A stretch of 64,000 nucleotides of DNA from Pelomonas sp. BJYL3 (GTDB lineage Bacteria > Pseudomonadota > Gammaproteobacteria > Burkholderiales > Burkholderiaceae_C), in NCBI RefSeq assembly GCF_027257975.1, contig NZ_JANZKX010000002.1:558001-622000 (forward strand), written 5' to 3'. The translations under genes were made by a program, and so were the position numbers. The notes beneath the pieces were generated by a model, which ran no database searches, was not told where the DNA came from, and was given only the letters and a program-made list of their open reading frames with translations. This document shows, piece after piece, positions 1 to 64,000 of this stretch; positions within the stretch are counted from its first letter, which is position 1; every line of letters starts with the position of its first letter.

Positions 1-1
1 C

Positions 2-724
2 ACCGAGATGTTCCTGCGTGACAACCGCGACGACAGCGACTTCTCCGCCTTCATGAGCGTCTGGTTCTTCGAGGAGCAGAAGCACTCCCTGGTGCTGATG
101 GAATACCTGCGCCGCTTCCGCCCGGACCTGGTGCCCAGTGAGCAGGAATTGCATGAGATCCGTTTCGACTTCGATCCGGCGCCCGCCCTCGAGACGCTGA
201 TGCTGCACTTCTGCGGCGAGATCCGCCTGAACCACTGGTACCGCCGTGCCGCCGAATGGCACACCGAGCCGGTGATCAAGGCCATCTACGAGACCCTGGC
301 CCGCGACGAAGCCCGCCATGGCGGCGCCTACCTGCGCTACATGAAGCGCGCCATGCAGAAGTTCGGTGACGAAGCCCGTGCTGCCTTCGCCAAGGTGGGC
401 GTGCTGATGGCCAGCGCCCGCCGCACGGCCCAGGCCCTGCACCCGACCAATCTGCACGTCAACGCCAAGCTCTTCCCCCGCGACACCATCCAGAGCCGCC
501 TGCCGGATCCGGAATGGCTGGAGAAGTGGCTGGACAAGCAGATCCAGTTCGATGCCGTCTGGGAGAACAAGGTGGTGGATCGCATCCTGCACAACATGAG
601 CCTGCTGATGGAGCGCAGCTTCGCCAGCGTGCAGGAGCTGAACCGCTTCCGCAAGGAAGTCAGTGCCAAGGTGACCGCAGCCGGCGGTGCTGCCAGCGGC
701 GCCGAGCCCAGCCCCGCGGCCTGA
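2..724 (+). CDS. Ferritin-like diiron protein (acyl-ACP desaturase-like), 5'-partial
   Basis: The reading frame is open to the left edge, so the true start lies outside the window; the first internal Met is at base 8. The visible part is about 240 residues. Two ExxH-type iron-ligand motifs, EEQKH near residue 23 and DEARH near residue 100, with further Glu residues (for example in the segment CGEIRLNHWY), fit the four-helix ferritin-like fold of the acyl-ACP desaturase / diiron oxygenase superfamily. The C-terminus is Ala/Pro-rich and probably disordered. An intrinsic terminator follows 27 bases after the stop, so this is the last gene of its transcript. The substrate cannot be told from sequence; an oxidase or desaturase role is an inference from the fold. 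Confidence 0.75.
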   Translation, partial: TEMFLRDNRDDSDFSAFMSVWFFEEQKHSLVLMEYLRRFRPDLVPSEQELHEIRFDFDPAPALETLMLHFCGEIRLNHWYRRAAEWHTEPVIKAIYETLARDEARHGGAYLRYMKRAMQKFGDEARAAFAKVGVLMASARRTAQALHPTNLHVNAKLFPRDTIQSRLPDPEWLEKWLDKQIQFDAVWENKVVDRILHNMSLLMERSFASVQELNRFRKEVSAKVTAAGGAASGAEPSPAA

Positions 725-750
725 TCGCACCGTCGATTCCGCAAAGACAA

Positions 751-774
751 AGCCCGCCAATCGGCGGGCTTTTT
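751..774 (+). terminator. Intrinsic terminator after the ferritin-like gene
   Basis: Perfect 8-bp arms AGCCCGCC / GGCGGGCT with an AATC loop, followed by TTTT. It ends the rightward transcript and lies between two convergent genes. Confidence 0.85.
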
Positions 775-793
775 ACTGGAGGCTCGCGAGGGC

Positions 794-1693
794 TCAGCTA
801 GCCTGGCGGCGCTTGAGCACCAGCAGGTAGAAGCACAGGCCGGCCAGGGCCAGGCCGCCGACGAAGTGCGGCGAAACCAGCTGGGCGAAGGCCGCGCCCA
901 GGTCATGCAGCACCAGCTGCAGCAGGCTGGCGAAACTCTCGTGCTCCAGCTGCTGGGCGGCGCCCCGGCCTTCCAGGGTCATGCTGGCATTGAACAGAGC
1001 CTTGCCGGCTCCTTCGAACTGGGCCTTCAGCAGTTCGGCCACGATGCGGTTGTGATAGACCTTGTCCAGCACGTTGGCGATGATCACGGTGCCGCCAATC
1101 AGCACGGGCACCCCCCAGCGCTTGAGCCAGGCCGCCGCCGCCATCAGGGCCATGAACATGGGCGCCAGCCACAGCGTCATCAGCAGCAGGCCGATGCTCA
1201 GGCGCAGCCAGCCCAGGACGACGATGCTCATCAGGCTGCCCCAGGGCACCTGGCCGAAGCCGGCAAAGCCGTGGATCTTGAGCAGGGCTGCTGCGGCCAT
1301 CACGGGCCCGCAGACCAGGCCGACGGCCATGGCTGCCATGGGCACGAGCAGCGCGTGCGTCAGCACGGTGGCGCCGATGCTCTCGACATGCGTGGCCGGC
1401 AGGGACAGCCAGAACTCGACGGAGCGGTCCTGCTGATCGCGGCGGGACAGGCCCGGCAGCTGGAACATCGACACGATCCAGCTCAGGGCGAACACGCCCG
1501 CCATGCTGCCCAGCATGGCCACGGCGGCCACGGCCACCGGCGGCGGGACTTGGGCGTCGCCGTCGACGATCGGGCCCTGGAGAGGCATCAGCAGCAGGAT
1601 CAGTGCGGGCGGCACCAGCATCACCAGCAGCCAGCCGAGGCGGTGCTGCATCCACTCGCGCTGCATGAGGGTCAGGAATCGTTGTGCATTCAT
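794..1693 (-). CDS. ABC-2 type transporter permease
   Basis: 299 residues with about six hydrophobic segments: one near residues 20-37, then a cluster from about 70 to 210, and one at the extreme C-terminus. The extracytoplasmic stretch after the fifth helix is amphipathic. It is the third gene of a GntR-ATPase-permease operon, 12 bases after the ATPase gene, with a clear ribosome site (GAAGGAG) upstream of the ATG. Such sets resemble the Bacillus ytr operon and are usually induced by cell-envelope stress or peptide antibiotics. The transported substrate is unknown; the family assignment is from topology and context. Confidence 0.8.
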   Translation of the reverse strand: MNAQRFLTLMQREWMQHRLGWLLVMLVPPALILLLMPLQGPIVDGDAQVPPPVAVAAVAMLGSMAGVFALSWIVSMFQLPGLSRRDQQDRSVEFWLSLPATHVESIGATVLTHALLVPMAAMAVGLVCGPVMAAAALLKIHGFAGFGQVPWGSLMSIVVLGWLRLSIGLLLMTLWLAPMFMALMAAAAWLKRWGVPVLIGGTVIIANVLDKVYHNRIVAELLKAQFEGAGKALFNASMTLEGRGAAQQLEHESFASLLQLVLHDLGAAFAQLVSPHFVGGLALAGLCFYLLVLKRRQAS

Positions 1694-1705
1694 GGTCGGT
1701 CTCCT

Positions 1706-2596
1706 TCAGGCCTCGCGGGGCTGCAGTTCAGGCTTGCGGGTCAGGGCGACGAAGAGGTCGACCAGGCTGGGGCGGAATCGCTGGCCCAGGGCCTGGACGT
1801 CTGCCGGCGGCTCGCCGTCGAACAGGGCCGCCGAGCGGCCTTGCTGGCGGTAGCGCAGCAACGGGTGGGCGCGGGCCACGGTGTCGGCGGCAGCCGGGTC
1901 GTGGGCCAGGGCCACGAAGCGGGAGTCCATCTCTTCCAGGCTGATGTTGAGCACCAGCTTGCCCTCGTCCAGCATCATCACGTCGGACAGCAGGCTCTCG
2001 ATCTCCTCGACCTGGTGGGTGGAGATGACCACCGTGCGCTCGCCATCGCACCATTCGTCGATGAGCATCTCGTAGAAGCTCTTGCGGGAGATCACATCCA
2101 GGCCCAGGGTGGGCTCATCGAGAATCATGAGCCGGGTGTCGATCGCGGCCACCAGCGCCAGGTGCAGCTGCGTCACCATGCCCTTGGACAAGGCCTTGAC
2201 CTTGTCATTGAGGCTGACGCTGGTGCGCTTGAGCAGGGCGCGGGCCCGCTCGGACGAGAACTGCGGCTGCAGACCGCTCATCAGCGTGATCAGCTCGTGC
2301 ACGCGGGCCCAGCGGGGCAGCACGGCCACATCGGGGATGTAGGACAGGCCCTTGAGCAGCTCGGTGCGCTGGCTGCGCGGATCCAGGCCGAGCACGCGAA
2401 GCTCGCCTTCTCCGCCCTGCAGGCCCACCATCGCCTTCATCAGCGAGGTCTTGCCTGCGCCGTTGTGGCCCAGCAGGCCCACCACGCGGCCCTTGGGGAT
2501 CTGGAAGCTGAGGTGGTCGCAGGCGACCTTGCGGCCGTAGCGCAGCGTGAAGTCACGGGCGCTGACCAGGGCTTCGGTGTTGTTGTTGGCGTTCAT
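1706..2596 (-). CDS. ABC transporter ATP-binding protein
   Basis: 296 residues. Walker A GHNGAGKTS is near residue 43 and Walker B LMILDEPTLGLD is near residue 158, followed by the switch His in STHQVEE. I chose the ATG at 2596 because a GGGAGGA ribosome site lies just upstream and because it overlaps the stop of the GntR gene (ATGA), which is typical translational coupling. A longer frame upstream has no such support. The signature region reads ALSKGM in place of LSGGQ, a common variant in YtrB/CcmA-like ATPases. It energises the permease encoded next. The C-terminal 70 residues are family-specific and of unknown role. Confidence 0.88.
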   Translation of the reverse strand: MNANNNTEALVSARDFTLRYGRKVACDHLSFQIPKGRVVGLLGHNGAGKTSLMKAMVGLQGGEGELRVLGLDPRSQRTELLKGLSYIPDVAVLPRWARVHELITLMSGLQPQFSSERARALLKRTSVSLNDKVKALSKGMVTQLHLALVAAIDTRLMILDEPTLGLDVISRKSFYEMLIDEWCDGERTVVISTHQVEEIESLLSDVMMLDEGKLVLNISLEEMDSRFVALAHDPAAADTVARAHPLLRYRQQGRSAALFDGEPPADVQALGQRFRPSLVDLFVALTRKPELQPREA

Positions 2597-2946
2597 TGCA
2601 GGTCCTCCCATTGCAGATCCTGGGCGCTGAGCCCCAGGCGCTTGAGCTTTTCTCGCAGCAGCGGCCATTCCTTGCTCAGGAACTGCTTCCGCTCGCTTTC
2701 CAGCAGGCGCTGGCGGGCGCCGGGCCGCACATACATGCCCAGGCCTCGGCGGCTTTCAACCAGGCCGTTGTCGGCCAGCGACTGCAGCGCGCGGCTGACC
2801 GTCAGCGGGTTGATCAGGTATTGGGTGGCCAGCAGGCGGACCGAGGGCAGGGCCTCGCCCTCGGGTGGATTGCCATCCAGCAGCTGACTGGCCAGTCGGT
2901 CGGCCAGCTGCTGGTAGATCGGCGCGTTGTCGTTCCAGCTTTGCAT
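2593..2946 (-). CDS. GntR family transcriptional regulator, YtrA type
   Basis: 117 residues, the usual size for YtrA-subfamily GntR repressors, which have only a short C-terminal helical tail after the winged helix. The N-terminal wHTH has the family pattern PIYQQLADRL at residues 9-18, then LPSVRLLATQYLINPLTVSR and the wing GLVESRRGLGMYV. It is the first gene of the operon and overlaps the ATPase start by four bases. It probably represses its own operon through the inverted repeat at 2970-2993 and releases DNA in response to an envelope signal; that regulatory logic is inferred from Bacillus YtrA. Confidence 0.9.
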   Translation of the reverse strand: MQSWNDNAPIYQQLADRLASQLLDGNPPEGEALPSVRLLATQYLINPLTVSRALQSLADNGLVESRRGLGMYVRPGARQRLLESERKQFLSKEWPLLREKLKRLGLSAQDLQWEDLQ

Positions 2947-2969
2947 GTCGCTTCAGGCCAGGAGCCTGC

Positions 2970-2993
2970 GGTGTGTTGCTGATGTAGCACACC
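2970..2993. promoter_or_regulatory. Candidate operator for the YtrA-type regulator
   Basis: Inverted repeat GGTGTG / CACACC with a 12-base centre, 24 bases upstream of the GntR start codon. YtrA-type repressors bind GTGT-N-ACAC-like dyads in this position. No clean -35/-10 pair could be fixed around it. Confidence 0.5.
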
Positions 2994-3120
2994 ATAACAA
3001 TGCGGGCAGGGGGGACCTAGCGGGGGGCGACAGACTGCAGTGGGAGCGGGATGAACTGCATGGGGTGGGGCGGTGCCAGTGCCGCGCTCTGCCGACCTCC
3101 CGATCAAGAACCCGCGCGCC

Positions 3121-4143
3121 TCACGGAGGCCTCGGGCGCTGGTCTGGCGCTGGTCTGGCGCCGGATGCGAAGGCTTTTCTGTAGTCACGGGGCGAGAGGG
3201 TCAGGCGCTCGCGGAAGTGGTGCCGCAACCCCTGAACGCTGCCAAATCCCACCTCGGCCGCCACTTGCTCCACGGACAGCGCCGTGCGCTCCAGCAAGCG
3301 CTGGGCCTGCACGACGCGCTGCTCGATCAGCCATTGCCCCGGGCTCAGGGCGGTGGCTTCGACGAAGCGCCTCAGGAACGTGCGGGGGCTCATGGCCACC
3401 AACGCGGCCATCCGGTCCACCGTCCAGTCGGCGCTGAGCTCGGACCGGATCCGGTCGAGGGCCTCGGTCAGCCGGTGGCCTCGATCCGCCGGGACCGCCC
3501 GCTCGATGAACTGCGCCTGCCCGCCGCTGCGGTGCGGTGGCATGACCAGCCGGCGGGCGACGGAGTTCGCGGCCTCGGCGCCGTGGTCCTGGCGAATGAT
3601 GTGCAGCATGAGGTCGATGCCCGCGGCGCTGCCTGCCGAGGTGTAGATCCGGTCCTCCTCGACATAGAGCACGTCGGCATCGACGTCAATCTCGGGGTGG
3701 CACGCGGCCAGCTGGTCAGCATAGCGCCAGTGGGTGGCGGCCCGGCGGCCATTGAGCAGGTCCGTCGCGGCGAGGACGAACGCCCCGGAGCAGATGGAGG
3801 CAAGGCGAGCGCCACGCTCCCAGGCGCTGCGCAGCCGCGCGGCCAGCTCGGCAGGCACCGGGACGCCGGCCCCCTTCCAGCCTGCGGCCACGATCAGGTC
3901 GGCCTGATCCAGCAGCTCGATGCCTCCCGATGCCGTGAAGGTCAGGCCACCATGGGCACGCAGGGGCCCGGGCTCCACGGCCGCGGTCGCGTACCGGTAC
4001 CAGCTTCGCCCCATTTCCGGCCTGGGCAACCCGAACACCTCGGCAACGATGGCGAACTCGAAGGTGCAAAGGCCGTCGTGGGCCAGGGCCACCACCAAAG
4101 GGCCGGTCAACTCGCCGGAGGCTGATTCGTGCGAGGCGTGCAT
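3121..4143 (-). CDS. GlxA/FtrA-type AraC-family transcriptional regulator
   Basis: 340 residues from the ATG at 4143. The N-terminal half is a DJ-1/PfpI-like class I amidotransferase domain (VVALAHDGLCTFEFAIVAEV at its start, with the nucleophile-elbow-like SICSGAF). The C-terminal 120 residues carry the double AraC HTH (AALVAMSPRTFLRRFVEATG-like and VEQVAAEVGFGSVQGLRHHF). The opening closely resembles E. coli FtrA. A GTG at 4191 would add 16 residues with no obvious homology, running into the likely shared promoter, so the shorter form is preferred but not certain. It is divergent from a rhodanese gene, a recurring pairing for FtrA-like regulators; it may control it. Ligand unknown. Confidence 0.88.
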   Translation of the reverse strand: MHASHESASGELTGPLVVALAHDGLCTFEFAIVAEVFGLPRPEMGRSWYRYATAAVEPGPLRAHGGLTFTASGGIELLDQADLIVAAGWKGAGVPVPAELAARLRSAWERGARLASICSGAFVLAATDLLNGRRAATHWRYADQLAACHPEIDVDADVLYVEEDRIYTSAGSAAGIDLMLHIIRQDHGAEAANSVARRLVMPPHRSGGQAQFIERAVPADRGHRLTEALDRIRSELSADWTVDRMAALVAMSPRTFLRRFVEATALSPGQWLIEQRVVQAQRLLERTALSVEQVAAEVGFGSVQGLRHHFRERLTLSPRDYRKAFASGARPAPDQRPRPP

Positions 4144-4238
4144 GGCTGGCGAGAAATTGACGATAAGTGTCTTTTGCGCCAATTGTGGCACCGCACCGCC
4201 TTGGACACGATGGCGACTCCTTCACAACGGAGCAAGAC

Positions 4239-4643
4239 ATGCCCACCGAAGTCACCGCAGTTCCTGCCGCGCCCTCCGCCCTGGCCGAAGCCCATTTCGC
4301 CGCGGAATTCACGTTCGAGACCGACTGCTGGGACGTGCATGAAGGCCTGCAGGCCGGCGCCGATTTCGTGCTGCTCGATGTGCGATCGCCCGCGATGTAT
4401 GCCAAGGGGCACGTGCCTGGCGCCCTCAACCTGCCCCACGGCAAGCTCGTTCAGGGCAAGCTGGCGCAATGGCCGGCGAACACCCTGTTCGTGACGTACT
4501 GTGCGGGCCCGCACTGCAATGGCGCCGCGCGCGGCGCCCTGCGGCTGGCCAGGCTCGGGCGTCCCGTCAAGATCATGGCGGGTGGCCTCACCGGCTGGAT
4601 CGACGAAGGCTTCGCGCTGGCGACCGGCGAGACTCCGGATTGA
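4239..4643 (+). CDS. Rhodanese-like domain protein
   Basis: 134 residues, a single rhodanese domain. The active-site loop is CAGPHCNG, with the catalytic Cys near residue 89, preceded by LLDVRSPAMYAKGHVPGALN, the classical DVR...GHIPGA signature. I chose the ATG at 4239 because a GGAG ribosome site precedes it; an in-frame upstream ATG at 4167 lies in the divergent promoter region. It is likely a cytoplasmic sulfur or persulfide carrier. The CxxxxC loop (CAGPHC) has a second Cys, found in some family members. The divergent FtrA-type regulator probably controls it. Confidence 0.9.
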   Translation: MPTEVTAVPAAPSALAEAHFAAEFTFETDCWDVHEGLQAGADFVLLDVRSPAMYAKGHVPGALNLPHGKLVQGKLAQWPANTLFVTYCAGPHCNGAARGALRLARLGRPVKIMAGGLTGWIDEGFALATGETPD

Positions 4644-4718
4644 TCGCCTGGCCTGCCTGTCGCCGGCCGTCGAGGTGACGCTGGTGACGGGCGTGCCGTG
4701 ATCGCCCGAAATTCGTCC

Positions 4719-4745
4719 TCAAGTTCGCGCCGGACTTGCCGATAG
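4719..4745 (+). promoter_or_regulatory. Sigma-28 (FliA) promoter for the YjfB-like gene
   Basis: TCAAGTTC, 11-base spacer, GCCGATAG. Against the enterobacterial FliA consensus TAAAGTTT-N11-GCCGATAA this matches 6/8 and 7/8 with exact spacing. The -10 ends 7 bases before the ATG at 4753, so transcription would start at or very near the start codon. Confidence 0.8.
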
Positions 4746-4752
4746 AGCCCCC

Positions 4753-4968
4753 ATGGACATCAACAGCGCTCCCAGCGTCGACGCCGCGGTCAGCAATGTC
4801 TCCAGCGGCACTCCAGGCACGGTGGGTCACAGCGCCGGCCTGCTGGTGCTGCGAAAGGCCCTGGACGCCCAGGAAGCCGGCGCCGCGGCCTTGCTCGCCG
4901 CCTTGCCGCAGGCGCCTGCCCTGGCCACCGAAGGCCATCTGGGGCGACATCTCAACACCTACGCCTGA
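4753..4968 (+). CDS. YjfB-family putative motility protein
   Basis: 71 residues. The pattern MDINSAPS..., then LLVLRKALDAQEAGAAALLAALPQ and a C-terminal LGRHLNTYA, is that of the YjfB 'putative motility protein' family, small proteins often in flagellar regulons. The upstream sigma-28 promoter supports a late-flagellar role. No Shine-Dalgarno sequence is visible, and the promoter leaves almost no 5' leader, so a leaderless mRNA is likely. The molecular function of the family is unknown. No flagellar genes occur elsewhere in the window. Confidence 0.8.
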   Translation: MDINSAPSVDAAVSNVSSGTPGTVGHSAGLLVLRKALDAQEAGAAALLAALPQAPALATEGHLGRHLNTYA

Positions 4969-5051
4969 ACGGGCTTTTGCGCCCTTCGGCGGCCTGACAA
5001 GTGCTTCGACCGGCGGCACGGCAAGCCCTCTGAAGGGCACCTGAACGCGGC

Positions 5052-6260
5052 TCAGCCCACCAGGGCCCCATGATGGAACCCCAGCCGAGGATCCCCGCCC
5101 GGTGACACCGGCACGAACTCCTGCAGCGCTGGCATGGCCACACGCAGGCGCAGGGTGTTGGCGGGATAGTCGTAAACCGTGATGTGGTTGAGCCCGCGAT
5201 TGGCGGTGAACAGCAGGCTTTGGTCCGCGCAGAGCTGGCAGGCATAGACGGAGTCCAGCACCGCCCAGCGCGAGATGCGCAGTGCGGACAGGAAATGCCG
5301 CGTCTCGTTCAGCACATTGCCGCGGCTGAGGGCATCGGCAATCTGGGTGCCGACGGCCTTGCGCTGGCCGAGTACCGTCGCCAGGTCAGGGCGCTCGTCG
5401 ATCATGCGCCAGCCCGCCAGGCGCTCGCGCTCGATCATGACGATGCTCTGGCTGGCGCCATTGCAGAAGATCAGCTCGCCGTCGGACAGCACCACGTCGC
5501 TGTTGATGTGGGCCGGTACCTCGCGCCCCGCGGCCCAGTGGCGGAGCACCCGGCCGCTGGCGGCGTCGATCTCGAAGGCGTATTCCTTGAGGAAGGCCAT
5601 CGCCCATTCGTGCCAGTCACGCCCCTCCTGCGGCAGCACGCGGAAGCTCAGCGCATAGAAGAGGTCCCGCGCGGGATCCGCCGCCACATGCCAGCAAGTG
5701 GCAGGCAGCTCCACGCGGCGGGCCTCGCCGGTCTGCAGGTCGTAGATGCCGACCTCGCGGGCCTCGCCCAGCCTGGGATGGTCCATGGAGCCGTACACCA
5801 GGTAGCGGCCGGAGGCGCTGCGCTTCAGCGCGTGCGGCAGCTTCACACCGTGGGGCCCGAGCTTCACGCCCTCGGCGAGGCGGCGTGCGTCGAAGCGGTA
5901 GAAGTGATCGCCGATCGCGGTGATGAACTCATGCTCGCTCAGCCATATGGCATGGGTGCTGCCGCGCAGCGAGGTGTCGGTGCTCTCGTAGCTGAGCGTG
6001 CTCTGGCGAGCCAGCTCGCGGGAGTCCGTGCCGTCGTAGATCAGCAGATGCTGGCCCGTGTTGCCCAGGAAGCCCAGCGAGCCTCCCGGGTTGAGGCTGA
6101 TCGCATGTCCGCCGGCGATGCCGTCGAAGTAGGTGATCTTCCAGGCATAGGCGTTGTCGGCGGGGTCGAAGAGGAACTGGCACACGCCCGCCAAGCCCTC
6201 CAGGCCGTTGAGGCCATTGCCATCCAGCGCGACATGGAATCGGTAGGGGTAGGCTCTCAT
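5052..6260 (-). CDS. Uncharacterised His-rich beta-propeller protein
   Basis: 402 residues, no signal peptide, no membrane segment. The sequence is a chain of four-stranded-sheet-like units, with a His at the same place in most: GHAISL, THAIWL, PHALKR, WHVAAD, AHINSD, ending LGFHHGALVG. This suggests a propeller with an inward-facing His ring, as in metal-binding propellers. I do not recognise a named family. It is divergent from, and overlaps by two bases, the DUF362-SDR-START operon, so it likely belongs to the same pathway. On its strand, GATAAT lies 8 bases upstream of the ATG with no Shine-Dalgarno, which may mean a leaderless transcript. Function unknown; an oxidoreductase or lyase is possible. 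Confidence 0.7.
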   Translation of the reverse strand: MRAYPYRFHVALDGNGLNGLEGLAGVCQFLFDPADNAYAWKITYFDGIAGGHAISLNPGGSLGFLGNTGQHLLIYDGTDSRELARQSTLSYESTDTSLRGSTHAIWLSEHEFITAIGDHFYRFDARRLAEGVKLGPHGVKLPHALKRSASGRYLVYGSMDHPRLGEAREVGIYDLQTGEARRVELPATCWHVAADPARDLFYALSFRVLPQEGRDWHEWAMAFLKEYAFEIDAASGRVLRHWAAGREVPAHINSDVVLSDGELIFCNGASQSIVMIERERLAGWRMIDERPDLATVLGQRKAVGTQIADALSRGNVLNETRHFLSALRISRWAVLDSVYACQLCADQSLLFTANRGLNHITVYDYPANTLRLRVAMPALQEFVPVSPGGDPRLGFHHGALVG

Positions 6261-8403
6261 GCCGCGTTATTATCATTCCATGGCACGCCGCCCCGGCATG
6301 ATTGACCCTGCCCACACCGTGTGGGTCCATCAGCGCGCCGGCGCATCAGGCCCGACGCTGCTGGATGAGCTGCTGGCCCTCTGCGGCTTCTGGGACAGCC
6401 TGGCGGGCCTGCGCGGCCCTGTGGTGATCAAGCCCGACCTCGACGCCTGCGAGCAGGCGCCGCATGCCGGCACTGAGGCCCTGCTGGTGGAGCACCTGAT
6501 CGATCGCCTGCATGAGCACGGTTTCACTGACGTGGCCGTGGCCGATGCACGCCATGAAGACGACAGCTGGCTGCACAACCGCGACCCCCTGCTCGTGCCC
6601 GAGTTGACAGGCTGGCGCTTCAGCACGCCCCAGGGGCGCCCCTACGAGGTGTTTGGCGCCGCGGGCGGCGAGCGCTGGCGGGCCGCGGGCCTGCGCATCG
6701 CCTTCGCCAAGAACCGCACGCATGAGGAGCATCACTTCGCGCTCGCGGTCCACAACCTGGCCGGCCTGGCCGCGCCGCGCCGCGGTCTTGTGGAAGATGC
6801 CCTGCAGGTGCTGCGCGAAGCCCCGCCGCACTGGTGCCTGATCGACGCCGTCACCAGCGCCCACGGCGGTGCCGGCCAGCGCGCGCCGCGTCCGCTGGCG
6901 ACACACACCCTGATCGCCAGCCCCAGCGCCCTGCTGGCCGACTGGGCGGGCGCCGCGCGCATGGGGCTGGACCCCTACGCCTCGGCCGTCAATGCCGCGG
7001 CCCTGCATGCCTTCGGGCTGCCGCCGCACCGTGTTGAAGGCAGCCTGGCGCCCTATCCGTTGTGGCGCAACGTCCATCCACTGATGGCGCGCTCGGCACG
7101 CCAGCGCCAGGCGGCGGAGGGCGTCGGCGCACTGGCTCCGGCCTGGTTCCAGGCTGTGGACCGCGAGCGCTTTGCCCTGCGCGACTTCTACAGCGATCGG
7201 CTCAACGCGCTGCTCGCGCCCCTGGTGTCCCGGGTGGACGACAACCCGCGCGCCTTCTGGACCGTGGTGACGCTGAACCTGCTGCTGGCGCGCCTGGGCG
7301 GCCTGGTGACGGCACAGCACACCCTGTTCTCCAAGGACCGCCTGCGCCGGCGCGAGGCGCCGTTGCTGATCGACCCCGCGGCCTATTCAGCCGCGGACTA
7401 TGAAGCCGTGCCCGATGCCATGGCCCCCTACGAGGCCCTGCTGGCCCATCTGCCGCCCGCCCGCAATGGTCTGCGCTGGCGCCATGTGGACGGTGCCATC
7501 GTCTTCGGCAACGAGCACGTGGTGCCGGTACGCTACGAGCAGTGGGTGCGGCGGGTCGACATCGCCCGCGGCATCCAGTACATGAACGACTACATCGGCG
7601 GCGCCACCGTGGCCGTGCGGCGCGATGGTCGCGGCCGCGTCACGCACCAGGCCGAGCGCAACCTGTACCTGCAGCAGCCCAACTGGATGGTGCTGTTCGG
7701 CGGTGAGGTGATCGACGTCGAGAAGCTGCAGTGCATCCGGCGCGCGCCGGGGCGGCAGAGCATCTACTGGCGCACGGTGGCCAGCCCCAATGGCAGCGCC
7801 GTGGCCGACGACGGCTGCGTGGAGTTCACCCGGACACCCGAGGGCCAGGTGAGGGTGCGCGTGGCAGGGCGGCAGCACTTCGCACTGCCACTGGCGTTCA
7901 AGCTCTTCGACATCAACCTCGCGCCCGCTCTGCGCGATCCCATCATCGAAGGGGCCTATACGAGCTTCTTCGAAGGCACGGTGGCGAACCTGCAGGCAGC
8001 CTACGAGGGGCGCGACTTTCGCATCGGCCACGACGCCGCAGCCGACAGCCCTCGGCGCGCGCTGCCCCGTCTACTGGCCACCGCCGCCGCCGCGGTGGCC
8101 GAACTGCTGCGCGGCCGGCGGGGCGGGGGCGAGCCCGGCGAGCTCGGGAACCTGGGTGATGCCGTGGCCTGGCTGATGGGCACCGGTGCCGGCACCACGG
8201 CGCCGCCGACCGGTCCACAGACCCAGGCGACGGATGCGCAGGGCTTCCGCCACTTCAGCCCGCAGCCTGCGGCCAATGACCCGCAGGAGCGCGATGCGGC
8301 CTTCGTGGCGGGCATGGCCGCACTGGCGCGTGACGCGCCGGACTTCCTTCAGGGGCTGGCCGACGCGGTGCACCGCGACCTCGACCAGCTGGCGCGCGGA
8401 TGA
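6259..8403 (+). CDS. DUF362 domain protein with C-terminal extension
   Basis: 714 residues from 6259; ATGs at 6280 and 6298 are also possible and would avoid overlap with the divergent gene. Residues about 30-340 have the DUF362 pattern: PVVIKPDLDAC, then HGFTDVAVADA, FAKNRTHEEHHFALAVHNLAG and LLADWAGAARMGLDPYASA. Typical DUF362 proteins are linked to cofactor or Fe-S chemistry, but no CxxC ferredoxin motif is present here. Residues about 420-590 look like a START/SRPBCC-type beta-rich domain (YWRTVASPNG...FELF), followed by an Ala/Arg/Gly-rich tail. First gene of a three-gene operon coupled by ATGA overlaps. Function unknown. Confidence 0.72.
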   Translation: MPRYYHSMARRPGMIDPAHTVWVHQRAGASGPTLLDELLALCGFWDSLAGLRGPVVIKPDLDACEQAPHAGTEALLVEHLIDRLHEHGFTDVAVADARHEDDSWLHNRDPLLVPELTGWRFSTPQGRPYEVFGAAGGERWRAAGLRIAFAKNRTHEEHHFALAVHNLAGLAAPRRGLVEDALQVLREAPPHWCLIDAVTSAHGGAGQRAPRPLATHTLIASPSALLADWAGAARMGLDPYASAVNAAALHAFGLPPHRVEGSLAPYPLWRNVHPLMARSARQRQAAEGVGALAPAWFQAVDRERFALRDFYSDRLNALLAPLVSRVDDNPRAFWTVVTLNLLLARLGGLVTAQHTLFSKDRLRRREAPLLIDPAAYSAADYEAVPDAMAPYEALLAHLPPARNGLRWRHVDGAIVFGNEHVVPVRYEQWVRRVDIARGIQYMNDYIGGATVAVRRDGRGRVTHQAERNLYLQQPNWMVLFGGEVIDVEKLQCIRRAPGRQSIYWRTVASPNGSAVADDGCVEFTRTPEGQVRVRVAGRQHFALPLAFKLFDINLAPALRDPIIEGAYTSFFEGTVANLQAAYEGRDFRIGHDAAADSPRRALPRLLATAAAAVAELLRGRRGGGEPGELGNLGDAVAWLMGTGAGTTAPPTGPQTQATDAQGFRHFSPQPAANDPQERDAAFVAGMAALARDAPDFLQGLADAVHRDLDQLARG

Positions 8404-9440
8404 AGGCCCCCGCGCTCGTCACCGGGGCGACCGGCATCGTGGGCAACCACATCGTGCGGGCCCTGCTCGAGGAGGGGCATCCCGTGCGCGTCCTGGTGCG
8501 CGAGGGCAGCGACCGCCGGGCGCTGGCCGGCTTGGCGGTCCAGGTCTTCGAGGGGGATGTGCTGGACGTCGACTCCGTGCAGCGCGCCGCCACGGGCTGC
8601 GACTGGGTGTTTCATGCCGCCGCCGTGTTTGCCTACACCGGCATGGCGGCCGAGGCGCAGGCCGACCTGGCCGTGCGCGGCACGCGCCACGTGCTCCTGG
8701 CGGCGCAGCGCGCTGGCGTGGGGCGGGTGGTGGTGACCTCGTCTTCGGTGACGCTGGGCTCCAGCACCGTGCCTCTGGTGCTGGACGAGGACGCTGTCTT
8801 CGACGAGCGCGAGCCCTCGGCCTATGTGCAGTCCAAGCTGCGGCAGGAGGAGGCGGCCTTCGAGGCGGGCGTCCGCCTGGGCCTGGAGGTGCTGACGGTC
8901 AACCCGACCCTGGTCATCGGCGCGCACGACCACCGCCTGGGGCCCAGCAACGCCAATCTCGTCAACTACCTCAACGACCCCCTGCGCTGCACCTTCCTCG
9001 GCGGCTGCAATGTGGTGGCTGCGCCAGACATCGGGCAGGCCCACCTCGTCGCGGCCCTGCGGGGCGAGGCGGGCAGGCGCTACGTTGCCGGGAGCGAGAA
9101 CCTGCGCTGGGAGGCGCTGCATGCCCTCGTGTCCGAGCTGACCGGCACCTTCGGGCCCACACTGACGCTGAACCACACGGCCGCCTACCTCGCCGCCGCC
9201 GGCATGGAGGCCGCCGCCCGGCTGGCCGGCCGCGCCCCCCAGGTCACGCGGGACGAAGCACGCATGGCCTGCCGCTTCTACTGGTACCGCCATGAGCGCC
9301 TGGCTGCCCTGGGCTGGCGGCCGCGGCCGGCCCGTAAGGCCCTGGCCGAGGCCCTGGCCTGGGTGCTGGCGCGCGGCCATGTCTCCGATGCCGTCACCGC
9401 GCGGCTGCGCCTGCTGCCCGAAGTGCGGGCCGCCTCATGA
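8400..9440 (+). CDS. NAD-dependent epimerase/dehydratase (extended SDR)
   Basis: 346 residues. An N-terminal Rossmann fold has GATGIVGNHI (GxxGxxG, residues 8-14), DVLDVDS acidic strand end, and catalytic SSS ... YVQSK (YxxxK near residue 142). It resembles the HpnA/dihydroflavonol-reductase-like group of extended SDRs, which act on sugar nucleotides or small carbonyl compounds. It overlaps the DUF362 gene before it and the START-like gene after it by four bases each, so all three are translationally coupled. The substrate is unknown; its partners argue for a role in an unusual small-molecule pathway and not in sugar supply. Confidence 0.88.
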   Translation: MKAPALVTGATGIVGNHIVRALLEEGHPVRVLVREGSDRRALAGLAVQVFEGDVLDVDSVQRAATGCDWVFHAAAVFAYTGMAAEAQADLAVRGTRHVLLAAQRAGVGRVVVTSSSVTLGSSTVPLVLDEDAVFDEREPSAYVQSKLRQEEAAFEAGVRLGLEVLTVNPTLVIGAHDHRLGPSNANLVNYLNDPLRCTFLGGCNVVAAPDIGQAHLVAALRGEAGRRYVAGSENLRWEALHALVSELTGTFGPTLTLNHTAAYLAAAGMEAAARLAGRAPQVTRDEARMACRFYWYRHERLAALGWRPRPARKALAEALAWVLARGHVSDAVTARLRLLPEVRAAS

Positions 9441-9922
9441 AGCTGATGATGGTGCTGATGCAGCCCGCGGGCCCGCTGCAGCAGGGGCTCCTGGAGCGCA
9501 GCTGCGAGCTCGCGCCCGTCCTGCCGCATGTGCAGGCTGCGGAGCTGGTGCGCGACGAGCTCCTGCCCGGCGGCGAGCGCCAGGTCGTGCAGCAATGGCG
9601 GGCGCGGGTCGAGGTGCCGGTGCTGCTGCAGCCACACCTCGATCCGGGGCTGCTCGAATGGACATTGACACTGCGCCAGCCGGCCGGCGGCTCCGTGATC
9701 CGCTTCCACGCGGCCTCGCGGGCGGTGCAGGTGCCGGGCCGCTGCGAAGGGACGCTGCGCTTCTCGCCGGCCGCCGGCGGACGCGGCACTCGCATCGAGA
9801 TGGAGCTCGAATTCCCGCACATGGGTGAGGGCCTGCGGCGCATCTTCGGCGAGCTCGTGGCACGCCACTGGCGGACCCTGCTCGAAGCCGCGGCCGCGCG
9901 GCTCAGTTCGCCAGCAGGCTGA
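9437..9922 (+). CDS. START/SRPBCC-like protein of unknown function
   Basis: 161 residues, no signal peptide. Beta-rich with a long C-terminal helix (GEGLRRIFGELVARHWRTLL), as expected for a helix-grip START-like fold; the central pattern of alternating strands supports this only weakly. Third gene of the DUF362 operon, overlapping the SDR gene by ATGA. START-like proteins often bind hydrophobic ligands or act as cyclases, so it may bind the product of the SDR. Its last 20 bases overlap, tail to tail, a gene on the other strand. Confidence 0.6.
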   Translation: MKLMMVLMQPAGPLQQGLLERSCELAPVLPHVQAAELVRDELLPGGERQVVQQWRARVEVPVLLQPHLDPGLLEWTLTLRQPAGGSVIRFHAASRAVQVPGRCEGTLRFSPAAGGRGTRIEMELEFPHMGEGLRRIFGELVARHWRTLLEAAAARLSSPAG

Positions 9923-10268
9923 CGACCGACCAGGCCAGCGCGGCCATGGCGGCCGCCTCGGCGCGGGCTTCGTGCGTCATGTGCAGGCCCATGGAGAGGA
10001 GGCTGGCGTCCGGGTCGAAGGCGTCATGGTGCAGGCGGCAGCGGCGCTCCTCCAGCACCAGGTGCAGGCAGCTGCCATCGGGCAGACGGCGGCGCCAATG
10101 CTCGGCGCTGGCAGGGGCGCCGGCGCTGGCGCGGTAGCGCCCGCTGGCCTTCAGTGCGGCGGCCTCGCGCCGTGTGACGGGGCGCTCGCCATTGCTGCGC
10201 GGGGCGTGCGCGAGCACGCGGCGCTCGCTGGCACGGTAGTGGGCACGGTCGCTGGCGCGGTCGTTCAC
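9903..10268 (-). CDS. Hypothetical protein co-transcribed with a phasin-like gene
   Basis: 121 residues. The N-terminal half is Arg/Ala-rich (a DNA-binding-like basic composition), followed by RLPDGSCLHLVLEERRCRLHHDAFDP, which reads as a short beta hairpin, and an Ala-rich helix. No known family recognised. It overlaps the stop of the phasin-like gene by four bases (ATGA), the best evidence that it is real. It overlaps the START-like gene by 20 bases at the 3' end. Confidence 0.5.
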   Translation of the reverse strand: MNDRASDRAHYRASERRVLAHAPRSNGERPVTRREAAALKASGRYRASAGAPASAEHWRRRLPDGSCLHLVLEERRCRLHHDAFDPDASLLSMGLHMTHEARAEAAAMAALAWSVVSLLAN

Positions 10269-10654
10269 GCCTTGGCCGCAGCGCGCCTGGTGCGTGGGCG
10301 ATGCGCTGCGGGCGCAGGGCCGGACGCCGCAGCAGGGGGCGATGCGGCCTTCTCGCGGCTGTGGGCCAGGCGGTCGAACTCGTCGTAGTAGCTGGCGCTC
10401 AGGCGCTGAGCCAGGTCGGCATAGGCCTGCGTGCTCTGGCGGCCGAAGTCACTCAGCTTGCGGGCCGTGGCGGAGAGCGTGGCCTTGTTGTCCTGCACTT
10501 CCTGCAAGGTCTCGGCGGCTAGCGACGAGAACCGGGCGGCCTGGTTGATGTAGACCTGCAGGGCCTCCACGCCCGCATTGAGCAGCTTGACCTCCAGCCG
10601 CGCGGCACCGCTCAGTACCTTCTGCAGATCGATGGACGGGGGACGCGTGGCCAT
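10265..10654 (-). CDS. Phasin-like protein
   Basis: 129 residues. Amphipathic helices with Gln/Asp/Leu heptads (SLAAETLQEVQDNKATLSATARKLSDFGRQ... in outline) and a C-terminal Ala/Pro/Lys/Arg tail (RTRRAAAKA) are typical of phasins that coat polyhydroxyalkanoate granules in Burkholderiales. The start has a TAGGAG ribosome site, and a strong sigma-70 promoter lies 30 bases upstream. No PHA synthase is in the window, so the granule link rests on composition alone. It is followed, overlapping, by a small unknown gene. Confidence 0.7.
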   Translation of the reverse strand: MATRPPSIDLQKVLSGAARLEVKLLNAGVEALQVYINQAARFSSLAAETLQEVQDNKATLSATARKLSDFGRQSTQAYADLAQRLSASYYDEFDRLAHSREKAASPPAAASGPAPAAHRPRTRRAAAKA

Positions 10655-10683
10655 GCTGCGCTCCTAGGCAGATAGATGCTGCG

Positions 10684-10712
10684 ACTATAGGATTGCCGCC
10701 GTCGCGCAGCAA
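10684..10712 (-). promoter_or_regulatory. Sigma-70 promoter of the phasin-like operon
   Basis: On the minus strand: TTGCTG, 17-base spacer, TATAGT. The -10 ends 30 bases before the ATG at 10654. Confidence 0.7.
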
Positions 10713-10837
10713 TGACCCCATGGTCGTCCCTGGATCCGACGGGCGGACCGCAGGGGAGTCCGCGGGCAGGCAAGGGGCGTGCCCGCGAGTGCGGTCGCAT
10801 CAGGGGCTGCGCCGGCTCGGCGCCCCGGCCGATGGCC

Positions 10838-12832
10838 TCATGCGGAGGGCAGCGCCTTCGCAGGGGTGGCGTGCCGCACACCGCCGCCCACGGAGTGGCC
10901 CCGGAGCAGGCGCTGCTTGCCGGGCGCCTGCGCCGGCTGTGCCTGCCTGAACTGCGCCAGATGGCGGGCGTAGGGATCCAGCGCATCCTCCGGGCGCCCC
11001 AGCGGCAGCTGCACCACCGCGGCGAAGCGCGCGGGGCCGACCTGGCCCTGCTCGATCAGTTCATCCACCAGCGCCAGCAGGTCCTGGCGATGGGCGCGGA
11101 GCAGGCCCGTGGCACGCACATGCTCGGCCTGGAGCAGGGCCTCGATGGAGGCGTTGCTGCTCTCCACATCGGTGCAGAAGTTCTCTTCGCTGTCGCGGGC
11201 GACATCACAGCGGCCGATGCGCGGGCCGTGGCCCAGGTGGCGCAGCATGCGGGCCGCCGTCTCGGTGGCCTTGCGCAGATCGCTCTCGGCCCCGCTGGAG
11301 CTGAGTTCGGGGCCGAAGACCAGCAGCTCGGCCGCCCGCCCGGCGAGGCTGGTGCAGATGGAGTCCCGCAGATTGCGCCGCGACCAGACCTTGCGCGAGC
11401 TGTAGGCGTTGTAGCCGCCCTCGAAGCTGGCCACGTGGATCTTGATCTCCTGCGGCGCACGACCGAAGAGCAGGGCATGGACCAGGCCATGGCCTGCCTC
11501 GTGCACGGCCAGCAGGGCGCGGAAGTCGGCGTTGTTGCGCTGGCGAAGCCGGGAGATCTCGAAGGGCGCGGCGATGGCCTGGGCGCGCGACGCCCATTGC
11601 GCGCAGAGCTCGCGACCATTGGCACTGAGCCGCACACGGTCGCCCGGCTCGGCGCCTTGCTCGATGGCCCACAGCGCGGCCTTGCTCAGCCCGGCACCCA
11701 GGATGGCATGCAGGGAGGAGAACAGCGGCCGCGTGCCCTGCGCGGGAAAGACGGCGTTGGCATAGACCTGCTCCCGCACGCTGGCGTCCAGCTCGAAGCG
11801 CAGCTGGCAGCGCTGCTCGGCCTCGCGGGCATAGCGGCTGCAGCCTTGCTCGATCAACTGCTCGTAGGCCCGGCGCGAGAGCGAGGGGTAGACCACATGG
11901 TCGTTGCCCAGTCGCGCCACCTGCTCAGGCTTGAAGCGTCTGTTGAGCGCCTGCTTGACGTCGATGACGCTGAGCTGGCCCGTCAGCGCATGGAAGACAT
12001 CGGCATCGCTGTCGCAGTCGTCCACACTGGTGGCGAGGTCCTCGTACATCTCGTCGAGGTTGCCGCAGACGAAGATGAGCAGCCGGCTGTAGTCGGTCTC
12101 CCAGCGCTGCTGGCCGCTTTCGCGGAATGCCTGCAGCCGCTCGTGGATCTGCTCGGGCGTCCAGGCCATGATCTCCAACAGCGGTTCGTCCAGCTTGAGG
12201 TTGCGCTGCAGTTCCTGCGCTTCCCAGCTGCGCAGCTTGAAGCGCAGCCGGGCGGCGCCGTCCTCGGGGCGCTCGGCCCGTTCGGCGTCATAGGCCGCCT
12301 CGGCGATGGAGGACTCGATGTCACCCAGCAGCGAGAGCGCGGGCGGCAGGCGGCCGTCCGACAGCAGGGCCCAGACGTCCTGGTAGCGCTCGACGCGCAA
12401 TTCGCCGCGCTTGCCGTCGATGGTGCGGAAGCGCTGGAACTCGTCGAGGGCCAGGATGCCGGGTTCGCCCTCGCGCACGCCGGACTCGGCCAGCATGCCC
12501 GAGATGCTCTGTGCGCCGCGAAAGCCCGCGCCATTGGAGAACCCGTCCATCTGGACCTCGACGAAGCGGTCGTAGAAGCCCAGCAGCTGCGCCAGCCGGC
12601 GCACGAGCTGCGTCTTGCCGGTGCCGGTGAGGCCCCAGAGGCAGACGATCACGGGGCGCGAGACCAGCTCGGGCATCAGGTACCAGGCCCGCACCGAATC
12701 GATGACGCGGTCGATGATGGCGTCGATGCCGAACAGCTCTCGCTTGAGCTGCGCGGCGATCTCGCGGAGCTGGCCATCCTTTTGGGCCAGCTGTTCGCGC
12801 AACGAGGCGCTGCTTCGTGGGGATTCACTCAT
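10838..12832 (-). CDS. Soluble AAA ATPase fused to M41 (FtsH-type) zinc peptidase
   Basis: 664 residues. AAA module: Walker A GLTGTGKT at 67-74, Walker B ILALDEF at 126-132, sensor-1-like Asn in FVCGNLDE near 258, and Arg pair NRRF near 298. The Walker A context (LFGIDAIIDRVIDSV ... VIVCLWGLTGTGKT) is Clp/torsin-like, not FtsH-like. Peptidase module: HEAGH at 444-448 with the downstream pattern SLAGRAAELLVFG and SGAESDLRKAT, the M41 signature, including the third zinc-ligand Asp near 518. No transmembrane helix, unlike FtsH. Start at 12832 chosen because it overlaps the stop of the small upstream gene. Likely a cytosolic ATP-dependent protease. Both active sites look intact. Confidence 0.85.
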   Translation of the reverse strand: MSESPRSSASLREQLAQKDGQLREIAAQLKRELFGIDAIIDRVIDSVRAWYLMPELVSRPVIVCLWGLTGTGKTQLVRRLAQLLGFYDRFVEVQMDGFSNGAGFRGAQSISGMLAESGVREGEPGILALDEFQRFRTIDGKRGELRVERYQDVWALLSDGRLPPALSLLGDIESSIAEAAYDAERAERPEDGAARLRFKLRSWEAQELQRNLKLDEPLLEIMAWTPEQIHERLQAFRESGQQRWETDYSRLLIFVCGNLDEMYEDLATSVDDCDSDADVFHALTGQLSVIDVKQALNRRFKPEQVARLGNDHVVYPSLSRRAYEQLIEQGCSRYAREAEQRCQLRFELDASVREQVYANAVFPAQGTRPLFSSLHAILGAGLSKAALWAIEQGAEPGDRVRLSANGRELCAQWASRAQAIAAPFEISRLRQRNNADFRALLAVHEAGHGLVHALLFGRAPQEIKIHVASFEGGYNAYSSRKVWSRRNLRDSICTSLAGRAAELLVFGPELSSSGAESDLRKATETAARMLRHLGHGPRIGRCDVARDSEENFCTDVESSNASIEALLQAEHVRATGLLRAHRQDLLALVDELIEQGQVGPARFAAVVQLPLGRPEDALDPYARHLAQFRQAQPAQAPGKQRLLRGHSVGGGVRHATPAKALPSA

Positions 12833-13067
12833 CCCAGTCCTTTCGTCGCAGCAGTGCCTGCAGGGCCACGCGGTCGGCACGGCGCTGGGCGCCGCGGCTC
12901 TGGATGTGCTGGCCCGCGCCGCGCAGGCCGCGCTGGCCCAGTGCGCGCGCCACGGGGTCGCGTGGGCCGTCACTCTGCTCGAGCAGCAGCGACATGGGTT
13001 GTTTCATGCGGCGCAGGGCCTTGACCCGCCCCTCCTGGAGGGCGCGGGAACGGAGTTGTGCACTCAT
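12825..13067 (-). CDS. Small basic protein upstream of the AAA-M41 protease
   Basis: 80 residues, strongly basic and Arg/Gln/Leu-rich, predicted mostly helical, no membrane segment or known motif. The frame runs further upstream, but the ATG at 13067 follows GGAAACC, and the region above it holds a terminator, so this start is preferred. Its stop overlaps the start of the AAA-M41 gene (ATG inside GGATGAGTGA), implying coupled translation and perhaps an adaptor or regulator of the protease. Function unknown. Confidence 0.6.
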   Translation of the reverse strand: MSAQLRSRALQEGRVKALRRMKQPMSLLLEQSDGPRDPVARALGQRGLRGAGQHIQSRGAQRRADRVALQALLRRKDWDE

Positions 13068-13084
13068 GGCGGTTTCCGAAATGC

Positions 13085-13115
13085 AAAAGCCCCGGCTCGA
13101 AGGCGGCGGGGCTTT
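13085..13115 (-). terminator. Intrinsic terminator inside the leader of the AAA-M41 operon
   Basis: On the minus strand: 9-bp stem AAAGCCCCG / CGGGGCTTT closing a 13-base loop, followed by T. It lies just 18 bases before the ATG of the small gene, so it would stop transcripts from upstream unless bypassed. Confidence 0.65.
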
Positions 13116-13151
13116 GGCTGCCGCGCGGTCTGAGGCCGTATCTGGGTTCAG

Positions 13152-13182
13152 ACACGGTTCAGCCGGGGCACGGGAACCGTGT
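13152..13182 (-). other. Hairpin directly after a leader ORF (possible attenuator arm)
   Basis: Perfect 9-bp arms ACACGGTTC / GAACCGTGT with a 13-base loop. The 5' arm begins at the base after the stop codon of the 10-codon ORF at 13183-13215, so a ribosome at that stop would cover it. Confidence 0.5.
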
Positions 13183-13215
13183 TCAGTCGATGGTCGAGAG
13201 GAACAGGGAGGACAT
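13183..13215 (-). CDS. Possible leader peptide (10 residues)
   Basis: ATG to TGA reads MSSLFLSTID. GGAGAT stands 6 bases before the ATG. It is followed immediately by the hairpin at 13152-13182 and then the terminator at 13085-13115, the order found in translational attenuators. No run of one regulatory codon is present, so classical amino-acid attenuation is not supported. Too short to prove by composition. Confidence 0.35.
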   Translation of the reverse strand: MSSLFLSTID

Positions 13216-13271
13216 AGGGGGATCTCCGTCATGCGGGCGCTGTCGTGGGCGCCTTCAGCAATGGGGGCGAA

Positions 13272-13301
13272 TGATGGGGGCATTGCGAGCCGCCGGGCAA
13301 G
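13272..13301 (-). promoter_or_regulatory. Possible sigma-32 (RpoH) promoter
   Basis: On the minus strand: CTTGCCC, 15-base spacer, CCCCATCA. The E. coli consensus is CTTGAAA-N11-16-CCCCATNT. The -10 is close to ideal; the -35 matches at CTTG. It lies about 57 bases upstream of the leader ORF of the AAA-M41 operon. Confidence 0.4.
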
Positions 13302-13532
13302 GGTCATGGGGCGATCGCGTTGCGGGCTGCCAACAGGGCTTTCCGGGCGGGACCCATTGCCGGCGCCCATGTGTGGCGGATTCGCAAGTGATGCCGGCTT
13401 GGGCAGGCGCAAGCTCATCAGCCCCGTGGGTCTGAGGAAGAATGGCACAACGCCTACAGGGAGTGGCCGGCGCGGGATGTCGATCCCGCCCGCACCTCGC
13501 CGCCGGCGATGCAGACGTCACCGGAGGCACGG

Positions 13533-14072
13533 ATGTGGCCAGGCATTGATCTCGACAGCTCGAATTCCGATCCTGGCAATGAATCCGCCCTGCAGGGCAT
13601 TGCGCTGCGCAGGTGCACGCCTGAGGACCTGCCTTTCCTGGAGACGCTCTATGCCTCGACGCGCGAGGCCGAGCTGGCCCGGACCGGATGGCCCGAGGCA
13701 CGTTGCCGCCAGTTTGTCGAGCAGCAGTTTGCCCTGCAGCACAGCTATTACCAGACGCATTTCGCAGAGGCGCAGTTCCTGCTTCTGCACCGGAATGGCC
13801 AGGCCATCGGCCGGCTCTACTGGTGGGAGGGCGCGCACCGGGCGGTGCTGGTGGACGTGATCCTGCTGCCCCAGGAGAGAGGCCGCGGTGTGGGGAGCGC
13901 CTTGCTGCGGCTCCTGGTGGGCCGGGCCGAGTCGCGGGGCCTGGACATCGAGCTCCACGTCGAAACCAACAACCCTGCGCTGCGCCTGTACCGGCGCTTT
14001 GGCTTCGAGACCCTGGGGGACAACGGCATCCACGCCAAGCTACGCCGTTGCTGCCCTCAGGCGACCTGCTGA
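13533..14072 (+). CDS. GNAT family N-acetyltransferase
   Basis: 179 residues. The acetyl-CoA-binding loop is LLPQERGRGVGSALLRLL near residues 113-130 (Q/R-x-x-G-x-G/A), followed by LHVETNNPALRLYRRFGFE, the typical beta5-alpha4 region. I chose the ATG at 13533 because GGAGG precedes it; an ATG at 13509 has no ribosome site. It lies 34 bases upstream of a tail-collar protein gene and is probably co-transcribed. GNAT genes are often found beside such tail-collar (Mdp-like) genes, but the acetyl acceptor is unknown. Confidence 0.88.
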   Translation: MWPGIDLDSSNSDPGNESALQGIALRRCTPEDLPFLETLYASTREAELARTGWPEARCRQFVEQQFALQHSYYQTHFAEAQFLLLHRNGQAIGRLYWWEGAHRAVLVDVILLPQERGRGVGSALLRLLVGRAESRGLDIELHVETNNPALRLYRRFGFETLGDNGIHAKLRRCCPQATC

Positions 14073-14106
14073 AAGACTCATTTTCAACCTGAAGGAGACT
14101 GACATC

Positions 14107-14781
14107 ATGAGTGAACCGTTCCTCGGTGAGATCCGCATGGTCGGATTCAATTTCGCCCCCGTGGGCTGGGCCCCCTGCGATGGCCGCCTGCTGCCAATTG
14201 CACAGAATTCGGCGCTGTTCGCCCTGCTGGGCACCACCTATGGCGGTGACGGTGTCAGCAACTTCGGCCTGCCGGACCTGCGCGGCCGGGCCGCCGTGGG
14301 CATGGGCAACGGGCCCGGTCTCACGCCCATCGTCCAGGGCGAGCGCAGCGGCACCGAGTCCGTCACGCTGACCAACGGGCAGCTGCCCCAGCACACGCAT
14401 CCGGCCTCCTTCGCCGGGCAGGCCAGCGGGGTATCCGGATCGCTGAGCACCTCGGTGAGCGTGGACGTCGCCACCAGCACGGCCAACCCCATGGTGCCGC
14501 CCACCACGGGTGCCACCACCTTCCTGTCGGCTACCACGGGCAAGGTGGGCCTGAACAACGTGGTCTTCAACGGGCTCTACACGGGCACGGCCCCGGACGC
14601 GACCAAGGCACAGCTGGGCGGCATCACCGCGTCGACCAATGCGGGCGCCTTGTCCTCCACAGCCGCAGGGACCGTGACGGTCGGGCCGGCGGGGAGCAGT
14701 CTGCCGGTCCCCCTTCGCAACCCCTACCTGGGCAGCAACTACATCATCGCCCTGGAAGGCATCTTCCCCTCGCGGCCCTGA
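14107..14781 (+). CDS. Phage tail collar domain protein (microcystin-dependent-protein-like)
   Basis: 224 residues. The N-terminal tail-collar domain has the common pattern FLGEIRMVGFNFAPVGWAPC, then GRLLPIAQNSALFALLGTTYGG and FGLPDLRGRAAVGMG. The Gly/Ser/Thr-rich middle is low complexity, and the C-terminus YLGSNYIIALEGIFPSR is the conserved family ending. An AAGGAG ribosome site precedes the ATG. Despite the name, such genes sit in many non-prophage loci; no other phage gene is nearby. Role unknown, probably surface or secreted. Confidence 0.9.
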   Translation: MSEPFLGEIRMVGFNFAPVGWAPCDGRLLPIAQNSALFALLGTTYGGDGVSNFGLPDLRGRAAVGMGNGPGLTPIVQGERSGTESVTLTNGQLPQHTHPASFAGQASGVSGSLSTSVSVDVATSTANPMVPPTTGATTFLSATTGKVGLNNVVFNGLYTGTAPDATKAQLGGITASTNAGALSSTAAGTVTVGPAGSSLPVPLRNPYLGSNYIIALEGIFPSRP

Positions 14782-14889
14782 GTGCCGGCGCCGGATCGCG
14801 CGGCAGGGCAGGCGCCCTGTGTCGAAAAAGACACGCGACCGTCCGGCGCCGATCGGAGCGCGCAAGCCGGCTGCGTAGCCCATCCGGGC

Positions 14890-14926
14890 GAGGCCTGACG
14901 TCCTGCCTGGACGTCAAGAGGGCCTC
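14890..14926. other. Hairpin downstream of the tail-collar gene
   Basis: Arms TGACGTCC (14896-14903) and GGACGTCA (14909-14916) around TGCCT, extendable by AGGCC/GGCCT on the outside with a small bulge. No T-run follows, so it may be a rho-dependent or weak terminator, or a binding site. The rest of the 395-base gap 14782-15176 holds this hairpin, the hairpin at 15070-15107 and no gene I can support. Confidence 0.45.
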
Positions 14927-15069
14927 ATGTGTTGATTACTTCCGGCTGGCGGCACCTTCTGGAGCCCCGGGCGGGGATTCTTCCTGCGCGCCGGACCCGC
15001 GCAGACTGGGGCGGGCGCCTGGCTGGAGAGGAATTGCCAGGCCCCGCTTGATCGGGATCTAGGTAGGAT

Positions 15070-15107
15070 GGCACCGCAAGGCCTGACCCCCCGGGGCCTG
15101 CGGTGCC
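15070..15107 (+). other. Strong hairpin in the 5' leader of the giant surface-protein gene
   Basis: GGCACCGCA-A-GGCC pairs with GGCC-TGCGGTGCC: 13 base pairs with a single bulged A. It ends 69 bases before the start codon. No T-tail, so more likely an mRNA leader structure than a terminator; it could affect stability or translation of the very long transcript. Confidence 0.55.
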
Positions 15108-15176
15108 GACAGTAGTGGAAAAGCCCAGCGCGTCTCCCTTGGAGCCCCGACCTGGACGGACAAGTTGGAGACAGTC

Positions 15177-18100
15177 ATGCGGATCTTCAGGCAGCTCAAG
15201 CAGCAGCTCACTCCTGGACGTGCCAGTCCGCAACCCCAGACCGCTTCCCCGGCGGCGCCGACACCCCTGTTGATGGCCCTCGAGCCGCGCGTCATGTTCG
15301 ACGCTGCGGCCCTGAGCACCGCGGCGGAGGTGGTGGCCGTGCACCGCGAGCCCGTGCATGTGGCTGAAGCCGACTCCTCGCTGCTGCGGCACTTCGGGCC
15401 GGCGGCAGCCACAGGGCCCGCTCCCCGGGAGGTGATGTTCCTCTCCGGTCAGGTGGATGACGCCGCCACCTTGCGCCAGGCTGCGCGACCAGGGGTCGTG
15501 GTCGTGAACCTGGATCCCTCGCGCAACGGCCTGGACCAGATCGCCGACTACCTGGCCCAGCACGACGGCGTGACGGCGGTGCACATCGTCTCGCACGGCC
15601 GGGACGGCGCCGTCTCACTCGGCAATCTGTGGCTGGACAGCAGCACGCTGGCGGCCAATGCCCCCACGCTGGCCCGCATCGGCAGCGCCATGGCGCCGGG
15701 CGGGGACCTGCTGCTGTACGGCTGCAATGTGGCGGCCGACGCGCAGGGCCGGGACTTCCTCCAGCAGCTGTCTCAAGCGACCGGGCGTGACGTGGCGGCC
15801 TCCGACGATGCCACGGGCGCCAGCCGCTCTGGCGGGGACTGGACCCTGGAGGCGCGCGTGGGCAGCGTCGAGGCGGCCATCGCCTTTGGCGGGCAGGCGC
15901 TGGGCGCCTACCAGGGGCTGCTGGCGGTTTCCAGCGAGAACTTCGATGGCGTGGGTCTGGTCTACCAGACGAGCGTCACCAGCGTCAACGTGGGTACCTG
16001 GACCTTCACTTCGGCCGCCAGCAACGACTTCGCCACCCCGGACTCCACCGAGCAGGCCTTCAACACCAATCTGGACGGCGGCGCCAGCGACCGGACCTTC
16101 GTTTGGAACCTGGGCGGCAACTCCATCTCCAACTTCACCATGAAGTCGGCCGATGGCACGGACTTCAAGCTCAACTCCTTCGTGCTGGGCTCCTCCGCCG
16201 GCTCGACCACGGTGACCGTCAGTGCCTGGCGCAACGGGAGCCTCGTCGTCGCGGGCGAAGTCGTGGACCTGACGGCTGGGGATTCCGCAGGTCACATCAC
16301 CTACAACTTCACCGGCACGACGGCCGGGGGCAGCTATGGGCAGCTGGTCTTCGACAGCCAGTATGCCAATGTGGACGAGATCCGCTTCAGCTGGTCTGGC
16401 GCGGTCACGCCCGAGATCGACGACATCAGCATCTCTGCTGCCGTGGTCCCGGCGAGTGTCACCAGTGCCACCTATGACGCCAGCACCGGCGTGCTGGCCG
16501 TCACGGGCGCCAACATGGTCGGCGGGGACACCATCGATCCCGGCAAGCTCACGCTGACCGGACAGGGCGGCGCCACCTACACCCTCACCTCGCCCAGCAC
16601 CACGGCCAGCAGCAGCACGGCCTTCTCGATCACGCTCAATGCCGCCGACAAGCTGGCCATCAACGGCCTGCTCAACAAGAACGGCACGAGCGCGGTGGGC
16701 GGCACCACCTTCAACCTGGCAGCCGCGGCGAACTGGGACTCCACCGCCAGCGCGCCTGCCGATCTCACCGGCAATGGCGTGACGGTCAGCAACGTCACGG
16801 CCCCAAGCATCACCTCGGCCACCTACGACGCCAGCACCCATGTGCTCACCGTCACGGGCAGCAATCTGGTGGGGGTGTCCGGAGCGGGCAATGACATCAC
16901 GGTGTCCAAGCTCACCATGTATGGCGAAGGCGGCAACAGCTACACGCTGACCTCGTCCAACGTCGAGGTGAGCTCGGCCACCAGCTTCTCTGTCACGCTC
17001 AATGCGACCGATCGTGCGCAGGTGGAGCTCATGCTCAACCGCAATGGCACCACTTCCACCGGCGGCACCACCTACAACCTGCAGGCCGACGACGACTGGA
17101 ACAGCGTCGTGACGGGCGGCGACATCTCGGATGTCGCCAACGGCATCACCGTCAGCAATGTGGCGGTGCCCACCATCACCAGCGCCACCTACAACAGCAC
17201 GAGTGGCCAGCTGGTGATCACGGGCACCGGCTTCCTGACGCTGAGCGGCATCGGCAATGATGTCGTTGCCAGCAAGCTCACCCTGACCGGTGAAGGCGGT
17301 GCCACCTACACGCTGACCGACACCGTCGACGTGGACGTCAGCTCCGGCACCAGCGCCACCCTGATCCTGAGCGCCACCGACAAGGCCGCCATCAACGCCC
17401 TGCTGAACAAGAACGGCAGCGCCTCCACCGACAGCACCACCTACAACCTGGCCGCCGCCGAGGACTGGAACGCCGGGGCCGCGGCCGCGGTCGTGATCGC
17501 CGACCTGACGGGCAACGGCATCACCGTGAGCGGCTACAACAGCGCCCCGCAGACGGGCAGCCTGCATGGCGATTCCGTCGCCTGGGCGGGCGTGGGTGGC
17601 ACGGTGGTGCTGGATGCGGGCGGCAATGCCACCGTGCTGGATGCCGAGTTCGCCGCCCTCAACGGCGGACTGGGCGACTGGGCCGGTGGCAGCCTGACGG
17701 TGCAGCGCCAGGGTACAGCCTGGTCCGCGGACACCCTGGGCTTCAACGCGTCCGGCTTCACGGTCAGCGGCGGCAACCTGCAGTCCGGTGGCCTGACCTT
17801 CGCCACCTTCACCAATTCGGGCGGCGTGCTGAGCATCAGCTTCACGAGCTCCGGGACCGCGGCCACCAATGCCCTGGTGCAGGCCGTACTGCGCGGCATC
17901 ACCTACCGCAACGACACCCCGGCCGGGAACGAGACGGTGCGCTTCACGCTGTCCGATGGCACGAACAATGCCACCGCGGATGTCAGCGTGACCAGCAGCA
18001 GCATCTACGTGACCAACACCACGGACACGGGCACGGCGGACTTGAGCGATGGCGTGAGCTTCAGCGAGGCCATGGCCATTGCCAACGCGCAGTCCGGGGC

Positions 18101-21100
18101 GGACACCCTGCTGCTGTCAAGCAGCTTCACCGGCACGATGACGCTGGCTGGCGGCCTTTCGGTCAGTGACAACACCACGGTCGACGCCGACCTGGGCAAC
18201 GGCTTCAACCTGAGCGGCAGCACGCTCACCCTGGACCCGGGCAAGACGCTGACCCTCACCAACGGCGCGGGCGACACGGCCACGATCTCCAGCCAGCTGG
18301 CCGGCTCGGGCACCCTGGCCAAGAGCGGGGCCGGCACCCTGGTGCTGGGCAACACGGGCAACTTCGCCGGCATGAGCGGCGACATCACCGTGGGGGGCGG
18401 CAGGCTGAGCATCTCGGACGCCAACCACCTCTCCTCCGGGACCCTGACGCTGAACGGCGCCACCCTGGCCGACACCAACAGCGCGGCCCAAACCCTGTCG
18501 AACGCCGTGGTGGTGGGCAGTGGCGGCGCCACCTTCACCAAGACCGCTGGCGGGACCCTGACCCTGTCCGGATCGCTGGATGGCGGCGGCTCGATCACCA
18601 ACACCGGCGCTGCACTCAACCACACCGGGGGCGGCACGCTGACCCTGGACGGCGCCACGGTGGAAAGCGCCGTGGGCGGCAGCCAGATCACCCTCGGCAG
18701 CCAGGTGGTGATCGGCAGCGGGGGGGCGACCTTCCTCGCCACGTCCGGGGACATCAACCTCAAGGGCAGCGTCAGCGGATCGGGGGCCCTCACCAAGAAC
18801 GGCTCGAGCTATTTCCTGTCCCTGTACGGCAACAACTCGCACAGTGGCACGCAGAACGTCAATGCCGGCTACCTGGTGGCCAATGGCTCGGCGACGGCGC
18901 TGGGCACTGGCCAGATCGTGCTGGCCAGCGGGGCCTCCCTGGGCTTCCTCGGTGTCGGAACCATGACCGCCACCAACGACATCGTGCTGGCCGGCAACGC
19001 CACGGTCATCAATGGCGTGGCGGGCAACTGCATCGTCACCTTCAGCGGCAGCATCACCGAGAGCGGCGGCAGCCGATCCCTGGCCATCACGCCCAACTCG
19101 GGTGTCAACAGCCGGATGATCTTCACGGGAACCAATACCTACACGGGAGGGAGCACCCTCAGCGGCGGGGTGGTGGAGGTCACCGACGGCAGCAACCTGG
19201 GCTCGGGCGCGTTGAGCCTGTCCAGCACCACCCTGCAGATCAACGGCAGCGGCGTGACGCTGAGCCATAACGTCAACCTCAGTGGCTCGTCGACCCTCAG
19301 CAATGCCAATGACGTGACCTTGTCCGGCGTCATGGCGGGGAGTGGCTCCCTGGCCAAGACGGGCGCCGGCACGCTGACGCTCTCGGGCACCAACACCAAC
19401 ACCGGGGCCATCACGGTGTCGGCCGGCACCTTGGCGCTCAGCGGTGGCGCGGCGGTGGCCAACAGCACGGCCGTGACGGTGGCCAGCGGCGCCACCCTGG
19501 CGCTCAATGCCAGCGAAACCATCGGTTCACTGGCCGGTGCCGGCGCGGTGTCCCTGGGAGCCAGCACGCTGACCACCAGCGGCAACGCCAGCACCAGCTT
19601 CTCCGGCGCCATCAGCGGCACCGGCGGGCTCACCAAGCAGGGCAGCGGCACGCTGACCCTCTCCGGCGCCAACACCTACACCGGCAGCACGACCCTGAGC
19701 GCGGGCGCCCTGACCCTGAGCGGCGGGGCCGCGCTGTCTGACAGTTCGGCCCTGACCCTGAGCGCGGGCAGCACGCTGAACCTGTCTGCCAGCGAGACCA
19801 TCGGCTCGCTGGCCGGCACAGGCACCGTCAACCTGGGCACCAACACGCTCAGCGCAGGCGGCGACAACACCAGCACCAGCTTCAGCGGCGCCGTGGGCGG
19901 CACCGGGGGCCTCACCAAGCTGGGCAGTGGCACGCTGACCCTGAACGGCACCAACACCTTCACCGGCGCCACCACCGTCTCTGCTGGTGAACTCACGCTG
20001 GTCGGCGGGGTGGCCCTGGCCGACGGCTCTGACGTGAGCGTGGCCAGCGGCGCCCTGCTGACCCTGGTCAGCGCCGAGACCATCGCTTCCCTGGCGGGGG
20101 CCGGCACCGTGGCCCTGGGGAACAACACCCTGACCACCAGCGGCAGCACCAGCACCACCTTCTCGGGGGCCATCAACGGCAGCGGTGGGCTGACCAAGCA
20201 AGGCAGCGGTGCCCTGACGCTCTCGGGCACCAATGGCTACACCGGCGCCACCACCCTCAGCGGGGGATCGCTGTGGGTCAATGGCAGCGTCAGCAGCGCC
20301 GTGCAGGCCGCCAGCGGGACCACCCTGGGCGGCAGCGGCACCATCACTGGCAACGTGACCGTGAACAGCGGTGCGACGCTGGCGCCTGGCGCCAATGCCG
20401 TCGGCACCCTGACCATCCAGGGTGACCTGGCCTTGTCCGGCACCTTGAATGCCGAGCTGGCGGGCACCACGCCGGGCACGCAGTATGACCAGGTCGTCGT
20501 CAACGGCACTGTGGACCTGGGCGGGGTGGGCGGCGTGACGCTCAGCTCCAGCGGCGGCTTCACCGGCAGCGGCATCTTCGTGCTCATCGTCAATGATGGG
20601 GCAGACACCTTCGTGAACCCGGGCAGCACCGCCGAGGGCGGCAGCGTCAGCTTCGGTTCCAGCACCTTCCTGCTCACCTACGCCGGGGACAGCAGCGGCC
20701 CGGCCATGAGCGGTGGCAATGACCTCGTGGTGGGCGGCAACGCCGCGCCCGTGGTGGGCGGCCTGGGCGGTGACAGCGTGTCCTATACCGAAGACGGCGC
20801 GGCCGTCCGGCTCGACGCCGGGCAGAACGCCACCGTGGTGGATGGCGACAGCGCCGACTTCAACGGCGGCACCCTGCGCGCAGCCATCGTGACGAACCGG
20901 GTTGCGGGCGAGGACCTCCTGTCCCTCGTGCACCAGGGCAATGGCGCCGGCCAGATCGGCGTGTCGGGCAGCCAGGTCAGCTATGGGGGCGTGCTCATCG
21001 GCACCTTCACCGGCGGCAGTGGCGCCAATGACCTGGTCGTGACCTTCAACAGCAATGCCACGCCCGCGGCCGTGCAGGCCCTGATGCGCGACATCGCCTA

Positions 21101-24100
21101 TCGCAACGGCAACAGCGTGGATCCCAGCTCGGCAAGCCGGACGGTGCGCGTGACGCTCGACGACGGCGACGGCGGCACCAGCAGCAATGCGGACGTCACC
21201 GTGGCCGTCGTGCCGATCAACGACGCACCGACCCTCAGCGCCGGCGCAGGGGCCGTGACCTTCAACGAGGGTGACTCCGCCGTGGGCCTGTTCAGCGGGG
21301 CCTCCATCAGCACCGTGGAAGCCGGACAGAGCATCGTGCAGTTCACCCTGACGGTCAGCCAGCTGAAAGACGGGGCGAGCGAGTTGCTGGGGATCGATGG
21401 CAGCTCGGTGGCCCTGACCCATGGCAATACCCTGACGACGGCCGGCAATGGCCTGAACGTCACGGTGAGCGTGTCGGGCGATACCGCCACCGTCACCTTC
21501 ACGAAGCCGGCCGGGCTCAGCACGGGTGCGGCGCAGGGCCTGATCAATGGCCTGAGCTACCGCAATGACAGCGGCGAGCCCACTGCGGGCAGCCGCGTCG
21601 TGACCCTCACCAGCCTTCAGGACAGCGGCGGCACGGCCAGCGGTGGCGCGGACACTGGCAGCCTGGCCATTGCCGCGACCGTGAACGTGGTGGCGGGCAG
21701 TGCTGCGCCGGTGCTGAGCACGACCAGCGGCAGCGCGACCTTCATCGAAGGCGCGAACACCGCCAGCGTGCCCGTGGTCGTGGACGGCGGACTCCTGGTC
21801 AGCGACAGCGACAGCGCCACCCTGGCCAGCGCCACCGTGCGCATCAGCGGCAACTTCCGCAGCGCGGAGGACGTGCTGGCCTTTGCCAACACCAGCGCGG
21901 GCAGCTTCGGCAACATCAGCGGCAGCTACGACAGCGCCAGCGGGGTGCTCACCCTCAGCTCGGCAGGGTCCACGGCGACCCTGGCCCAGTGGCAGGCGGC
22001 CCTGCGCGCCGTGACCTACACCAATACCTCGGAGGCGCCGGACACCAGTGCCCGCACGGTGAGCTTCAGCGTCAACGACGGCGGCTTGAGCAGCGCAGCG
22101 GCAACCCGGCTCATCAGCGTGGCCGCGGTCAACGACAGCCCCGTCAACAGCGTCCCCGCGCTCACCCAGCACGTGAACCAGGGGGGGCAGCTGGTGTTCG
22201 GCAGCGCCCAGGGCAATCCGATCAGCATCGGTGATGTCGACGCGGGCGCAGGGCTGGAGCAGGTCACGCTCACCGCCACCCACGGCACGCTCACGCTGTC
22301 CAGCCTGGGCGGCCTGAGCTTTGTCTCGGGCACCGGGACCGGCGACGCCAGCATGACCTTCCAGGGCACCGTGGCGGACATCAACGCCGCGCTCAACGGC
22401 CTGCGCTTCGAGCCCACGACGGGCTACAGCGGCGCCGCCAGCCTGCAGATCAGCACCAGCGACCTGGGCAACAGCGGCGCGGGCGGTGTCGGGACGGACG
22501 TGGACAGCGTGAACCTGAGCGTCGACCCTGTGCACCCGGTCGTCACCGGCGTCAGCTCGTCCGCGGCCGATGGCCACTACAAGATCGGCGACACCCTCAC
22601 CCTCACCGTCACCTTCGATCAGGCGGTCACCGTCGACACGGCGGGCGGCACGCCGACGCTGCGTCTGGAGACCGGCGCCATCGATCGCAATGCCGTCTAT
22701 GCGTCCGGCTCCGGCACCAGGACCCTCAGCTTCACCTACACGGTTCAGGCGGGCGATCTCAGTGCCGACCTGGATTACGCCTCGACGGCGGCCCTGGCCC
22801 TCAACGGCGCCAGCATCCGTGGGGCGACCCTTCTGGATGCGGCGCTGACGCTGCCTGCCACCGGCAGCGCCGAGGCGCTGGCCGGCCAGAAGGCGCTGGT
22901 GATCGACGGGCTGGCGCCCGAGATCGTGAAGGTGGATGCACCGACCAACGGCACCTACGTGGCAGGCCAGACGCTGGACTTCACGGTGCAGTTCAACGAC
23001 GCCGTCACCGTGGACACGGCAGGCGGCACGCCGCGCATCGCCATCACGCTGGATTCGGGCGGGACGGTCTATGCCGACTACCTGGCCGGATCGGGCGGCA
23101 CCACGCTGACCTTCCGGCATGTGGTGCGCAGCGGCGAGCTCGACAGCACGGGCCTGGCGCTGGGATCCCGCATCGAGCTCCAAGGTGCGTCACTGCGCGA
23201 CGGCACAGGCAACGAGGCCGCGCTGACGCTCCAGGGCGTGGCAGCGACCGCCGGGGTCAGGATCGATGCCGTGGACCCGGCGGTGGAAAGCTTCACCCGC
23301 CTGGATCCCTCGCCCACCGACGCTGCCTCGGTCCGCTATTCGCTGGTGTTCACGGAAGCCGTGACGGGCCTGGGCGTGGAGGATCTTTCGCTGGTGAGCA
23401 GCGGCTCGGCCTCAGGCCGCATTCAGTCGATCACCCAGGTGGATGCGCGCACCTACACCGTGCTGCTGAGCGGCGTCTCCGGCACGGGCGAGCTGTCCCT
23501 GCGGCTCAATGCGCCGGGCAGCGGCATTGCGGACGCCGCGGGCAATGCCCTGGCCACCGGGGGGCTGTCCCAGACCTATCAGCGCAGCCCCGCGGTCACG
23601 CCCCCGCCCGTGGTCGAGGTGCCGGTGCCGGCACCGGCGCCCGCGCCCGCCCCCGATCCCGGCCGGTGGACGCCGCCGCTGACCTTCCAGTCCGACGGGC
23701 CGGTGCGCTCAGCCGACCTGCCGACCCTGCCGTCTCCGCCACAGCTGTCGTCCCAGTCGACCTTGCAGCTGAGCATGCAGCCGCCGCTGCAGACTGCCCT
23801 CGATACGGCGGCAGGCATCCCCGCCACTCCGTCCGGCCAGCCCGGCCAGGGTTCGTCGCCTGGCCTGGTGAACCTCGCGTCTGGCAGCCCGGTCATGCCG
23901 ACGTCCGTCACTTCGCTGGCTTCGCCAACGGACACCCGTCCCAGCTTCGTGGAGCTGGGCACGGCAGGCGGGCAGGGCTTGCGGTCGATGCCGGACATCG
24001 GCGACTTCTCGGTGCGGGCCGGGCAGCCCATCAGCATCATGCTGCCCGCCTCCACCTTCAGCCATTCGGATAGCAAGGAGCAGGTTACCGTCGAGATCCG

Positions 24101-24494
24101 CCTGGCGGACGGCCGGCCCCTGCCCAGCTGGCTGAAGTTCGATCCGGTGAAGGGCACCCTCAGCGGGCAGGCGCCTGCCGGCTTGAATCAGCGCATCAGC
24201 ATCGAGGTGATCGCCCGCGACAGCAAGGGGAACCGGGTCAGCTCGCACATGGACATCGACGTCAGGGCCGCGGGCAGGCCCAATGCCTTCCTGTGGGCCC
24301 CTGACGGTCCGCAGCCCGAGCTTGCCGACCTCGGCGCACTGCAGGACCTGCTGGCCCAGACTCGTGAGCAGGCGCCCGCGCCGCAAGGGCGTGCCGCGCT
24401 GGCCGACCAGTTCGAACGCCATGGCAGCGCTGCCCTGAAGGCTGAACGCCAGGCCTGGATCCAGCACCTCAAGGCCGCCGCGCAGCGTGCTTGA
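15177..24494 (+). CDS. Giant repetitive surface protein with LEPR-type N-terminus and DUF4347
   Basis: 3105 residues from the ATG at 15177 (GGAG seven bases upstream; a TTG at 15165 is less likely). Order: [10 protein letters not shown] at 35-44 with no classical signal peptide; DUF4347, about 85-250, with SHG near 139 and YGCN near 182; a unique region; three tandem units of about 120 residues (430-785); a beta-helix region with autotransporter-type repeats (945-1840); cadherin/Ig-like domains (1855-2440); three bacterial Ig-like repeats (2440-2800) with [12 protein letters not shown] twice; a Pro/Ala linker; a putative-Ig domain near 2950; and a charged helical C-terminus. There is no RTX nonapeptide and no beta-barrel. 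Likely a large adhesin exported by the four genes that follow. Confidence 0.88.
16464..17530 (+). repeat. Three tandem ~120-residue repeats in the giant protein
   Basis: Units begin near 16464, 16818 and 17181 with SATYDAS, SATYDAS and SATYNST. Each contains KLTLTGxGG-like and INxLLNKNG-like segments and ends in a GxxVSNV/GITVSGY strand. Spacing is about 354-363 bases. Confidence 0.8.
19339..20290 (+). repeat. Autotransporter-type passenger repeats (about 93 residues each)
   Basis: Four near-identical cores of the form G(S/T)GxLxKxGxGxLTLxGxNxxTG start near 19339, 19618, 19902 and 20182, each followed by [16 protein letters not shown] strands. A more divergent copy lies near 18308. This is the autotransporter-associated beta-strand repeat pattern, here without an autotransporter barrel. 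Confidence 0.75.
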
Positions 24495-24527
24495 TCACAT
24501 CGACAAAATTCCTAGGAGATCTGCCAG

Positions 24528-26039
24528 ATGCCGCAATTCCGCCGACTGCCGACTCGTTCCCTGCTCGCCGTCCTCGTGACCGCCGCCTTCGCCGGCTGCG
24601 CGATCCAGCCTCAGGCCCTGAGCCCCGACGAACGGCAGGCCGCCCTCAAGGCCGGCCGTACCGAGATGTTCCAGCAGCAGGAGCCCGTGCAAGGGCCGAT
24701 CACGCTGGACGAAGCCATGGCTCGGGCCATCAAGTACAACCTGGACCACCGGGTGAAGCTGATGGAGGAGGTGGTGTCCCAGCGCCAGCTGAATCTGTCC
24801 CGCACCGACCTGCTGCCCAAGCTGGCCCTGTCGGCCGGCTACAGCGGCCGTGACAACGAGCTGGCCTCGTCCTCGCGCAGCGTGATCAGCGGCAACCAGT
24901 CGCTGGAGCCCTCGACCTCCAGCGACAAGGAACATCGCAACGGCGACCTGTCCCTGAGCTGGAATGTGCTGGACTTCGGCGTGAGCTACTACGGTGCGCA
25001 TCAGCAGGCGGACCGCGTGCAGGTGGCCGAGGAGCGCCGCCGCAAGGTCCTGCACCTGCTGATGCAGCAGACACGCCAGGCCTGGTGGCAGGCCGCAGGC
25101 GCGCAGCTGCTGGAGGCCCGCATCGATCCCGTGCTGAAGCTGGCACGCCAGGCCCTGGACGACTCCCGCCAGGTCGAAGTCGAGAAGCTGCGCTCGCCGC
25201 TCGAGGCCCTGACCTACCAGCGGCAGCTGCTGGACATCGTCCGCCAGCTCGAGGCCGTGCGTGACGAGCTGGCCCAGGCCAAGCCGCGCCTGGCCTCGAT
25301 CATGAACCTGCCGCCGGGCGAGCCCTTCTCGGTGGCCGTGGGTGGTGCGCTGGCCGCGCCCAAGGTCAGCCTGCCGGTCGCCGACATGGAAGAGGCCGCC
25401 ATGCTGCGCCGCCCCGAACTGGTGGAGGCCCAGTACAACGAGCGCATCGGCCTGCTGGAGACGCGCAAGGCGCTGGCCCGCCTGCTGCCGGGGGTGGAGC
25501 TCAGCGTGGGCCAGCACTACGACAGCAACAGCTACCTTTCGAACCACCGCTGGGGCGATGTGGGCCTGCGCGTGAGCTGGAATCTGTTCAATGTGCTGAA
25601 CGCCGGCACCATCCGTGGCGTGGCGCAGAGCCAGCTGGAGCTGGCCCGCCAGCAGCGCCTGGCGCTCAGCATGGCGGTGCTGACGCAGGTGCACGTCGCG
25701 CGGCTGGACTACCTGGGCCGGCTCAAGCAGTACCAGCTGACCGATGACCTCAACAAGGTCGAGCAGCGCATCCTGCAGTACACCCGCAATGCGGCCACCG
25801 CCAATTCGCAGGGCAAGATGGAGGAAATCCGCGCCTCGGCCTCGGCCATGATGTCCGAGCTGCGGCTGTACCAGACCTACGGCGCGCTGCAGGGGGCCTA
25901 TGGCCAGCTGGTGGCGACCCTGGGGCTGGACCCGCTGCCTGAGTCGGTGCCGTCCCATGACCTCAAGGCGCTGGGTGAATCCGTGCGGGCCTCCGAAGCC
26001 AACTGGACCAAGACGATCAACCCCGGAGGCGGTGCATGA
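24528..26039 (+). CDS. TolC-family outer membrane lipoprotein
   Basis: 503 residues. Lipoprotein signal peptide with lipobox AFAGC (Cys near residue 25). Two long alpha-hairpin repeats typical of TolC/OprM, each with a conserved LSWNVLDFGVSYYGA or VSWNLFNVLNAG segment, the family's 'xWxLFDxG' signature. It begins 33 bases after the giant protein gene, with a TAGGAG ribosome site, and overlaps the next gene by ATGA. It should form the outer-membrane channel for the export apparatus encoded by the operon. Confidence 0.9.
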   Translation: MPQFRRLPTRSLLAVLVTAAFAGCAIQPQALSPDERQAALKAGRTEMFQQQEPVQGPITLDEAMARAIKYNLDHRVKLMEEVVSQRQLNLSRTDLLPKLALSAGYSGRDNELASSSRSVISGNQSLEPSTSSDKEHRNGDLSLSWNVLDFGVSYYGAHQQADRVQVAEERRRKVLHLLMQQTRQAWWQAAGAQLLEARIDPVLKLARQALDDSRQVEVEKLRSPLEALTYQRQLLDIVRQLEAVRDELAQAKPRLASIMNLPPGEPFSVAVGGALAAPKVSLPVADMEEAAMLRRPELVEAQYNERIGLLETRKALARLLPGVELSVGQHYDSNSYLSNHRWGDVGLRVSWNLFNVLNAGTIRGVAQSQLELARQQRLALSMAVLTQVHVARLDYLGRLKQYQLTDDLNKVEQRILQYTRNAATANSQGKMEEIRASASAMMSELRLYQTYGALQGAYGQLVATLGLDPLPESVPSHDLKALGESVRASEANWTKTINPGGGA

Positions 26040-26788
26040 TCCGTGGCATCGGACTTGCCCTTGTCTCCATCGCCCTGAGCCACGCCACAGCCTGGGCGCA
26101 GACCTCCCCGCTGGCCACCGACAAGGACGGCCGCATCCGCACCCAGCTGAGCGCCCGCAATGCGCTCACGGTGTCGGCCGAGATCGCGGCCCGCGTGGCC
26201 AGCCTGCCGCTGCGCGAGGGCGAGGCCTTCCGCGCAGGCCAGACCCTGGTGGGCTTTGACTGTGCGCTGTACCAGAACCAGCAGCGCAAGGCCGAGGCCG
26301 CTGTGGAGGCGGCGAACGCCGTGCTGCAGTCCAACCAGCGCATGGCCGAGCTCAACTCGATTGGCAGGTTCGAGGTCGATCAGTCCCAGGCCAAGCTCAA
26401 GGAAGCGCAGGCGGAGGCGGCCAGCGCCAAGCTGCTGGTGGGGCGCTGCGCCATCGCCGCGCCTTTCGCGGGCCGGGTGGTCAAGCGCCAGGTCGCGGCG
26501 CACCAGTACGTCTCGCCGGGCAATCCGCTGCTGGACATCGTCGAGACCGGGCAGCTGGAGCTGCAGATGATCGTGCCCTCCAAATGGCTGAGCTGGCTCA
26601 AGCCGGGCAGCAGCTTCAGTGTGGAGGTCGAGGAGCTGGGCAAGAGCTACCCGGCCAAGGTGCAGCGCCTGGGCGCCCAGATCGATCCGGTCAGCCAGAC
26701 GCTGCCGGTCTACGGCGTGATGGATGGCAGCCAGCCGGGCCTGCTGCCAGGCATGAGCGGATGGGCCGTGTTCCCCGTGCGCAAATGA
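26036..26788 (+). CDS. HlyD/RND-type periplasmic adaptor
   Basis: 250 residues with a signal peptide (cleavage probably after AWA, residue 21). It has a short barrel-sandwich half motif (VSAEIAARVASLPLREGEAF), a coiled-coil hairpin (EAAVEAANAVLQSNQRM...), the second half motif (IAAPFAGRVVKRQVAAHQYV), and a beta-barrel. Shorter than usual membrane-fusion proteins (about 350-400). Overlaps the TolC-like gene (ATGA). Likely bridges inner-membrane components to the TolC-like channel. Confidence 0.88.
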   Translation: MIRGIGLALVSIALSHATAWAQTSPLATDKDGRIRTQLSARNALTVSAEIAARVASLPLREGEAFRAGQTLVGFDCALYQNQQRKAEAAVEAANAVLQSNQRMAELNSIGRFEVDQSQAKLKEAQAEAASAKLLVGRCAIAAPFAGRVVKRQVAAHQYVSPGNPLLDIVETGQLELQMIVPSKWLSWLKPGSSFSVEVEELGKSYPAKVQRLGAQIDPVSQTLPVYGVMDGSQPGLLPGMSGWAVFPVRK

Positions 26789-26818
26789 CCGTGGTCCCCT
26801 GCGTGCAGGCCGCCTGAC

Positions 26819-28201
26819 ATGAGCGCGGCAGACCCCAACGCCTCTCTGCTCAAGCTGCTGCAGCTGCAGCGGCGCGCCCGCGAGGCCGGCTCACCCGAAG
26901 CCCTGGGCTTCGTGATGGTCAACGAGACCCTGCAACTGCTGCCCTACCGCCAGGCCGTGCTGTGGACCCAGGCCGGACTGGGGCAGGTGGCGGCGGTGTC
27001 GGGCCTGCCGCAGCCGGATCCCAGCGCACCCTATGTGCAGTGGATGGCCCGGCTGTGCCGGCATCTGATACGCCAGCCGGCAGGACCGGACGAGGCCGGC
27101 GCCGCCTCCATGCCTCAGGCCGGGCCGCGTGAGGTTGATGTCCACGGTCTGCCGCAGGACCTGAGCGCCGACTGGTCGCAATGGCTGCCTGCCTCGGCCC
27201 TGTGGCTGAGCCTGGGCCCGGCCGCGCAAGCCGGGGAAGGGGAGGCCGAGGCCGGTCTGCTGCTGGCCCGTGACGCCCCCTGGCAGCCCCATGAGAGGGC
27301 CCTGCTCCAGGAGCTGGGCCATGCCTATGCGCACGCCTTTCACGCCTTCGGGCCGCGGCAGGCCTGGCGCGGGCGCCTGGGCCGGGCCCTGAGCGGCAAG
27401 GCGCGGCGGCGCTGGCTGGCGGCCGCGCTGCTGCTCAGTCTGTGCCCAGTGCGGCTGACCGCACTGGCCCAGGCCGAAGTCGTGCCTCAGAACCCCTTCA
27501 TGGTGCGTGCGCCGCTGGACGGCGTAATCGAGCGCTTCGACATCCATCCCAATGCAGCGGTCCAGCCCGGCACGCCCCTGTTCAGTCTGGACACCAGCGC
27601 CTTGCGCACGCGCATGGAACTGGCGCGCAAGGCCCTGGACGCGGCGCAGGAGGAGTACCGGCAGTCCGCGCAGGCGGCCGTCACCAGCGACAAGAACCGG
27701 GCGGAAACGGCCCTGCGGCGGGGCAAGCTGCAGGAGAAGGCCGTGGAGGTGGACTACACCACCGAGCAGCTGGCCCGCATCCAGGTGAAGTCGGACCGCA
27801 GCGGCGTGGCCGTGTTTGCCGATGGCAATGACTGGGTCGGCAAGGCGGTGTCCCTGGGCGAGCGCGTGCTGCTCATCGCCGACCCGGCGCAGGTCGAGCT
27901 GCTGGCCTGGCTGCCCGCGGCGGATCTGCTGCCGCTGGCCGTGGGCGACCGCCTGACGCTGTACCCGCAGGGTGCGCCGTTGCAGTCCTTTGAGGCCCGC
28001 ATCAGCAGCGTGGCCTACCGCGCCGAGATGACGCGCGACGGATTCCTCGCCTACCGCATCAAGGCCAGCTTCGAGGCCGGCCAGGCTGCGCCGCGCATCG
28101 GCCAGCTGGGGTCGGCGCGCCTGTACGGCGGCTGGGCGCCGCTGATCTATGTGGCCCTGCGCCGCCCGCTGGCGGTGGCCCGACAGTGGCTGGGCTGGTG
28201 A
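26819..28201 (+). CDS. Adaptor protein with cytoplasmic N-terminal domain and periplasmic HlyD domain
   Basis: 460 residues. Residues 1-190 are a soluble domain resembling GAF (VMVNETLQLLPYRQAVLW near the start), with no signal peptide. A hydrophobic segment near 199-216 (WLAAALLLSLCPVRLTAL) should span the inner membrane. From about 226 the periplasmic part starts with FMVRAPLDGVIERFDIHPNA, the HlyD biotinyl-lipoyl-like motif, followed by a short coiled coil and a beta-barrel. A GAF-like sensor joined to an adaptor is unusual and might couple an internal signal to export. Its stop overlaps the M50 gene start (TGATG). Confidence 0.85.
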   Translation: MSAADPNASLLKLLQLQRRAREAGSPEALGFVMVNETLQLLPYRQAVLWTQAGLGQVAAVSGLPQPDPSAPYVQWMARLCRHLIRQPAGPDEAGAASMPQAGPREVDVHGLPQDLSADWSQWLPASALWLSLGPAAQAGEGEAEAGLLLARDAPWQPHERALLQELGHAYAHAFHAFGPRQAWRGRLGRALSGKARRRWLAAALLLSLCPVRLTALAQAEVVPQNPFMVRAPLDGVIERFDIHPNAAVQPGTPLFSLDTSALRTRMELARKALDAAQEEYRQSAQAAVTSDKNRAETALRRGKLQEKAVEVDYTTEQLARIQVKSDRSGVAVFADGNDWVGKAVSLGERVLLIADPAQVELLAWLPAADLLPLAVGDRLTLYPQGAPLQSFEARISSVAYRAEMTRDGFLAYRIKASFEAGQAAPRIGQLGSARLYGGWAPLIYVALRRPLAVARQWLGW

Positions 28202-30312
28202 TGCTGCCGCCCCTGAGGCAAGACCTGGCCCTGCATCCCGGCCCGGATGCGCCGGACGGCTCGCCCACCTGGACCCTGCATGACCCGGCCAGCAACCGCT
28301 TCTTCGCGCTCAGCTGGCCGGCCTTCGAGCTGCTGGCCCGCTGGGGCAAGGGCAGCGTGGAGGCGGTGCTCGCGTCCCTCCACGCGGAAACCACGCTGCA
28401 GCTCGGGGCGGCTGACGTCCAGGGCCTGCTGCAGATGCTGGCCGGCAATCACCTGCTGGTGGCCGGCAGCGCGCAGGACAGCCAGCGCCTGGCGGACCAG
28501 GCCCGGGCCCAGCAACTGTCTGCCGGGCAGTGGCTGCTCAAGAACTATCTGTTCTTCCGCCTGCCGCTGCTGCGGCCCATGCACTGGCTGCAAGCCATGA
28601 GCCCCTGGGTGCGATGGGTCTACCGCCCGGCGTTCTGGGTGGGCGTGGCGGCCCTGTGGCTGCTGGGGGGCATCCTGGCCGCCCGGCGCTGGGACGAATT
28701 CACCCATACCTTCACCTCCTACGGCAGCTGGGACGGCCTGCTGGCCGTGGGCGTGGCCCTGAGCGTGGCCAAGGTCCTGCACGAGCTGGGCCACGCCTTC
28801 ACCGCCACGCGCTACGGCTGCCGGGTGCCCACCATGGGTGTGGCCTTCCTGGTGATGTGGCCGGTGCTCTACACCGACACCAACGAGGCCTGGAAGCTGC
28901 GCTCGCGCCGCCAGCGCCTGGCCATCGGGGCGGCCGGCATGCTCAGCGAGCTGGCGCTGGCCAGCGTGGCGCTGCTCCTGTGGCACCTGCTGCCGGACAC
29001 GCCGGCCTGGGGGCCGGTGCGTTCCGGCGCCTTCCTGCTGGCCACCACGACCTGGCTGCTGACGGTGGCCATCAACGCCAGCCCCTTCATGCGCTTCGAT
29101 GGCTACTTTCTGCTGGTCGACGCGCTGAACATGCCCAATCTGCACGAGCGCTCCTTTGCCCTGGCCCGCTGGTGGCTGCGCGAGCGCCTGTTCGGCTGGG
29201 GGCTGCCCCCGCCGGAGGTCCTGCCGCCTGCGCGGCACGCCGGGCTGATCGCCTTCGCCCTGATGACCTGGCTGTACCGCCTGCTGCTGTTCTTCGGCAT
29301 CGCCCTGCTGGTCTATCACGCCTTCTTCAAGGCGCTGGGGCTGGCGCTGATGGCGGTGGAGCTGGTCTGGTTCATCGCGCGGCCGCTCTGGCGGGAAGTG
29401 CGGGTCTGGTGGCTGGGCCGCCAGGCCATGCGCTGGAACCGCGCGAGCCGGCGCAGCGCGCTGCTCGCGGGCCTGGGGCTGCTGGCGCTGATCTGGCCCT
29501 GGCAGAGCCGGGTCCAGGCGCCCGCGGTGCTGGGGGCCCAGCAGGCGCAGGTGCTGTATGCCCCGTATCCCTCGCAGCTGGTGTCGCCGATGCCAGCCGT
29601 GGGGCAGTCTTTCCAGGCGGGGCAGACCCTGCTGCAGCTGCACTCGCCCGAGCTGGCCGTGCGCCTGCAGCAGGCCCAGGCCATGGAGCAGCAGCTGCAG
29701 TGGCAGCTCAGCCAGCAGGCCTTCGATCCGCAGCTGCTGGCGGCGGGCGAGGCCCTGCGCAAGCGCTGGGAGTCCGCGGCCGCCGAGGTGGCCGGGCTGC
29801 AGGCGGAGCTCCAGCGGCTCAAGCTGCAGGCCTCCTTCGATGGCCGGGTGGCCGAAGCCAATGAGGACGCCCGGCCCGGGGCCTGGCTGCCTGCCGGCGA
29901 GCGCCTGCTGATGCTGGTGGGGCCGCAGGGCAGCAAGGTGGATGCCTATGTCGACGAAGCGGCACTGGCCGCCGTGTCGCCGGGCCAGGCGGCGCGCTTC
30001 CTGCCTGCCATCCTGGAACAGGCACCCGTGCAGTGCCAGGTGGAGCGGGTGGACCCGGTCCAGCTCAGCCAGCTGGACGCGCCGGTGCTGGCCAGCGTCC
30101 ATGGCGGCGACATCGCCGTGCAGAAGGCGCCCGACGGGCGGCTCCTGCCGCTGCAGCCCCTCTTCCGGGTGCGCCTGGCCCACTGCGACCGCGCCCAGCC
30201 CCCCTTGATGGAGCTGCCCGGTCGCGCCGAGCTGCAGGGGGAGCGGCGCGCCTGGCTGACCCGGGCCTGGCGCTGGGCGGTGGCGCTGTGGCAGCGCGAG
30301 TCGGCGCTGTGA
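28201..30312 (+). CDS. M50 (site-2-type) metallopeptidase fused to HlyD-like domain
   Basis: 703 residues from the ATG at 28201, which overlaps the previous stop. Residues 1-95 form a PqqD-like/winged soluble domain. Several transmembrane helices follow, containing the zinc motif HELGH (about 194-198) and the second M50 motif NASPFMRFDG (about 293-302, with the Asp ligand). After the last helix, residues about 440-680 hold a periplasmic coiled coil and barrel (QLVSPMPAVGQSFQAGQTLL) like HlyD. All catalytic residues appear intact. Site-2 proteases usually cut membrane-embedded substrates, but a recurring group of M50-HlyD proteins accompanies TolC and giant repeat proteins. It is the best candidate for the inner-membrane part of the export system. 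Confidence 0.88.
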   Translation: MLPPLRQDLALHPGPDAPDGSPTWTLHDPASNRFFALSWPAFELLARWGKGSVEAVLASLHAETTLQLGAADVQGLLQMLAGNHLLVAGSAQDSQRLADQARAQQLSAGQWLLKNYLFFRLPLLRPMHWLQAMSPWVRWVYRPAFWVGVAALWLLGGILAARRWDEFTHTFTSYGSWDGLLAVGVALSVAKVLHELGHAFTATRYGCRVPTMGVAFLVMWPVLYTDTNEAWKLRSRRQRLAIGAAGMLSELALASVALLLWHLLPDTPAWGPVRSGAFLLATTTWLLTVAINASPFMRFDGYFLLVDALNMPNLHERSFALARWWLRERLFGWGLPPPEVLPPARHAGLIAFALMTWLYRLLLFFGIALLVYHAFFKALGLALMAVELVWFIARPLWREVRVWWLGRQAMRWNRASRRSALLAGLGLLALIWPWQSRVQAPAVLGAQQAQVLYAPYPSQLVSPMPAVGQSFQAGQTLLQLHSPELAVRLQQAQAMEQQLQWQLSQQAFDPQLLAAGEALRKRWESAAAEVAGLQAELQRLKLQASFDGRVAEANEDARPGAWLPAGERLLMLVGPQGSKVDAYVDEAALAAVSPGQAARFLPAILEQAPVQCQVERVDPVQLSQLDAPVLASVHGGDIAVQKAPDGRLLPLQPLFRVRLAHCDRAQPPLMELPGRAELQGERRAWLTRAWRWAVALWQRESAL

Positions 30313-30376
30313 GGGGGCTGTGACGGCTGCCTGCGGCTGACGGCCCTTCGCACGCGCCAAGAGGCGCCCCAGGGCC

Positions 30377-30640
30377 AGGCGCTACGTCCGTATTTCCCTG
30401 CTCGGCACCTCGCTGACCGCAGGCCTGGCGCCGCCCGCGGCATTCGCCCCTGCCGAGAACGCCACCGTGGCCGACAACGTCGACGCCAAGGGCATCGGCC
30501 CGCGTGGTCGAGTGGGTGATCCCACTGCCTGGAAGCTGATCGACGGCAGCTGCACCTGAACGTCAACCAGGACGTGCAGAAGAAGTGGCTGGAAGACGTG
30601 CCGGGCACCAACAAGAAGTGCGACATGAACCGGCTCTCGC
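30377..30640 (+). pseudogene. Decayed coding fragment(s) of unknown gene
   Basis: Bases 30377-30559 read as an open frame with a secretion-signal-like opening (RRYVRISLLGTSLTAGLAPP) but no start codon or ribosome site, ending at TGA. Right after it, another frame encodes a Lys-rich run (NVNQDVQKKWLEDVPGTNKK). The two look like one gene broken by a frameshift. I cannot name the family. The whole gap 30313-30855 has no intact gene. Confidence 0.4.
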
Positions 30641-30697
30641 GCCAGCGTGGCGAAGCGCCAGCAGCGGCCGAGGGCCGGACGCCCCTCGGCCACGGCC

Positions 30698-30859
30698 TCA
30701 TCGCCGCGCCACCCAGTAGGTCGCCCCTTGCGGCCCATAGCGCTCGGCATGCAGCACACCGGCGGCGAGCTCGAAGAGGTCGCCCGGCAGCAGGTGCCGG
30801 GTGCTGCCTTCCACGGTCAGCCACATCTCGCCGGCCACGAGCAGGGCGCAGGCGATCAG
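30698..30859 (-). pseudogene. 3' remnant of a cupin-domain protein
   Basis: On the minus strand an open frame of 54 codons ends at TGA (30698-30700). It encodes VAGEMWLTVEGSTRHLLPGD and then FELAAGVLHAERYGPQGATY, the C-terminal half of a small cupin. No start is possible nearby, because the 5' half is missing where the GST gene's 3' end begins. A truncated relic. Confidence 0.6.
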
Positions 30860-31521
30860 CCCTTGGCCTTCATGGCCGCCATCTGGCGGTCGGTGTCGGC
30901 CTTGCGGTCGGCGGCGACCTTCTGTGCGGCAGGGCGCTCGCCGACCAGCTTCGCATGGCTCTTCCAGTCCACGCCATGGGCGGCCAGCAGGTCCTCGCCC
31001 AGCACGGCCTTGGTGGCCATGGCGACCAGGGGCAGGCTGACCCAGGCGGCGCAGTCGGCCTGCGTGAAGGTGTCACCGCCCACATAGGGCGCGAAGCGGG
31101 CCAGGCGCTTGAAGGCGGGGATGTTCTTGTTGAGCGTCTTGCGCACCCACTCCTGCTTCGACTCGCTGACCGTGCCGCCGAAGAAGGCCTGGGCATAGAG
31201 CTCGCGGGCCACCAGCTCCAGGTGCAGCTCGATGAAGGCGGTCAGCTCGCGCAGCTTGGCCGCGGCGAAAGGGTCGGCCGGCAGCAGCGGATGCTCGGGG
31301 TAGGCGGCTTCCAGGTAGTCCATGATGACCTGGCTCTCGCACAGCGGGCCCTGCGGCGTCTTGAGGAAGGGCACCTTGCCCAGCGGCGAGCAGCTCAGCA
31401 CGGCCTCGTCGGCCGACTTGGTCATCACCAGCTCTTCCTGGAAGGGGATCTGCTTCTCCAGCAAGGCCAGCTTGACCTTGTTGTAGTAGTTGGACAGGGT
31501 CAGGCCGCACAGCGTGATCAT
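30856..31521 (-). CDS. Glutathione S-transferase family protein
   Basis: 221 residues. N-terminal thioredoxin fold with SNYYNKVKLALLEKQIPFQE and the cis-Pro/GSH-binding strand GKVPFLKTPQGPLCESQVIM (ES dyad), then an all-helical C-terminal domain. A GGGAGA ribosome site precedes the ATG. Cytosolic; substrate unknown. Its 3' end abuts the cupin remnant, so a deletion may have occurred there. No partner genes. Confidence 0.92.
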   Translation of the reverse strand: MITLCGLTLSNYYNKVKLALLEKQIPFQEELVMTKSADEAVLSCSPLGKVPFLKTPQGPLCESQVIMDYLEAAYPEHPLLPADPFAAAKLRELTAFIELHLELVARELYAQAFFGGTVSESKQEWVRKTLNKNIPAFKRLARFAPYVGGDTFTQADCAAWVSLPLVAMATKAVLGEDLLAAHGVDWKSHAKLVGERPAAQKVAADRKADTDRQMAAMKAKG

Positions 31522-31607
31522 CGGTGTCTCCCGGGAGTGGTTTGGAATGCGCGGAGTCTAGGCGGATGGCGCCGTGCGTGCTGGCGCCCGTGCGACAGGC
31601 GCAGCGT

Positions 31608-32501
31608 TCAGCGATTCACCAGTGCGATGCCCAGCACCAGCCCGGCCATCGCGGCCATCAGCCGGCCCGAGATGGCCTCGCCCAGCAGGGCGCTGCCAGC
31701 CAGCAGGCCGAAGAGCGGCGTGCTCAGCGTAAAGCTGGCCAGGCGGGTGGCGGGGTAGTGGCGGATCAGCCAGAACCACACGAGGTAGCTGATGAAGGAC
31801 ACGATCACCGCCTGGAAGCCGAACAGCCCCGCCAGGCGCCAGCTCCACTGCAGCGGCCAGGCCTCGCCCGCCCAGACGGCGCCGGCGCACAGCAGCAGGG
31901 CCGAGACGGCCAGCTGGTAGAACAGGGTCTTCTCGGCACTGGCCGTGGACAGCCGCGTCGCGCGGATGGCCAGCGTGGTGCCGCCCCACAGCAGCGCGGC
32001 CAGCAGGCCCAGGGCATCGCCCAGCCATTGGCGCGGTGCATCCGGGGCCGGCGCGCCGAAGCCCTCGGCAAAGGCAAAGGCCACGGCGCCGAAGGCCAGC
32101 AGCAGGCCCGCACTCTGGCGCAGGCTCAGGCGTTCAGCGCGCGCGATGAAGGGCATGCCCAGGGCCACGACGAAGGGTGAGAGGTAGATCCACACCACCA
32201 TGCGCGCCGCCGTCGTGTACTGCATGCCGGCGTAGATGCAGGCGAACTCGGCCGCGAAGAGCGTGCCCACCAGCAGGCCGCCGGGCAGGCTGCCGTCGCG
32301 GTCGAACAGCGGGATGCCGCGGGCGCGCGCCCAGGCCCACACCAGCACCGCCGCCACCAGGGAGCGCAGGCCGGCCTGCCACATGGGCGTGATCTCGGTC
32401 AGCGCCGCCTTGATGGCCACCTGGCCCAGGCCCCACAGCAGGCAGCAGGCCAGCAGGGCGCTGATGGCGAAGAGATCCAGATGGGCGCGGCGTTCGGTCA
32501 T
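31608..32501 (-). CDS. EamA/DMT-family transporter
   Basis: 297 residues from the ATG at 32501 (a longer frame upstream is without support). Ten hydrophobic helices in two repeated halves, each with a Trp/Gly-rich opening typical of EamA (LLWGLGQVAIKAAL in helix 1, LLWGGTTLAIRATR at the start of the second half). Inner-membrane metabolite exporter; the substrate cannot be predicted. Transcribed alone, 86 bases from the GST gene start. Confidence 0.9.
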   Translation of the reverse strand: MTERRAHLDLFAISALLACCLLWGLGQVAIKAALTEITPMWQAGLRSLVAAVLVWAWARARGIPLFDRDGSLPGGLLVGTLFAAEFACIYAGMQYTTAARMVVWIYLSPFVVALGMPFIARAERLSLRQSAGLLLAFGAVAFAFAEGFGAPAPDAPRQWLGDALGLLAALLWGGTTLAIRATRLSTASAEKTLFYQLAVSALLLCAGAVWAGEAWPLQWSWRLAGLFGFQAVIVSFISYLVWFWLIRHYPATRLASFTLSTPLFGLLAGSALLGEAISGRLMAAMAGLVLGIALVNR

Positions 32502-32722
32502 GGCGGGTACTGCAGCTGAGGGCGGGCGGCGGCCGGAGCGCAGGCGCACCGGGCGGGTGCATTGTGCGGGCATTGCCGCACAAGGATGGCGCGAAGCGGG
32601 CGAGGGGCGGCAGTCCGGGCCTTGCCGTGGTGCATGGCCGGCGTGCCGGCAGGCCTGTCGCTGGCACGGGGCTTGCGCAGTCCCGGCTGTGCTGATGAAC
32701 TTGAACGATGGAGGGAATTCCC

Positions 32723-33220
32723 ATGCACACGTCCACCCTGCCGCCCGTGGCCGCCACCGGCCTGAGCCTGCGCCTGGATGACCTCAGCGACCCGCGCATC
32801 GCCCTGCTGCTGGAGGAGCACCTGGCCGACATGCGCGCCACCTCGCCCCCCGAGAGCGTCCACGCGCTGAACCTGGACAAGCTCCGCCGGCCCGAGATCC
32901 GCTTCTGGACGGCCTGGGATGCGCAGGGCGCGCTGCTGGGCTGCGGCGCCATCAAGCGCCTCCAGGGGGACCATGCCGAGCTGAAGTCCATGCGCACCGC
33001 GACGGCCGCACGCGGGCGCGGCGTGGGCCGGGCCGTGCTGGCGCGGCTGATGGACGATGCGCGCGCCCAGGGCGTGAAGCGCCTGAGCCTGGAGACAGGC
33101 AGCCACGCCTTCTTCGAGCCGGCGCATGCGCTGTACCGATCGGCCGGCTTCGAGCTGTGCGGCCCCTTCGAAGGCTATGCCGAAGATCCGCACAGCGTGT
33201 TCATGACGCGCGAGCTCTGA
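32723..33220 (+). CDS. GNAT family N-acetyltransferase
   Basis: 165 residues from the ATG at 32723 (GGAGGG seven bases upstream). The CoA-binding loop is RTATAARGRGVGRAVLARLM near 92-111, then LSLETGSHAFFEPAHALYRS. The closest pattern is that of YsnE/PhnO-like acetyltransferases that act on free small molecules. Monocistronic. Confidence 0.88.
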   Translation: MHTSTLPPVAATGLSLRLDDLSDPRIALLLEEHLADMRATSPPESVHALNLDKLRRPEIRFWTAWDAQGALLGCGAIKRLQGDHAELKSMRTATAARGRGVGRAVLARLMDDARAQGVKRLSLETGSHAFFEPAHALYRSAGFELCGPFEGYAEDPHSVFMTREL

Positions 33221-33231
33221 TCAGGCCCCGC

Positions 33232-33804
33232 TCAGCGCTTGCCCCCGCGCAAGAGCAGCAGCCCGCACAGCAGCCCCGCTGCTGCGCCGGCCAGATGCGC
33301 GAAGGGCGCGATGGGCACGTCCCAGCCGATCACCGTGCGCAGCGGCGCTCCGAGGGGTTGCTCCGACAGCAGCTTGAGCACCAGCCCCAGGCCGATGGCC
33401 GCGCCCAGCGCGCGCTCGCGCCCCTTGCGCTGCCACAGCATCACCACCAGCACGGCCACCCCGGCATGCAGCACGCCGGACAGCCCGCCGTAGCGGTGCA
33501 GGCCCGGCTGCAGCAGCAGGCCCAGCTGCGTCAGCGGCCAGGCGATGAACCAGGCCAGGGCCGCGCGGCCGCCGGGCTCGCTGGCCCAGCCCAGCAGGGC
33601 CAGGACCAGGCAGCCGGCGAGGTTGGCCAGCAGGTGATGCCAGCTCCAGTGCACCAGGGCGCCCGTCCACAGGCGCCAGGGCTGATGCCAGACGAGATCG
33701 GCCTGCCAGTCCACGCGGGCGCTGGGCAGCAGGGAGGTGGCGAGCAGGGCGGCCAGCAGGGCCAGCGCCGCGGCGGCGGCGCAGAGGGTGGTCCAGGCGC
33801 GCAT
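33232..33804 (-). CDS. rrtA: Rhombosortase (rhomboid-family intramembrane serine protease)
   Basis: 190 residues, six predicted helices. The family's His/Asn loop WSWHHLLANLAG is near residue 54, the catalytic Ser motif GLSGVLHAG near 107 and the catalytic His in FAHLAGAAAG near 170. Length and motifs fit rhombosortases, which cleave GlyGly-CTERM proteins at their C-terminal membrane anchor on the way to the type II secretion path. Its start overlaps the stop of glnE by one base (TGATG). No GlyGly-CTERM substrate was seen in the window, though the S8 protease at the right edge is the kind of protein that often carries one. Confidence 0.85.
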   Translation of the reverse strand: MRAWTTLCAAAAALALLAALLATSLLPSARVDWQADLVWHQPWRLWTGALVHWSWHHLLANLAGCLVLALLGWASEPGGRAALAWFIAWPLTQLGLLLQPGLHRYGGLSGVLHAGVAVLVVMLWQRKGRERALGAAIGLGLVLKLLSEQPLGAPLRTVIGWDVPIAPFAHLAGAAAGLLCGLLLLRGGKR

Positions 33805-36590
33805 CAGTTCGTGGTCTCAGCGGGGAAGACGGCCTGCCACAGGGCCAGCACGGCGGCCCGCAGCGGGGCGGTGCCCTGCGCGGCCTGTGCGGCCTCGTCC
33901 AGCGCGGTGCTCTGCTCGTCCAGGCGGGCCCGGTGCTGCAGGCGGCGCAGTTCGCGGTAGGCATTGGCCGCATCACGGCCTACGCCGGCGGGCAGCAGGC
34001 CGGCGTCCTCGGCCCGTTGCAGCAGGGCGATGTTGCCGGCGTTGGCCAGCAGCTCGGGATGCTGGCCGGAATGCGCCAGGATCAGGTATTGCAGCGCGAA
34101 CTCCGCGTCCATCATGCCGCCCGGGCTGTGCTTGACGTCGAAGAGCCCCGGCTTCACCGGCCGCGCCGAACGCACCTTCTCGCGCATGGCCTGCACCTCC
34201 TGGCGCAGGGCCTGCGGATCGCGCGGGGCGGTCAGCACCTGGCGGCGCACGTCCTCGAAGCGCTGGGCCAGGCCGGCATCGCCCGCGCAGAAGCGCGCAC
34301 GGGTGATGGCCTGGTGCTCCCAGGTCCAGGCGGTGTTGCTGCCGCGGCCGACCTGGTAGTTGCCGAAGGAGCTCATGGAGGTCACGAGCAGGCCGGAGTT
34401 GCCGTTGGGCCGCAGGGCGGTGTCGATGTCGAAGAGCTCGCCCGCGGCCGTACGCAGGGTCAGCCAGGTGATGAGCTTGCGCACGAAGGCGGCGTAGACC
34501 TCGGGGGCGTTCTCGTCGGTGTCCTGCTCGTTGTCGTAGAGGAAGACGACGTCGAGGTCGCCGCCATAGCCCAGCTCCTTGCCGCCCAGCTTGCCGTAGG
34601 CGATGACGGCGAAGCGCGGCTGCTCGCGGTGCTTCTGCTTCAGGCGGGACCAGGCCCAGTCGATCACGCACTGCAGCGTGGCGTCGGCCAGGGCCGAGAG
34701 GTCGTCGGCCACCTGCTCGACGGTGATCTCGCCCTCGACGTCCCGCACCAGGGTGCGGAAGACCTCGGCATGGTGGGCGCGGCGCACGCTGTCCAGCAGC
34801 GCCTCCTCGTCGGCCTCGCCGTGCTGGGCCCAGGCGTCGTGGCGGGCCTGCAGGTCGGCGATGAAGGTGGCGCCGTCGAAGCGCTCGTGCAGCAGCCGGG
34901 TGTCGGCGAGCTCGTCGATCACGCCGGGGTGCTGCATCAGGTAGCGCATGGGCCAGCGGGCCAGGCCCAGCAGGCGCAGCAGGCGGGTCTGCACCGAGGG
35001 GCGTTCGACCAGCAGGGCCAGGTAGCTCTCGCGGCGCAGCAGGGGCTCCATCCAGTCGATGAAGCGCAGGGCGGCGTCCAGGCTGCATTCGCCGTCGCGC
35101 ACCCCGAGGGCGGCGCGGCCGACCAGCTTGGCCAGGCGCAGTCGGGACTCCTCGCGCAGGTTCTGCACCCGCGGCTGCTGCGCCCAGCGGCGCACGGCCT
35201 CGGCCAGCTCGGGCGGCAGCTTTTCCAGGAATTCGTCGGCGTCCACCGGCAGGGGCGGGCCGCCGCACTGGCCCTTCTTGCAGCCGCCCGCGGAGGGCGC
35301 CTGGCCGTCGTGCAGCAGGGCGTCGAACTCGGTGGCCACCAGCTCGCGGACCTCGCACAGCCGGTCCAGCAGCTGGCAGGCGTCGGCGCTGCAGGGGAGG
35401 TCCATGGAGCGGGCGATCCAGCCCAGGTCCTCGTCGCAGCCGGGCAGGCAGTGGGTCTGCTGGTCGTCCAGGAACTGGATGCGGTGCTCGACGCGGCGCA
35501 GGAAGTCGTAGGCCTGGGCCAGCTTCTCGGCCGTGAGGGGCTTCATCAGGCCGCGCGCGGCCAGGCGGCCCAGGGCCTTGACGGTGGACCGGGTGCGGAT
35601 CTCGGGGAACTGGCCGCCGCGCACCACCTGCAGCAGCTGCACGATGAACTCGATCTCGCGGATGCCGCCGCGCGAGAGCTTGACGTCATTGGCGCGCTCG
35701 GGGCGGCCGGCGGCGCGGCGCTGGGCCTCGTCGCGGATCTTGCGGTGCAGCTGGCGCAGGCCCTCGAAGACGCCGTAGTCCAGGTAGCGGCGGTAGACGA
35801 AGGGTGTCACCAGCGAGCGCAGGGCCACGGCCCGCGAGGGCGGCTCGCCGGGCTCGGGCTGGTGGGGGGCCACGACCCGGCTCTTGAGCCAGGCGAAGCG
35901 CTCCCACTCGCGGCCCTGCACGAGGAAATACTCCTCCAGCATGGACAGGCTCACCACCGGCGGCCCGGAATTGCCGTTGGGCCGCAGGGCGAGGTCCACG
36001 CGGAAGACCTGGCCGTCCTCGGTGACGTCGCCGATCAGGGCGTAGAGCCGCTTGGCCACCAGACCGAAATACTCATGGGCGGTGACGACCTTGGGCCCCA
36101 GGGTCTGGCCGTCGTCCTCGTAGACGTAGATCAGGTCGATGTCGGACGAGACATTGAGCTCCCGCCCGCCCAGCTTGCCCATGCCCACGACCCAGAACTC
36201 GATGGGCTCGCCGGCCTCATTGCGGGGCTCGCCGTTGATCTCGTCCTGCTCCAGCCGGGCCTGGCGCAGGGCGGCGCACAGGGTCACCTCGGCCAGGGTG
36301 GTCATGGCTTCGGTGATGGCGGGCATGGGGGCGGCCTGCTCGATGTCGGCCACGGCCAGGCGCTCCAGCACCAGGTGGCGGCAGACCCGCAGGCTGCTGG
36401 CCAGGGTGCGGCCGCCGTCCTGCAGCCGGGCGATCAGGGCCTGCATGGCCTCGCGTCCGGGAATGCCCGGGGGCAGCAGGGGCAGCTCGGCCTCGTAGCG
36501 GCGCCGGATGCGCTGCACGAAGCGGCTGTGGGCGGCGCTGGCGGCGGGATTGGCGCCAGCCTTCGTAAAACTTTGCTCCACGGTGCTCAT
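33804..36590 (-). CDS. glnE: Bifunctional glutamine synthetase adenylyltransferase/adenylyl-removing enzyme
   Basis: 928 residues from the ATG at 36590 (13 more residues are possible from 36629). Two nucleotidyltransferase domains are visible: GMGKLGGRELNVSSDIDLIY near residue 135 and AYGKLGGKELGYGGDLDVVF near 660, each with the DxD metal site, and regulatory helical domains after each. It controls glutamine synthetase by adenylylation and deadenylylation in response to PII. Divergent from yhdP, with a 140-base promoter region between. Complete and normal. Confidence 0.97.
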   Translation of the reverse strand: MSTVEQSFTKAGANPAASAAHSRFVQRIRRRYEAELPLLPPGIPGREAMQALIARLQDGGRTLASSLRVCRHLVLERLAVADIEQAAPMPAITEAMTTLAEVTLCAALRQARLEQDEINGEPRNEAGEPIEFWVVGMGKLGGRELNVSSDIDLIYVYEDDGQTLGPKVVTAHEYFGLVAKRLYALIGDVTEDGQVFRVDLALRPNGNSGPPVVSLSMLEEYFLVQGREWERFAWLKSRVVAPHQPEPGEPPSRAVALRSLVTPFVYRRYLDYGVFEGLRQLHRKIRDEAQRRAAGRPERANDVKLSRGGIREIEFIVQLLQVVRGGQFPEIRTRSTVKALGRLAARGLMKPLTAEKLAQAYDFLRRVEHRIQFLDDQQTHCLPGCDEDLGWIARSMDLPCSADACQLLDRLCEVRELVATEFDALLHDGQAPSAGGCKKGQCGGPPLPVDADEFLEKLPPELAEAVRRWAQQPRVQNLREESRLRLAKLVGRAALGVRDGECSLDAALRFIDWMEPLLRRESYLALLVERPSVQTRLLRLLGLARWPMRYLMQHPGVIDELADTRLLHERFDGATFIADLQARHDAWAQHGEADEEALLDSVRRAHHAEVFRTLVRDVEGEITVEQVADDLSALADATLQCVIDWAWSRLKQKHREQPRFAVIAYGKLGGKELGYGGDLDVVFLYDNEQDTDENAPEVYAAFVRKLITWLTLRTAAGELFDIDTALRPNGNSGLLVTSMSSFGNYQVGRGSNTAWTWEHQAITRARFCAGDAGLAQRFEDVRRQVLTAPRDPQALRQEVQAMREKVRSARPVKPGLFDVKHSPGGMMDAEFALQYLILAHSGQHPELLANAGNIALLQRAEDAGLLPAGVGRDAANAYRELRRLQHRARLDEQSTALDEAAQAAQGTAPLRAAVLALWQAVFPAETTN

Positions 36591-36730
36591 GGCTGGGATG
36601 CCCCTGGGTAAGATGCCGGTGCATTCCACGAGCGAAGGGCTGCCGTGCGCTTCAGCACGCGCGCCGGCCGAGGCTTCGAATCAAAACTCATGGTGTCCAC
36701 TGCCGATTCCCGGCCTCTCGTGCCTCTGTC

Positions 36731-39700
36731 ATGTCTTCGCTGATTGCCCACACGCTTGCCGCTGCCAGGCGTCCGCTGCGCTGGACGCGCCGCTGCATGC
36801 GCTGGGCGGTCGTGAGCCTGCTGCTGCTGTGCACCTTGCTGCTGGCCGCGTGGCTCACGCTTCATTGGGCGATTCTGCCGCAGCTGGATCGTTGGCGTGC
36901 GCCCTTGGAGCAACAGGCCTCCAAGGCACTGGGGTTGAAGGCCGAGATCGGCCGCCTGGAGGCCGAGCCCGGCGCCTGGCTGCCCGCCCTGACCTTGCAC
37001 GACCTGCGCCTCAGCGACGCCCAGGGCCGCACGGCCCTGCGCCTGCCCGAGGTGAAGGCGGTGCTGTCCCTGCGCTCGCTCTACGCCCTGGAGCTCCGCT
37101 TCGCGCAGCTGCTGATCAGCAAGCCCGAGCTGGAATTGCGCCGCGACAAGTCCGGCCGCATCTTCGTGGCGGGCCTGGACATCGCCGAGGGCGAGCGCGC
37201 CAGCGACGGCGCCGAGCTGGCCGACTGGTTCTTCTCGCAGCCCGAGTTCGTCATCCGCCAGGGGCGCATCCGCTGGGTGGACGAAAAGCGCCAGGCCCCG
37301 CCCCTGGAGCTCAGCGGCCTGGACCTGGTCATGCGCAACGGCCTGCTGCACCACGATGTGCGCCTGGACGCCACGCCGCCGGCCGCATGGGGTCAGGCCT
37401 TGAGCCTGCGCGGCCGCTTCAAGCAGGCCCTGCTGAGCCGCCCCAGCGAGTTCCAGCGCTGGAGCGGCGAGCTCTTCGCCGACCTGCCCCGGGCCGACGT
37501 GCGGGAGCTGCGCCGCTACCTGGACCTGCCCTTTGAACTCTCCGAGGGCGACGGCGCCCTGCGCGCCTGGGCCGAGATCCGCGAGGGCCAGCCTCAGGCC
37601 CTGACCCTGGACATGGCCCTGCGCTCGGTGCGCATGCGGCTCTCGCCGCGGGTCGACGTGCTGGACCTCGGCGGCATCGCCGGCCGCCTGGAGCTGCGCC
37701 GCAGCGGCGCCCAGCTGACCCTGGCCGCGAAGCAGCTGGGCTTCGAGCTGGACGACCGCCTGGTCTGGCCCCGCAGCGACTGGTCCCTCAGCGTCACGGA
37801 GGAGCAGGCCGGCCCGCGCGGTGTCAGCCGGGACGTGACCCAGGCCCCGGCGCCCGGTGGCATCGTGGGCGGCGAGCTCAAGGCCCAGCATCTGGACCTC
37901 GACCTGCTGGCCCGCATCGCCACCAAGCTGCCCCTGGGCGAGCAGCTGCGCCAGCTGATCGACGACATCGCCCCCCAGGGCGTGCTCAGCGAGCTCAGCG
38001 CCGGCTGGGAGGGCAGCCTGGACGCTCCCCGGCGCTACCGGGCCCGCGGACAGCTGCAGCAGTTCAGCATGCAGGCCCAGGCCGGGGCCGACGCCGTCCA
38101 CGTGGGCCGCCCCGGCCTGGATGGCGCCAGCCTGCGCTTCGAGGCCACCGAGCGTGGCGGCCAGGCGCAGCTGCACATCGCCGAGGGCTCGGTCGTCTTT
38201 CCCGGCGTCTTCGAGGCGCCGCGCATCCCCCTCCAGCGGCTGTCGGCCCAGCTGGACTGGCGCATCGAGCCGCGCGCCCAGGGCCTGCCCCTGATCGAGC
38301 TGAAGGCCAGCGAGGTCAGCGTGGCCAATGAGGACCTGCTGGGCGAGCTGGAGGCTACCTGGCGCACCGGCAGCGGCGAGGGCGTGGGCCGAGGCGGGCG
38401 CCTGCCGGGCCTGCTGGACCTCAACGGCCGGCTGTCCGAGGTCAAGGCCGCGGCGGTGTGGCGCTACCTGCCCCTGGGCGTGGGTGACCAGGCCCGCCAC
38501 TATGTGCGCGACGCCGTGCTGGACGGCACGGCCAGCAATGTGCAGTTCCGCAGCCGTGGCGATCTCTGGGACTTCCCCTATGACCGCAGCAAGGACGGCC
38601 AGTTCCGCATCAGCGCCCAGGCGCGCGACGTCCTGCTGGCCTACGTGCCCAGCCGTGCCGCGCGCGAGGGGGTCCCCGCCTGGGAGTCTCCCTGGCCGGT
38701 GATGGAACGGGTGCAGGCCGAGCTGCTCTTCGACCGCGGCAGCATGAGCATCCGCAACGGCCGCGCCCAGGTGCTGGGCTACGAGCTGGGCAATGTGCAC
38801 GGTGGCATCAAGGACCTGATCCATCACCAGGTGCTCGAGCTGGAAGGCAGTGGGCGGGGGCCCGCGTCGGAGCTGATCCGCTTCGTCAATGTCTCCCCCG
38901 TGGGTCGCTGGACGGGCAACGCCCTGGCCACCGCCTCCAGCAATGGCAATGCCGGGCTCAAGCTGAATCTGCAGATGCCGCTGGACCATGTCGACGCGAC
39001 GCAGATCAAGGGCAGCGTGCAGCTGCAGGGCAACGACCTGCGCCTGCGACCCGACGTGCCCCTGCTGGGAGCCGCACGGGGCCGGGTCGACTTCGACCAC
39101 AAGGGCCTGCAGATCGTCGGTGGCCAGGCCCAGGTCCTGGGCGCCGAGGCCAGCTTCGAGGGCGGCAGCCAGAAGGACGGCAGCCTGCGCTTCACCGGCC
39201 AGGGCACGGCCACTGCCGAGGGCCTGCGCCGGGCCTCGGAGATCGGCCTGCTGAGCCGCCTGGGCAGCTTCATGAGCGGGCAGGCGGCCTACCGGCTGCA
39301 GCTGGGCATCCGCGGCGGCGCCACCGAGATCACCGTGCAGTCCTCCCTGCAGGGCCTGGGCGTGGACCTGCCCGCGCCCCTGCGCAAGGAGGCCGACGCC
39401 AGCCTGCCCCTGCTGTACCAGACCCAGGCGGCGGGGCCGCAGCGCGACGAGCTCCGGCTGGATGTCGGCACCCTGCTGCATGCCCAGTACCAGCGCGACA
39501 CCAGCGATCCGGAGGCGCCCCGGGTGCTGCGCGGCGCCCTCGCCGTCGAGGACAGGCTGCCCGCCCTGCCGGACAGCGGCGTGCTCTTCCAGGCCCGGCT
39601 GGGGCGCGTGCAGGCCGATCCCTGGCTGGCGGTGGAAAGCCAGCTGATGGGCGGCGCGGCCGGCGGCACGGGTGAAGGCGGTTACGGTCCCAGCCGCATC

Positions 39701-40882
39701 CAGCTGCAGGCCCAGCAGCTGCTGGCGGGCGGCCGCGCCATCAACAAGCTCAGCGCCACGCTCAATCGGGCGGATGCCTGGTCCTGGCGCGGCACGCTCG
39801 ACGCCGAGCAGCTCGCCGGCCAGGTCGAGTGGCGTGACAACGCCGCGCCGCAGGGCGGCCGGCTCTTCGCCCGCCTGAGCCGCCTCTCCCTGCCCAAGAG
39901 CGAGGCCGATTCCGTCAGCCAGCTGCTGGACAAGTCCGATGCCCAGGTGCCGGCGCTGGACGTGGTGGTCGACGATTTCGAGCTGCGCGGCAAGCGCCTG
40001 GGCCGGCTGGAGGTCGAGGCTCAGCTGCAGGGCCCGCGCCTGCCCGGCGGGCGCGAGTGGAAGCTCAACCGTCTGCAGCTCAAGAGCCCCGACGCCACGC
40101 TCAGCGCCACCGGCCAGTGGAAGGCCGAGAGCGGCCAGAGCCAGCGCCGCACTCAGCTGGACTGGCAGCTGGACGTGGCCGACGCGGGCAAGCTGCTCGA
40201 GCGCATGGGCCAGGGTCAGGTCTTGCGCAACGGCCGTGGCAAGCTGCACGGTCAGCTGGGCTGGCAGGGCTCGCCGCTGTCGCCCGACTACGCCAGCATG
40301 GCAGGCCAGCTCAATGTGGCCCTGGACGCCGGCCAGTTCCTCAAGGCCGATCCCGGCGTCGGCCGCCTGCTGGGCGTGCTGAGCCTGCAGAGCCTGCCGC
40401 GGCGCCTGCTGCTGGACTTCCGCGATGTCTTTGCCGAGGGCTTCGCCTTCGACAGCTTCGAGGGCGACGTGCGCATCGAGCGCGGTCTTGCCCGCAGCGA
40501 GAACCTGCGCATGCGCGGCGTGCAGGCCCTGGTGCTGATGGACGGCAGGGCCGACCTCGCCCGTGAGACCCAGGACCTGCGCGTGCTGGTCGTCCCCCAG
40601 GTGAATGCGGGCGGGGCCTCGCTGGCCTATGCCGCCATCAACCCGGCCATCGGCCTGGGCACCTTCCTGGCCCAGCTGCTGCTGCGCAAGCCCATGGCGG
40701 CTGCGGGCACCAGCGAATTCCATGTGACCGGCACCTGGGAATCGCCCAAGGTCGAGGAAGTGCCGCACAAGGGTGGCGTGCCTGACGAGGGTGCCAGCCA
40801 GCCGGCGGGCAGCGGCTCGGCGCCCGCGTCCGGCAAGCCGTCGGCCTCTGCCCCGCCCGCACCGCCCGCCTTCACGCCCTGA
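36731..40882 (+). CDS. yhdP: YhdP family protein (AsmA-like, DUF3971)
   Basis: 1383 residues. One N-terminal membrane anchor near 24-46 and then a very long beta-rich periplasmic body, typical of AsmA-like/VPS13-type bridge proteins. The AsmA-like segment (LGLKAEIGRLEAEPGAWLPA) follows the anchor, and the conserved YhdP region LDFRDVFAEGFAFDSFEGDV is near 1233. YhdP carries phospholipid between the inner and outer membranes. C-terminal Pro/Ala-rich tail. Ten bases separate it from the nitrilase-like gene. Confidence 0.95.
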   Translation: MSSLIAHTLAAARRPLRWTRRCMRWAVVSLLLLCTLLLAAWLTLHWAILPQLDRWRAPLEQQASKALGLKAEIGRLEAEPGAWLPALTLHDLRLSDAQGRTALRLPEVKAVLSLRSLYALELRFAQLLISKPELELRRDKSGRIFVAGLDIAEGERASDGAELADWFFSQPEFVIRQGRIRWVDEKRQAPPLELSGLDLVMRNGLLHHDVRLDATPPAAWGQALSLRGRFKQALLSRPSEFQRWSGELFADLPRADVRELRRYLDLPFELSEGDGALRAWAEIREGQPQALTLDMALRSVRMRLSPRVDVLDLGGIAGRLELRRSGAQLTLAAKQLGFELDDRLVWPRSDWSLSVTEEQAGPRGVSRDVTQAPAPGGIVGGELKAQHLDLDLLARIATKLPLGEQLRQLIDDIAPQGVLSELSAGWEGSLDAPRRYRARGQLQQFSMQAQAGADAVHVGRPGLDGASLRFEATERGGQAQLHIAEGSVVFPGVFEAPRIPLQRLSAQLDWRIEPRAQGLPLIELKASEVSVANEDLLGELEATWRTGSGEGVGRGGRLPGLLDLNGRLSEVKAAAVWRYLPLGVGDQARHYVRDAVLDGTASNVQFRSRGDLWDFPYDRSKDGQFRISAQARDVLLAYVPSRAAREGVPAWESPWPVMERVQAELLFDRGSMSIRNGRAQVLGYELGNVHGGIKDLIHHQVLELEGSGRGPASELIRFVNVSPVGRWTGNALATASSNGNAGLKLNLQMPLDHVDATQIKGSVQLQGNDLRLRPDVPLLGAARGRVDFDHKGLQIVGGQAQVLGAEASFEGGSQKDGSLRFTGQGTATAEGLRRASEIGLLSRLGSFMSGQAAYRLQLGIRGGATEITVQSSLQGLGVDLPAPLRKEADASLPLLYQTQAAGPQRDELRLDVGTLLHAQYQRDTSDPEAPRVLRGALAVEDRLPALPDSGVLFQARLGRVQADPWLAVESQLMGGAAGGTGEGGYGPSRIQLQAQQLLAGGRAINKLSATLNRADAWSWRGTLDAEQLAGQVEWRDNAAPQGGRLFARLSRLSLPKSEADSVSQLLDKSDAQVPALDVVVDDFELRGKRLGRLEVEAQLQGPRLPGGREWKLNRLQLKSPDATLSATGQWKAESGQSQRRTQLDWQLDVADAGKLLERMGQGQVLRNGRGKLHGQLGWQGSPLSPDYASMAGQLNVALDAGQFLKADPGVGRLLGVLSLQSLPRRLLLDFRDVFAEGFAFDSFEGDVRIERGLARSENLRMRGVQALVLMDGRADLARETQDLRVLVVPQVNAGGASLAYAAINPAIGLGTFLAQLLLRKPMAAAGTSEFHVTGTWESPKVEEVPHKGGVPDEGASQPAGSGSAPASGKPSASAPPAPPAFTP

Positions 40883-40892
40883 GGAGAAGCCC

Positions 40893-41747
40893 ATGAAGAT
40901 CGCCGCCATCCAGATGGTGTCCACGCCGGACGCCGCCCGCAACCTGGCCCGCGCCTGCGAGCTGATGGCGCAGGCTGCCACCGCTGGCGCCGAGGCCGTG
41001 GCCCTGCCCGAGTACTTCTGCCTGATGGGCCTGCAGGACCGCGACAAGCTGGCCATCGCCGAGCGCGACTTGACCGTCGCGCCCGACGCCGCGGCGCCCC
41101 TGCAGCGCGCGCTCTCCAAGGCCGCGCGCGAGCTGGGCGTGTGGGTGCTGGGCGGCACCCTGCCCATCGCCTGCGAAGGGGATGCGGCCGGGCAGCGCGT
41201 GCGCAACAGCGTCTGTGTCTATGCGCCGGACGGCCAGCGCGCGGCCCGCTACGACAAGATCCACCTCTTCCGCTTCAACAACGGCCGCGAGGCCTATGAC
41301 GAAGGCCAGGTGCTGGAGCGCGGCGAGCAGCCCGTCACCGTGGACCTGAAGGCGCGCGACGGCCGCGTGTGGCGCACGGGCCTCTCGGTCTGCTACGACC
41401 TGCGCTTCCCCGAGCTCTTCCGCGCGATGAGCTTCACGCCGGGCCAGCCGCCCTGCGACCTCATCGCCGTGCCCGCGGCCTTCACCTACACGACCGGGGA
41501 GGCGCACTGGGAGCTGCTGCTGCGCGCCCGTGCGGTCGAGAACCAGGCCTACGTGATCGCCCCCGCGCAGGGCGGCCGGCATGAGAACGGCCGCCGCACC
41601 TGGGGCCACAGCCTGATCATCGATCCCTGGGGCCAGGTGCTGGCCTGCCTGCCGGAAGGCGAGGGCGTGGTGATGGCCGAGCTGGACGCCCAGCGCCTGG
41701 CCGCCGTGCGCAGCCAGCTGCCGGCCCTGCAGCACCGCCTGCTGTGA
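40893..41747 (+). CDS. Carbon-nitrogen hydrolase (nitrilase superfamily, NIT1/NIT2-like)
   Basis: 284 residues. The catalytic triad is in order: Glu in ALPEYFCLMG (near 42), Lys in RYDKIHLF (near 124), Cys in SVCYDLRFPELF (near 168). GAGGAG ribosome site. The DLRFPELFR context is that of the deaminated-glutathione amidase (NIT1-like) group, a metabolite-repair enzyme. Co-transcribed with yhdP; followed by an intrinsic terminator. Confidence 0.92.
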   Translation: MKIAAIQMVSTPDAARNLARACELMAQAATAGAEAVALPEYFCLMGLQDRDKLAIAERDLTVAPDAAAPLQRALSKAARELGVWVLGGTLPIACEGDAAGQRVRNSVCVYAPDGQRAARYDKIHLFRFNNGREAYDEGQVLERGEQPVTVDLKARDGRVWRTGLSVCYDLRFPELFRAMSFTPGQPPCDLIAVPAAFTYTTGEAHWELLLRARAVENQAYVIAPAQGGRHENGRRTWGHSLIIDPWGQVLACLPEGEGVVMAELDAQRLAAVRSQLPALQHRLL

Positions 41748-41774
41748 GTCGAGTGACCGGCTGAGGCGGGCCTG

Positions 41775-41800
41775 AGACGGGCAGGCTTTGCCCGTCTTTT
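41775..41800 (+). terminator. Intrinsic terminator after the yhdP-nitrilase operon
   Basis: 9-bp stem AGACGGGCA / TGCCCGTCT with a GGCTT loop, ending in TTTT. Confidence 0.9.
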
Positions 41801-41852
41801 CTCGGCATCACCGGCGGCCCGCGGCGGCACCATGAGCGCCTGGAGACTGCCC

Positions 41853-42410
41853 ATGATGCGCCCCGTCCTGTCCCTTTCCTGTGTGCTGGCCCTGGCCGCC
41901 CTGCTGGGCGGATGCGGCACGCCGGCCGAGCCCGATCGCATGAGCCTGCGCGCCGCCGAGCGCCTGCAGCTGCGCAGCTGGATTCCCGAAGCGCTGCGCG
42001 GCCAGATCCGCCTGGGCAAGGTGGAGGGCGGCGCCGAGACCGGGCGCTACTGGGGCTCCAAGATCAGCGACGAGAGCCTGCGCATCGCCCTGGACGAATC
42101 CCTGCGTGGCGTGGGGCTGGCGGCCGTGATGCCCGAAGGCGGCCGCTTCGAGCTGCAGGCGCGGCTGATGAAGCTGGAGCAGCCCAAGGTTGCGGCCGAC
42201 GTCACCGTGGCGCTCTACATGCAGTACCGCCTGGTGGAGCGGGCCAGCGGCAAGCTGGTCTACGAGCGCCAGATGCGCCTGGTGCAGACCACGCCCCTGG
42301 ATGCCGCCTGGCTGGACATGAACGAGCGCCTGCGCCTGGCCAACGAGGCAGCGCTGCATCAGTCGCTGGAAGCCCTGGTGCGCGAGCTGATCGAGCTGCG
42401 CCTGGCCTGA
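41853..42410 (+). CDS. Hypothetical lipoprotein, ABC-type-transport-auxiliary-like
   Basis: 185 residues from the ATG at 41853 (GGAGA upstream; 41832 is an alternative). Lipoprotein signal with LLGGC near residue 22. The mature part has the helix-strand layout of small envelope lipoproteins. Sequence family not recognised with confidence. It stands alone between a terminator and cutA, 49 bases from the latter, and may be co-transcribed with it. Confidence 0.75.
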   Translation: MMRPVLSLSCVLALAALLGGCGTPAEPDRMSLRAAERLQLRSWIPEALRGQIRLGKVEGGAETGRYWGSKISDESLRIALDESLRGVGLAAVMPEGGRFELQARLMKLEQPKVAADVTVALYMQYRLVERASGKLVYERQMRLVQTTPLDAAWLDMNERLRLANEAALHQSLEALVRELIELRLA

Positions 42411-42459
42411 GCCGCCGCACAATGGCGGCACCGCCCGCGTGGTGATGCCGGAGCCTGCG

Positions 42460-42801
42460 ATGACTGCCCCCGATCCCGACCGCCCTCTGCTGATGCTCAC
42501 GACCCTGCCCAGCCGCGAGGCCGCCCAGGCCCTGGCACGCGAAGTGGTGCAGCGCCGCCTGGCTGCCTGTGCGCAGATCCAGGCCATCGAGAGCATCTAC
42601 CGCTGGCAAGGCGAGGTCTGCGAGGACCCCGAATGGCGCCTGCTGCTCAAGACCACGCAGGGCCGCCAGGCCGAGCTGGCGGCGCTGGTGGCCGACCTCC
42701 ATCCCTACGAGCTGCCCGCCCTGCTGAGCCTGCCCGTGCAGTGGGCCGAACCGGCCTTCGCGGCCTGGATGGCCGAGTCCGTGGCGAGCCTGCAGGCCTG
42801 A
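42460..42801 (+). CDS. cutA: CutA divalent-cation tolerance protein
   Basis: 113 residues, the usual length. Family motifs TTLPSREAAQALAREVVQRR, LAACAQI, ESIYRWQGEV and HPYELPALLSLPV are present. Trimeric cytoplasmic protein; precise role unsettled despite its link to metal tolerance. GGAGCC ribosome site; the upstream ATG at 42439 is less likely. Convergent with the Lrp-family gene. Confidence 0.95.
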   Translation: MTAPDPDRPLLMLTTLPSREAAQALAREVVQRRLAACAQIQAIESIYRWQGEVCEDPEWRLLLKTTQGRQAELAALVADLHPYELPALLSLPVQWAEPAFAAWMAESVASLQA

Positions 42802-42811
42802 GCGCGGGGTC

Positions 42812-43201
42812 TCAGGCCTTGTCGGTGGCCAGCAGCAGGCTGGTCTCGCTGCTGGCGATGCCGGGAATGCGGCGGATCTCGCCCAGGGCCGTGTTGAAGG
42901 CCTCCAGCGACTCCGCCCGCAGCTCGGCGATCAGGTCCCAGCGGCCGTTGGTGGTGTGCAGGCCCACCACCTGCGCATGGCCCCACAGCGCCCGCCGCAC
43001 GGCCTCGCCCTGGCTGCCCTCGACGGCAATGCTCATCACCGCGCGCAGGCGGCCGGACTCCGTCTCGGGGCGCAGCTTCAAGGTGTAGCCCAGGATCACG
43101 CCGGCCTGCTCCAGGCGTTCGATGCGGTGCTGCACCGTGTTGCGCGTCAGGCGCAGGGCCTTGGCCAGCGCCACCACGGGCGTGCGGGCGTTGACAAGCA
43201 C
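42812..43201 (-). CDS. Lrp/AsnC-family regulator, N-terminally truncated
   Basis: About 130 residues from a GTG at 43201. The body is intact: HTH helices ARTPVVALAKALRLTRNTVQ, the wing HRIERLEQAGVILGYTLKL and a full RAM ligand-binding domain. The usual first helix (an L..D..D..LL..L run of about 15 residues before 'ARTP') is missing, and the frame runs directly into the divergent ctlX gene with no promoter gap. Open frame upstream is only the antisense of ctlX. This looks like the result of a deletion (see findings), and DNA binding is doubtful. Confidence 0.7.
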   Translation of the reverse strand: MLVNARTPVVALAKALRLTRNTVQHRIERLEQAGVILGYTLKLRPETESGRLRAVMSIAVEGSQGEAVRRALWGHAQVVGLHTTNGRWDLIAELRAESLEAFNTALGEIRRIPGIASSETSLLLATDKA

Positions 43202-43212
43202 CCCATGCCGTC

Positions 43213-44157
43213 GTGATGGTCCGGCCCCATCGCTTCCAGCCCAATCCGCAGACCCGGGCCGACAACCGATTCCAGCAGCCCGTCCCGCCCTCCGCCACCC
43301 TGGGCCTGCAGGCCCGCCTCGAGTTCGATGCCGCCGTGGACCGGCTGCGCGAGGCGGGCGTTGCCGTGCATGTCTTTGACGAGCCCAGCGCGCCCGAGGC
43401 ACCGCCGACGCCCGATGCCGTCTTTCCCAACAACTGGTTCTCCACCCATGCCGACGGCCGCGTGGTGCTGTACCCCATGGCCGCGCCCAACCGGCGCCTG
43501 GAGCGGCGGGCGGACATCCTGGCCTTCCTCGGCCGCCACTACCAGCTGCGCCAGCTGCTGGACCTCAGCCCGCTGGAGCGACAGGGCCTGCACCTCGAGG
43601 GCACGGGCGCCCTGGTGCTGGACCACGTGCAGCGCCTTGCCTACATGGGGCGCTCCGGCCGCGCGCATGAGGCCGCGCTGCAGCGCTTCTGCGCACTGAT
43701 GCGCTACCGCCCCCATGCCTTCGACACGGCCGATGCGCAGGGCGTGCCCGTCTATCACAGCAATGTGCTGATGCATGTGGGCACGGCCTACGCCGCGGCG
43801 GGCCTGGCCCTGCTGCCAAAGGACGCCGAGCGCCGCCGCCTGCGTGCCCGGCTGCAATCGGGCGGGCGGCAGCTGATCGAGCTGGGTGCTGAGCAGGTCC
43901 TTGCCTTTGCCGGCAATGCCCTGGAGCTGGCGACGCCCCGCGGGCCGCTGCTGGCCCTGTCCGGTACCGCCCTGGACGCCCTGGATGCGCGCCAGAAGAA
44001 GGTCTTCGCGGGGCTGGGCCTGCGCCTGCTGCCCTTGGCGGTGCCCACCCTCGAGCAGGCCGGCGGCTCGGTGCGCTGCATGCTGGCGGGGGTGCATCTG
44101 CCGGCACGTCCGGCGAGGGCGCTCGCCGCATGGCCGCAGGCACTGGACGCGCAGTGA
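43213..44157 (+). CDS. ctlX: Citrulline utilization hydrolase-type protein (arginine-deiminase fold)
   Basis: About 314 residues from GTG 43213 (ATG 43216 next). Guanidino-modifying fold: FPNNWFSTHADG, the LHLEGTGALVLDH Asp/Glu segment, HSNVLMHVGTA with the catalytic His, and GGSVRCMLAG with the catalytic Cys near the C-terminus. In-frame codons just upstream read QAPHAV before a TGA, the usual start of CtlX-type proteins, so the original start and a few residues are missing. No ribosome site. The catalytic core is complete, but expression is uncertain. Confidence 0.85.
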   Translation: MMVRPHRFQPNPQTRADNRFQQPVPPSATLGLQARLEFDAAVDRLREAGVAVHVFDEPSAPEAPPTPDAVFPNNWFSTHADGRVVLYPMAAPNRRLERRADILAFLGRHYQLRQLLDLSPLERQGLHLEGTGALVLDHVQRLAYMGRSGRAHEAALQRFCALMRYRPHAFDTADAQGVPVYHSNVLMHVGTAYAAAGLALLPKDAERRRLRARLQSGGRQLIELGAEQVLAFAGNALELATPRGPLLALSGTALDALDARQKKVFAGLGLRLLPLAVPTLEQAGGSVRCMLAGVHLPARPARALAAWPQALDAQ

Positions 44158-44502
44158 GCGGGTGCGGCGCCTTGCCCGACCGCTTCGCGGTGCGGTGCCA
44201 GGTCAACTGTGCGTTGCTCGCCCAACTGGTTGGGGGGTGGTTTCATGTAGGACGGCAGGCATTGCGGAGGACACCTGTAAACCCTTGCAGGTTGCCCTGC
44301 CCATTCATGTAAAGCCCGGGTGGCCTAGGGACTTGCCCCATGGGGTGCCTGGGAAGCCGACGCATAGCCTTCGATCCGCTTTGCGCAATGCCAGGCTGCC
44401 GGGCTGCCCCGGACACGACGCAGTGCTTCCGATGTGCGGAGGGCCCTGCAGCCGCGGTCGCAGGCGCAAGGTTTTCACACTCAACCTAGCAAGGAGAACC
44501 TC
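44158..44502 (+). other. Long 5' region of the lanthipeptide locus
   Basis: 345 bases without a supported gene. It holds a sigma-70-like promoter (44285-44313), the direct repeat TTCATGTA at 44242-44249 and 44304-44311 (the second overlapping the -10), and the palindrome CCCCATGGGG near 44336-44345 within a leader of about 180 bases. Confidence 0.45.
44285..44313 (+). promoter_or_regulatory. Candidate sigma-70 promoter for the lanthipeptide genes
   Basis: TTGCAG, 17-base spacer, TGTAAA. It predicts a 5' leader of about 180 bases before the precursor gene. Confidence 0.45.
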
Positions 44503-44691
44503 ATGAACGAGATCACCAGCGCACTGCAGCAAGTCGAGCAATGGATGCAAGACGAGTCCGCAGCCAACCCCGCCGGCCCGCTGTTCTCCAGCGGCGTGTA
44601 CAGCGAAGCCGAAATCGCCGGCGACGTGTCGCGTGAAACCCGCCAGGGCTGCTCCAGCTGCTCCGGCTCGCGCACCATCATGTGCTGCTGA
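44503..44691 (+). CDS. Class II lanthipeptide precursor (LanA)
   Basis: 62 residues with an AAGGAG ribosome site. The leader is acidic and helical (about residues 1-40), with the end EAEIAG at 35-40 the likeliest cleavage motif (A-G in place of the usual G-G/G-A). The probable core, from residue 41, carries seven Ser/Thr and four Cys: SRETRQGCSSCSGSRTIMCC closes the peptide, with Cys at 50, 53, 61 and 62. It immediately precedes lanM, the strongest evidence. Ring pattern cannot be told from sequence. The cleavage site is inferred and other sites, for example after QG, are possible. Confidence 0.85.
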   Translation: MNEITSALQQVEQWMQDESAANPAGPLFSSGVYSEAEIAGDVSRETRQGCSSCSGSRTIMCC

Positions 44692-44705
44692 TGCACTGAT
44701 GTGCA

Positions 44706-44758
44706 GACGCCTGGGGTTCCGGTCCCTGGCGTCGAGACCCCGCCCAGGTGGCGGGGTC
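44706..44758 (+). other. Twin hairpins between lanA and lanM
   Basis: First stem GACGCC / GGCGTC (44706-44711 with 44728-44733). Second stem, nine perfect pairs GACCCCGCC / GGCGGGGTC (44736-44744 with 44750-44758) with a five-base loop. No T-run follows. Such structures after a precursor gene usually cause partial termination or protect the 3' end, giving more LanA than LanM. Confidence 0.65.
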
Positions 44759-44824
44759 CGGCCGGCAGTCCTGGCCTTCTGCCCAGGCGTCTCCCCTGAT
44801 CCGCCCGACCTGATCCGCTCGCCC

Positions 44825-47758
44825 ATGCAGTCCACGCCCCCCGCTGAATCCGTCGCCGCCCGCGAGCATCCCGACCACGACGCGCACGCCGAGCCGGCCG
44901 AGCCGGCCGAGCCGGACTTCGTCCCCTGCCTGGTCCACTGGATTGCTCCCGCCCTTGCCGCGCTCACGCGTGCGCTGCAGGACCTGGACAGCCTCGAGGC
45001 AGCCGAGCGCTCTCTCATTGCCGACGCCTTGCGTCAGCACCTCGAACAACAGCTCCATGCCAAGCTCGCCCGCGTGCTGGTCATGGATATCAACGCCGCC
45101 CGCGTGCAGGGCCGGCTGAGCGCGGCGAGTTCTGCGGCGCGCTGGGAGGAATACCTGGCCCAGGCCGCCACCCCGCAGCACTGGGCGAGGCTGGGCGAGC
45201 AATACCCGAGCCTGCTGGCCCGCGTTGGCTGGATCGTGGACCACAAGGTGCGCTTCGTGGCCACCCTGGCGCGCCATTTCGCCGAAGACAGGGCCTTGCT
45301 CGGCACGCTGCTGGGCCAGGCGCCCGGTGCGCTGCAGGCCCTGGAGCTGGCCAAGGGCGACAGCCACAACGGTGGCGCAGGCGTGGCCCTGCTGCGCCTC
45401 GAGGGCGGCACCGCGGCCTACAAGCCCCGGCCCCTCAACACCGATCAGGCCCTGGCCGACTTCCTGCAGCAGGTGCTGGCCGACGAGCCCGTCGCGCAGC
45501 GCGTGCGCGTGCCCGCGGTGCTGGACCGCGGCGACCACGGCTGGGGCGAGTTCATCGTCCACCGCCATGCCGTCGATGAGCGGGAGCTGCGGCTGTTCTA
45601 CCGCAACATGGGCCACTGGCTGGCCATCATGCGGCTGCTGGGTGGCACTGATTTCCATGGCGAGAACGTCATCGCCCAGGGCTGCCTGCCCATCATCGTG
45701 GACTGCGAGACCCTCTTCTGCCCGCGCACCGAGATCAAGCCCTCCGGCTTCGGCAACGCGGTGGACAAGGCCGACGAGGCCATGTTCGCCTCCCTCATGA
45801 AGACGGGCCTGCTGCCCGGCCGCGGCGCCTCGCTGGGCTGGCGCGGCGTGGACAACTCCGGCATGGGCAGCATCCGCCAGCAGCAGCCCAAGATCAGCGT
45901 CCCCGCCCTCGTGGACGGCGGCCGGGACACCGTGCGCATCGGCCAGGCCCTGGTCGAGGTGGAGATCGCCAAGAACCACCCTTGCGAGACGCCCTCGCTG
46001 GAGCGCTACTGGGGCCAGGTGCTGGAGGGTTATGACAGCCTCACCGCACGCCTGATCCAGCTGCATGCGCAGGGCCGCCTGGCGCCGCTGCTGCAGCCCT
46101 TCAAGCCCTGCCACATGCGCCTCGTGCCGCGGGCGACGGAGGTCTATGCCGAGCTGATCCGCATGCTCTGGCACCCGATCTCCCTGGCCGACGAGGTACA
46201 GGCCCGCCAGCGCGCTGCGGGCCTGCTGGCGCGCGCGGCGGCGCTGATCTCGACCACGCCCTCCGACCCCGTGGTCATCCAGGCCGAGATCGACGACATG
46301 CTGCGCGGCGACGTGCCCTACTTCCACAGCACCGCCGGCCATGGCCGCATGTCGGGGCCCGGCGGCACGCAGTGGCTGCCCGAGAACGACCTCGTCGAGC
46401 AATGCCTGCAGGCCTGGAGCGCCTCGGACCAGCGCCTGGACCGCGACATCATCAAGGCCTCCCTGCTGAGCGCCTACCTCAACGACGGCTGGATGCCCAC
46501 CGAGCGGTCCTTCCGCGTGCACACGGCCAGCCAGCAGGACCTCGAGCCGCGGCGCCAGGCCTGGGCCCGCCGCCTGCTCGTGCCCTTCCTGCAGAACGGC
46601 ATCCGCGGCGATGACGGCACGGTCACCTGGATCTCCCCCACGCTGGGCCCCACGGGCTGGGGCATCCAGGCCATCGACCAGAACCTCTACGGCGGCAATG
46701 CCGGCGTGGCCCTGCTGCTGGCGGCCTACCAGCGCGAGGTGGCCCAGGGCCGCGCCCTGCCGCTGCCCGGTGCCGACGAACTGCTGGCCGCGGTGATCGA
46801 GACCATGAGGAAGGGCCTGTACCGCCAGGTCGAGCTGCAGCGCTCGGCCGGCAAGGTGCGGCCGCACCAGCCGGGCGGCTACCTGGGCATCGGTTCGCAG
46901 ATCTGGGGCTGGCTGCAGCTGGAGGCCCTGGGCGCCGTCGGGGCCGAGGCCGTCGAGTGCGCCGCGCTGACGGCGGAGTACATGCAGGGCTCGCTGGAGG
47001 CCGACCAGACCTATGACCTGCTGGCCGGCGCGGCCGGGGCGATCCCGGGCCTGCTGCTGCTGCACCGGCGCACGCAGCAGGCCGCGCACCTCGCGCTGGC
47101 CATCGCAGCGGGGGACCATCTGCTGAAGGCCGCGAAGCGCGAAGGCGGCCGGGCCTGCTGGCCCACCGCGGCGGCCCCCGAGGGCATGGGCGGCTTCGGT
47201 CACGGCAGCTGCGGCATCGGCTGGGCCCTGCTGAAGCTGCATGAGGCCTGCGGCGAACCTCGCTTCCTGCAAGGCGCGCAGGAGGCGCTGGCCTTCGAGG
47301 AGTCCCTGTTCGACGAGGCGGACCAGAACTGGCGCGACCTGCGCCATCTGGACGGCGTCAACTGCTCCACGGCCTGGTGCCACGGCGCCGTGGGCAACGG
47401 CCTGGGCTACCTGGACTTCACGGCCCTGATCGGCGAGGACCGGGTGCGCGAGCGCGTGCACCAGGCCGCCGGGGCGACCTTCCGTCAGGGCATGGGCTGG
47501 AACCACTGCGCCTGCCATGGCGACGCCAGCGCCCTGGAGCTGCTGCAGGAAGCGGCCGACCGCGGCCTGGCACCGCCGGGTGTCAGCCGAGACGCGGAGC
47601 TGGCGCGCCTGCTGGCCAGCCTGGAGCAGCACGGCAGCCGTTGTGGCATCACCAATGACGTCTTCTCGCCCTCGCTGATGACGGGGCCGGGCGGCATCGC
47701 CTACCAGCTGCTGCGCGCGCACCCGCAGGCGCGGCTGCCGTCCTTCGTGCGGCCATGA
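44825..47758 (+). CDS. lanM: Class II lanthipeptide synthetase LanM
   Basis: 977 residues from the ATG at 44825; ATG 44699 would add 42 residues of low-quality sequence. N-terminal dehydratase domain: YKPRPLN near 199, GGTDFHGENVIAQ near 274 and IIVDCETLF just after, the active-site set that phosphorylates and eliminates Ser/Thr. C-terminal LanC-like cyclase: the zinc ligands are the Cys in STAWCHGAVG (near 849) and the Cys-His in HCACHGDAS (near 895). Both modules look complete. It should dehydrate and cyclise the upstream precursor. Its stop overlaps the exporter start by ATGA. Confidence 0.95.
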   Translation: MQSTPPAESVAAREHPDHDAHAEPAEPAEPDFVPCLVHWIAPALAALTRALQDLDSLEAAERSLIADALRQHLEQQLHAKLARVLVMDINAARVQGRLSAASSAARWEEYLAQAATPQHWARLGEQYPSLLARVGWIVDHKVRFVATLARHFAEDRALLGTLLGQAPGALQALELAKGDSHNGGAGVALLRLEGGTAAYKPRPLNTDQALADFLQQVLADEPVAQRVRVPAVLDRGDHGWGEFIVHRHAVDERELRLFYRNMGHWLAIMRLLGGTDFHGENVIAQGCLPIIVDCETLFCPRTEIKPSGFGNAVDKADEAMFASLMKTGLLPGRGASLGWRGVDNSGMGSIRQQQPKISVPALVDGGRDTVRIGQALVEVEIAKNHPCETPSLERYWGQVLEGYDSLTARLIQLHAQGRLAPLLQPFKPCHMRLVPRATEVYAELIRMLWHPISLADEVQARQRAAGLLARAAALISTTPSDPVVIQAEIDDMLRGDVPYFHSTAGHGRMSGPGGTQWLPENDLVEQCLQAWSASDQRLDRDIIKASLLSAYLNDGWMPTERSFRVHTASQQDLEPRRQAWARRLLVPFLQNGIRGDDGTVTWISPTLGPTGWGIQAIDQNLYGGNAGVALLLAAYQREVAQGRALPLPGADELLAAVIETMRKGLYRQVELQRSAGKVRPHQPGGYLGIGSQIWGWLQLEALGAVGAEAVECAALTAEYMQGSLEADQTYDLLAGAAGAIPGLLLLHRRTQQAAHLALAIAAGDHLLKAAKREGGRACWPTAAAPEGMGGFGHGSCGIGWALLKLHEACGEPRFLQGAQEALAFEESLFDEADQNWRDLRHLDGVNCSTAWCHGAVGNGLGYLDFTALIGEDRVRERVHQAAGATFRQGMGWNHCACHGDASALELLQEAADRGLAPPGVSRDAELARLLASLEQHGSRCGITNDVFSPSLMTGPGGIAYQLLRAHPQARLPSFVRP

Positions 47759-49764
47759 GCCGGGCACCGGACCGGGCGGCTGAGGGCGCCTCGCAGGCGC
47801 CGGGCGACGCCGAGGTCTTCATCGCCACCGACAACCCCTATTGGGAGTTGGGCGCCTCCGAGGCCCTGCTGAGCAGCTTTCCCGCCTTCTTCCGGCGCGT
47901 GGCGGGTGCGGCGCCGCCTGTCGTCGCGCTGATGCGGCGGGTCGGCCTGGCTGCCGTCCTCGGCGTGCTGGGCTGCCAGCTGCTGGCCGGCCTTCTGTGG
48001 GCCTACACCCTGGTGCTGGGGGGGCGGCTCCTGCAGTCCCTGCTCGATGCGCATGGGCTGGCTCAGTCCGTGAGCCAGCAGCTGGCGCCGCACACGGGCG
48101 TCGCCCTGGGCCTGGGCGCGGCCTTCCTGGGCAAGCTGGCGCTGGAGGCCCTGGCCGAGGTGCTGCGCGCCCGGCTCAGCCCCGCCCTGGTGGCCACGGC
48201 CGAGCAGGACTTCGTCGACGCCTGCCTGCGTGCACCGCTGCAGCGTTTCGATGACCCGGAGTTCGTCGACCGCATGCACCGTGCCCGCGACCGCGGCCTG
48301 CACTATGTCGAGAGCATCGTCGACCAGACCGTGGCGCTGAGCAGCGCGGGCATCGGCCTGGTCTCAGGCGCGGTGGCCCTGCTGGTGCTGCATCCGGCCC
48401 TGCTGCCCGTGCTGCTGCTGTGCCTGCTGCCCCAGGCCTGGACGGCCATCCGCGCCCTGCTGTGCGTGCAGAGCCATTGGGACCAGAGCATCGCCCTGTC
48501 CCGCCAGGGCTGGATGCTGCAGGAGCTGGCCAGCCAGCCCGAGCCTGCCGCCGAGCTGCGGGCGCTGCAGATGGAGCCGCTGCTCAGCGAGCGCCACCGG
48601 CGCGTGACCGAGGCCCTGCGCACCAGCCTGGAACGGCTGAAGGCCGGCATCGCCCGCACGCGGGCCTGGGGCGCCGTCGTGAGCGGCCTGGCCCAGGGGC
48701 TGGCCTACCTCTGGCTGGTGATGCTGGTGGGCCGCGGCAGCCTGGCGCCGGCGCTGGCCGGCGCCGCGGCACTGGGCCTGCGCACCAGCCTGGAGGCCGT
48801 GCGCCAGCTGGTCCATGCCCTGGACCAGATGATGGAGAAGGCGCTGTACCTGGACGACTACTTCGGCTTTGTCGGCCAGGCGCCTGCCGCCCTGCCCGCA
48901 CAGGCCGGCGCGCCCGAGCTGCCGGCGCCCGAACGCATCACCCTGCAGGGCGTGGGCTTTGCCTACGCGGGCGCCCCGGACCGGCCGGTGCTGCACGACA
49001 TCCACCTGACGCTGCAGCGCGGCACGACCATCGCCCTGGTGGGTGAGAACGGCTCGGGCAAGTCCACGCTGGCCAAGCTGCTGGCCGGCCTTTACGAGCC
49101 CAGCGCCGGGCGCATGGACTGGGACGGCGTGGACTGCCGCAGCCTCGACGCCCGCCAGCGCCTGGCCCACACCCTCATCGTGCCCCAGCACCCGCTGCGC
49201 TGGCCCTACAGCGCTGCGCAGAACGTGCGGCTGGGGCGCGTGGGTCTGGCCGCCGGCGGTGATGACGACCCCCGCTTCGCGCAGGCCGTTCGCGAGGCCG
49301 AGGCCGACCAGGTGGCTGCTCAGCTGCCGCAAGGCTGGCAGACGCTGCTCAACCGCCTGTTCAAGGGCGGCATCGAGCTGTCCTCCGGCCAGTGGCAGCG
49401 CCTGGCCGTGGCCCGTGGCCTCTACCGCCAGGCCGCCCTGACCATCTGGGACGAGCCCACCGCACCCCTGGACGCCCGTGCCGAGGCCGCCGTCTTCGCG
49501 AGCCTGGCCAGGCTGCGCCGCGACCGCATGGTGGTGCTGATCACCCACCGCCTGGCCAGTGCGCAGTCAGCGGACCGGATCTACTTCCTGAAGGCCGGGC
49601 GCATCACCGAGTCCGGCACGCATGAGGAACTGATGGCGCTGGGCGGCGGCTATGCGCAGCTGCATGCGCTGCAGGCGCGGCTGGCCGAGCGCATGGAGGC
49701 GGACGCTGCAGGAACGGCCGCGGAGGCAGTGGCGGCGGCGCCGCGTGAATCCGAGGCCGCGTGA
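47755..49764 (+). CDS. ABC exporter (fused permease-ATPase) of the lanthipeptide locus
   Basis: 669 residues. Residues 1-60 are soluble and lack the C39 peptidase Cys and His, so this is not a bifunctional LanT. A six-helix ABC type-I membrane domain follows, then the nucleotide-binding domain: Walker A VGENGSGKST near 430, signature LSSGQWQR near 541, Walker B LTIWDEPTAPLD near 560, switch His THRLASAQ. It should export the modified peptide with or without its leader; leader removal needs another protease. A role in self-protection is also possible. Confidence 0.92.
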   Translation: MSRAPDRAAEGASQAPGDAEVFIATDNPYWELGASEALLSSFPAFFRRVAGAAPPVVALMRRVGLAAVLGVLGCQLLAGLLWAYTLVLGGRLLQSLLDAHGLAQSVSQQLAPHTGVALGLGAAFLGKLALEALAEVLRARLSPALVATAEQDFVDACLRAPLQRFDDPEFVDRMHRARDRGLHYVESIVDQTVALSSAGIGLVSGAVALLVLHPALLPVLLLCLLPQAWTAIRALLCVQSHWDQSIALSRQGWMLQELASQPEPAAELRALQMEPLLSERHRRVTEALRTSLERLKAGIARTRAWGAVVSGLAQGLAYLWLVMLVGRGSLAPALAGAAALGLRTSLEAVRQLVHALDQMMEKALYLDDYFGFVGQAPAALPAQAGAPELPAPERITLQGVGFAYAGAPDRPVLHDIHLTLQRGTTIALVGENGSGKSTLAKLLAGLYEPSAGRMDWDGVDCRSLDARQRLAHTLIVPQHPLRWPYSAAQNVRLGRVGLAAGGDDDPRFAQAVREAEADQVAAQLPQGWQTLLNRLFKGGIELSSGQWQRLAVARGLYRQAALTIWDEPTAPLDARAEAAVFASLARLRRDRMVVLITHRLASAQSADRIYFLKAGRITESGTHEELMALGGGYAQLHALQARLAERMEADAAGTAAEAVAAAPRESEAA

Positions 49765-49782
49765 TCCGGCCAGGGCAGGACG

Positions 49783-51048
49783 CTAGCGCCGCCCGAACAT
49801 CATCTGCCGCGCCAGCGCCTTCTTGACCGGGGGCAGCGCCTGCAGCGCCGCCAGGCCCAGGCCCCGCAGGGCGGGCAGGGCGGGCCAGCGCCAGCTGAAG
49901 CTGCGGGCCAGGAAGTCGGTGCCGAGGATGGTGCTCCAGCGGTCCGGCCCGCGCTGCCACTGCACGCGCTGCAGGGCCCGGGGCACGGCGGCGGCCAGGG
50001 GGGAGCCGGGCTGGCGGGCCTGCGCCTGGACCAGCGCCTCGACCAGCGCGTAGGCATCGCGCAGGCCCAGGTTCAGGCCCTGGCCGGCCACCGGGTGCAG
50101 GGTCTGGGCCGCGTTGCCGATGCGCACCAGGCGCCCCTCCACGAGGCTGCGCTCGGCATTGAGGCCCAGCGGGAAGCACTTCAGCGGGCTGATGCCGCGC
50201 AGGGGCGGCAGGCCCGGCGGCAGCTGCTGGTTGATCACGGTGAGGCGCTGGGCATCCGTCAGGCCGGCCACCTCGTCCTCGGCCTGCGGCAGGCACCAGA
50301 CCAGGGCCGCGCGGTGCGGCTGCTGGGGGGTGGGTGGCAGGGGCAGCAGGGCCAGGGGACCGTTGCGGGTGAAGCGCTCGTAGGCCACGCCCGGCGGCGA
50401 GGCCGGGTCCAGGGTCACGGTGCCCACCCAGGCGTTCTGCTGGTAGTCGTGGCTGAGGCTCTTGCGGGACTGCTCCGCGAAGACGCCGCCCTCGGCGATC
50501 ACGACCAGGTCGAAGCGATCGGCGATGCCTGCGTCCACCTCCATCTCGTCACCCACGGCGCGGATGCCGGCCACCGGCTGGCCGAAGCGGGTGAGGGCCT
50601 GGGCCGGCCGCGCCTCGCACTGGCGCAGCCAGGCCGCCTGCATGGGCGCCACCAGCTGCCCGTAGGCCAGCACGGCGCCCAGGCGCTCCTCGCCCTGCTC
50701 ACGGGCATGGATGCTCACCACCGGCTGCCCCGCCTCGCCGAAGACCGGGTGCCTCAGCGTGGGCGGCGCCTGGCTGACCTGGACCTGCAGGATGGACTGT
50801 GCCGCTGCCTCGTTCCAGGCCTGCAGGCGCTGCAGCAGCTGGACGCTGCCCAGGGAGAGGGCCAGGGTGCGGGGGTCGTCGCTGATGTCCTTCTCCAGCG
50901 GGCGGGCGTCGAAGAGCTGGACCTGGGCCGCGGGCAGGCGCCGCGCGGCCAGCAGGGCGAGGCCCAGGCCCGCCGGGCCCGCGCCGACGATGGCGATGCG
51001 CAGGGGATCGGCAGGGGAGGGCGGGGCGGCGGGGGCGTCGGTACGCAT
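49783..51048 (-). CDS. UbiH/COQ6-family FAD-dependent monooxygenase
   Basis: 421 residues from the ATG at 51048. The N-terminal FAD-binding motif is IAIVGAGPAGLGLALLA near 19, the GD-type motif is LVRIGNAAQTLHPVAGQGLN near 309 (a common UbiH/VisC signature), and the central DG-type region includes LVVIAEGG. Probably a ubiquinone-biosynthesis hydroxylase, although the ring position acted on cannot be told. The usual GD motif is replaced by GN (GNAAQTLHP), as in UbiI/VisC-like members. Convergent with the exporter; no link to the lanthipeptide is implied. Confidence 0.88.
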   Translation of the reverse strand: MRTDAPAAPPSPADPLRIAIVGAGPAGLGLALLAARRLPAAQVQLFDARPLEKDISDDPRTLALSLGSVQLLQRLQAWNEAAAQSILQVQVSQAPPTLRHPVFGEAGQPVVSIHAREQGEERLGAVLAYGQLVAPMQAAWLRQCEARPAQALTRFGQPVAGIRAVGDEMEVDAGIADRFDLVVIAEGGVFAEQSRKSLSHDYQQNAWVGTVTLDPASPPGVAYERFTRNGPLALLPLPPTPQQPHRAALVWCLPQAEDEVAGLTDAQRLTVINQQLPPGLPPLRGISPLKCFPLGLNAERSLVEGRLVRIGNAAQTLHPVAGQGLNLGLRDAYALVEALVQAQARQPGSPLAAAVPRALQRVQWQRGPDRWSTILGTDFLARSFSWRWPALPALRGLGLAALQALPPVKKALARQMMFGRR

Positions 51049-51229
51049 GGCGTGGGGGCGTCGCCCAGGGGACAGATGCCCGCAGGCGGCGCCACGGTAT
51101 TGCGAGGGTTCCGCACTATAGCGAGCCGGCTGGGCTACGCTCGCCCCCATTGCCATGACGGCGGGTCAGGCTTGGCCCGGTGGCGGGCCGGCGGGCCGTG
51201 CCGCACACCACGTCAAGAAGGAGTCAGGC

Positions 51230-52210
51230 ATGCAATACCGTCGACTGGGCCGCAGCGGCCTGCAGGTGTCCGAACTGTCGCTGGGATCCTGGGTGACCTA
51301 TCACAACCAGGTGGACACGAAGTCCGCCGTGGAGATGCTGGCCGCCGCGCGCGACGCCGGGGTCAATTTCTTCGACAACGCCGAGGTCTACGCCCAGGGC
51401 GCCAGCGAGCGCGTGATGGGCGAGGCCTTCAAGCAGCTGAAGTGGGCCCGCGAGAGCTATGTGGTCTCGACCAAGTTCTTCTGGGGCCTGCAGCGCGAGG
51501 GCAGCACCGTCAATCTGCAGAACACGCTCAACCGCAAGTACCTGATGCAGGCCATCGACGGCTCGCTCCAGCGCCTGCAGCTGGACTTCGTGGATCTGGT
51601 CTACTGCCACCGCCCCGATCCGCTGACGCCCATCGAGGAGACCGTGCGCGCGATGAGCGACATGATCACCCAGGGCAAGGCCCTCTACTGGGGCACCAGC
51701 GAATGGAGCGCCGCCGACATCCGCGCCGCCTGGGAGATTGCCGAGCGCCACCACCTGCACAAGCCGGTGATGGAGCAGCCGCAGTACCACCTCTTCCACC
51801 GCAAGCGGGTGGAGCAGGAATACGCCCGCCTGTACGAGGACCTGGGCCTGGGCCTGACCACCTGGAGCCCGCTGGCCTCCGGCCTGCTGACGGGCAAGTA
51901 CCGCCAGGGCATCCCCGAAGGCAGCCGTGGCTCCCTGGAGAGCATGAGCTGGCTGCGCGAGCAGCTGCAGCACCCGCAGCGCAATGCCGCCGTGGCCGAG
52001 CTGGAGGCCATCGCCGCCGAGCTGGGTGGCAGCGTGGCCCAGCTGGCCATCGCCTGGGTGAACCGCAATCCGCGCGTCTCCACGGTGATCCTGGGCGCCA
52101 GCCGCATGAGCCAGCTGCAGGACAACCTGGCCGCGCTGGCGATGACGCCCAAGCTCAGCCCCGAGGTGCTGGAGCGCATCGACGCCCTGACCCTGCCGCT
52201 GGCCCAATAA
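51230..52210 (+). CDS. Aldo/keto reductase (Kv-beta/YghZ-like)
   Basis: 326 residues with AAGGAG before the ATG. TIM-barrel family motifs: [11 protein letters not shown] (catalytic Asp and Tyr, near 45), the Lys in VSTKFFWG, the His in VYCHRPD, and the cofactor loop [10 protein letters not shown] near 285. The pattern matches the AKR6 group (voltage-gated K+ channel beta subunits, YghZ), NADPH-dependent. Separate transcript. Confidence 0.93.
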
Positions 52211-52306
52211 GCCTGCAGGGCGGGGCGTTGCGCGCACCCCCCACTCAGGAGGGAGAGGCCCCCTCTTTGTAAGGGAGTGTCATGCCGCCCCGCTAACATC
52301 CGCCGG

Positions 52307-55300
52307 ATGCTCGCCCGCCTCCTTCCACGCTTGTCGCTGCCGGTGCTTGTCATGATGGCGCTGGCCGTTCCGGCCCACGGCCAGGCACCCCGCCTGCCGC
52401 AGGCGCTGGTCGAGCCCCGGTTCGAGGCGGTGGGCGATGTGGCCTCCATCACCGACGGTGTGGTGTCCGCCCTGGCCCAGGACGGGCGGGGCTTCATCTG
52501 GATCGGCACCACGGCCGGCCTGGTGCGCTTCGACGGCTACCAGCTGCGCACCTACCAGCTGGGCAACGACAACCGCAAGACGCCCGCCGGGACCAGCTTC
52601 GTGCGCTCCCTGCTGGCCTCGCAGGAAGGGGTGCTCTGGATCGGCACCGAGAGCGACGGCCTGGCCCGCTTCGACCCCCAGACTGACCGCTGGACCTTCT
52701 TCCGCAGCAAGCCGGACGACCCGAAAGCCCTGGCCTCCGGCACCGTCCGCGCCCTGGCCCAGGCCCTGGACGGCACGCTGTGGGTGGGCACCATCGGCGG
52801 CGGCCTGGACCGCTTCGATCCGGCCACGGGCCAGTTCACGCACTTCCGCCAGGGGCCCGCCAGCGGGCTGCCGGATGACCGCATCCAGGCCCTGTTCTTC
52901 GATTCCCAGGGCGACCTGTGGGTGGGCACCTGGAACGGCGTGGCCCGCCTGCGCAAGGGCAGCACGCATTTCGAGACCCTGCAGGTGGAGGGCCGCCCGC
53001 TGGGCGAGCGCATCATCACCCTGCTGGCGGAGTCGCCGGACGGGCATCTGTGGGTGGGCACGCAGCAGGGGGACCTGCTGCGCCTGGGCAAGGACTCGCC
53101 CAAGCTGCAGTGGGTCGAGCTGGGCGAGCAGTCCGGTCGGCGCGACACCCTCTACGCCATGGTGGCGCCGGACCCGCAGCGCCTGTGGATGGCGCGGGCC
53201 AGCGGCATCGAGGAGCGCGACCCCGTCAGCGGCCGGCTGCTGCGCCGCCTGCAGCACGACATCCGCCGCCCCTGGGGCCTGGCCGGCAACGATGTGCGCG
53301 CCCTGGTCAAGGACGCCGCCGGCTGGATCTGGGTGGGCAGCTACGGCGGCGGCCTGCAGCTGCACAACCCGGCCAATGCCGGCCTGTGGGTCAGGCATTC
53401 CGACCTCGACGAGCACAGCCCCCTGGCCCAGGCCGATGTGCGCAGCATCCTGCAGCTGCGCAGCGGCGCCATCTGGATGGGCACCAACGAGCGCGGCGTG
53501 GCCATCCTCGACCGCGAGCTGCACCTGCAGGGCCAGATCGCGCCGCAGGAGGGCAGCGGCTTTCGCGGCGGGCGCGTGGGCGGCCTCGCGCAGACGCCCG
53601 ACGGCCAGGTCTGGGTGGGCACCGACACCGCCCTCTACCGCTTCAACGAGGCCCGCCAGCTGCTGGGCCAGTACGCCGCCGGCAAGGGCCGCGTGCGCCG
53701 CCTGATGGCGGACAGCGCGGGCCGGTTGTGGGTGGCCACGCAGGACGGCCTGTTCCGCTACGACCCGGCCCAGGACCGCCTGCTTCGCATGAGCCTGGTG
53801 GGCGGTCGCAAGCTCAGCGGTGACGTCAATGCTCTGGCCGAGGATGCCCAGGGCCGCCTGCTGGTGGGCGGCGAGAGCGGGCTCTACCTGCTGTCCAAGG
53901 ACGGCGAGGCCCTGGAGGAGCTGCGCTCTCCGGCCGGCGCGGGCCTGTCCAACCATTCGGTGCTGGGCCTGCTGCTGGACCGTCAGGGGCGCTTCTGGGT
54001 GGACACGGCGGCGGGCCTGCACCAGCTGAGGCGCTGGGAGGGCCAGGAGGCCCTGTTCGACCGCGTCAGCGAGCGCTACGGCCTGGGCGGCAAGGCCTTC
54101 GGTGCCAACCTGATGGACGACGAGCAGGGGCGCATCTGGACCCACCGCGCCGTCTTCGATCCCAAGACCGGCCGCTACCACGAGCTCAGTGCGGCCGACG
54201 GCGCCGCCTTCGGCACCGGCTGGTTCCGCGCCTACACGCGGCTGGACGACGGGCGCATGCTGATCGGCGGCAGCAAGGGCGTGCTGGTCATCGATGCCAG
54301 CCGCTTCAAGCCCTGGACCTACCAGCCGCCGCTGGTGGTGTCCGAGCTGCGCATCGGCGGGGAGCGCACCTCGCCCGGTCCGCTGGGTCAGACCGTGGTG
54401 CTGCAGCCGGGGCAGCGCGATGTCAGCGTGGAGTTCGCCGCCCTGGACTTCAGCAACCCGGCGGTGCTGAGCTACCGCTACCGGCTGCAGGGCTATGACA
54501 AGGACTGGATCCTCAGCGAGGCCAGCCAGCGCACCGCCAGCTACACCAATCTCGATCCCGGCCGCTACCTGCTGCAGGTGCAGGGCAGCAACCGCGTCGG
54601 GCAGTGGAGCCCGCACGAGCTGCTGATCCCCCTTCATGTGCAGCCCGCCTGGTGGCAGACCTGGTGGGCGCGCCTGGGCGGCGTGCTGCTGGGCCTGCTG
54701 GGCATCTACGGCATCGTGCAGATCCGCACCGGCTACCTGCGCCGTGCCCAGGCCGTGCTGGAGGCGCGGGTGCGCGAGCGCACGCACGAGCTGCTCACCC
54801 TGAGCCAGGCGCTGAAGGAAGCCAGCCTGACCGATCCGCTGACCGGCCTGCGCAACCGGCGCTTCCTGGCCCAGCACATCGAGTCGGACATCAACAGCGT
54901 GGTCCGCGGCTACGAGGGCGAGGTGCAGCGCCTGGCCCGCGAGCCGGGGCAGGACATGGTCTTCTTCATGGTGGACCTGGACCATTTCAAGCAGGTCAAC
55001 GACGACTACGGCCACGCGGCCGGCGATGCCGTGCTGGCCCAGATGCAGGCCCTGCTGCGCCAGGTCTTCCGCGACGCCGACTACCTGATCCGCTGGGGCG
55101 GCGAGGAATTCCTCGTGGTGGCCCGCAATACCGACCGCCACCATGCCGCCGAGCTGGCGGAGCGCGCGCGCCGCACGCTGTCGCGCTACGACTTCCAGCT
55201 GGATGACGGGCGCACGCTGCGGCGCACCTGCTCGCTGGGCTTTGCCGCCTTCCCGCTGTCGGCGAAGTTTCCGCGGGGCCTGGACTGGAGCACGGTGGTG

Positions 55301-55507
55301 GACCTGGCCGATGCGGCGCTGTATGCCGTCAAGCGCGGCGGCCGTGATGGCTGGCTGGGCCTGGTCAGCGCCGAGGTCGACACCCTGGAGGAGCTGCGCG
55401 AATGGAGCCGCCGGCCCCTGGCCGAATGGGCGGCCACCGGACGGCTCAAGGTGGTGGGCTCGGGGCTGCAGCATGACGCGGTGCCCCTCGCCCAGGCTGA
55501 GGCCTGA
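52307..55507 (+). CDS. Membrane diguanylate cyclase with ligand-sensing double propeller
   Basis: 1066 residues. Signal peptide (to about residue 26), then 12-14 propeller-type 'two-component regulator propeller' repeats (each with an IWIGTxxGLxRFD-like strand), a Y_Y_Y domain (YRLQGYDKDWIL near 730), one membrane helix near 790, a short coiled coil and a C-terminal GGDEF domain. The active site RWGGEEF is intact, and an RxxD inhibitory I-site (RDAD) stands five residues before it. So it is a receptor that converts an external ligand into cyclic-di-GMP. Ligand unknown. Confidence 0.92.
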   Translation: MLARLLPRLSLPVLVMMALAVPAHGQAPRLPQALVEPRFEAVGDVASITDGVVSALAQDGRGFIWIGTTAGLVRFDGYQLRTYQLGNDNRKTPAGTSFVRSLLASQEGVLWIGTESDGLARFDPQTDRWTFFRSKPDDPKALASGTVRALAQALDGTLWVGTIGGGLDRFDPATGQFTHFRQGPASGLPDDRIQALFFDSQGDLWVGTWNGVARLRKGSTHFETLQVEGRPLGERIITLLAESPDGHLWVGTQQGDLLRLGKDSPKLQWVELGEQSGRRDTLYAMVAPDPQRLWMARASGIEERDPVSGRLLRRLQHDIRRPWGLAGNDVRALVKDAAGWIWVGSYGGGLQLHNPANAGLWVRHSDLDEHSPLAQADVRSILQLRSGAIWMGTNERGVAILDRELHLQGQIAPQEGSGFRGGRVGGLAQTPDGQVWVGTDTALYRFNEARQLLGQYAAGKGRVRRLMADSAGRLWVATQDGLFRYDPAQDRLLRMSLVGGRKLSGDVNALAEDAQGRLLVGGESGLYLLSKDGEALEELRSPAGAGLSNHSVLGLLLDRQGRFWVDTAAGLHQLRRWEGQEALFDRVSERYGLGGKAFGANLMDDEQGRIWTHRAVFDPKTGRYHELSAADGAAFGTGWFRAYTRLDDGRMLIGGSKGVLVIDASRFKPWTYQPPLVVSELRIGGERTSPGPLGQTVVLQPGQRDVSVEFAALDFSNPAVLSYRYRLQGYDKDWILSEASQRTASYTNLDPGRYLLQVQGSNRVGQWSPHELLIPLHVQPAWWQTWWARLGGVLLGLLGIYGIVQIRTGYLRRAQAVLEARVRERTHELLTLSQALKEASLTDPLTGLRNRRFLAQHIESDINSVVRGYEGEVQRLAREPGQDMVFFMVDLDHFKQVNDDYGHAAGDAVLAQMQALLRQVFRDADYLIRWGGEEFLVVARNTDRHHAAELAERARRTLSRYDFQLDDGRTLRRTCSLGFAAFPLSAKFPRGLDWSTVVDLADAALYAVKRGGRDGWLGLVSAEVDTLEELREWSRRPLAEWAATGRLKVVGSGLQHDAVPLAQAEA

Positions 55508-55570
55508 TCAGCAGGCCTGACGGGATCGGGCCCCGAGGCAATACCTGACCCCCGGGAAGGGGCCACAAAA

Positions 55571-55604
55571 GACAAGGCCTGACCCCGCAGGGCCAGGCCT
55601 TGTC
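55571..55604 (-). terminator. Intrinsic terminator between convergent genes
   Basis: 11-bp perfect arms GACAAGGCCTG / CAGGCCTTGTC with a 12-base loop. On the minus strand a TTTT run follows, ending the M28 peptidase transcript; on the plus strand the tail is poorer. Confidence 0.85.
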
Positions 55605-55644
55605 CATTTCGGCAGGCGCGGCTCAGCAGGCCGCGCCCGGCGCC

Positions 55645-57264
55645 TTACTGCGGGCGGTAGGTCACGGTCAGCGTGTAGCTGCCGGCCGTGTAGCCCTTGA
55701 CCAGCACGTAGCCGTCGCTGTTGGTCGTGACGTTGATGGTGCAGGTCTCGGTGGCCGTGCTGCCATCGGACTTGCAGCCGTAGCTGCTGGTCGTGGGCAC
55801 GGCGCCCAGCTTGCCGTAGATGTCGATGTCACCCGTGCCGGTGGTGGACAGCTTGAACGAGCCGCCGGCCTTGGCCTTGAAGGGACCATAGCTCTTCGTC
55901 TGGCCGGTGCTGAGGCTGCCGGTGAAGGTCTCGGTCTTGTCGGTGGGCGTGGTGGTCGGGCCGTCGCTGCCCAGTTCCACGGCATAGGCCAGGCCCATGC
56001 GTGCGAACTTCAGCGAGTGCGCGCCGGTGCTGTCGCTGTTGGCCAGGGTGTCGTTGGCGGTGTGGATGGCCTTGTTGTCCCCGGACATGGAGGACTCGAA
56101 GGGCATGGTCGTCGCATAGCCCTTGGCGTTCCAGGAGGCGTGGTCCGAGCAGGCATAGCCGCAGCGGTCGGTGCCCACGGTGAGCGTCGGCAGGTAGGTC
56201 TTGATCAGGTTGGTGACGAAGGTGTTCTGCGCGCTGTCCGTGTAGTCGGTGAAGATGTAGATGTCGCTGGCCGAGCCCTTGTAGTTGGTCATGTCCAGCT
56301 GCATCACGCCCACGACGTTGGCGCCCGCGGCGGAGAAGCTGTTGGCGATCTCGGCCGAGCCGCGCAGGCCGACTTCCTCGGCCGCATAGGCCATGAACTT
56401 GATGGTGCGACGCGGCTTGTAGTTGTTGGCCAGCAGGGTGCGGTAGATCTCGGTGAGGCTGGCGACGCCGGAGGCATCGTCATCGGCACCCGGTGCGCGG
56501 GTGGTCTCGGAGGTGCCGGACTGGTTGATGGAGTCCAGGTGGCCGCCCAGGACCACGATCTCATTGCCGTTGTCCGTGCCCTTGATGGTGGCGATCACCG
56601 ACTTCTGCTTCCAGCCACTGTGGGTGAACTGCTCCACCGTGATGTCGGTGCGGCCGTTGGCCATGGTCAGCCACTTGTTCTTCAGCCAGTCCGAGGCGTT
56701 CGCGCCGCCGCTGGTCTGGTAGTAGCGGTTGCTGTAGTTGTTGGACAGGTCGGAGATGGTCTGCACGATGTTGCTGGCCTGCATCTGCGACAGCATGGGG
56801 TTGACCACGGTCTGCTGGTCGATCACGTAGCTCGGGCGGGTGGCCAGGGTGCTGCGGTCGGTCAGGATGCGGGCATTGGTGCGGCTGCCGGCGTGCAGGT
56901 CCAGGGCGCGGCGGCCGTCGCGCTCGCTGGCATGGTGCATGTAGCCGCCGCAGCGGTGCTGGTTCTCGTGCAGCGCGGTGGACAGGGCGGGCAGCAGCTC
57001 TTCGTCGATCTGCACCAGATGCAGCTTCTCGGCCTTGAGGGCGGCGCTGGGCGTGGCCAGGCCGGCGATGTCGCCGCGGCGCAGCTGGGCTTCGGACACC
57101 GCCACCGAGGCGGTGGCGCGGGCGCCGGGCTGCAGCTTCTGCAGCTCGCTGTAGGCACCGTCGCCCAGGCTGATCCAGACCTTGTCACCGGCCTGTGCCG
57201 GGACGCTGAGGCAGAAGAGGCTGGCGGCGAGGGCCAGGGCGGACAAGGCGTTCTTGCGTTGCAT
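55645..57264 (-). CDS. Secreted M28 aminopeptidase with C-terminal PPC domain
   Basis: 539 residues with a Sec signal peptide ending near AQA (residue 25). The M28 zinc site is complete: GGHLDS near 242, GADDDASG, the Glu pair in AAEEVGL, the Asp in QLDMTNY, and the His in CSDHASW, as in Vibrio leucine aminopeptidase. The propeptide contains LHENQHRCGGY. The last 100 residues form a PPC (bacterial pre-peptidase) domain. AGGAGA ribosome site. Exported by the type II pathway in many relatives. Confidence 0.93.
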   Translation of the reverse strand: MQRKNALSALALAASLFCLSVPAQAGDKVWISLGDGAYSELQKLQPGARATASVAVSEAQLRRGDIAGLATPSAALKAEKLHLVQIDEELLPALSTALHENQHRCGGYMHHASERDGRRALDLHAGSRTNARILTDRSTLATRPSYVIDQQTVVNPMLSQMQASNIVQTISDLSNNYSNRYYQTSGGANASDWLKNKWLTMANGRTDITVEQFTHSGWKQKSVIATIKGTDNGNEIVVLGGHLDSINQSGTSETTRAPGADDDASGVASLTEIYRTLLANNYKPRRTIKFMAYAAEEVGLRGSAEIANSFSAAGANVVGVMQLDMTNYKGSASDIYIFTDYTDSAQNTFVTNLIKTYLPTLTVGTDRCGYACSDHASWNAKGYATTMPFESSMSGDNKAIHTANDTLANSDSTGAHSLKFARMGLAYAVELGSDGPTTTPTDKTETFTGSLSTGQTKSYGPFKAKAGGSFKLSTTGTGDIDIYGKLGAVPTTSSYGCKSDGSTATETCTINVTTNSDGYVLVKGYTAGSYTLTVTYRPQ

Positions 57265-57529
57265 GGAGGTCTCCTGATGATGAGGAAGATGGGACCCCAC
57301 ACCGCCCTGCTCGTGGCAGCGATCAATGTCAGCAGGCCCCTGTTGCTTGCGCGCTGCGGGACTGCCAGCGTCGGCGACGCGATTGTTCGGGCGGCAATCG
57401 CCCGTTGTGCTCAGGGTTTGTGCTGGATTCGCAGTCCATTCGGCCTATTGCCCGGGAGAAGCTGTAAGACTTGACAGGGGCCCAGACGGCCGGAGCCCCT
57501 CGCCTGTTGTGGCAGGCAGACGCCTTGTG

Positions 57530-58249
57530 TCAGGACGTTGCCGGGTTTGCCCCAGGGGCGTTCACCGCGGCCAGGCGTTCGGGCGTGCCGACGTCCGTCC
57601 ATTCGCCGCCATACAGCGAGGCGCTGATGCGCCCGGCACCGATGCCGCGCTCCAGGCAGGGGCGCAGGGGCAGGGGCTGGTCGGGCGCCACGCCCTCGAA
57701 CAGGGCGCGCTTGAAGAGACCCACGCAGGACCAGGTGTAGCGCGGGCTGATCGTCTCGCCGCTGAGGGCCAGGCCTTGCGGGCTGATGCCGAAGTCGCCG
57801 CGTGGATGGTGGGCCTGGTTGGGTACCAGCCAGAGATGGGCCAGGCGCTCGCTGGACGCGAAGTCCTGTGCGGCCTGCGCGTCCAGCACCAGGCCCGGCA
57901 GGAAGACGTCGCCGGACAGCACCCAGAAGGCCTCGTCGCCGTCCGCGCACAGCAGGGGCAGGGCCTTGGCGATGCCGCCGGCGGTCTCCAGGGCACGGCC
58001 GTGGTCGCGCTGCTCGTCGCTGTAGTGCAGGCGCACGCCGTAGCGGCTGCCGTCCCCCAGCTGCGCCGGGAACTGATCGGCCAGCCAGGCGCAGTTGATG
58101 ACGATGTCGCGCACGCCGGCCGCGGCCAGGGCCTGGATGTGCCAGCGGATCAGGGGCTGGCCGCGCACGTCCAGCAGGGGCTTGGGGGTGTGGTCGGTCA
58201 GGGGCCGCATGCGCTCGCCGCGGCCGGCCGCCAGGATGATGGCTCTCAT
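57530..58249 (-). CDS. murU: N-acetylmuramate alpha-1-phosphate uridylyltransferase
   Basis: 239 residues. Nucleotidyltransferase fold with AAGRGERMRPLTDHTPKPLL at 7-26, the sugar-1-phosphate nucleotidyltransferase signature. VLSGDVFL is the metal site (Asp near 114) and GEWTDVGTPERL closes the domain. Part of the peptidoglycan-recycling path that bypasses UDP-MurNAc synthesis (with AmgK). amgK is not in the window. Next gene is 42 bases upstream. Confidence 0.88.
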   Translation of the reverse strand: MRAIILAAGRGERMRPLTDHTPKPLLDVRGQPLIRWHIQALAAAGVRDIVINCAWLADQFPAQLGDGSRYGVRLHYSDEQRDHGRALETAGGIAKALPLLCADGDEAFWVLSGDVFLPGLVLDAQAAQDFASSERLAHLWLVPNQAHHPRGDFGISPQGLALSGETISPRYTWSCVGLFKRALFEGVAPDQPLPLRPCLERGIGAGRISASLYGGEWTDVGTPERLAAVNAPGANPATS

Positions 58250-58291
58250 GCCCCGCAGTCTACGGGGCCTCGCGGCTTCACCGTCCGCCGC

Positions 58292-58912
58292 TCAGCCGGG
58301 CAGGCGGGGCGCCAGGCCCAGCGGCTCGGGCAGGGCATTGAGCACGCGCTGGAACACCGCGTGGTAGGGCCCGTCCAGCTCGGTCTGCAGCTGGCCCAGG
58401 TGGCGCCCGGTGAGCGGGTCCTTGTTCTCGGCGAAGGCCTGGTCCAGGTCCTGCCAGTCCTCCTCGCTGAAGAGCTGCATGGCGGCGGGCAGGATCTCGC
58501 GTTCCTCGATGTCCATGTGCTGCAGGTAGAGGTGCACGTAGCGCTCGGCCTGCTGCTCGAAGGCGGCGCGGCGGGCGTCCCCCAGCATCTCGAAGCCCAG
58601 CAGGCTGTGCTCCAGGTCGCGGATCGCGCGCTCGCCGCGGGCATGGTCCTCGTCCAGCTTGTCCAGCAGATCGCGCATGGCCGGCGCGCGGGCGCGCAGC
58701 TTGGGGAAGAGCAGCTCCGACTCCTTCGGGTGGTGCAGGCGCTCCGGGAACTCGTCGACGTAGAAGAGCATGGCGCGCAGCGCCGCGAAGTCCGGCAGCG
58801 TGCCGGCACGGCGGTGCTCCGCCAGCAGCAGCGGCAGGGTGCGCAGCATGGCGGCCAGGGCCGCATGCTCGTCGCGGATGATGCGCAGGGTCAGGGGCTT
58901 GAGGCCGGTCAT
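58292..58912 (-). CDS. Hemerythrin-domain protein
   Basis: 206 residues from the ATG at 58912 (GGAGACA upstream). Helical, with diiron ligands in the order EH (RDEHAAL), HHPKESELLFP, EDHARGE and HMDIEEREILP, matching the hemerythrin H-HxxxE-H-HxxxE pattern with one variation. Likely binds oxygen or NO, or handles iron; cytosolic. Divergent from tkt. Confidence 0.92.
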   Translation of the reverse strand: MTGLKPLTLRIIRDEHAALAAMLRTLPLLLAEHRRAGTLPDFAALRAMLFYVDEFPERLHHPKESELLFPKLRARAPAMRDLLDKLDEDHARGERAIRDLEHSLLGFEMLGDARRAAFEQQAERYVHLYLQHMDIEEREILPAAMQLFSEEDWQDLDQAFAENKDPLTGRHLGQLQTELDGPYHAVFQRVLNALPEPLGLAPRLPG

Positions 58913-59124
58913 GGCGATGTCTCCGTGCGTTCTTTTCGGGCTTTTGCCAAGACTCGCCCCAGCAGGCCTCGGCGGCCTTGCCATGGATCAAGAAGCGTGA
59001 AGCCCTTGGCGGATTCCCATGGACGTAATCGTTTGCGCGCAGCGAGGGTTTGCAGGCGGAGCGAAGTGACTTCATCGCCCCTTAAAATGCCGGGTTTACC
59101 CCCAACTTTCCGCCCGCACCCACC

Positions 59125-61167
59125 ATGGTTGACACCGCTGCAAGCACCCCCACCCTGATGGCCCACGCCATCCGCGCACTGGCCATGGACGCCGTGCAGC
59201 AGGCCAACTCCGGTCACCCGGGCGCACCCATGGGCATGGCCGAGATGGCCGTCGCCCTGTGGGGTCGTCACCTGCGCCACAACCCGGCCAATCCGCACTG
59301 GGCGGACCGCGACCGCTTCGTGCTGTCCAACGGCCACGGCTCCATGCTGATCTATGCCCTGCTGCACCTGAGCGGCTACGAGCTGTCCATCGAGGAGCTG
59401 AAGAACTTCCGCCAGCTGCACAGCAAGACGCCCGGCCACCCCGAGGTGGGCATCACCCCGGGCGTGGAAACGACCACCGGCCCGCTGGGCCAGGGCATCA
59501 CCAACGCCGTGGGCCTGGCCCTGGCCGAGAAGATGCTGGCCAAGGAGTTCAACCGTGAGGGTCACGCCATCGTCGACCACCACACCTACGTCTTCCTGGG
59601 TGACGGTTGCCTGATGGAAGGCATCAGCCACGAGGCCTGCGCGCTGGCCGGCGCCTGGAAGCTGAACAAGCTGGTCGCCCTGTACGACGACAACGGCATC
59701 TCCATCGACGGCCAGGTCGCCCCCTGGTTCATCGACAACACCGCCCAGCGTTTCGAGGCCTATGGCTGGAACGTCATCGGCCCCATCGACGGCCATGACG
59801 TGGACGCCGTGGACGCCGCCATTGCCGCCGCGAAGAAGAGCAGCGACAAGCCCACGCTGGTCATCTCCAAGACCCACATCGGCAAGGGCTCGCCCAACCG
59901 CGCCAACACGGCCAAGGCCCACGGCGAGCCCCTGGGCGCCGAAGAGATCAAGCTGACGCGCGAGGCCCTGGGCTGGTCGCATGAGCCCTTCCAGATCCCG
60001 GCTGACGTCTACGCCGCCTGGGACGCCAAGACCGCCGGCGCCGCCGCCGAGAAGGCCTGGGACGAGCGCTTCGACGCCTACGCCGCCGCCCACCCCGAGC
60101 TGGCCGCCGAGTTCCAGCGCCGCATGGCCGGCGTGCTGCCCGCCAACTTCGCGCAGATCGCCGTGGACGCCGTCGTGGCCGCCCACGAGAAGGCCGAGAC
60201 CGTGGCCAGCCGCAAGGCCAGCCAGCTGGCCCTGGAGGCCTTCACCGCCGCACTGCCCGAGCTGCTGGGCGGCTCGGCTGACCTGACCGGCTCCAACCTG
60301 ACCAACACCAAGAGCACGCCCGCCTTCCGCCTGGAAGCCGATGGCAGCGCCAACGGTGGCCGCCACATCAACTACGGCGTGCGCGAGTTCGGCATGGCCG
60401 CCATCATGAACGGCATCGCCCTGCATGGCGGCTACATCCCCTACGGCGGCACCTTCCTGACCTTCAGCGACTACAGCCGCAACGCCATCCGCATGGCCGC
60501 GCTGATGAAGCAGCGCGTGATCCATGTGTTCACGCACGACTCCATCGGCCTGGGCGAGGATGGCCCGACCCACCAGTCCATCGAGCACGTCTCGAGCCTG
60601 CGCCTGATTCCGGGCCTGGACGTCTGGCGTCCGGCCGACACCGTCGAGACCGTGGTCGCCTGGACCATGGCCATCGGCAATGCCCAGCGCCCCAGCGTGC
60701 TGGCCCTGTCGCGCCAGAACCTGCCCTATGCGCCCAAGACCGCCGTCGATGAAATCGCCCGCGGCGCCTACGTGCTGGCCGAGCCCGCCGAGGTGGGCCT
60801 GAAGAAGAAGGCCCAGGTGGTGATCATGGCCTCGGGTTCGGAAGTGCAGCTGGCCATGAATGCCCAGGCCCTGCTGGCCAAGGACGGCATCGCCGCCCGC
60901 GTGGTCTCGGTGCCCTGCACGAATGTGTTCGACCGCCAGGACGCCGCCTACAAGGCCAGCGTGCTGCCCGCGGGCGTGCCCCGCGTGGCCGTGGAGGCCG
61001 GCGTGACGGACTTCTGGTGGAAGTACGGCGTCTCGGCCGTCGTGGGCATCGACACCTACGGCGAGTCCGCCCCCGCGCCGGTGCTGTTCAAGCACTTCGG
61101 CTTCACGGCCGAGAACGTGGTGGACACGGTCAAGGTGGCCGTGGGGGCCGCACGTCTGAAGCGTTAA
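59125..61167 (+). CDS. tkt: Transketolase
   Basis: 680 residues. Thiamine-diphosphate motif [18 protein letters not shown] near 155, N-terminal [11 protein letters not shown], central [13 protein letters not shown] and C-terminal [12 protein letters not shown]. Normal length and complete. Pentose-phosphate/Calvin pathway; GAPDH is 1.3 kb downstream on the same strand. Confidence 0.98.
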
Positions 61168-61186
61168 GGGCCAGCGTTAAGGGCCA
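61161..61186 (+). repeat. 13-base tandem duplication across the tkt stop codon
   Basis: GCGTTAAGGGCCA at 61161-61173 is repeated exactly at 61174-61186. The first copy holds the stop codon. Confidence 0.9.
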
Positions 61187-61227
61187 GGTCTTGCGCTAGA
61201 GTGCGCTCCTCATCACAGGAGGAGCGC

Positions 61228-63460
<2,233 letters not shown>

Positions 63461-63477
63461 GCGCCGCCACCCGCACG

Positions 63478-63502
63478 AAAGCCCCGCCCCGGCGGGGCTT
63501 TT
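63478..63502 (+). terminator. Intrinsic terminator after gap
   Basis: Stem AAAGCCCCGCC / GGCGGGGCTTTT, T-run directly after. Confidence 0.9.
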
Positions 63503-63642
63503 CCTTTGGCGGCGCCCTATGTCAAGCATGGCGAGGCCCTGCCTGGCCTGCGTGTTTTGCCTAGCCTTTCTTTACGTCCGGCGGAGCCCGAAATCCCTAC
63601 ACTGCCGGGCATTGGACCGTCCCCGATCTGGAGCCCTTTCGC

Positions 63643-64000
63643 ATGTCTCAGTCAATCCCTTCGCGTCCGCTGGCCCTGGGCCTGCTGATGGCCTCCCTGG
63701 CGGCGCCCCTGGGCCTGCAGGCCCAGTCCGCGAGCGCTACCGCCGCCGCGGCGTCCGGCACCGAGACCGTGGGTCGGGTGGTCGTGCGCTTCAAGGCCGG
63801 CGCCCAGAGCGTGCGCGCCCAGGCGCTCAGTGCCAGGACCGACGTGGCCACCGCCCGCCAGATCGCCCGCAGCCGCGCCCAGAGTCTGGGGCAGCGCACG
63901 GGCCTGGCCCTGCACGCCCACCACAGCCTGGACGAGCGCACGCAGGTCGTGCTGGCCCGGGGCCTGAGCTCGGAGGCCCTGGCGGCCCGCCTGGCCCGTG
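63643..64000 (+). CDS. Secreted S8 (subtilisin) peptidase, 3'-partial
   Basis: The first 119 codons of a gene cut by the window edge. Signal peptide to about residue 28 (LGLQAQS), then a propeptide-like segment with RVVVRFKAGAQSVRAQALSA and QVVLARGLSSEALAARLAR, the I9-type inhibitor pattern of S8 proteases. The catalytic domain is not in the window, so the call rests on the propeptide. Rhombosortase (rrtA, 33.2 kb) processes proteins of this sort in relatives. Confidence 0.6.
   Translation, partial: MSQSIPSRPLALGLLMASLAAPLGLQAQSASATAAAASGTETVGRVVVRFKAGAQSVRAQALSARTDVATARQIARSRAQSLGQRTGLALHAHHSLDERTQVVLARGLSSEALAARLAR

Follow-up and report, generated by a model that had tools for sequence, protein, structure and literature searches.

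The window, the 64,000-nucleotide stretch analysed here, carries a locus that we read as a minimal class II lanthipeptide operon, probably under a LuxR-type regulator, with a probability of roughly 0.8 for the proposed modification, export and control taken together. The first-pass annotation had rightly claimed such a locus for a betaproteobacterium, and LanM, a DUF6229 precursor and an exporter were all found.

Locus layout and the DUF6229 precursor

In the ORF reading of the window, lanA runs on the + strand from the ATG at position 44503 to the stop at 44691 and encodes the 62-residue, four-Cys precursor noted earlier, with Cys at positions 50, 53, 61 and 62 and the C-terminal part CSSCSGSRTIMCC; AGCAAGGAGAACCTC stands 5' of its ATG. 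Downstream on the same strand lie lanM (44825–47758), encoding a class II lanthipeptide synthetase of 977 aa that is complete, as had been stated, and beside it the gene of the ABC exporter that had also been recognised (47755–49764, 669 aa; PF00005, E 1.8e-28). The exporter ATG and the lanM stop overlap as ATGA, whereas lanA and lanM are separated by 133 nt; visible coupling is therefore limited to LanM and the ABC protein, and the earlier description of a coupled cluster visibly holds for these two only. The start once given for the locus, 44285, does not coincide with lanA and sits within a lux-box-like dyad, ACCTGTAAACCCTTGCAGGT (44273–44292, + strand), a putative site 210 bp 5' of the lanA ATG. 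A GC-rich hairpin with a 9-bp stem (44736–44758, + strand) occupies the gap between lanA and lanM; the fold of 44689–44824 gave a z of -1.83 with 6 of 200 shuffles equally good, and this element, weakly better than shuffles, is possibly a transcript divider or stabiliser. Scans of 44100–49900 detected neither sigma-70 promoters nor intrinsic terminators, and no Rfam match at the gathering threshold was obtained across 44100–44900. Gene calls in the flanks served as leads only, since the simple caller behind them, based on GC by codon position, in some cases chose the antisense frame.

The lanA product matched PF19740 (DUF6229) with 57.5 bits against a gathering cut-off of 25 (E 1.3e-15) and combines a leader with a Ser/Thr/Cys-rich core beside LanM, while an iterated precursor HMM, run on 31,401 shuffled ORFs, gave no match at E<=1. 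A DUF6229 precursor was present in 65 of the 66 related LanM-found loci, which spanned Pseudomonadota, Myxococcota and Actinomycetota, and LanM adjoined all 24 DUF6229-found loci. A tree of 66 rows was made by a quick method, with L081 (in-frame stops), L084 and L085 (both partial) omitted. A DUF6229 precursor has been reported to give rise to the class II lanthipeptide rhodanocin (LanII, Dyella sp. 333MFSha; Nat Commun 2022, PMC9576775), and in Lysobacter 72 class II clusters were described, with DUF6229 accounting for 21 of 27 unique precursors (2024 preprint, PMC11451712). The rarity implied at first is thus not upheld, as Gram-negative DUF6229 lanthipeptide precursors were already published and the scaffold occurs in three phyla. 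Nor is the supposed A-G leader end a family feature, since A39-G40 varies in relatives and the border between leader and core is not fixed by conservation. The suggestion of a plausible new peptide is partly borne out: the family is known, but no published description of the exact core was found in a literature search made for the related string CGTACSGS. The peptide is a further member of this published family, with four Cys and a CC end.

The Lysobacter lanthipeptides share the precursor family and class II clusters with the window and have uncharacterised products (PMC11451712); those of their precursors that were read here differ in Cys/Ser/Thr spacing from that of the window, and the dyad was absent at <=2 mismatches before the two that were scanned. 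A likeness was also found in CGTACSGSRTxxCC-type DUF6229 peptides, identified here in Luteimonas, Pyxidicoccus, Nonomuraea and Comamonas, which share the [ST]GS core and terminal CC with the window peptide, although the latter has CSSC where they read CGTAC. Many of their loci encode an ABC exporter about 40–47% identical to that of the window, with no C39 domain in those scanned.

Proposed modification and export of the peptide

Class II synthetases phosphorylate and eliminate Ser/Thr, and their LanC-like zinc domain closes the thioether rings. In the LanM of the window, a DUF4135 dehydratase (PF13575, E 1.6e-90) and a LanC-like cyclase (PF05147, E 1.7e-41) lie within one protein that scored 580.7 bits against TIGR03897 (cut-off 304). 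An alignment to CylM, LicM2 and four relatives showed that the dehydratase residues K200, D276, H278, N281, D293 and E295 and the zinc ligands C852, C897 and H898 were kept; their roles are those we presume from CylM. LanM would accordingly bind the conserved DUF6229 leader (NPAGPLF..G.Y.EAEI), phosphorylate and then eliminate Ser/Thr in the C-terminal part of the precursor, and its zinc domain would form up to four thioether rings at Cys50, 53, 61 and 62. The likeliest rings would be Cys50-Ser56, in reverse direction, and Ser54 with a C-terminal Cys, because the C-x2-C-[ST]-x-S motif aligns with rhodanocin positions 8, 11, 12 and 14.

Rhodanocin, like the window peptide, comes from a DUF6229 precursor and a LanM, and its rings are given as Thr6-Cys11, Cys8-Ser14 and Thr12-Cys23 in PMC9576775. 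With positions taken from the text of that paper and not from a sequence, agreement is seen at 8, 11, 12 and 14, with Ser at 12 in the window peptide, whereas position 6 corresponds to Gln48, so that the window peptide has no Ser/Thr two residues ahead of its first Cys. It also has four Cys with a terminal CC against three in rhodanocin, and a betaproteobacterial host. There is an appreciable, though lesser, chance that the product is a signal or envelope-active peptide and not an antibiotic. The core scaffold is common to several phyla, and the same paper reports AspN-cut rhodanocin as weakly active (126 uM on K. pneumoniae); its authors, however, note that this weakness may stem from a wrong N-terminus.

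Export and leader removal appear to depart from the LanT type on both of its features, a C39 exporter and a GG/GA leader. PF03412 (C39) was not matched at E<=1 in the ABC exporter, nor was it found in any of the 11 exporters scanned (that of the window and 10 related ones), and neither GG nor GA occurs within precursor residues 32–62. The C39-less ABC protein would carry the peptide out, and an unlinked protease would cut off the leader. Among the 25 largest gene clusters from an all-against-all comparison of 66 loci, some of them scanned against Pfam, no recurrent leader peptidase was recognised. M28, M13 and M48 peptidases occurred as one-offs in single loci. The recurrent extra gene in related loci encodes an FAD_binding_4/BBE flavoprotein (18 of 66 loci), and it is absent from the locus of the window.

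The upstream dyad and its candidate regulator

Quorum sensing of the Vibrio fischeri type involves a 20-bp dyad, a LuxR-family regulator and luxI. The upstream site at 44273–44292, overlooked earlier and rated here as more important than what was then seen, shares with the lux box, as commonly described, the 20-bp dyad with arms ACCTGTA/T(A/G)CAGGT and its occurrence in promoters of LuxR genes. ACCTGTA-N6-TRCAGGT matched once in the window against 0.00 expected (100 shuffles), and a looser pattern returned the same single match with 0.34 expected. The dyad was retained at the same operon in all three genomes of the genus. In the genome of the window four places carried it (<=2 mismatches): besides the DUF6229 operon, one each at a LuxR gene, at a graspetide-type operon and at a cluster for a class I lanthipeptide with halogenase. 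Genus-wide, 12 places were found at this threshold, of which RiPP operons accounted for 7 and LuxR genes for 2, compared with 1 place in all for a reversed-pattern control. Outside the genus, 7 places were found at <=1 mismatch and the control matched in 6 genomes; with no excess over control, that part rests on location. Four of these 7 places lie 27–67 bp 5' of LuxR genes. The dyad has the right length for a lux box and stands near both LuxR genes and putative targets.

A role of the dyad as a general DUF6229 promoter feature was rejected: 3 of 68 scanned precursor regions were positive at <=2 mismatches, these being two congeners with one genome counted twice, in a scan that set aside L036, L042, L059 and the 24 DUF6229-found loci. 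None of the 65 precursor entries outside the genus had an upstream dyad at <=2 mismatches, and two had 3-mismatch matches.

Expression of lanA is probably under a LuxR-type regulator with predicted binding at the dyad. The best candidate is the LuxR encoded at C12:108106-108825, which occurs in all three species and whose relatives in four other genera carry the dyad in their own promoters. LuxRs with the dyad outside the genus were 60–64% identical to it (three compared by BLAST), and four shared 48–54 of 62 HTH residues. At the W57/Y61/D70/P71/W85 columns, a numbering of AHL contacts that we take to be that of TraR, the candidate has F, A, D, P and W, a non-canonical AHL pocket.

A rather unlikely alternative is classical AHL quorum sensing at the dyad, in which one LuxI/LuxR pair of the genome would produce and detect an acyl-homoserine lactone and switch the lanthipeptide on. 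LuxI (acyl-HSL synthase) homologues do occur in all three genomes (2, 1 and 2 per genome), and both luxI-adjacent LuxRs of the window's genome retain W57, Y61, D70, P71 and W85. However, none of the 5 luxI loci had the dyad at <=2 mismatches, with one 3-mismatch match near luxI/luxR of C12, and among six LuxRs with the dyad in the promoter W57 was missing from all and Y61 from five. An unrelated repressor or activator, with the LuxR association coincidental, is less probable still. Such a protein would suit the control-level count outside the genus, the several further upstream blocks conserved equally well in the three species, and the 4-mismatch dyads that are all the candidate's own promoter carries in the genus (read in 2 of 3 genomes), but the only second exact site of the WAJ17 genome lies 50 bp 5' of a LuxR-family gene, and in four other genera the dyad precedes related LuxRs, with a further copy (2–3 mismatches) 5' of the adjoining peptide gene, against a background at <=3 mismatches of 8 places in 1.51 Mb.

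Our boldest inference is a predicted LuxR-controlled regulon of multiple RiPPs. Three differences from the Vibrio fischeri type, as generally known, are that the dyad-linked LuxRs have no canonical AHL-contact residues, that targets in the genus are mostly RiPP operons, and that the cassettes hold GG-leader peptide and exporter genes in place of luxI. In four other genera the dyad-bearing LuxRs stand beside genes for exporters and for small peptides that have a GG leader and a Trp as the last residue or close to it. We tentatively propose, while holding it somewhat unlikely as a whole, that in bacteria of the Roseateles/Mitsuaria type one LuxR departed from acyl-homoserine lactones and co-ordinates unrelated RiPP pathways via a shared ACCTGTAA-N4-TTRCAGGT box, with a short ribosomal GG-leader peptide as its ligand. 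The pathways would be those of the class II lanthipeptide, the class I lanthipeptide with halogenase, a graspetide and an XyeA-like triceptide. This candidate pheromone would carry Trp terminally or close to the terminus, with four (D/E)PSPKGTW-type repeats in the window's genome; in relatives its putative gene adjoins luxR and an HlyD/C39-PCAT exporter.

Conservation and significance

The genus comparison covered three genomes or species of the Roseateles/Mitsuaria group, that of the window included. The cassette was kept in both congeners, with LanM identities of 94–95% and 84–85%. The core was identical in all three genomes, each congener differing by one amino-acid change in the precursor, both times in the leader. 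With a precursor dN of 0.007 and dS of 0.16–0.23 across the three species, the core is fixed despite silent changes. In relatives that lack the cassette, the genes beside ubiH were uninformative. A decayed or silent locus without product, as the missing linked protease and flavoprotein genes might suggest, is very improbable given open reading frames in three species, a dN/dS of about 0.1–0.2 for LanM and lower for lanA, and intact LanM catalytic residues.

A lanthipeptide family usually comes from a single phylum, as stated in PMC7268733, and the spread of the DUF6229 scaffold across three phyla is unusual in this respect. With the window peptide, this family, in which we know of one solved ring pattern, that of rhodanocin, gains a member with four Cys and a CC end. 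If the proposed regulatory scheme is true, it would explain how silent RiPP clusters are switched on in these Burkholderiales, would offer one lever for several RiPP pathways, and would pair a LuxR receptor with a secreted peptide in place of an acyl-homoserine lactone.

The operon, its precursor and its synthetase

The window lies within contig C12 of the 5.24-Mb, 28-contig genome, and by LanM identity its closest named relatives are Mitsuaria sp. WAJ17 (94-95%) and Roseateles subflavus (84-85%), hereafter the congeners. The compact three-gene lanthipeptide locus proposed in the first-pass annotation was borne out: the precursor gene lanA (44503-44691), preceded by an AGGAG-like ribosome site, the class II synthetase gene lanM (44825-47758) and an ABC exporter gene (47755-49764), whose start overlaps the lanM stop as ATGA, were all present. 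The neighbouring genes are ordinary ones: upstream, one for a dimethylarginine-hydrolase-like protein and one for an Lrp/AsnC regulator; downstream, one for a FAD_binding_3 protein and one for an aldo/keto reductase. The cassette occupied the same position in both congeners, flanked by CutA and the FAD_binding_3 gene; the dimethylarginine-hydrolase-like gene was found at the cassette site of neither.

The precursor matched Pfam PF19740 (DUF6229) with 57.5 bits against a cut-off of 25, and had no NCBIfam match at E<=1. LanM matched DUF4135, LANC_like and TIGR03897 (Pfam/NCBIfam). Its dehydratase residues D276, H278, N281, D293 and E295 and zinc ligands C852, C897 and H898 aligned with CylM and LicM2 and were invariant in four relatives; the roles of these catalytic residues are assumed to be those in CylM. 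The precursor differed by one amino-acid change from WAJ17 (N22S) and by one from R. subflavus (A20S), both in the leader, with six and seven silent codon changes, respectively, of which those at codon 47 (WAJ17) and codons 44 and 58 (R. subflavus) fall in the C-terminal part. Its dN was 0.007 against both congeners, with a dS of 0.16 (WAJ17) and 0.23 (R. subflavus); for LanM, dN was 0.026 and 0.098 and dS 0.27 and 0.45, respectively. Purifying selection acts on the peptide.

A dyad upstream of RiPP operons in the genus

Among the several blocks conserved in an upstream alignment of the three species is a dyad, ACCTGTAAACCCTTGCAGGT (44273-44292), whose arms match perfectly in the WAJ17 version, ACCTGTAATGTCTTACAGGT, and whose form we take to be that of a lux box. 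The strict pattern ACCTGTA-N6-TRCAGGT occurred once in the window (0.00 expected), as did a looser pattern (0.34 expected). The strict dyad was present at this operon in all three genus genomes. WAJ17 had one more copy, which lay 50 bp ahead of a gene encoding an Autoind_bind domain; the reversed control gave 0 occurrences across the three genomes. Allowing <=2 mismatches to ACCTGTAA-N4-TTRCAGGT yielded 12 places (four in the window's genome, five in WAJ17 and three in R. subflavus) against one for the reversed control.

Seven of these 12 places preceded RiPP operons, three of them being the present operon. In the window's genome, one place is a class I lanthipeptide cluster (locus L168, G000:C22:768000-780000), where a dyad with 1 mismatch lay 348 bp before LanB (PF04738, E 1.4e-105); the cluster also encodes LanC, three peptides that contain Cys and have VAGG/VAGA leaders, and a tryptophan halogenase. 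Judged by the first LanB codons, the same dyad precedes the same LanB start in WAJ17. Another dyad of the window's genome lay 51 bp upstream of an ATP-grasp peptide maturase (L167, G000:C23:160000-172000), which matched PF21068 above its cut-off and TIGR04187 at E 2.7e-49 (168 bits versus a cut-off of 350); in the small peptide gene after it, the sequence following NSVAG is ARWVSTVTTDSGWGPNPFCPCPDRDFIS. In R. subflavus, a 2-mismatch dyad was located 245 bp upstream of an XyeA-like triceptide precursor, whose match (E 8e-4) is below the cut-off, and a radical SAM protein (L169, G442:C18:333000-345000). Two further dyads preceded Autoind_bind genes, one in WAJ17 without any mismatch and one in the window's genome with 2 mismatches at a distance of 53 bp, and three were near other genes, namely one KAS III and two gene pairs without a domain scan. 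Since the dyads of the window's genome sit at three RiPP operons and one Autoind_bind gene, all four of its places are a RiPP operon or a LuxR-family gene. In the LuxR-family genes of L151 and L158, with the dyad ~50 bp upstream, Cys replaces the AHL-contact Asp (D70).

The dyad outside the genus and one LuxR type

At <=1 mismatch, the dyad was found in 9 of 150 genomes of the family, with seven places outside the genus. Its frequency there is uninformative because the reversed control hit 6 genomes of the family sample against those seven places, and the link of the dyad to one LuxR type outside the genus rests on location, not frequency. Four of the seven, in four genera (genomes G017, G059, G045 and G103), lay 27-67 bp upstream of one type of luxR gene. 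Three of these LuxRs, compared by BLAST, were 60-64% identical to a LuxR of the window's genome (G000:C12:108106-108825), the candidate regulator, whose counterparts in the two congeners share 100% and 96% identity with it. The helix-turn-helix of all four shared 48-54 of 62 residues with the candidate and kept ERTAVxH. Control of the operon by this LuxR would fit that location; against it stand the candidate's own promoter in the genus, which has only two sites with 4 mismatches each, and the LuxI homologues present in the genus genomes (2, 1 and 2).

At the AHL-contact columns, for which we assume TraR numbering, LuxRs of the candidate type have W57 replaced by F or Y, and their residue at Y61 is A, Y, F or L. 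Among the six LuxR homologues of the window's genome, those at C12 307 kb, C1 and C25 52 kb have this W and Y, and those at C12 108 kb, C12 442 kb and C25 321 kb are without them; the LuxRs at C12 307 kb and C1 adjoin luxI.

Each of the four extra-genus luxR genes is followed by a short GG-leader peptide gene whose product carries Trp at or near the C-terminus (LLPKGGWGQR, VTSGPNGGW, APGRRW and GIPVGRW), and then two large genes, which encode HlyD and a C39 ABC exporter in G059 and G017, the two scanned. A second dyad (2-3 mismatches) was present upstream of each peptide gene, at 31-104 bp depending on the start codon; as background, 1.51 Mb contained 8 places with <=3 mismatches, and two of the eight are this operon in the congeners. 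In the window's genome, the candidate LuxR is followed by a GG-leader peptide of 66 aa that contains DPSPKGTW in four repeats; HlyD/PCAT genes are not adjacent to this pair, nor are the cassette's HlyD and C39 ABC exporter adjacent in the genus. A recurrent cassette in L177, L179, L180, L181 and L182 comprises a divergent small protein, in which a WDWV stretch was seen in all loci but L182, then LuxR, a GG-leader peptide with Trp at or near its end, HlyD and a C39 ABC exporter; HlyD and the exporter were assigned by domain scans of L179 and L182. In the parts of the papers available, a survey of luxR-linked clusters names a lanthipeptide once among cluster types (PMC5872303), and PMC7042699 deals with a different LuxR, MalR.

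The DUF6229 family, leader removal and predicted rings

Alignment of five LanMs against contigs of 84,980 species gave 66 loci. DUF6229-like precursors were found in 62 by an iterated precursor HMM, which matched 0 of 31,401 shuffled ORFs at E<=1 and found none in the distant loci L017-L019; the count rose to 65 once long frames were searched, leaving L085, a partial 28% match. From the DUF6229 side, LanM directly adjoined the precursor in 24 of 24 loci drawn from samples of the order, the phylum and one other family, excluding the window's own (the tandem precursors L115 and L126 share a single locus, and three of the 24 repeat LanM-search loci). The family is rare: it occurred in 3 of 300 genomes from the order and in 3 of 398 from the phylum, both counts including the window's genome, and in 14 of 198 from one gammaproteobacterial-type family. 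In a LanM tree of 66 rows, built by a quick method with SH-aLRT support only, the three Roseateles/Mitsuaria proteins grouped together with a support of 100, their clade sitting on a long branch (0.87) within a larger one (99) that unites 25 rows from Proteobacteria and Myxococcota.

Among 67 distinct precursors, CC was terminal or one residue before the end in 65, C-x2,3-C-[ST]-x-S occurred in 51, CGTxC in 33 and CSSC in 12. The most frequent core type was CGTACSGSRTxxCC; the window's core is CSSCSGSRTIMCC. In a Streptomyces/Amycolatopsis branch (L053, L055, L058, L059, L061-L064, L068, L069, L071 and L078), Pro replaces the second Cys of the motif (CSSPSGSHGSWCC type), and the sequence is nearly invariant between species.

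Of the 66 loci, some of which end at contig boundaries, 27 carried an exporter homologue (>190 bits). The C39 domain PF03412 was absent at E<=1 from the window's exporter and from all ten related exporters scanned (of 30 ORFs available), and no recurrent peptidase was recognised among the 25 largest clusters of neighbour genes of the LanM loci. The C39 protease LahT150 failed to cut the Dyella peptide, according to the available part of PMC9576775. We infer that the leader is cut by an unlinked protease. By tblastn, 18 of the 27 exporter-bearing loci had a FAD_binding_4/BBE flavoprotein homologue just downstream of the exporter, its domains assigned from Pfam scans of two homologues; none was detected in the cassettes of the window and both congeners. 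The flavoprotein directly follows the exporter at L023:14751-16190 and in 17 further loci of the 66, plus L016; these loci span Actinomycetota, Myxococcota and Pseudomonadota, and it is possibly a tailoring step. The terms lanthipeptide and 'berberine bridge' occur together in one paper, on a Streptomyces genome.

In the available text of PMC9576775, the authors describe the DUF6229 proteins of rhodanocin-type clusters as lanthipeptide precursors; the product from Dyella sp. 333MFSha, whose orthologues were named rhodanocins, has four dehydrations and three rings (Thr6-Cys11, Cys8-Ser14 and Thr12-Cys23), and its AspN-cut form has weak anti-Klebsiella activity (126 uM). The window's C50-x-x-C53-S54-x-S56 corresponds to rhodanocin positions 8, 11, 12 and 14; by this positional match, Cys50-Ser56 and Ser54-Cys61/62 would be the likeliest rings. 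Two more, bringing the number to four, could join Cys53 to Thr46 or Ser43 and a terminal Cys to Thr58.

For Lysobacter, the accessible portion of PMC11451712 reports 72 class II clusters, whose 27 unique precursors include 21 of the DUF6229 type. A literature search, with subscription papers outside its reach, found no paper with the string CGTACSGS and none on a lanthipeptide together with Roseateles or Mitsuaria. The name rhodanocin appeared in one paper and DUF6229 in two, whereas lanthipeptides are mentioned alongside Burkholderiales or betaproteobacteria in 15 and 19 papers, respectively. The "plausible new peptide" of the first-pass annotation holds for the member and not for the family, already published (PMC9576775, PMC11451712). 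DUF6229 is already known as a lanthipeptide family, and the window's lanthipeptide is a new member of it.
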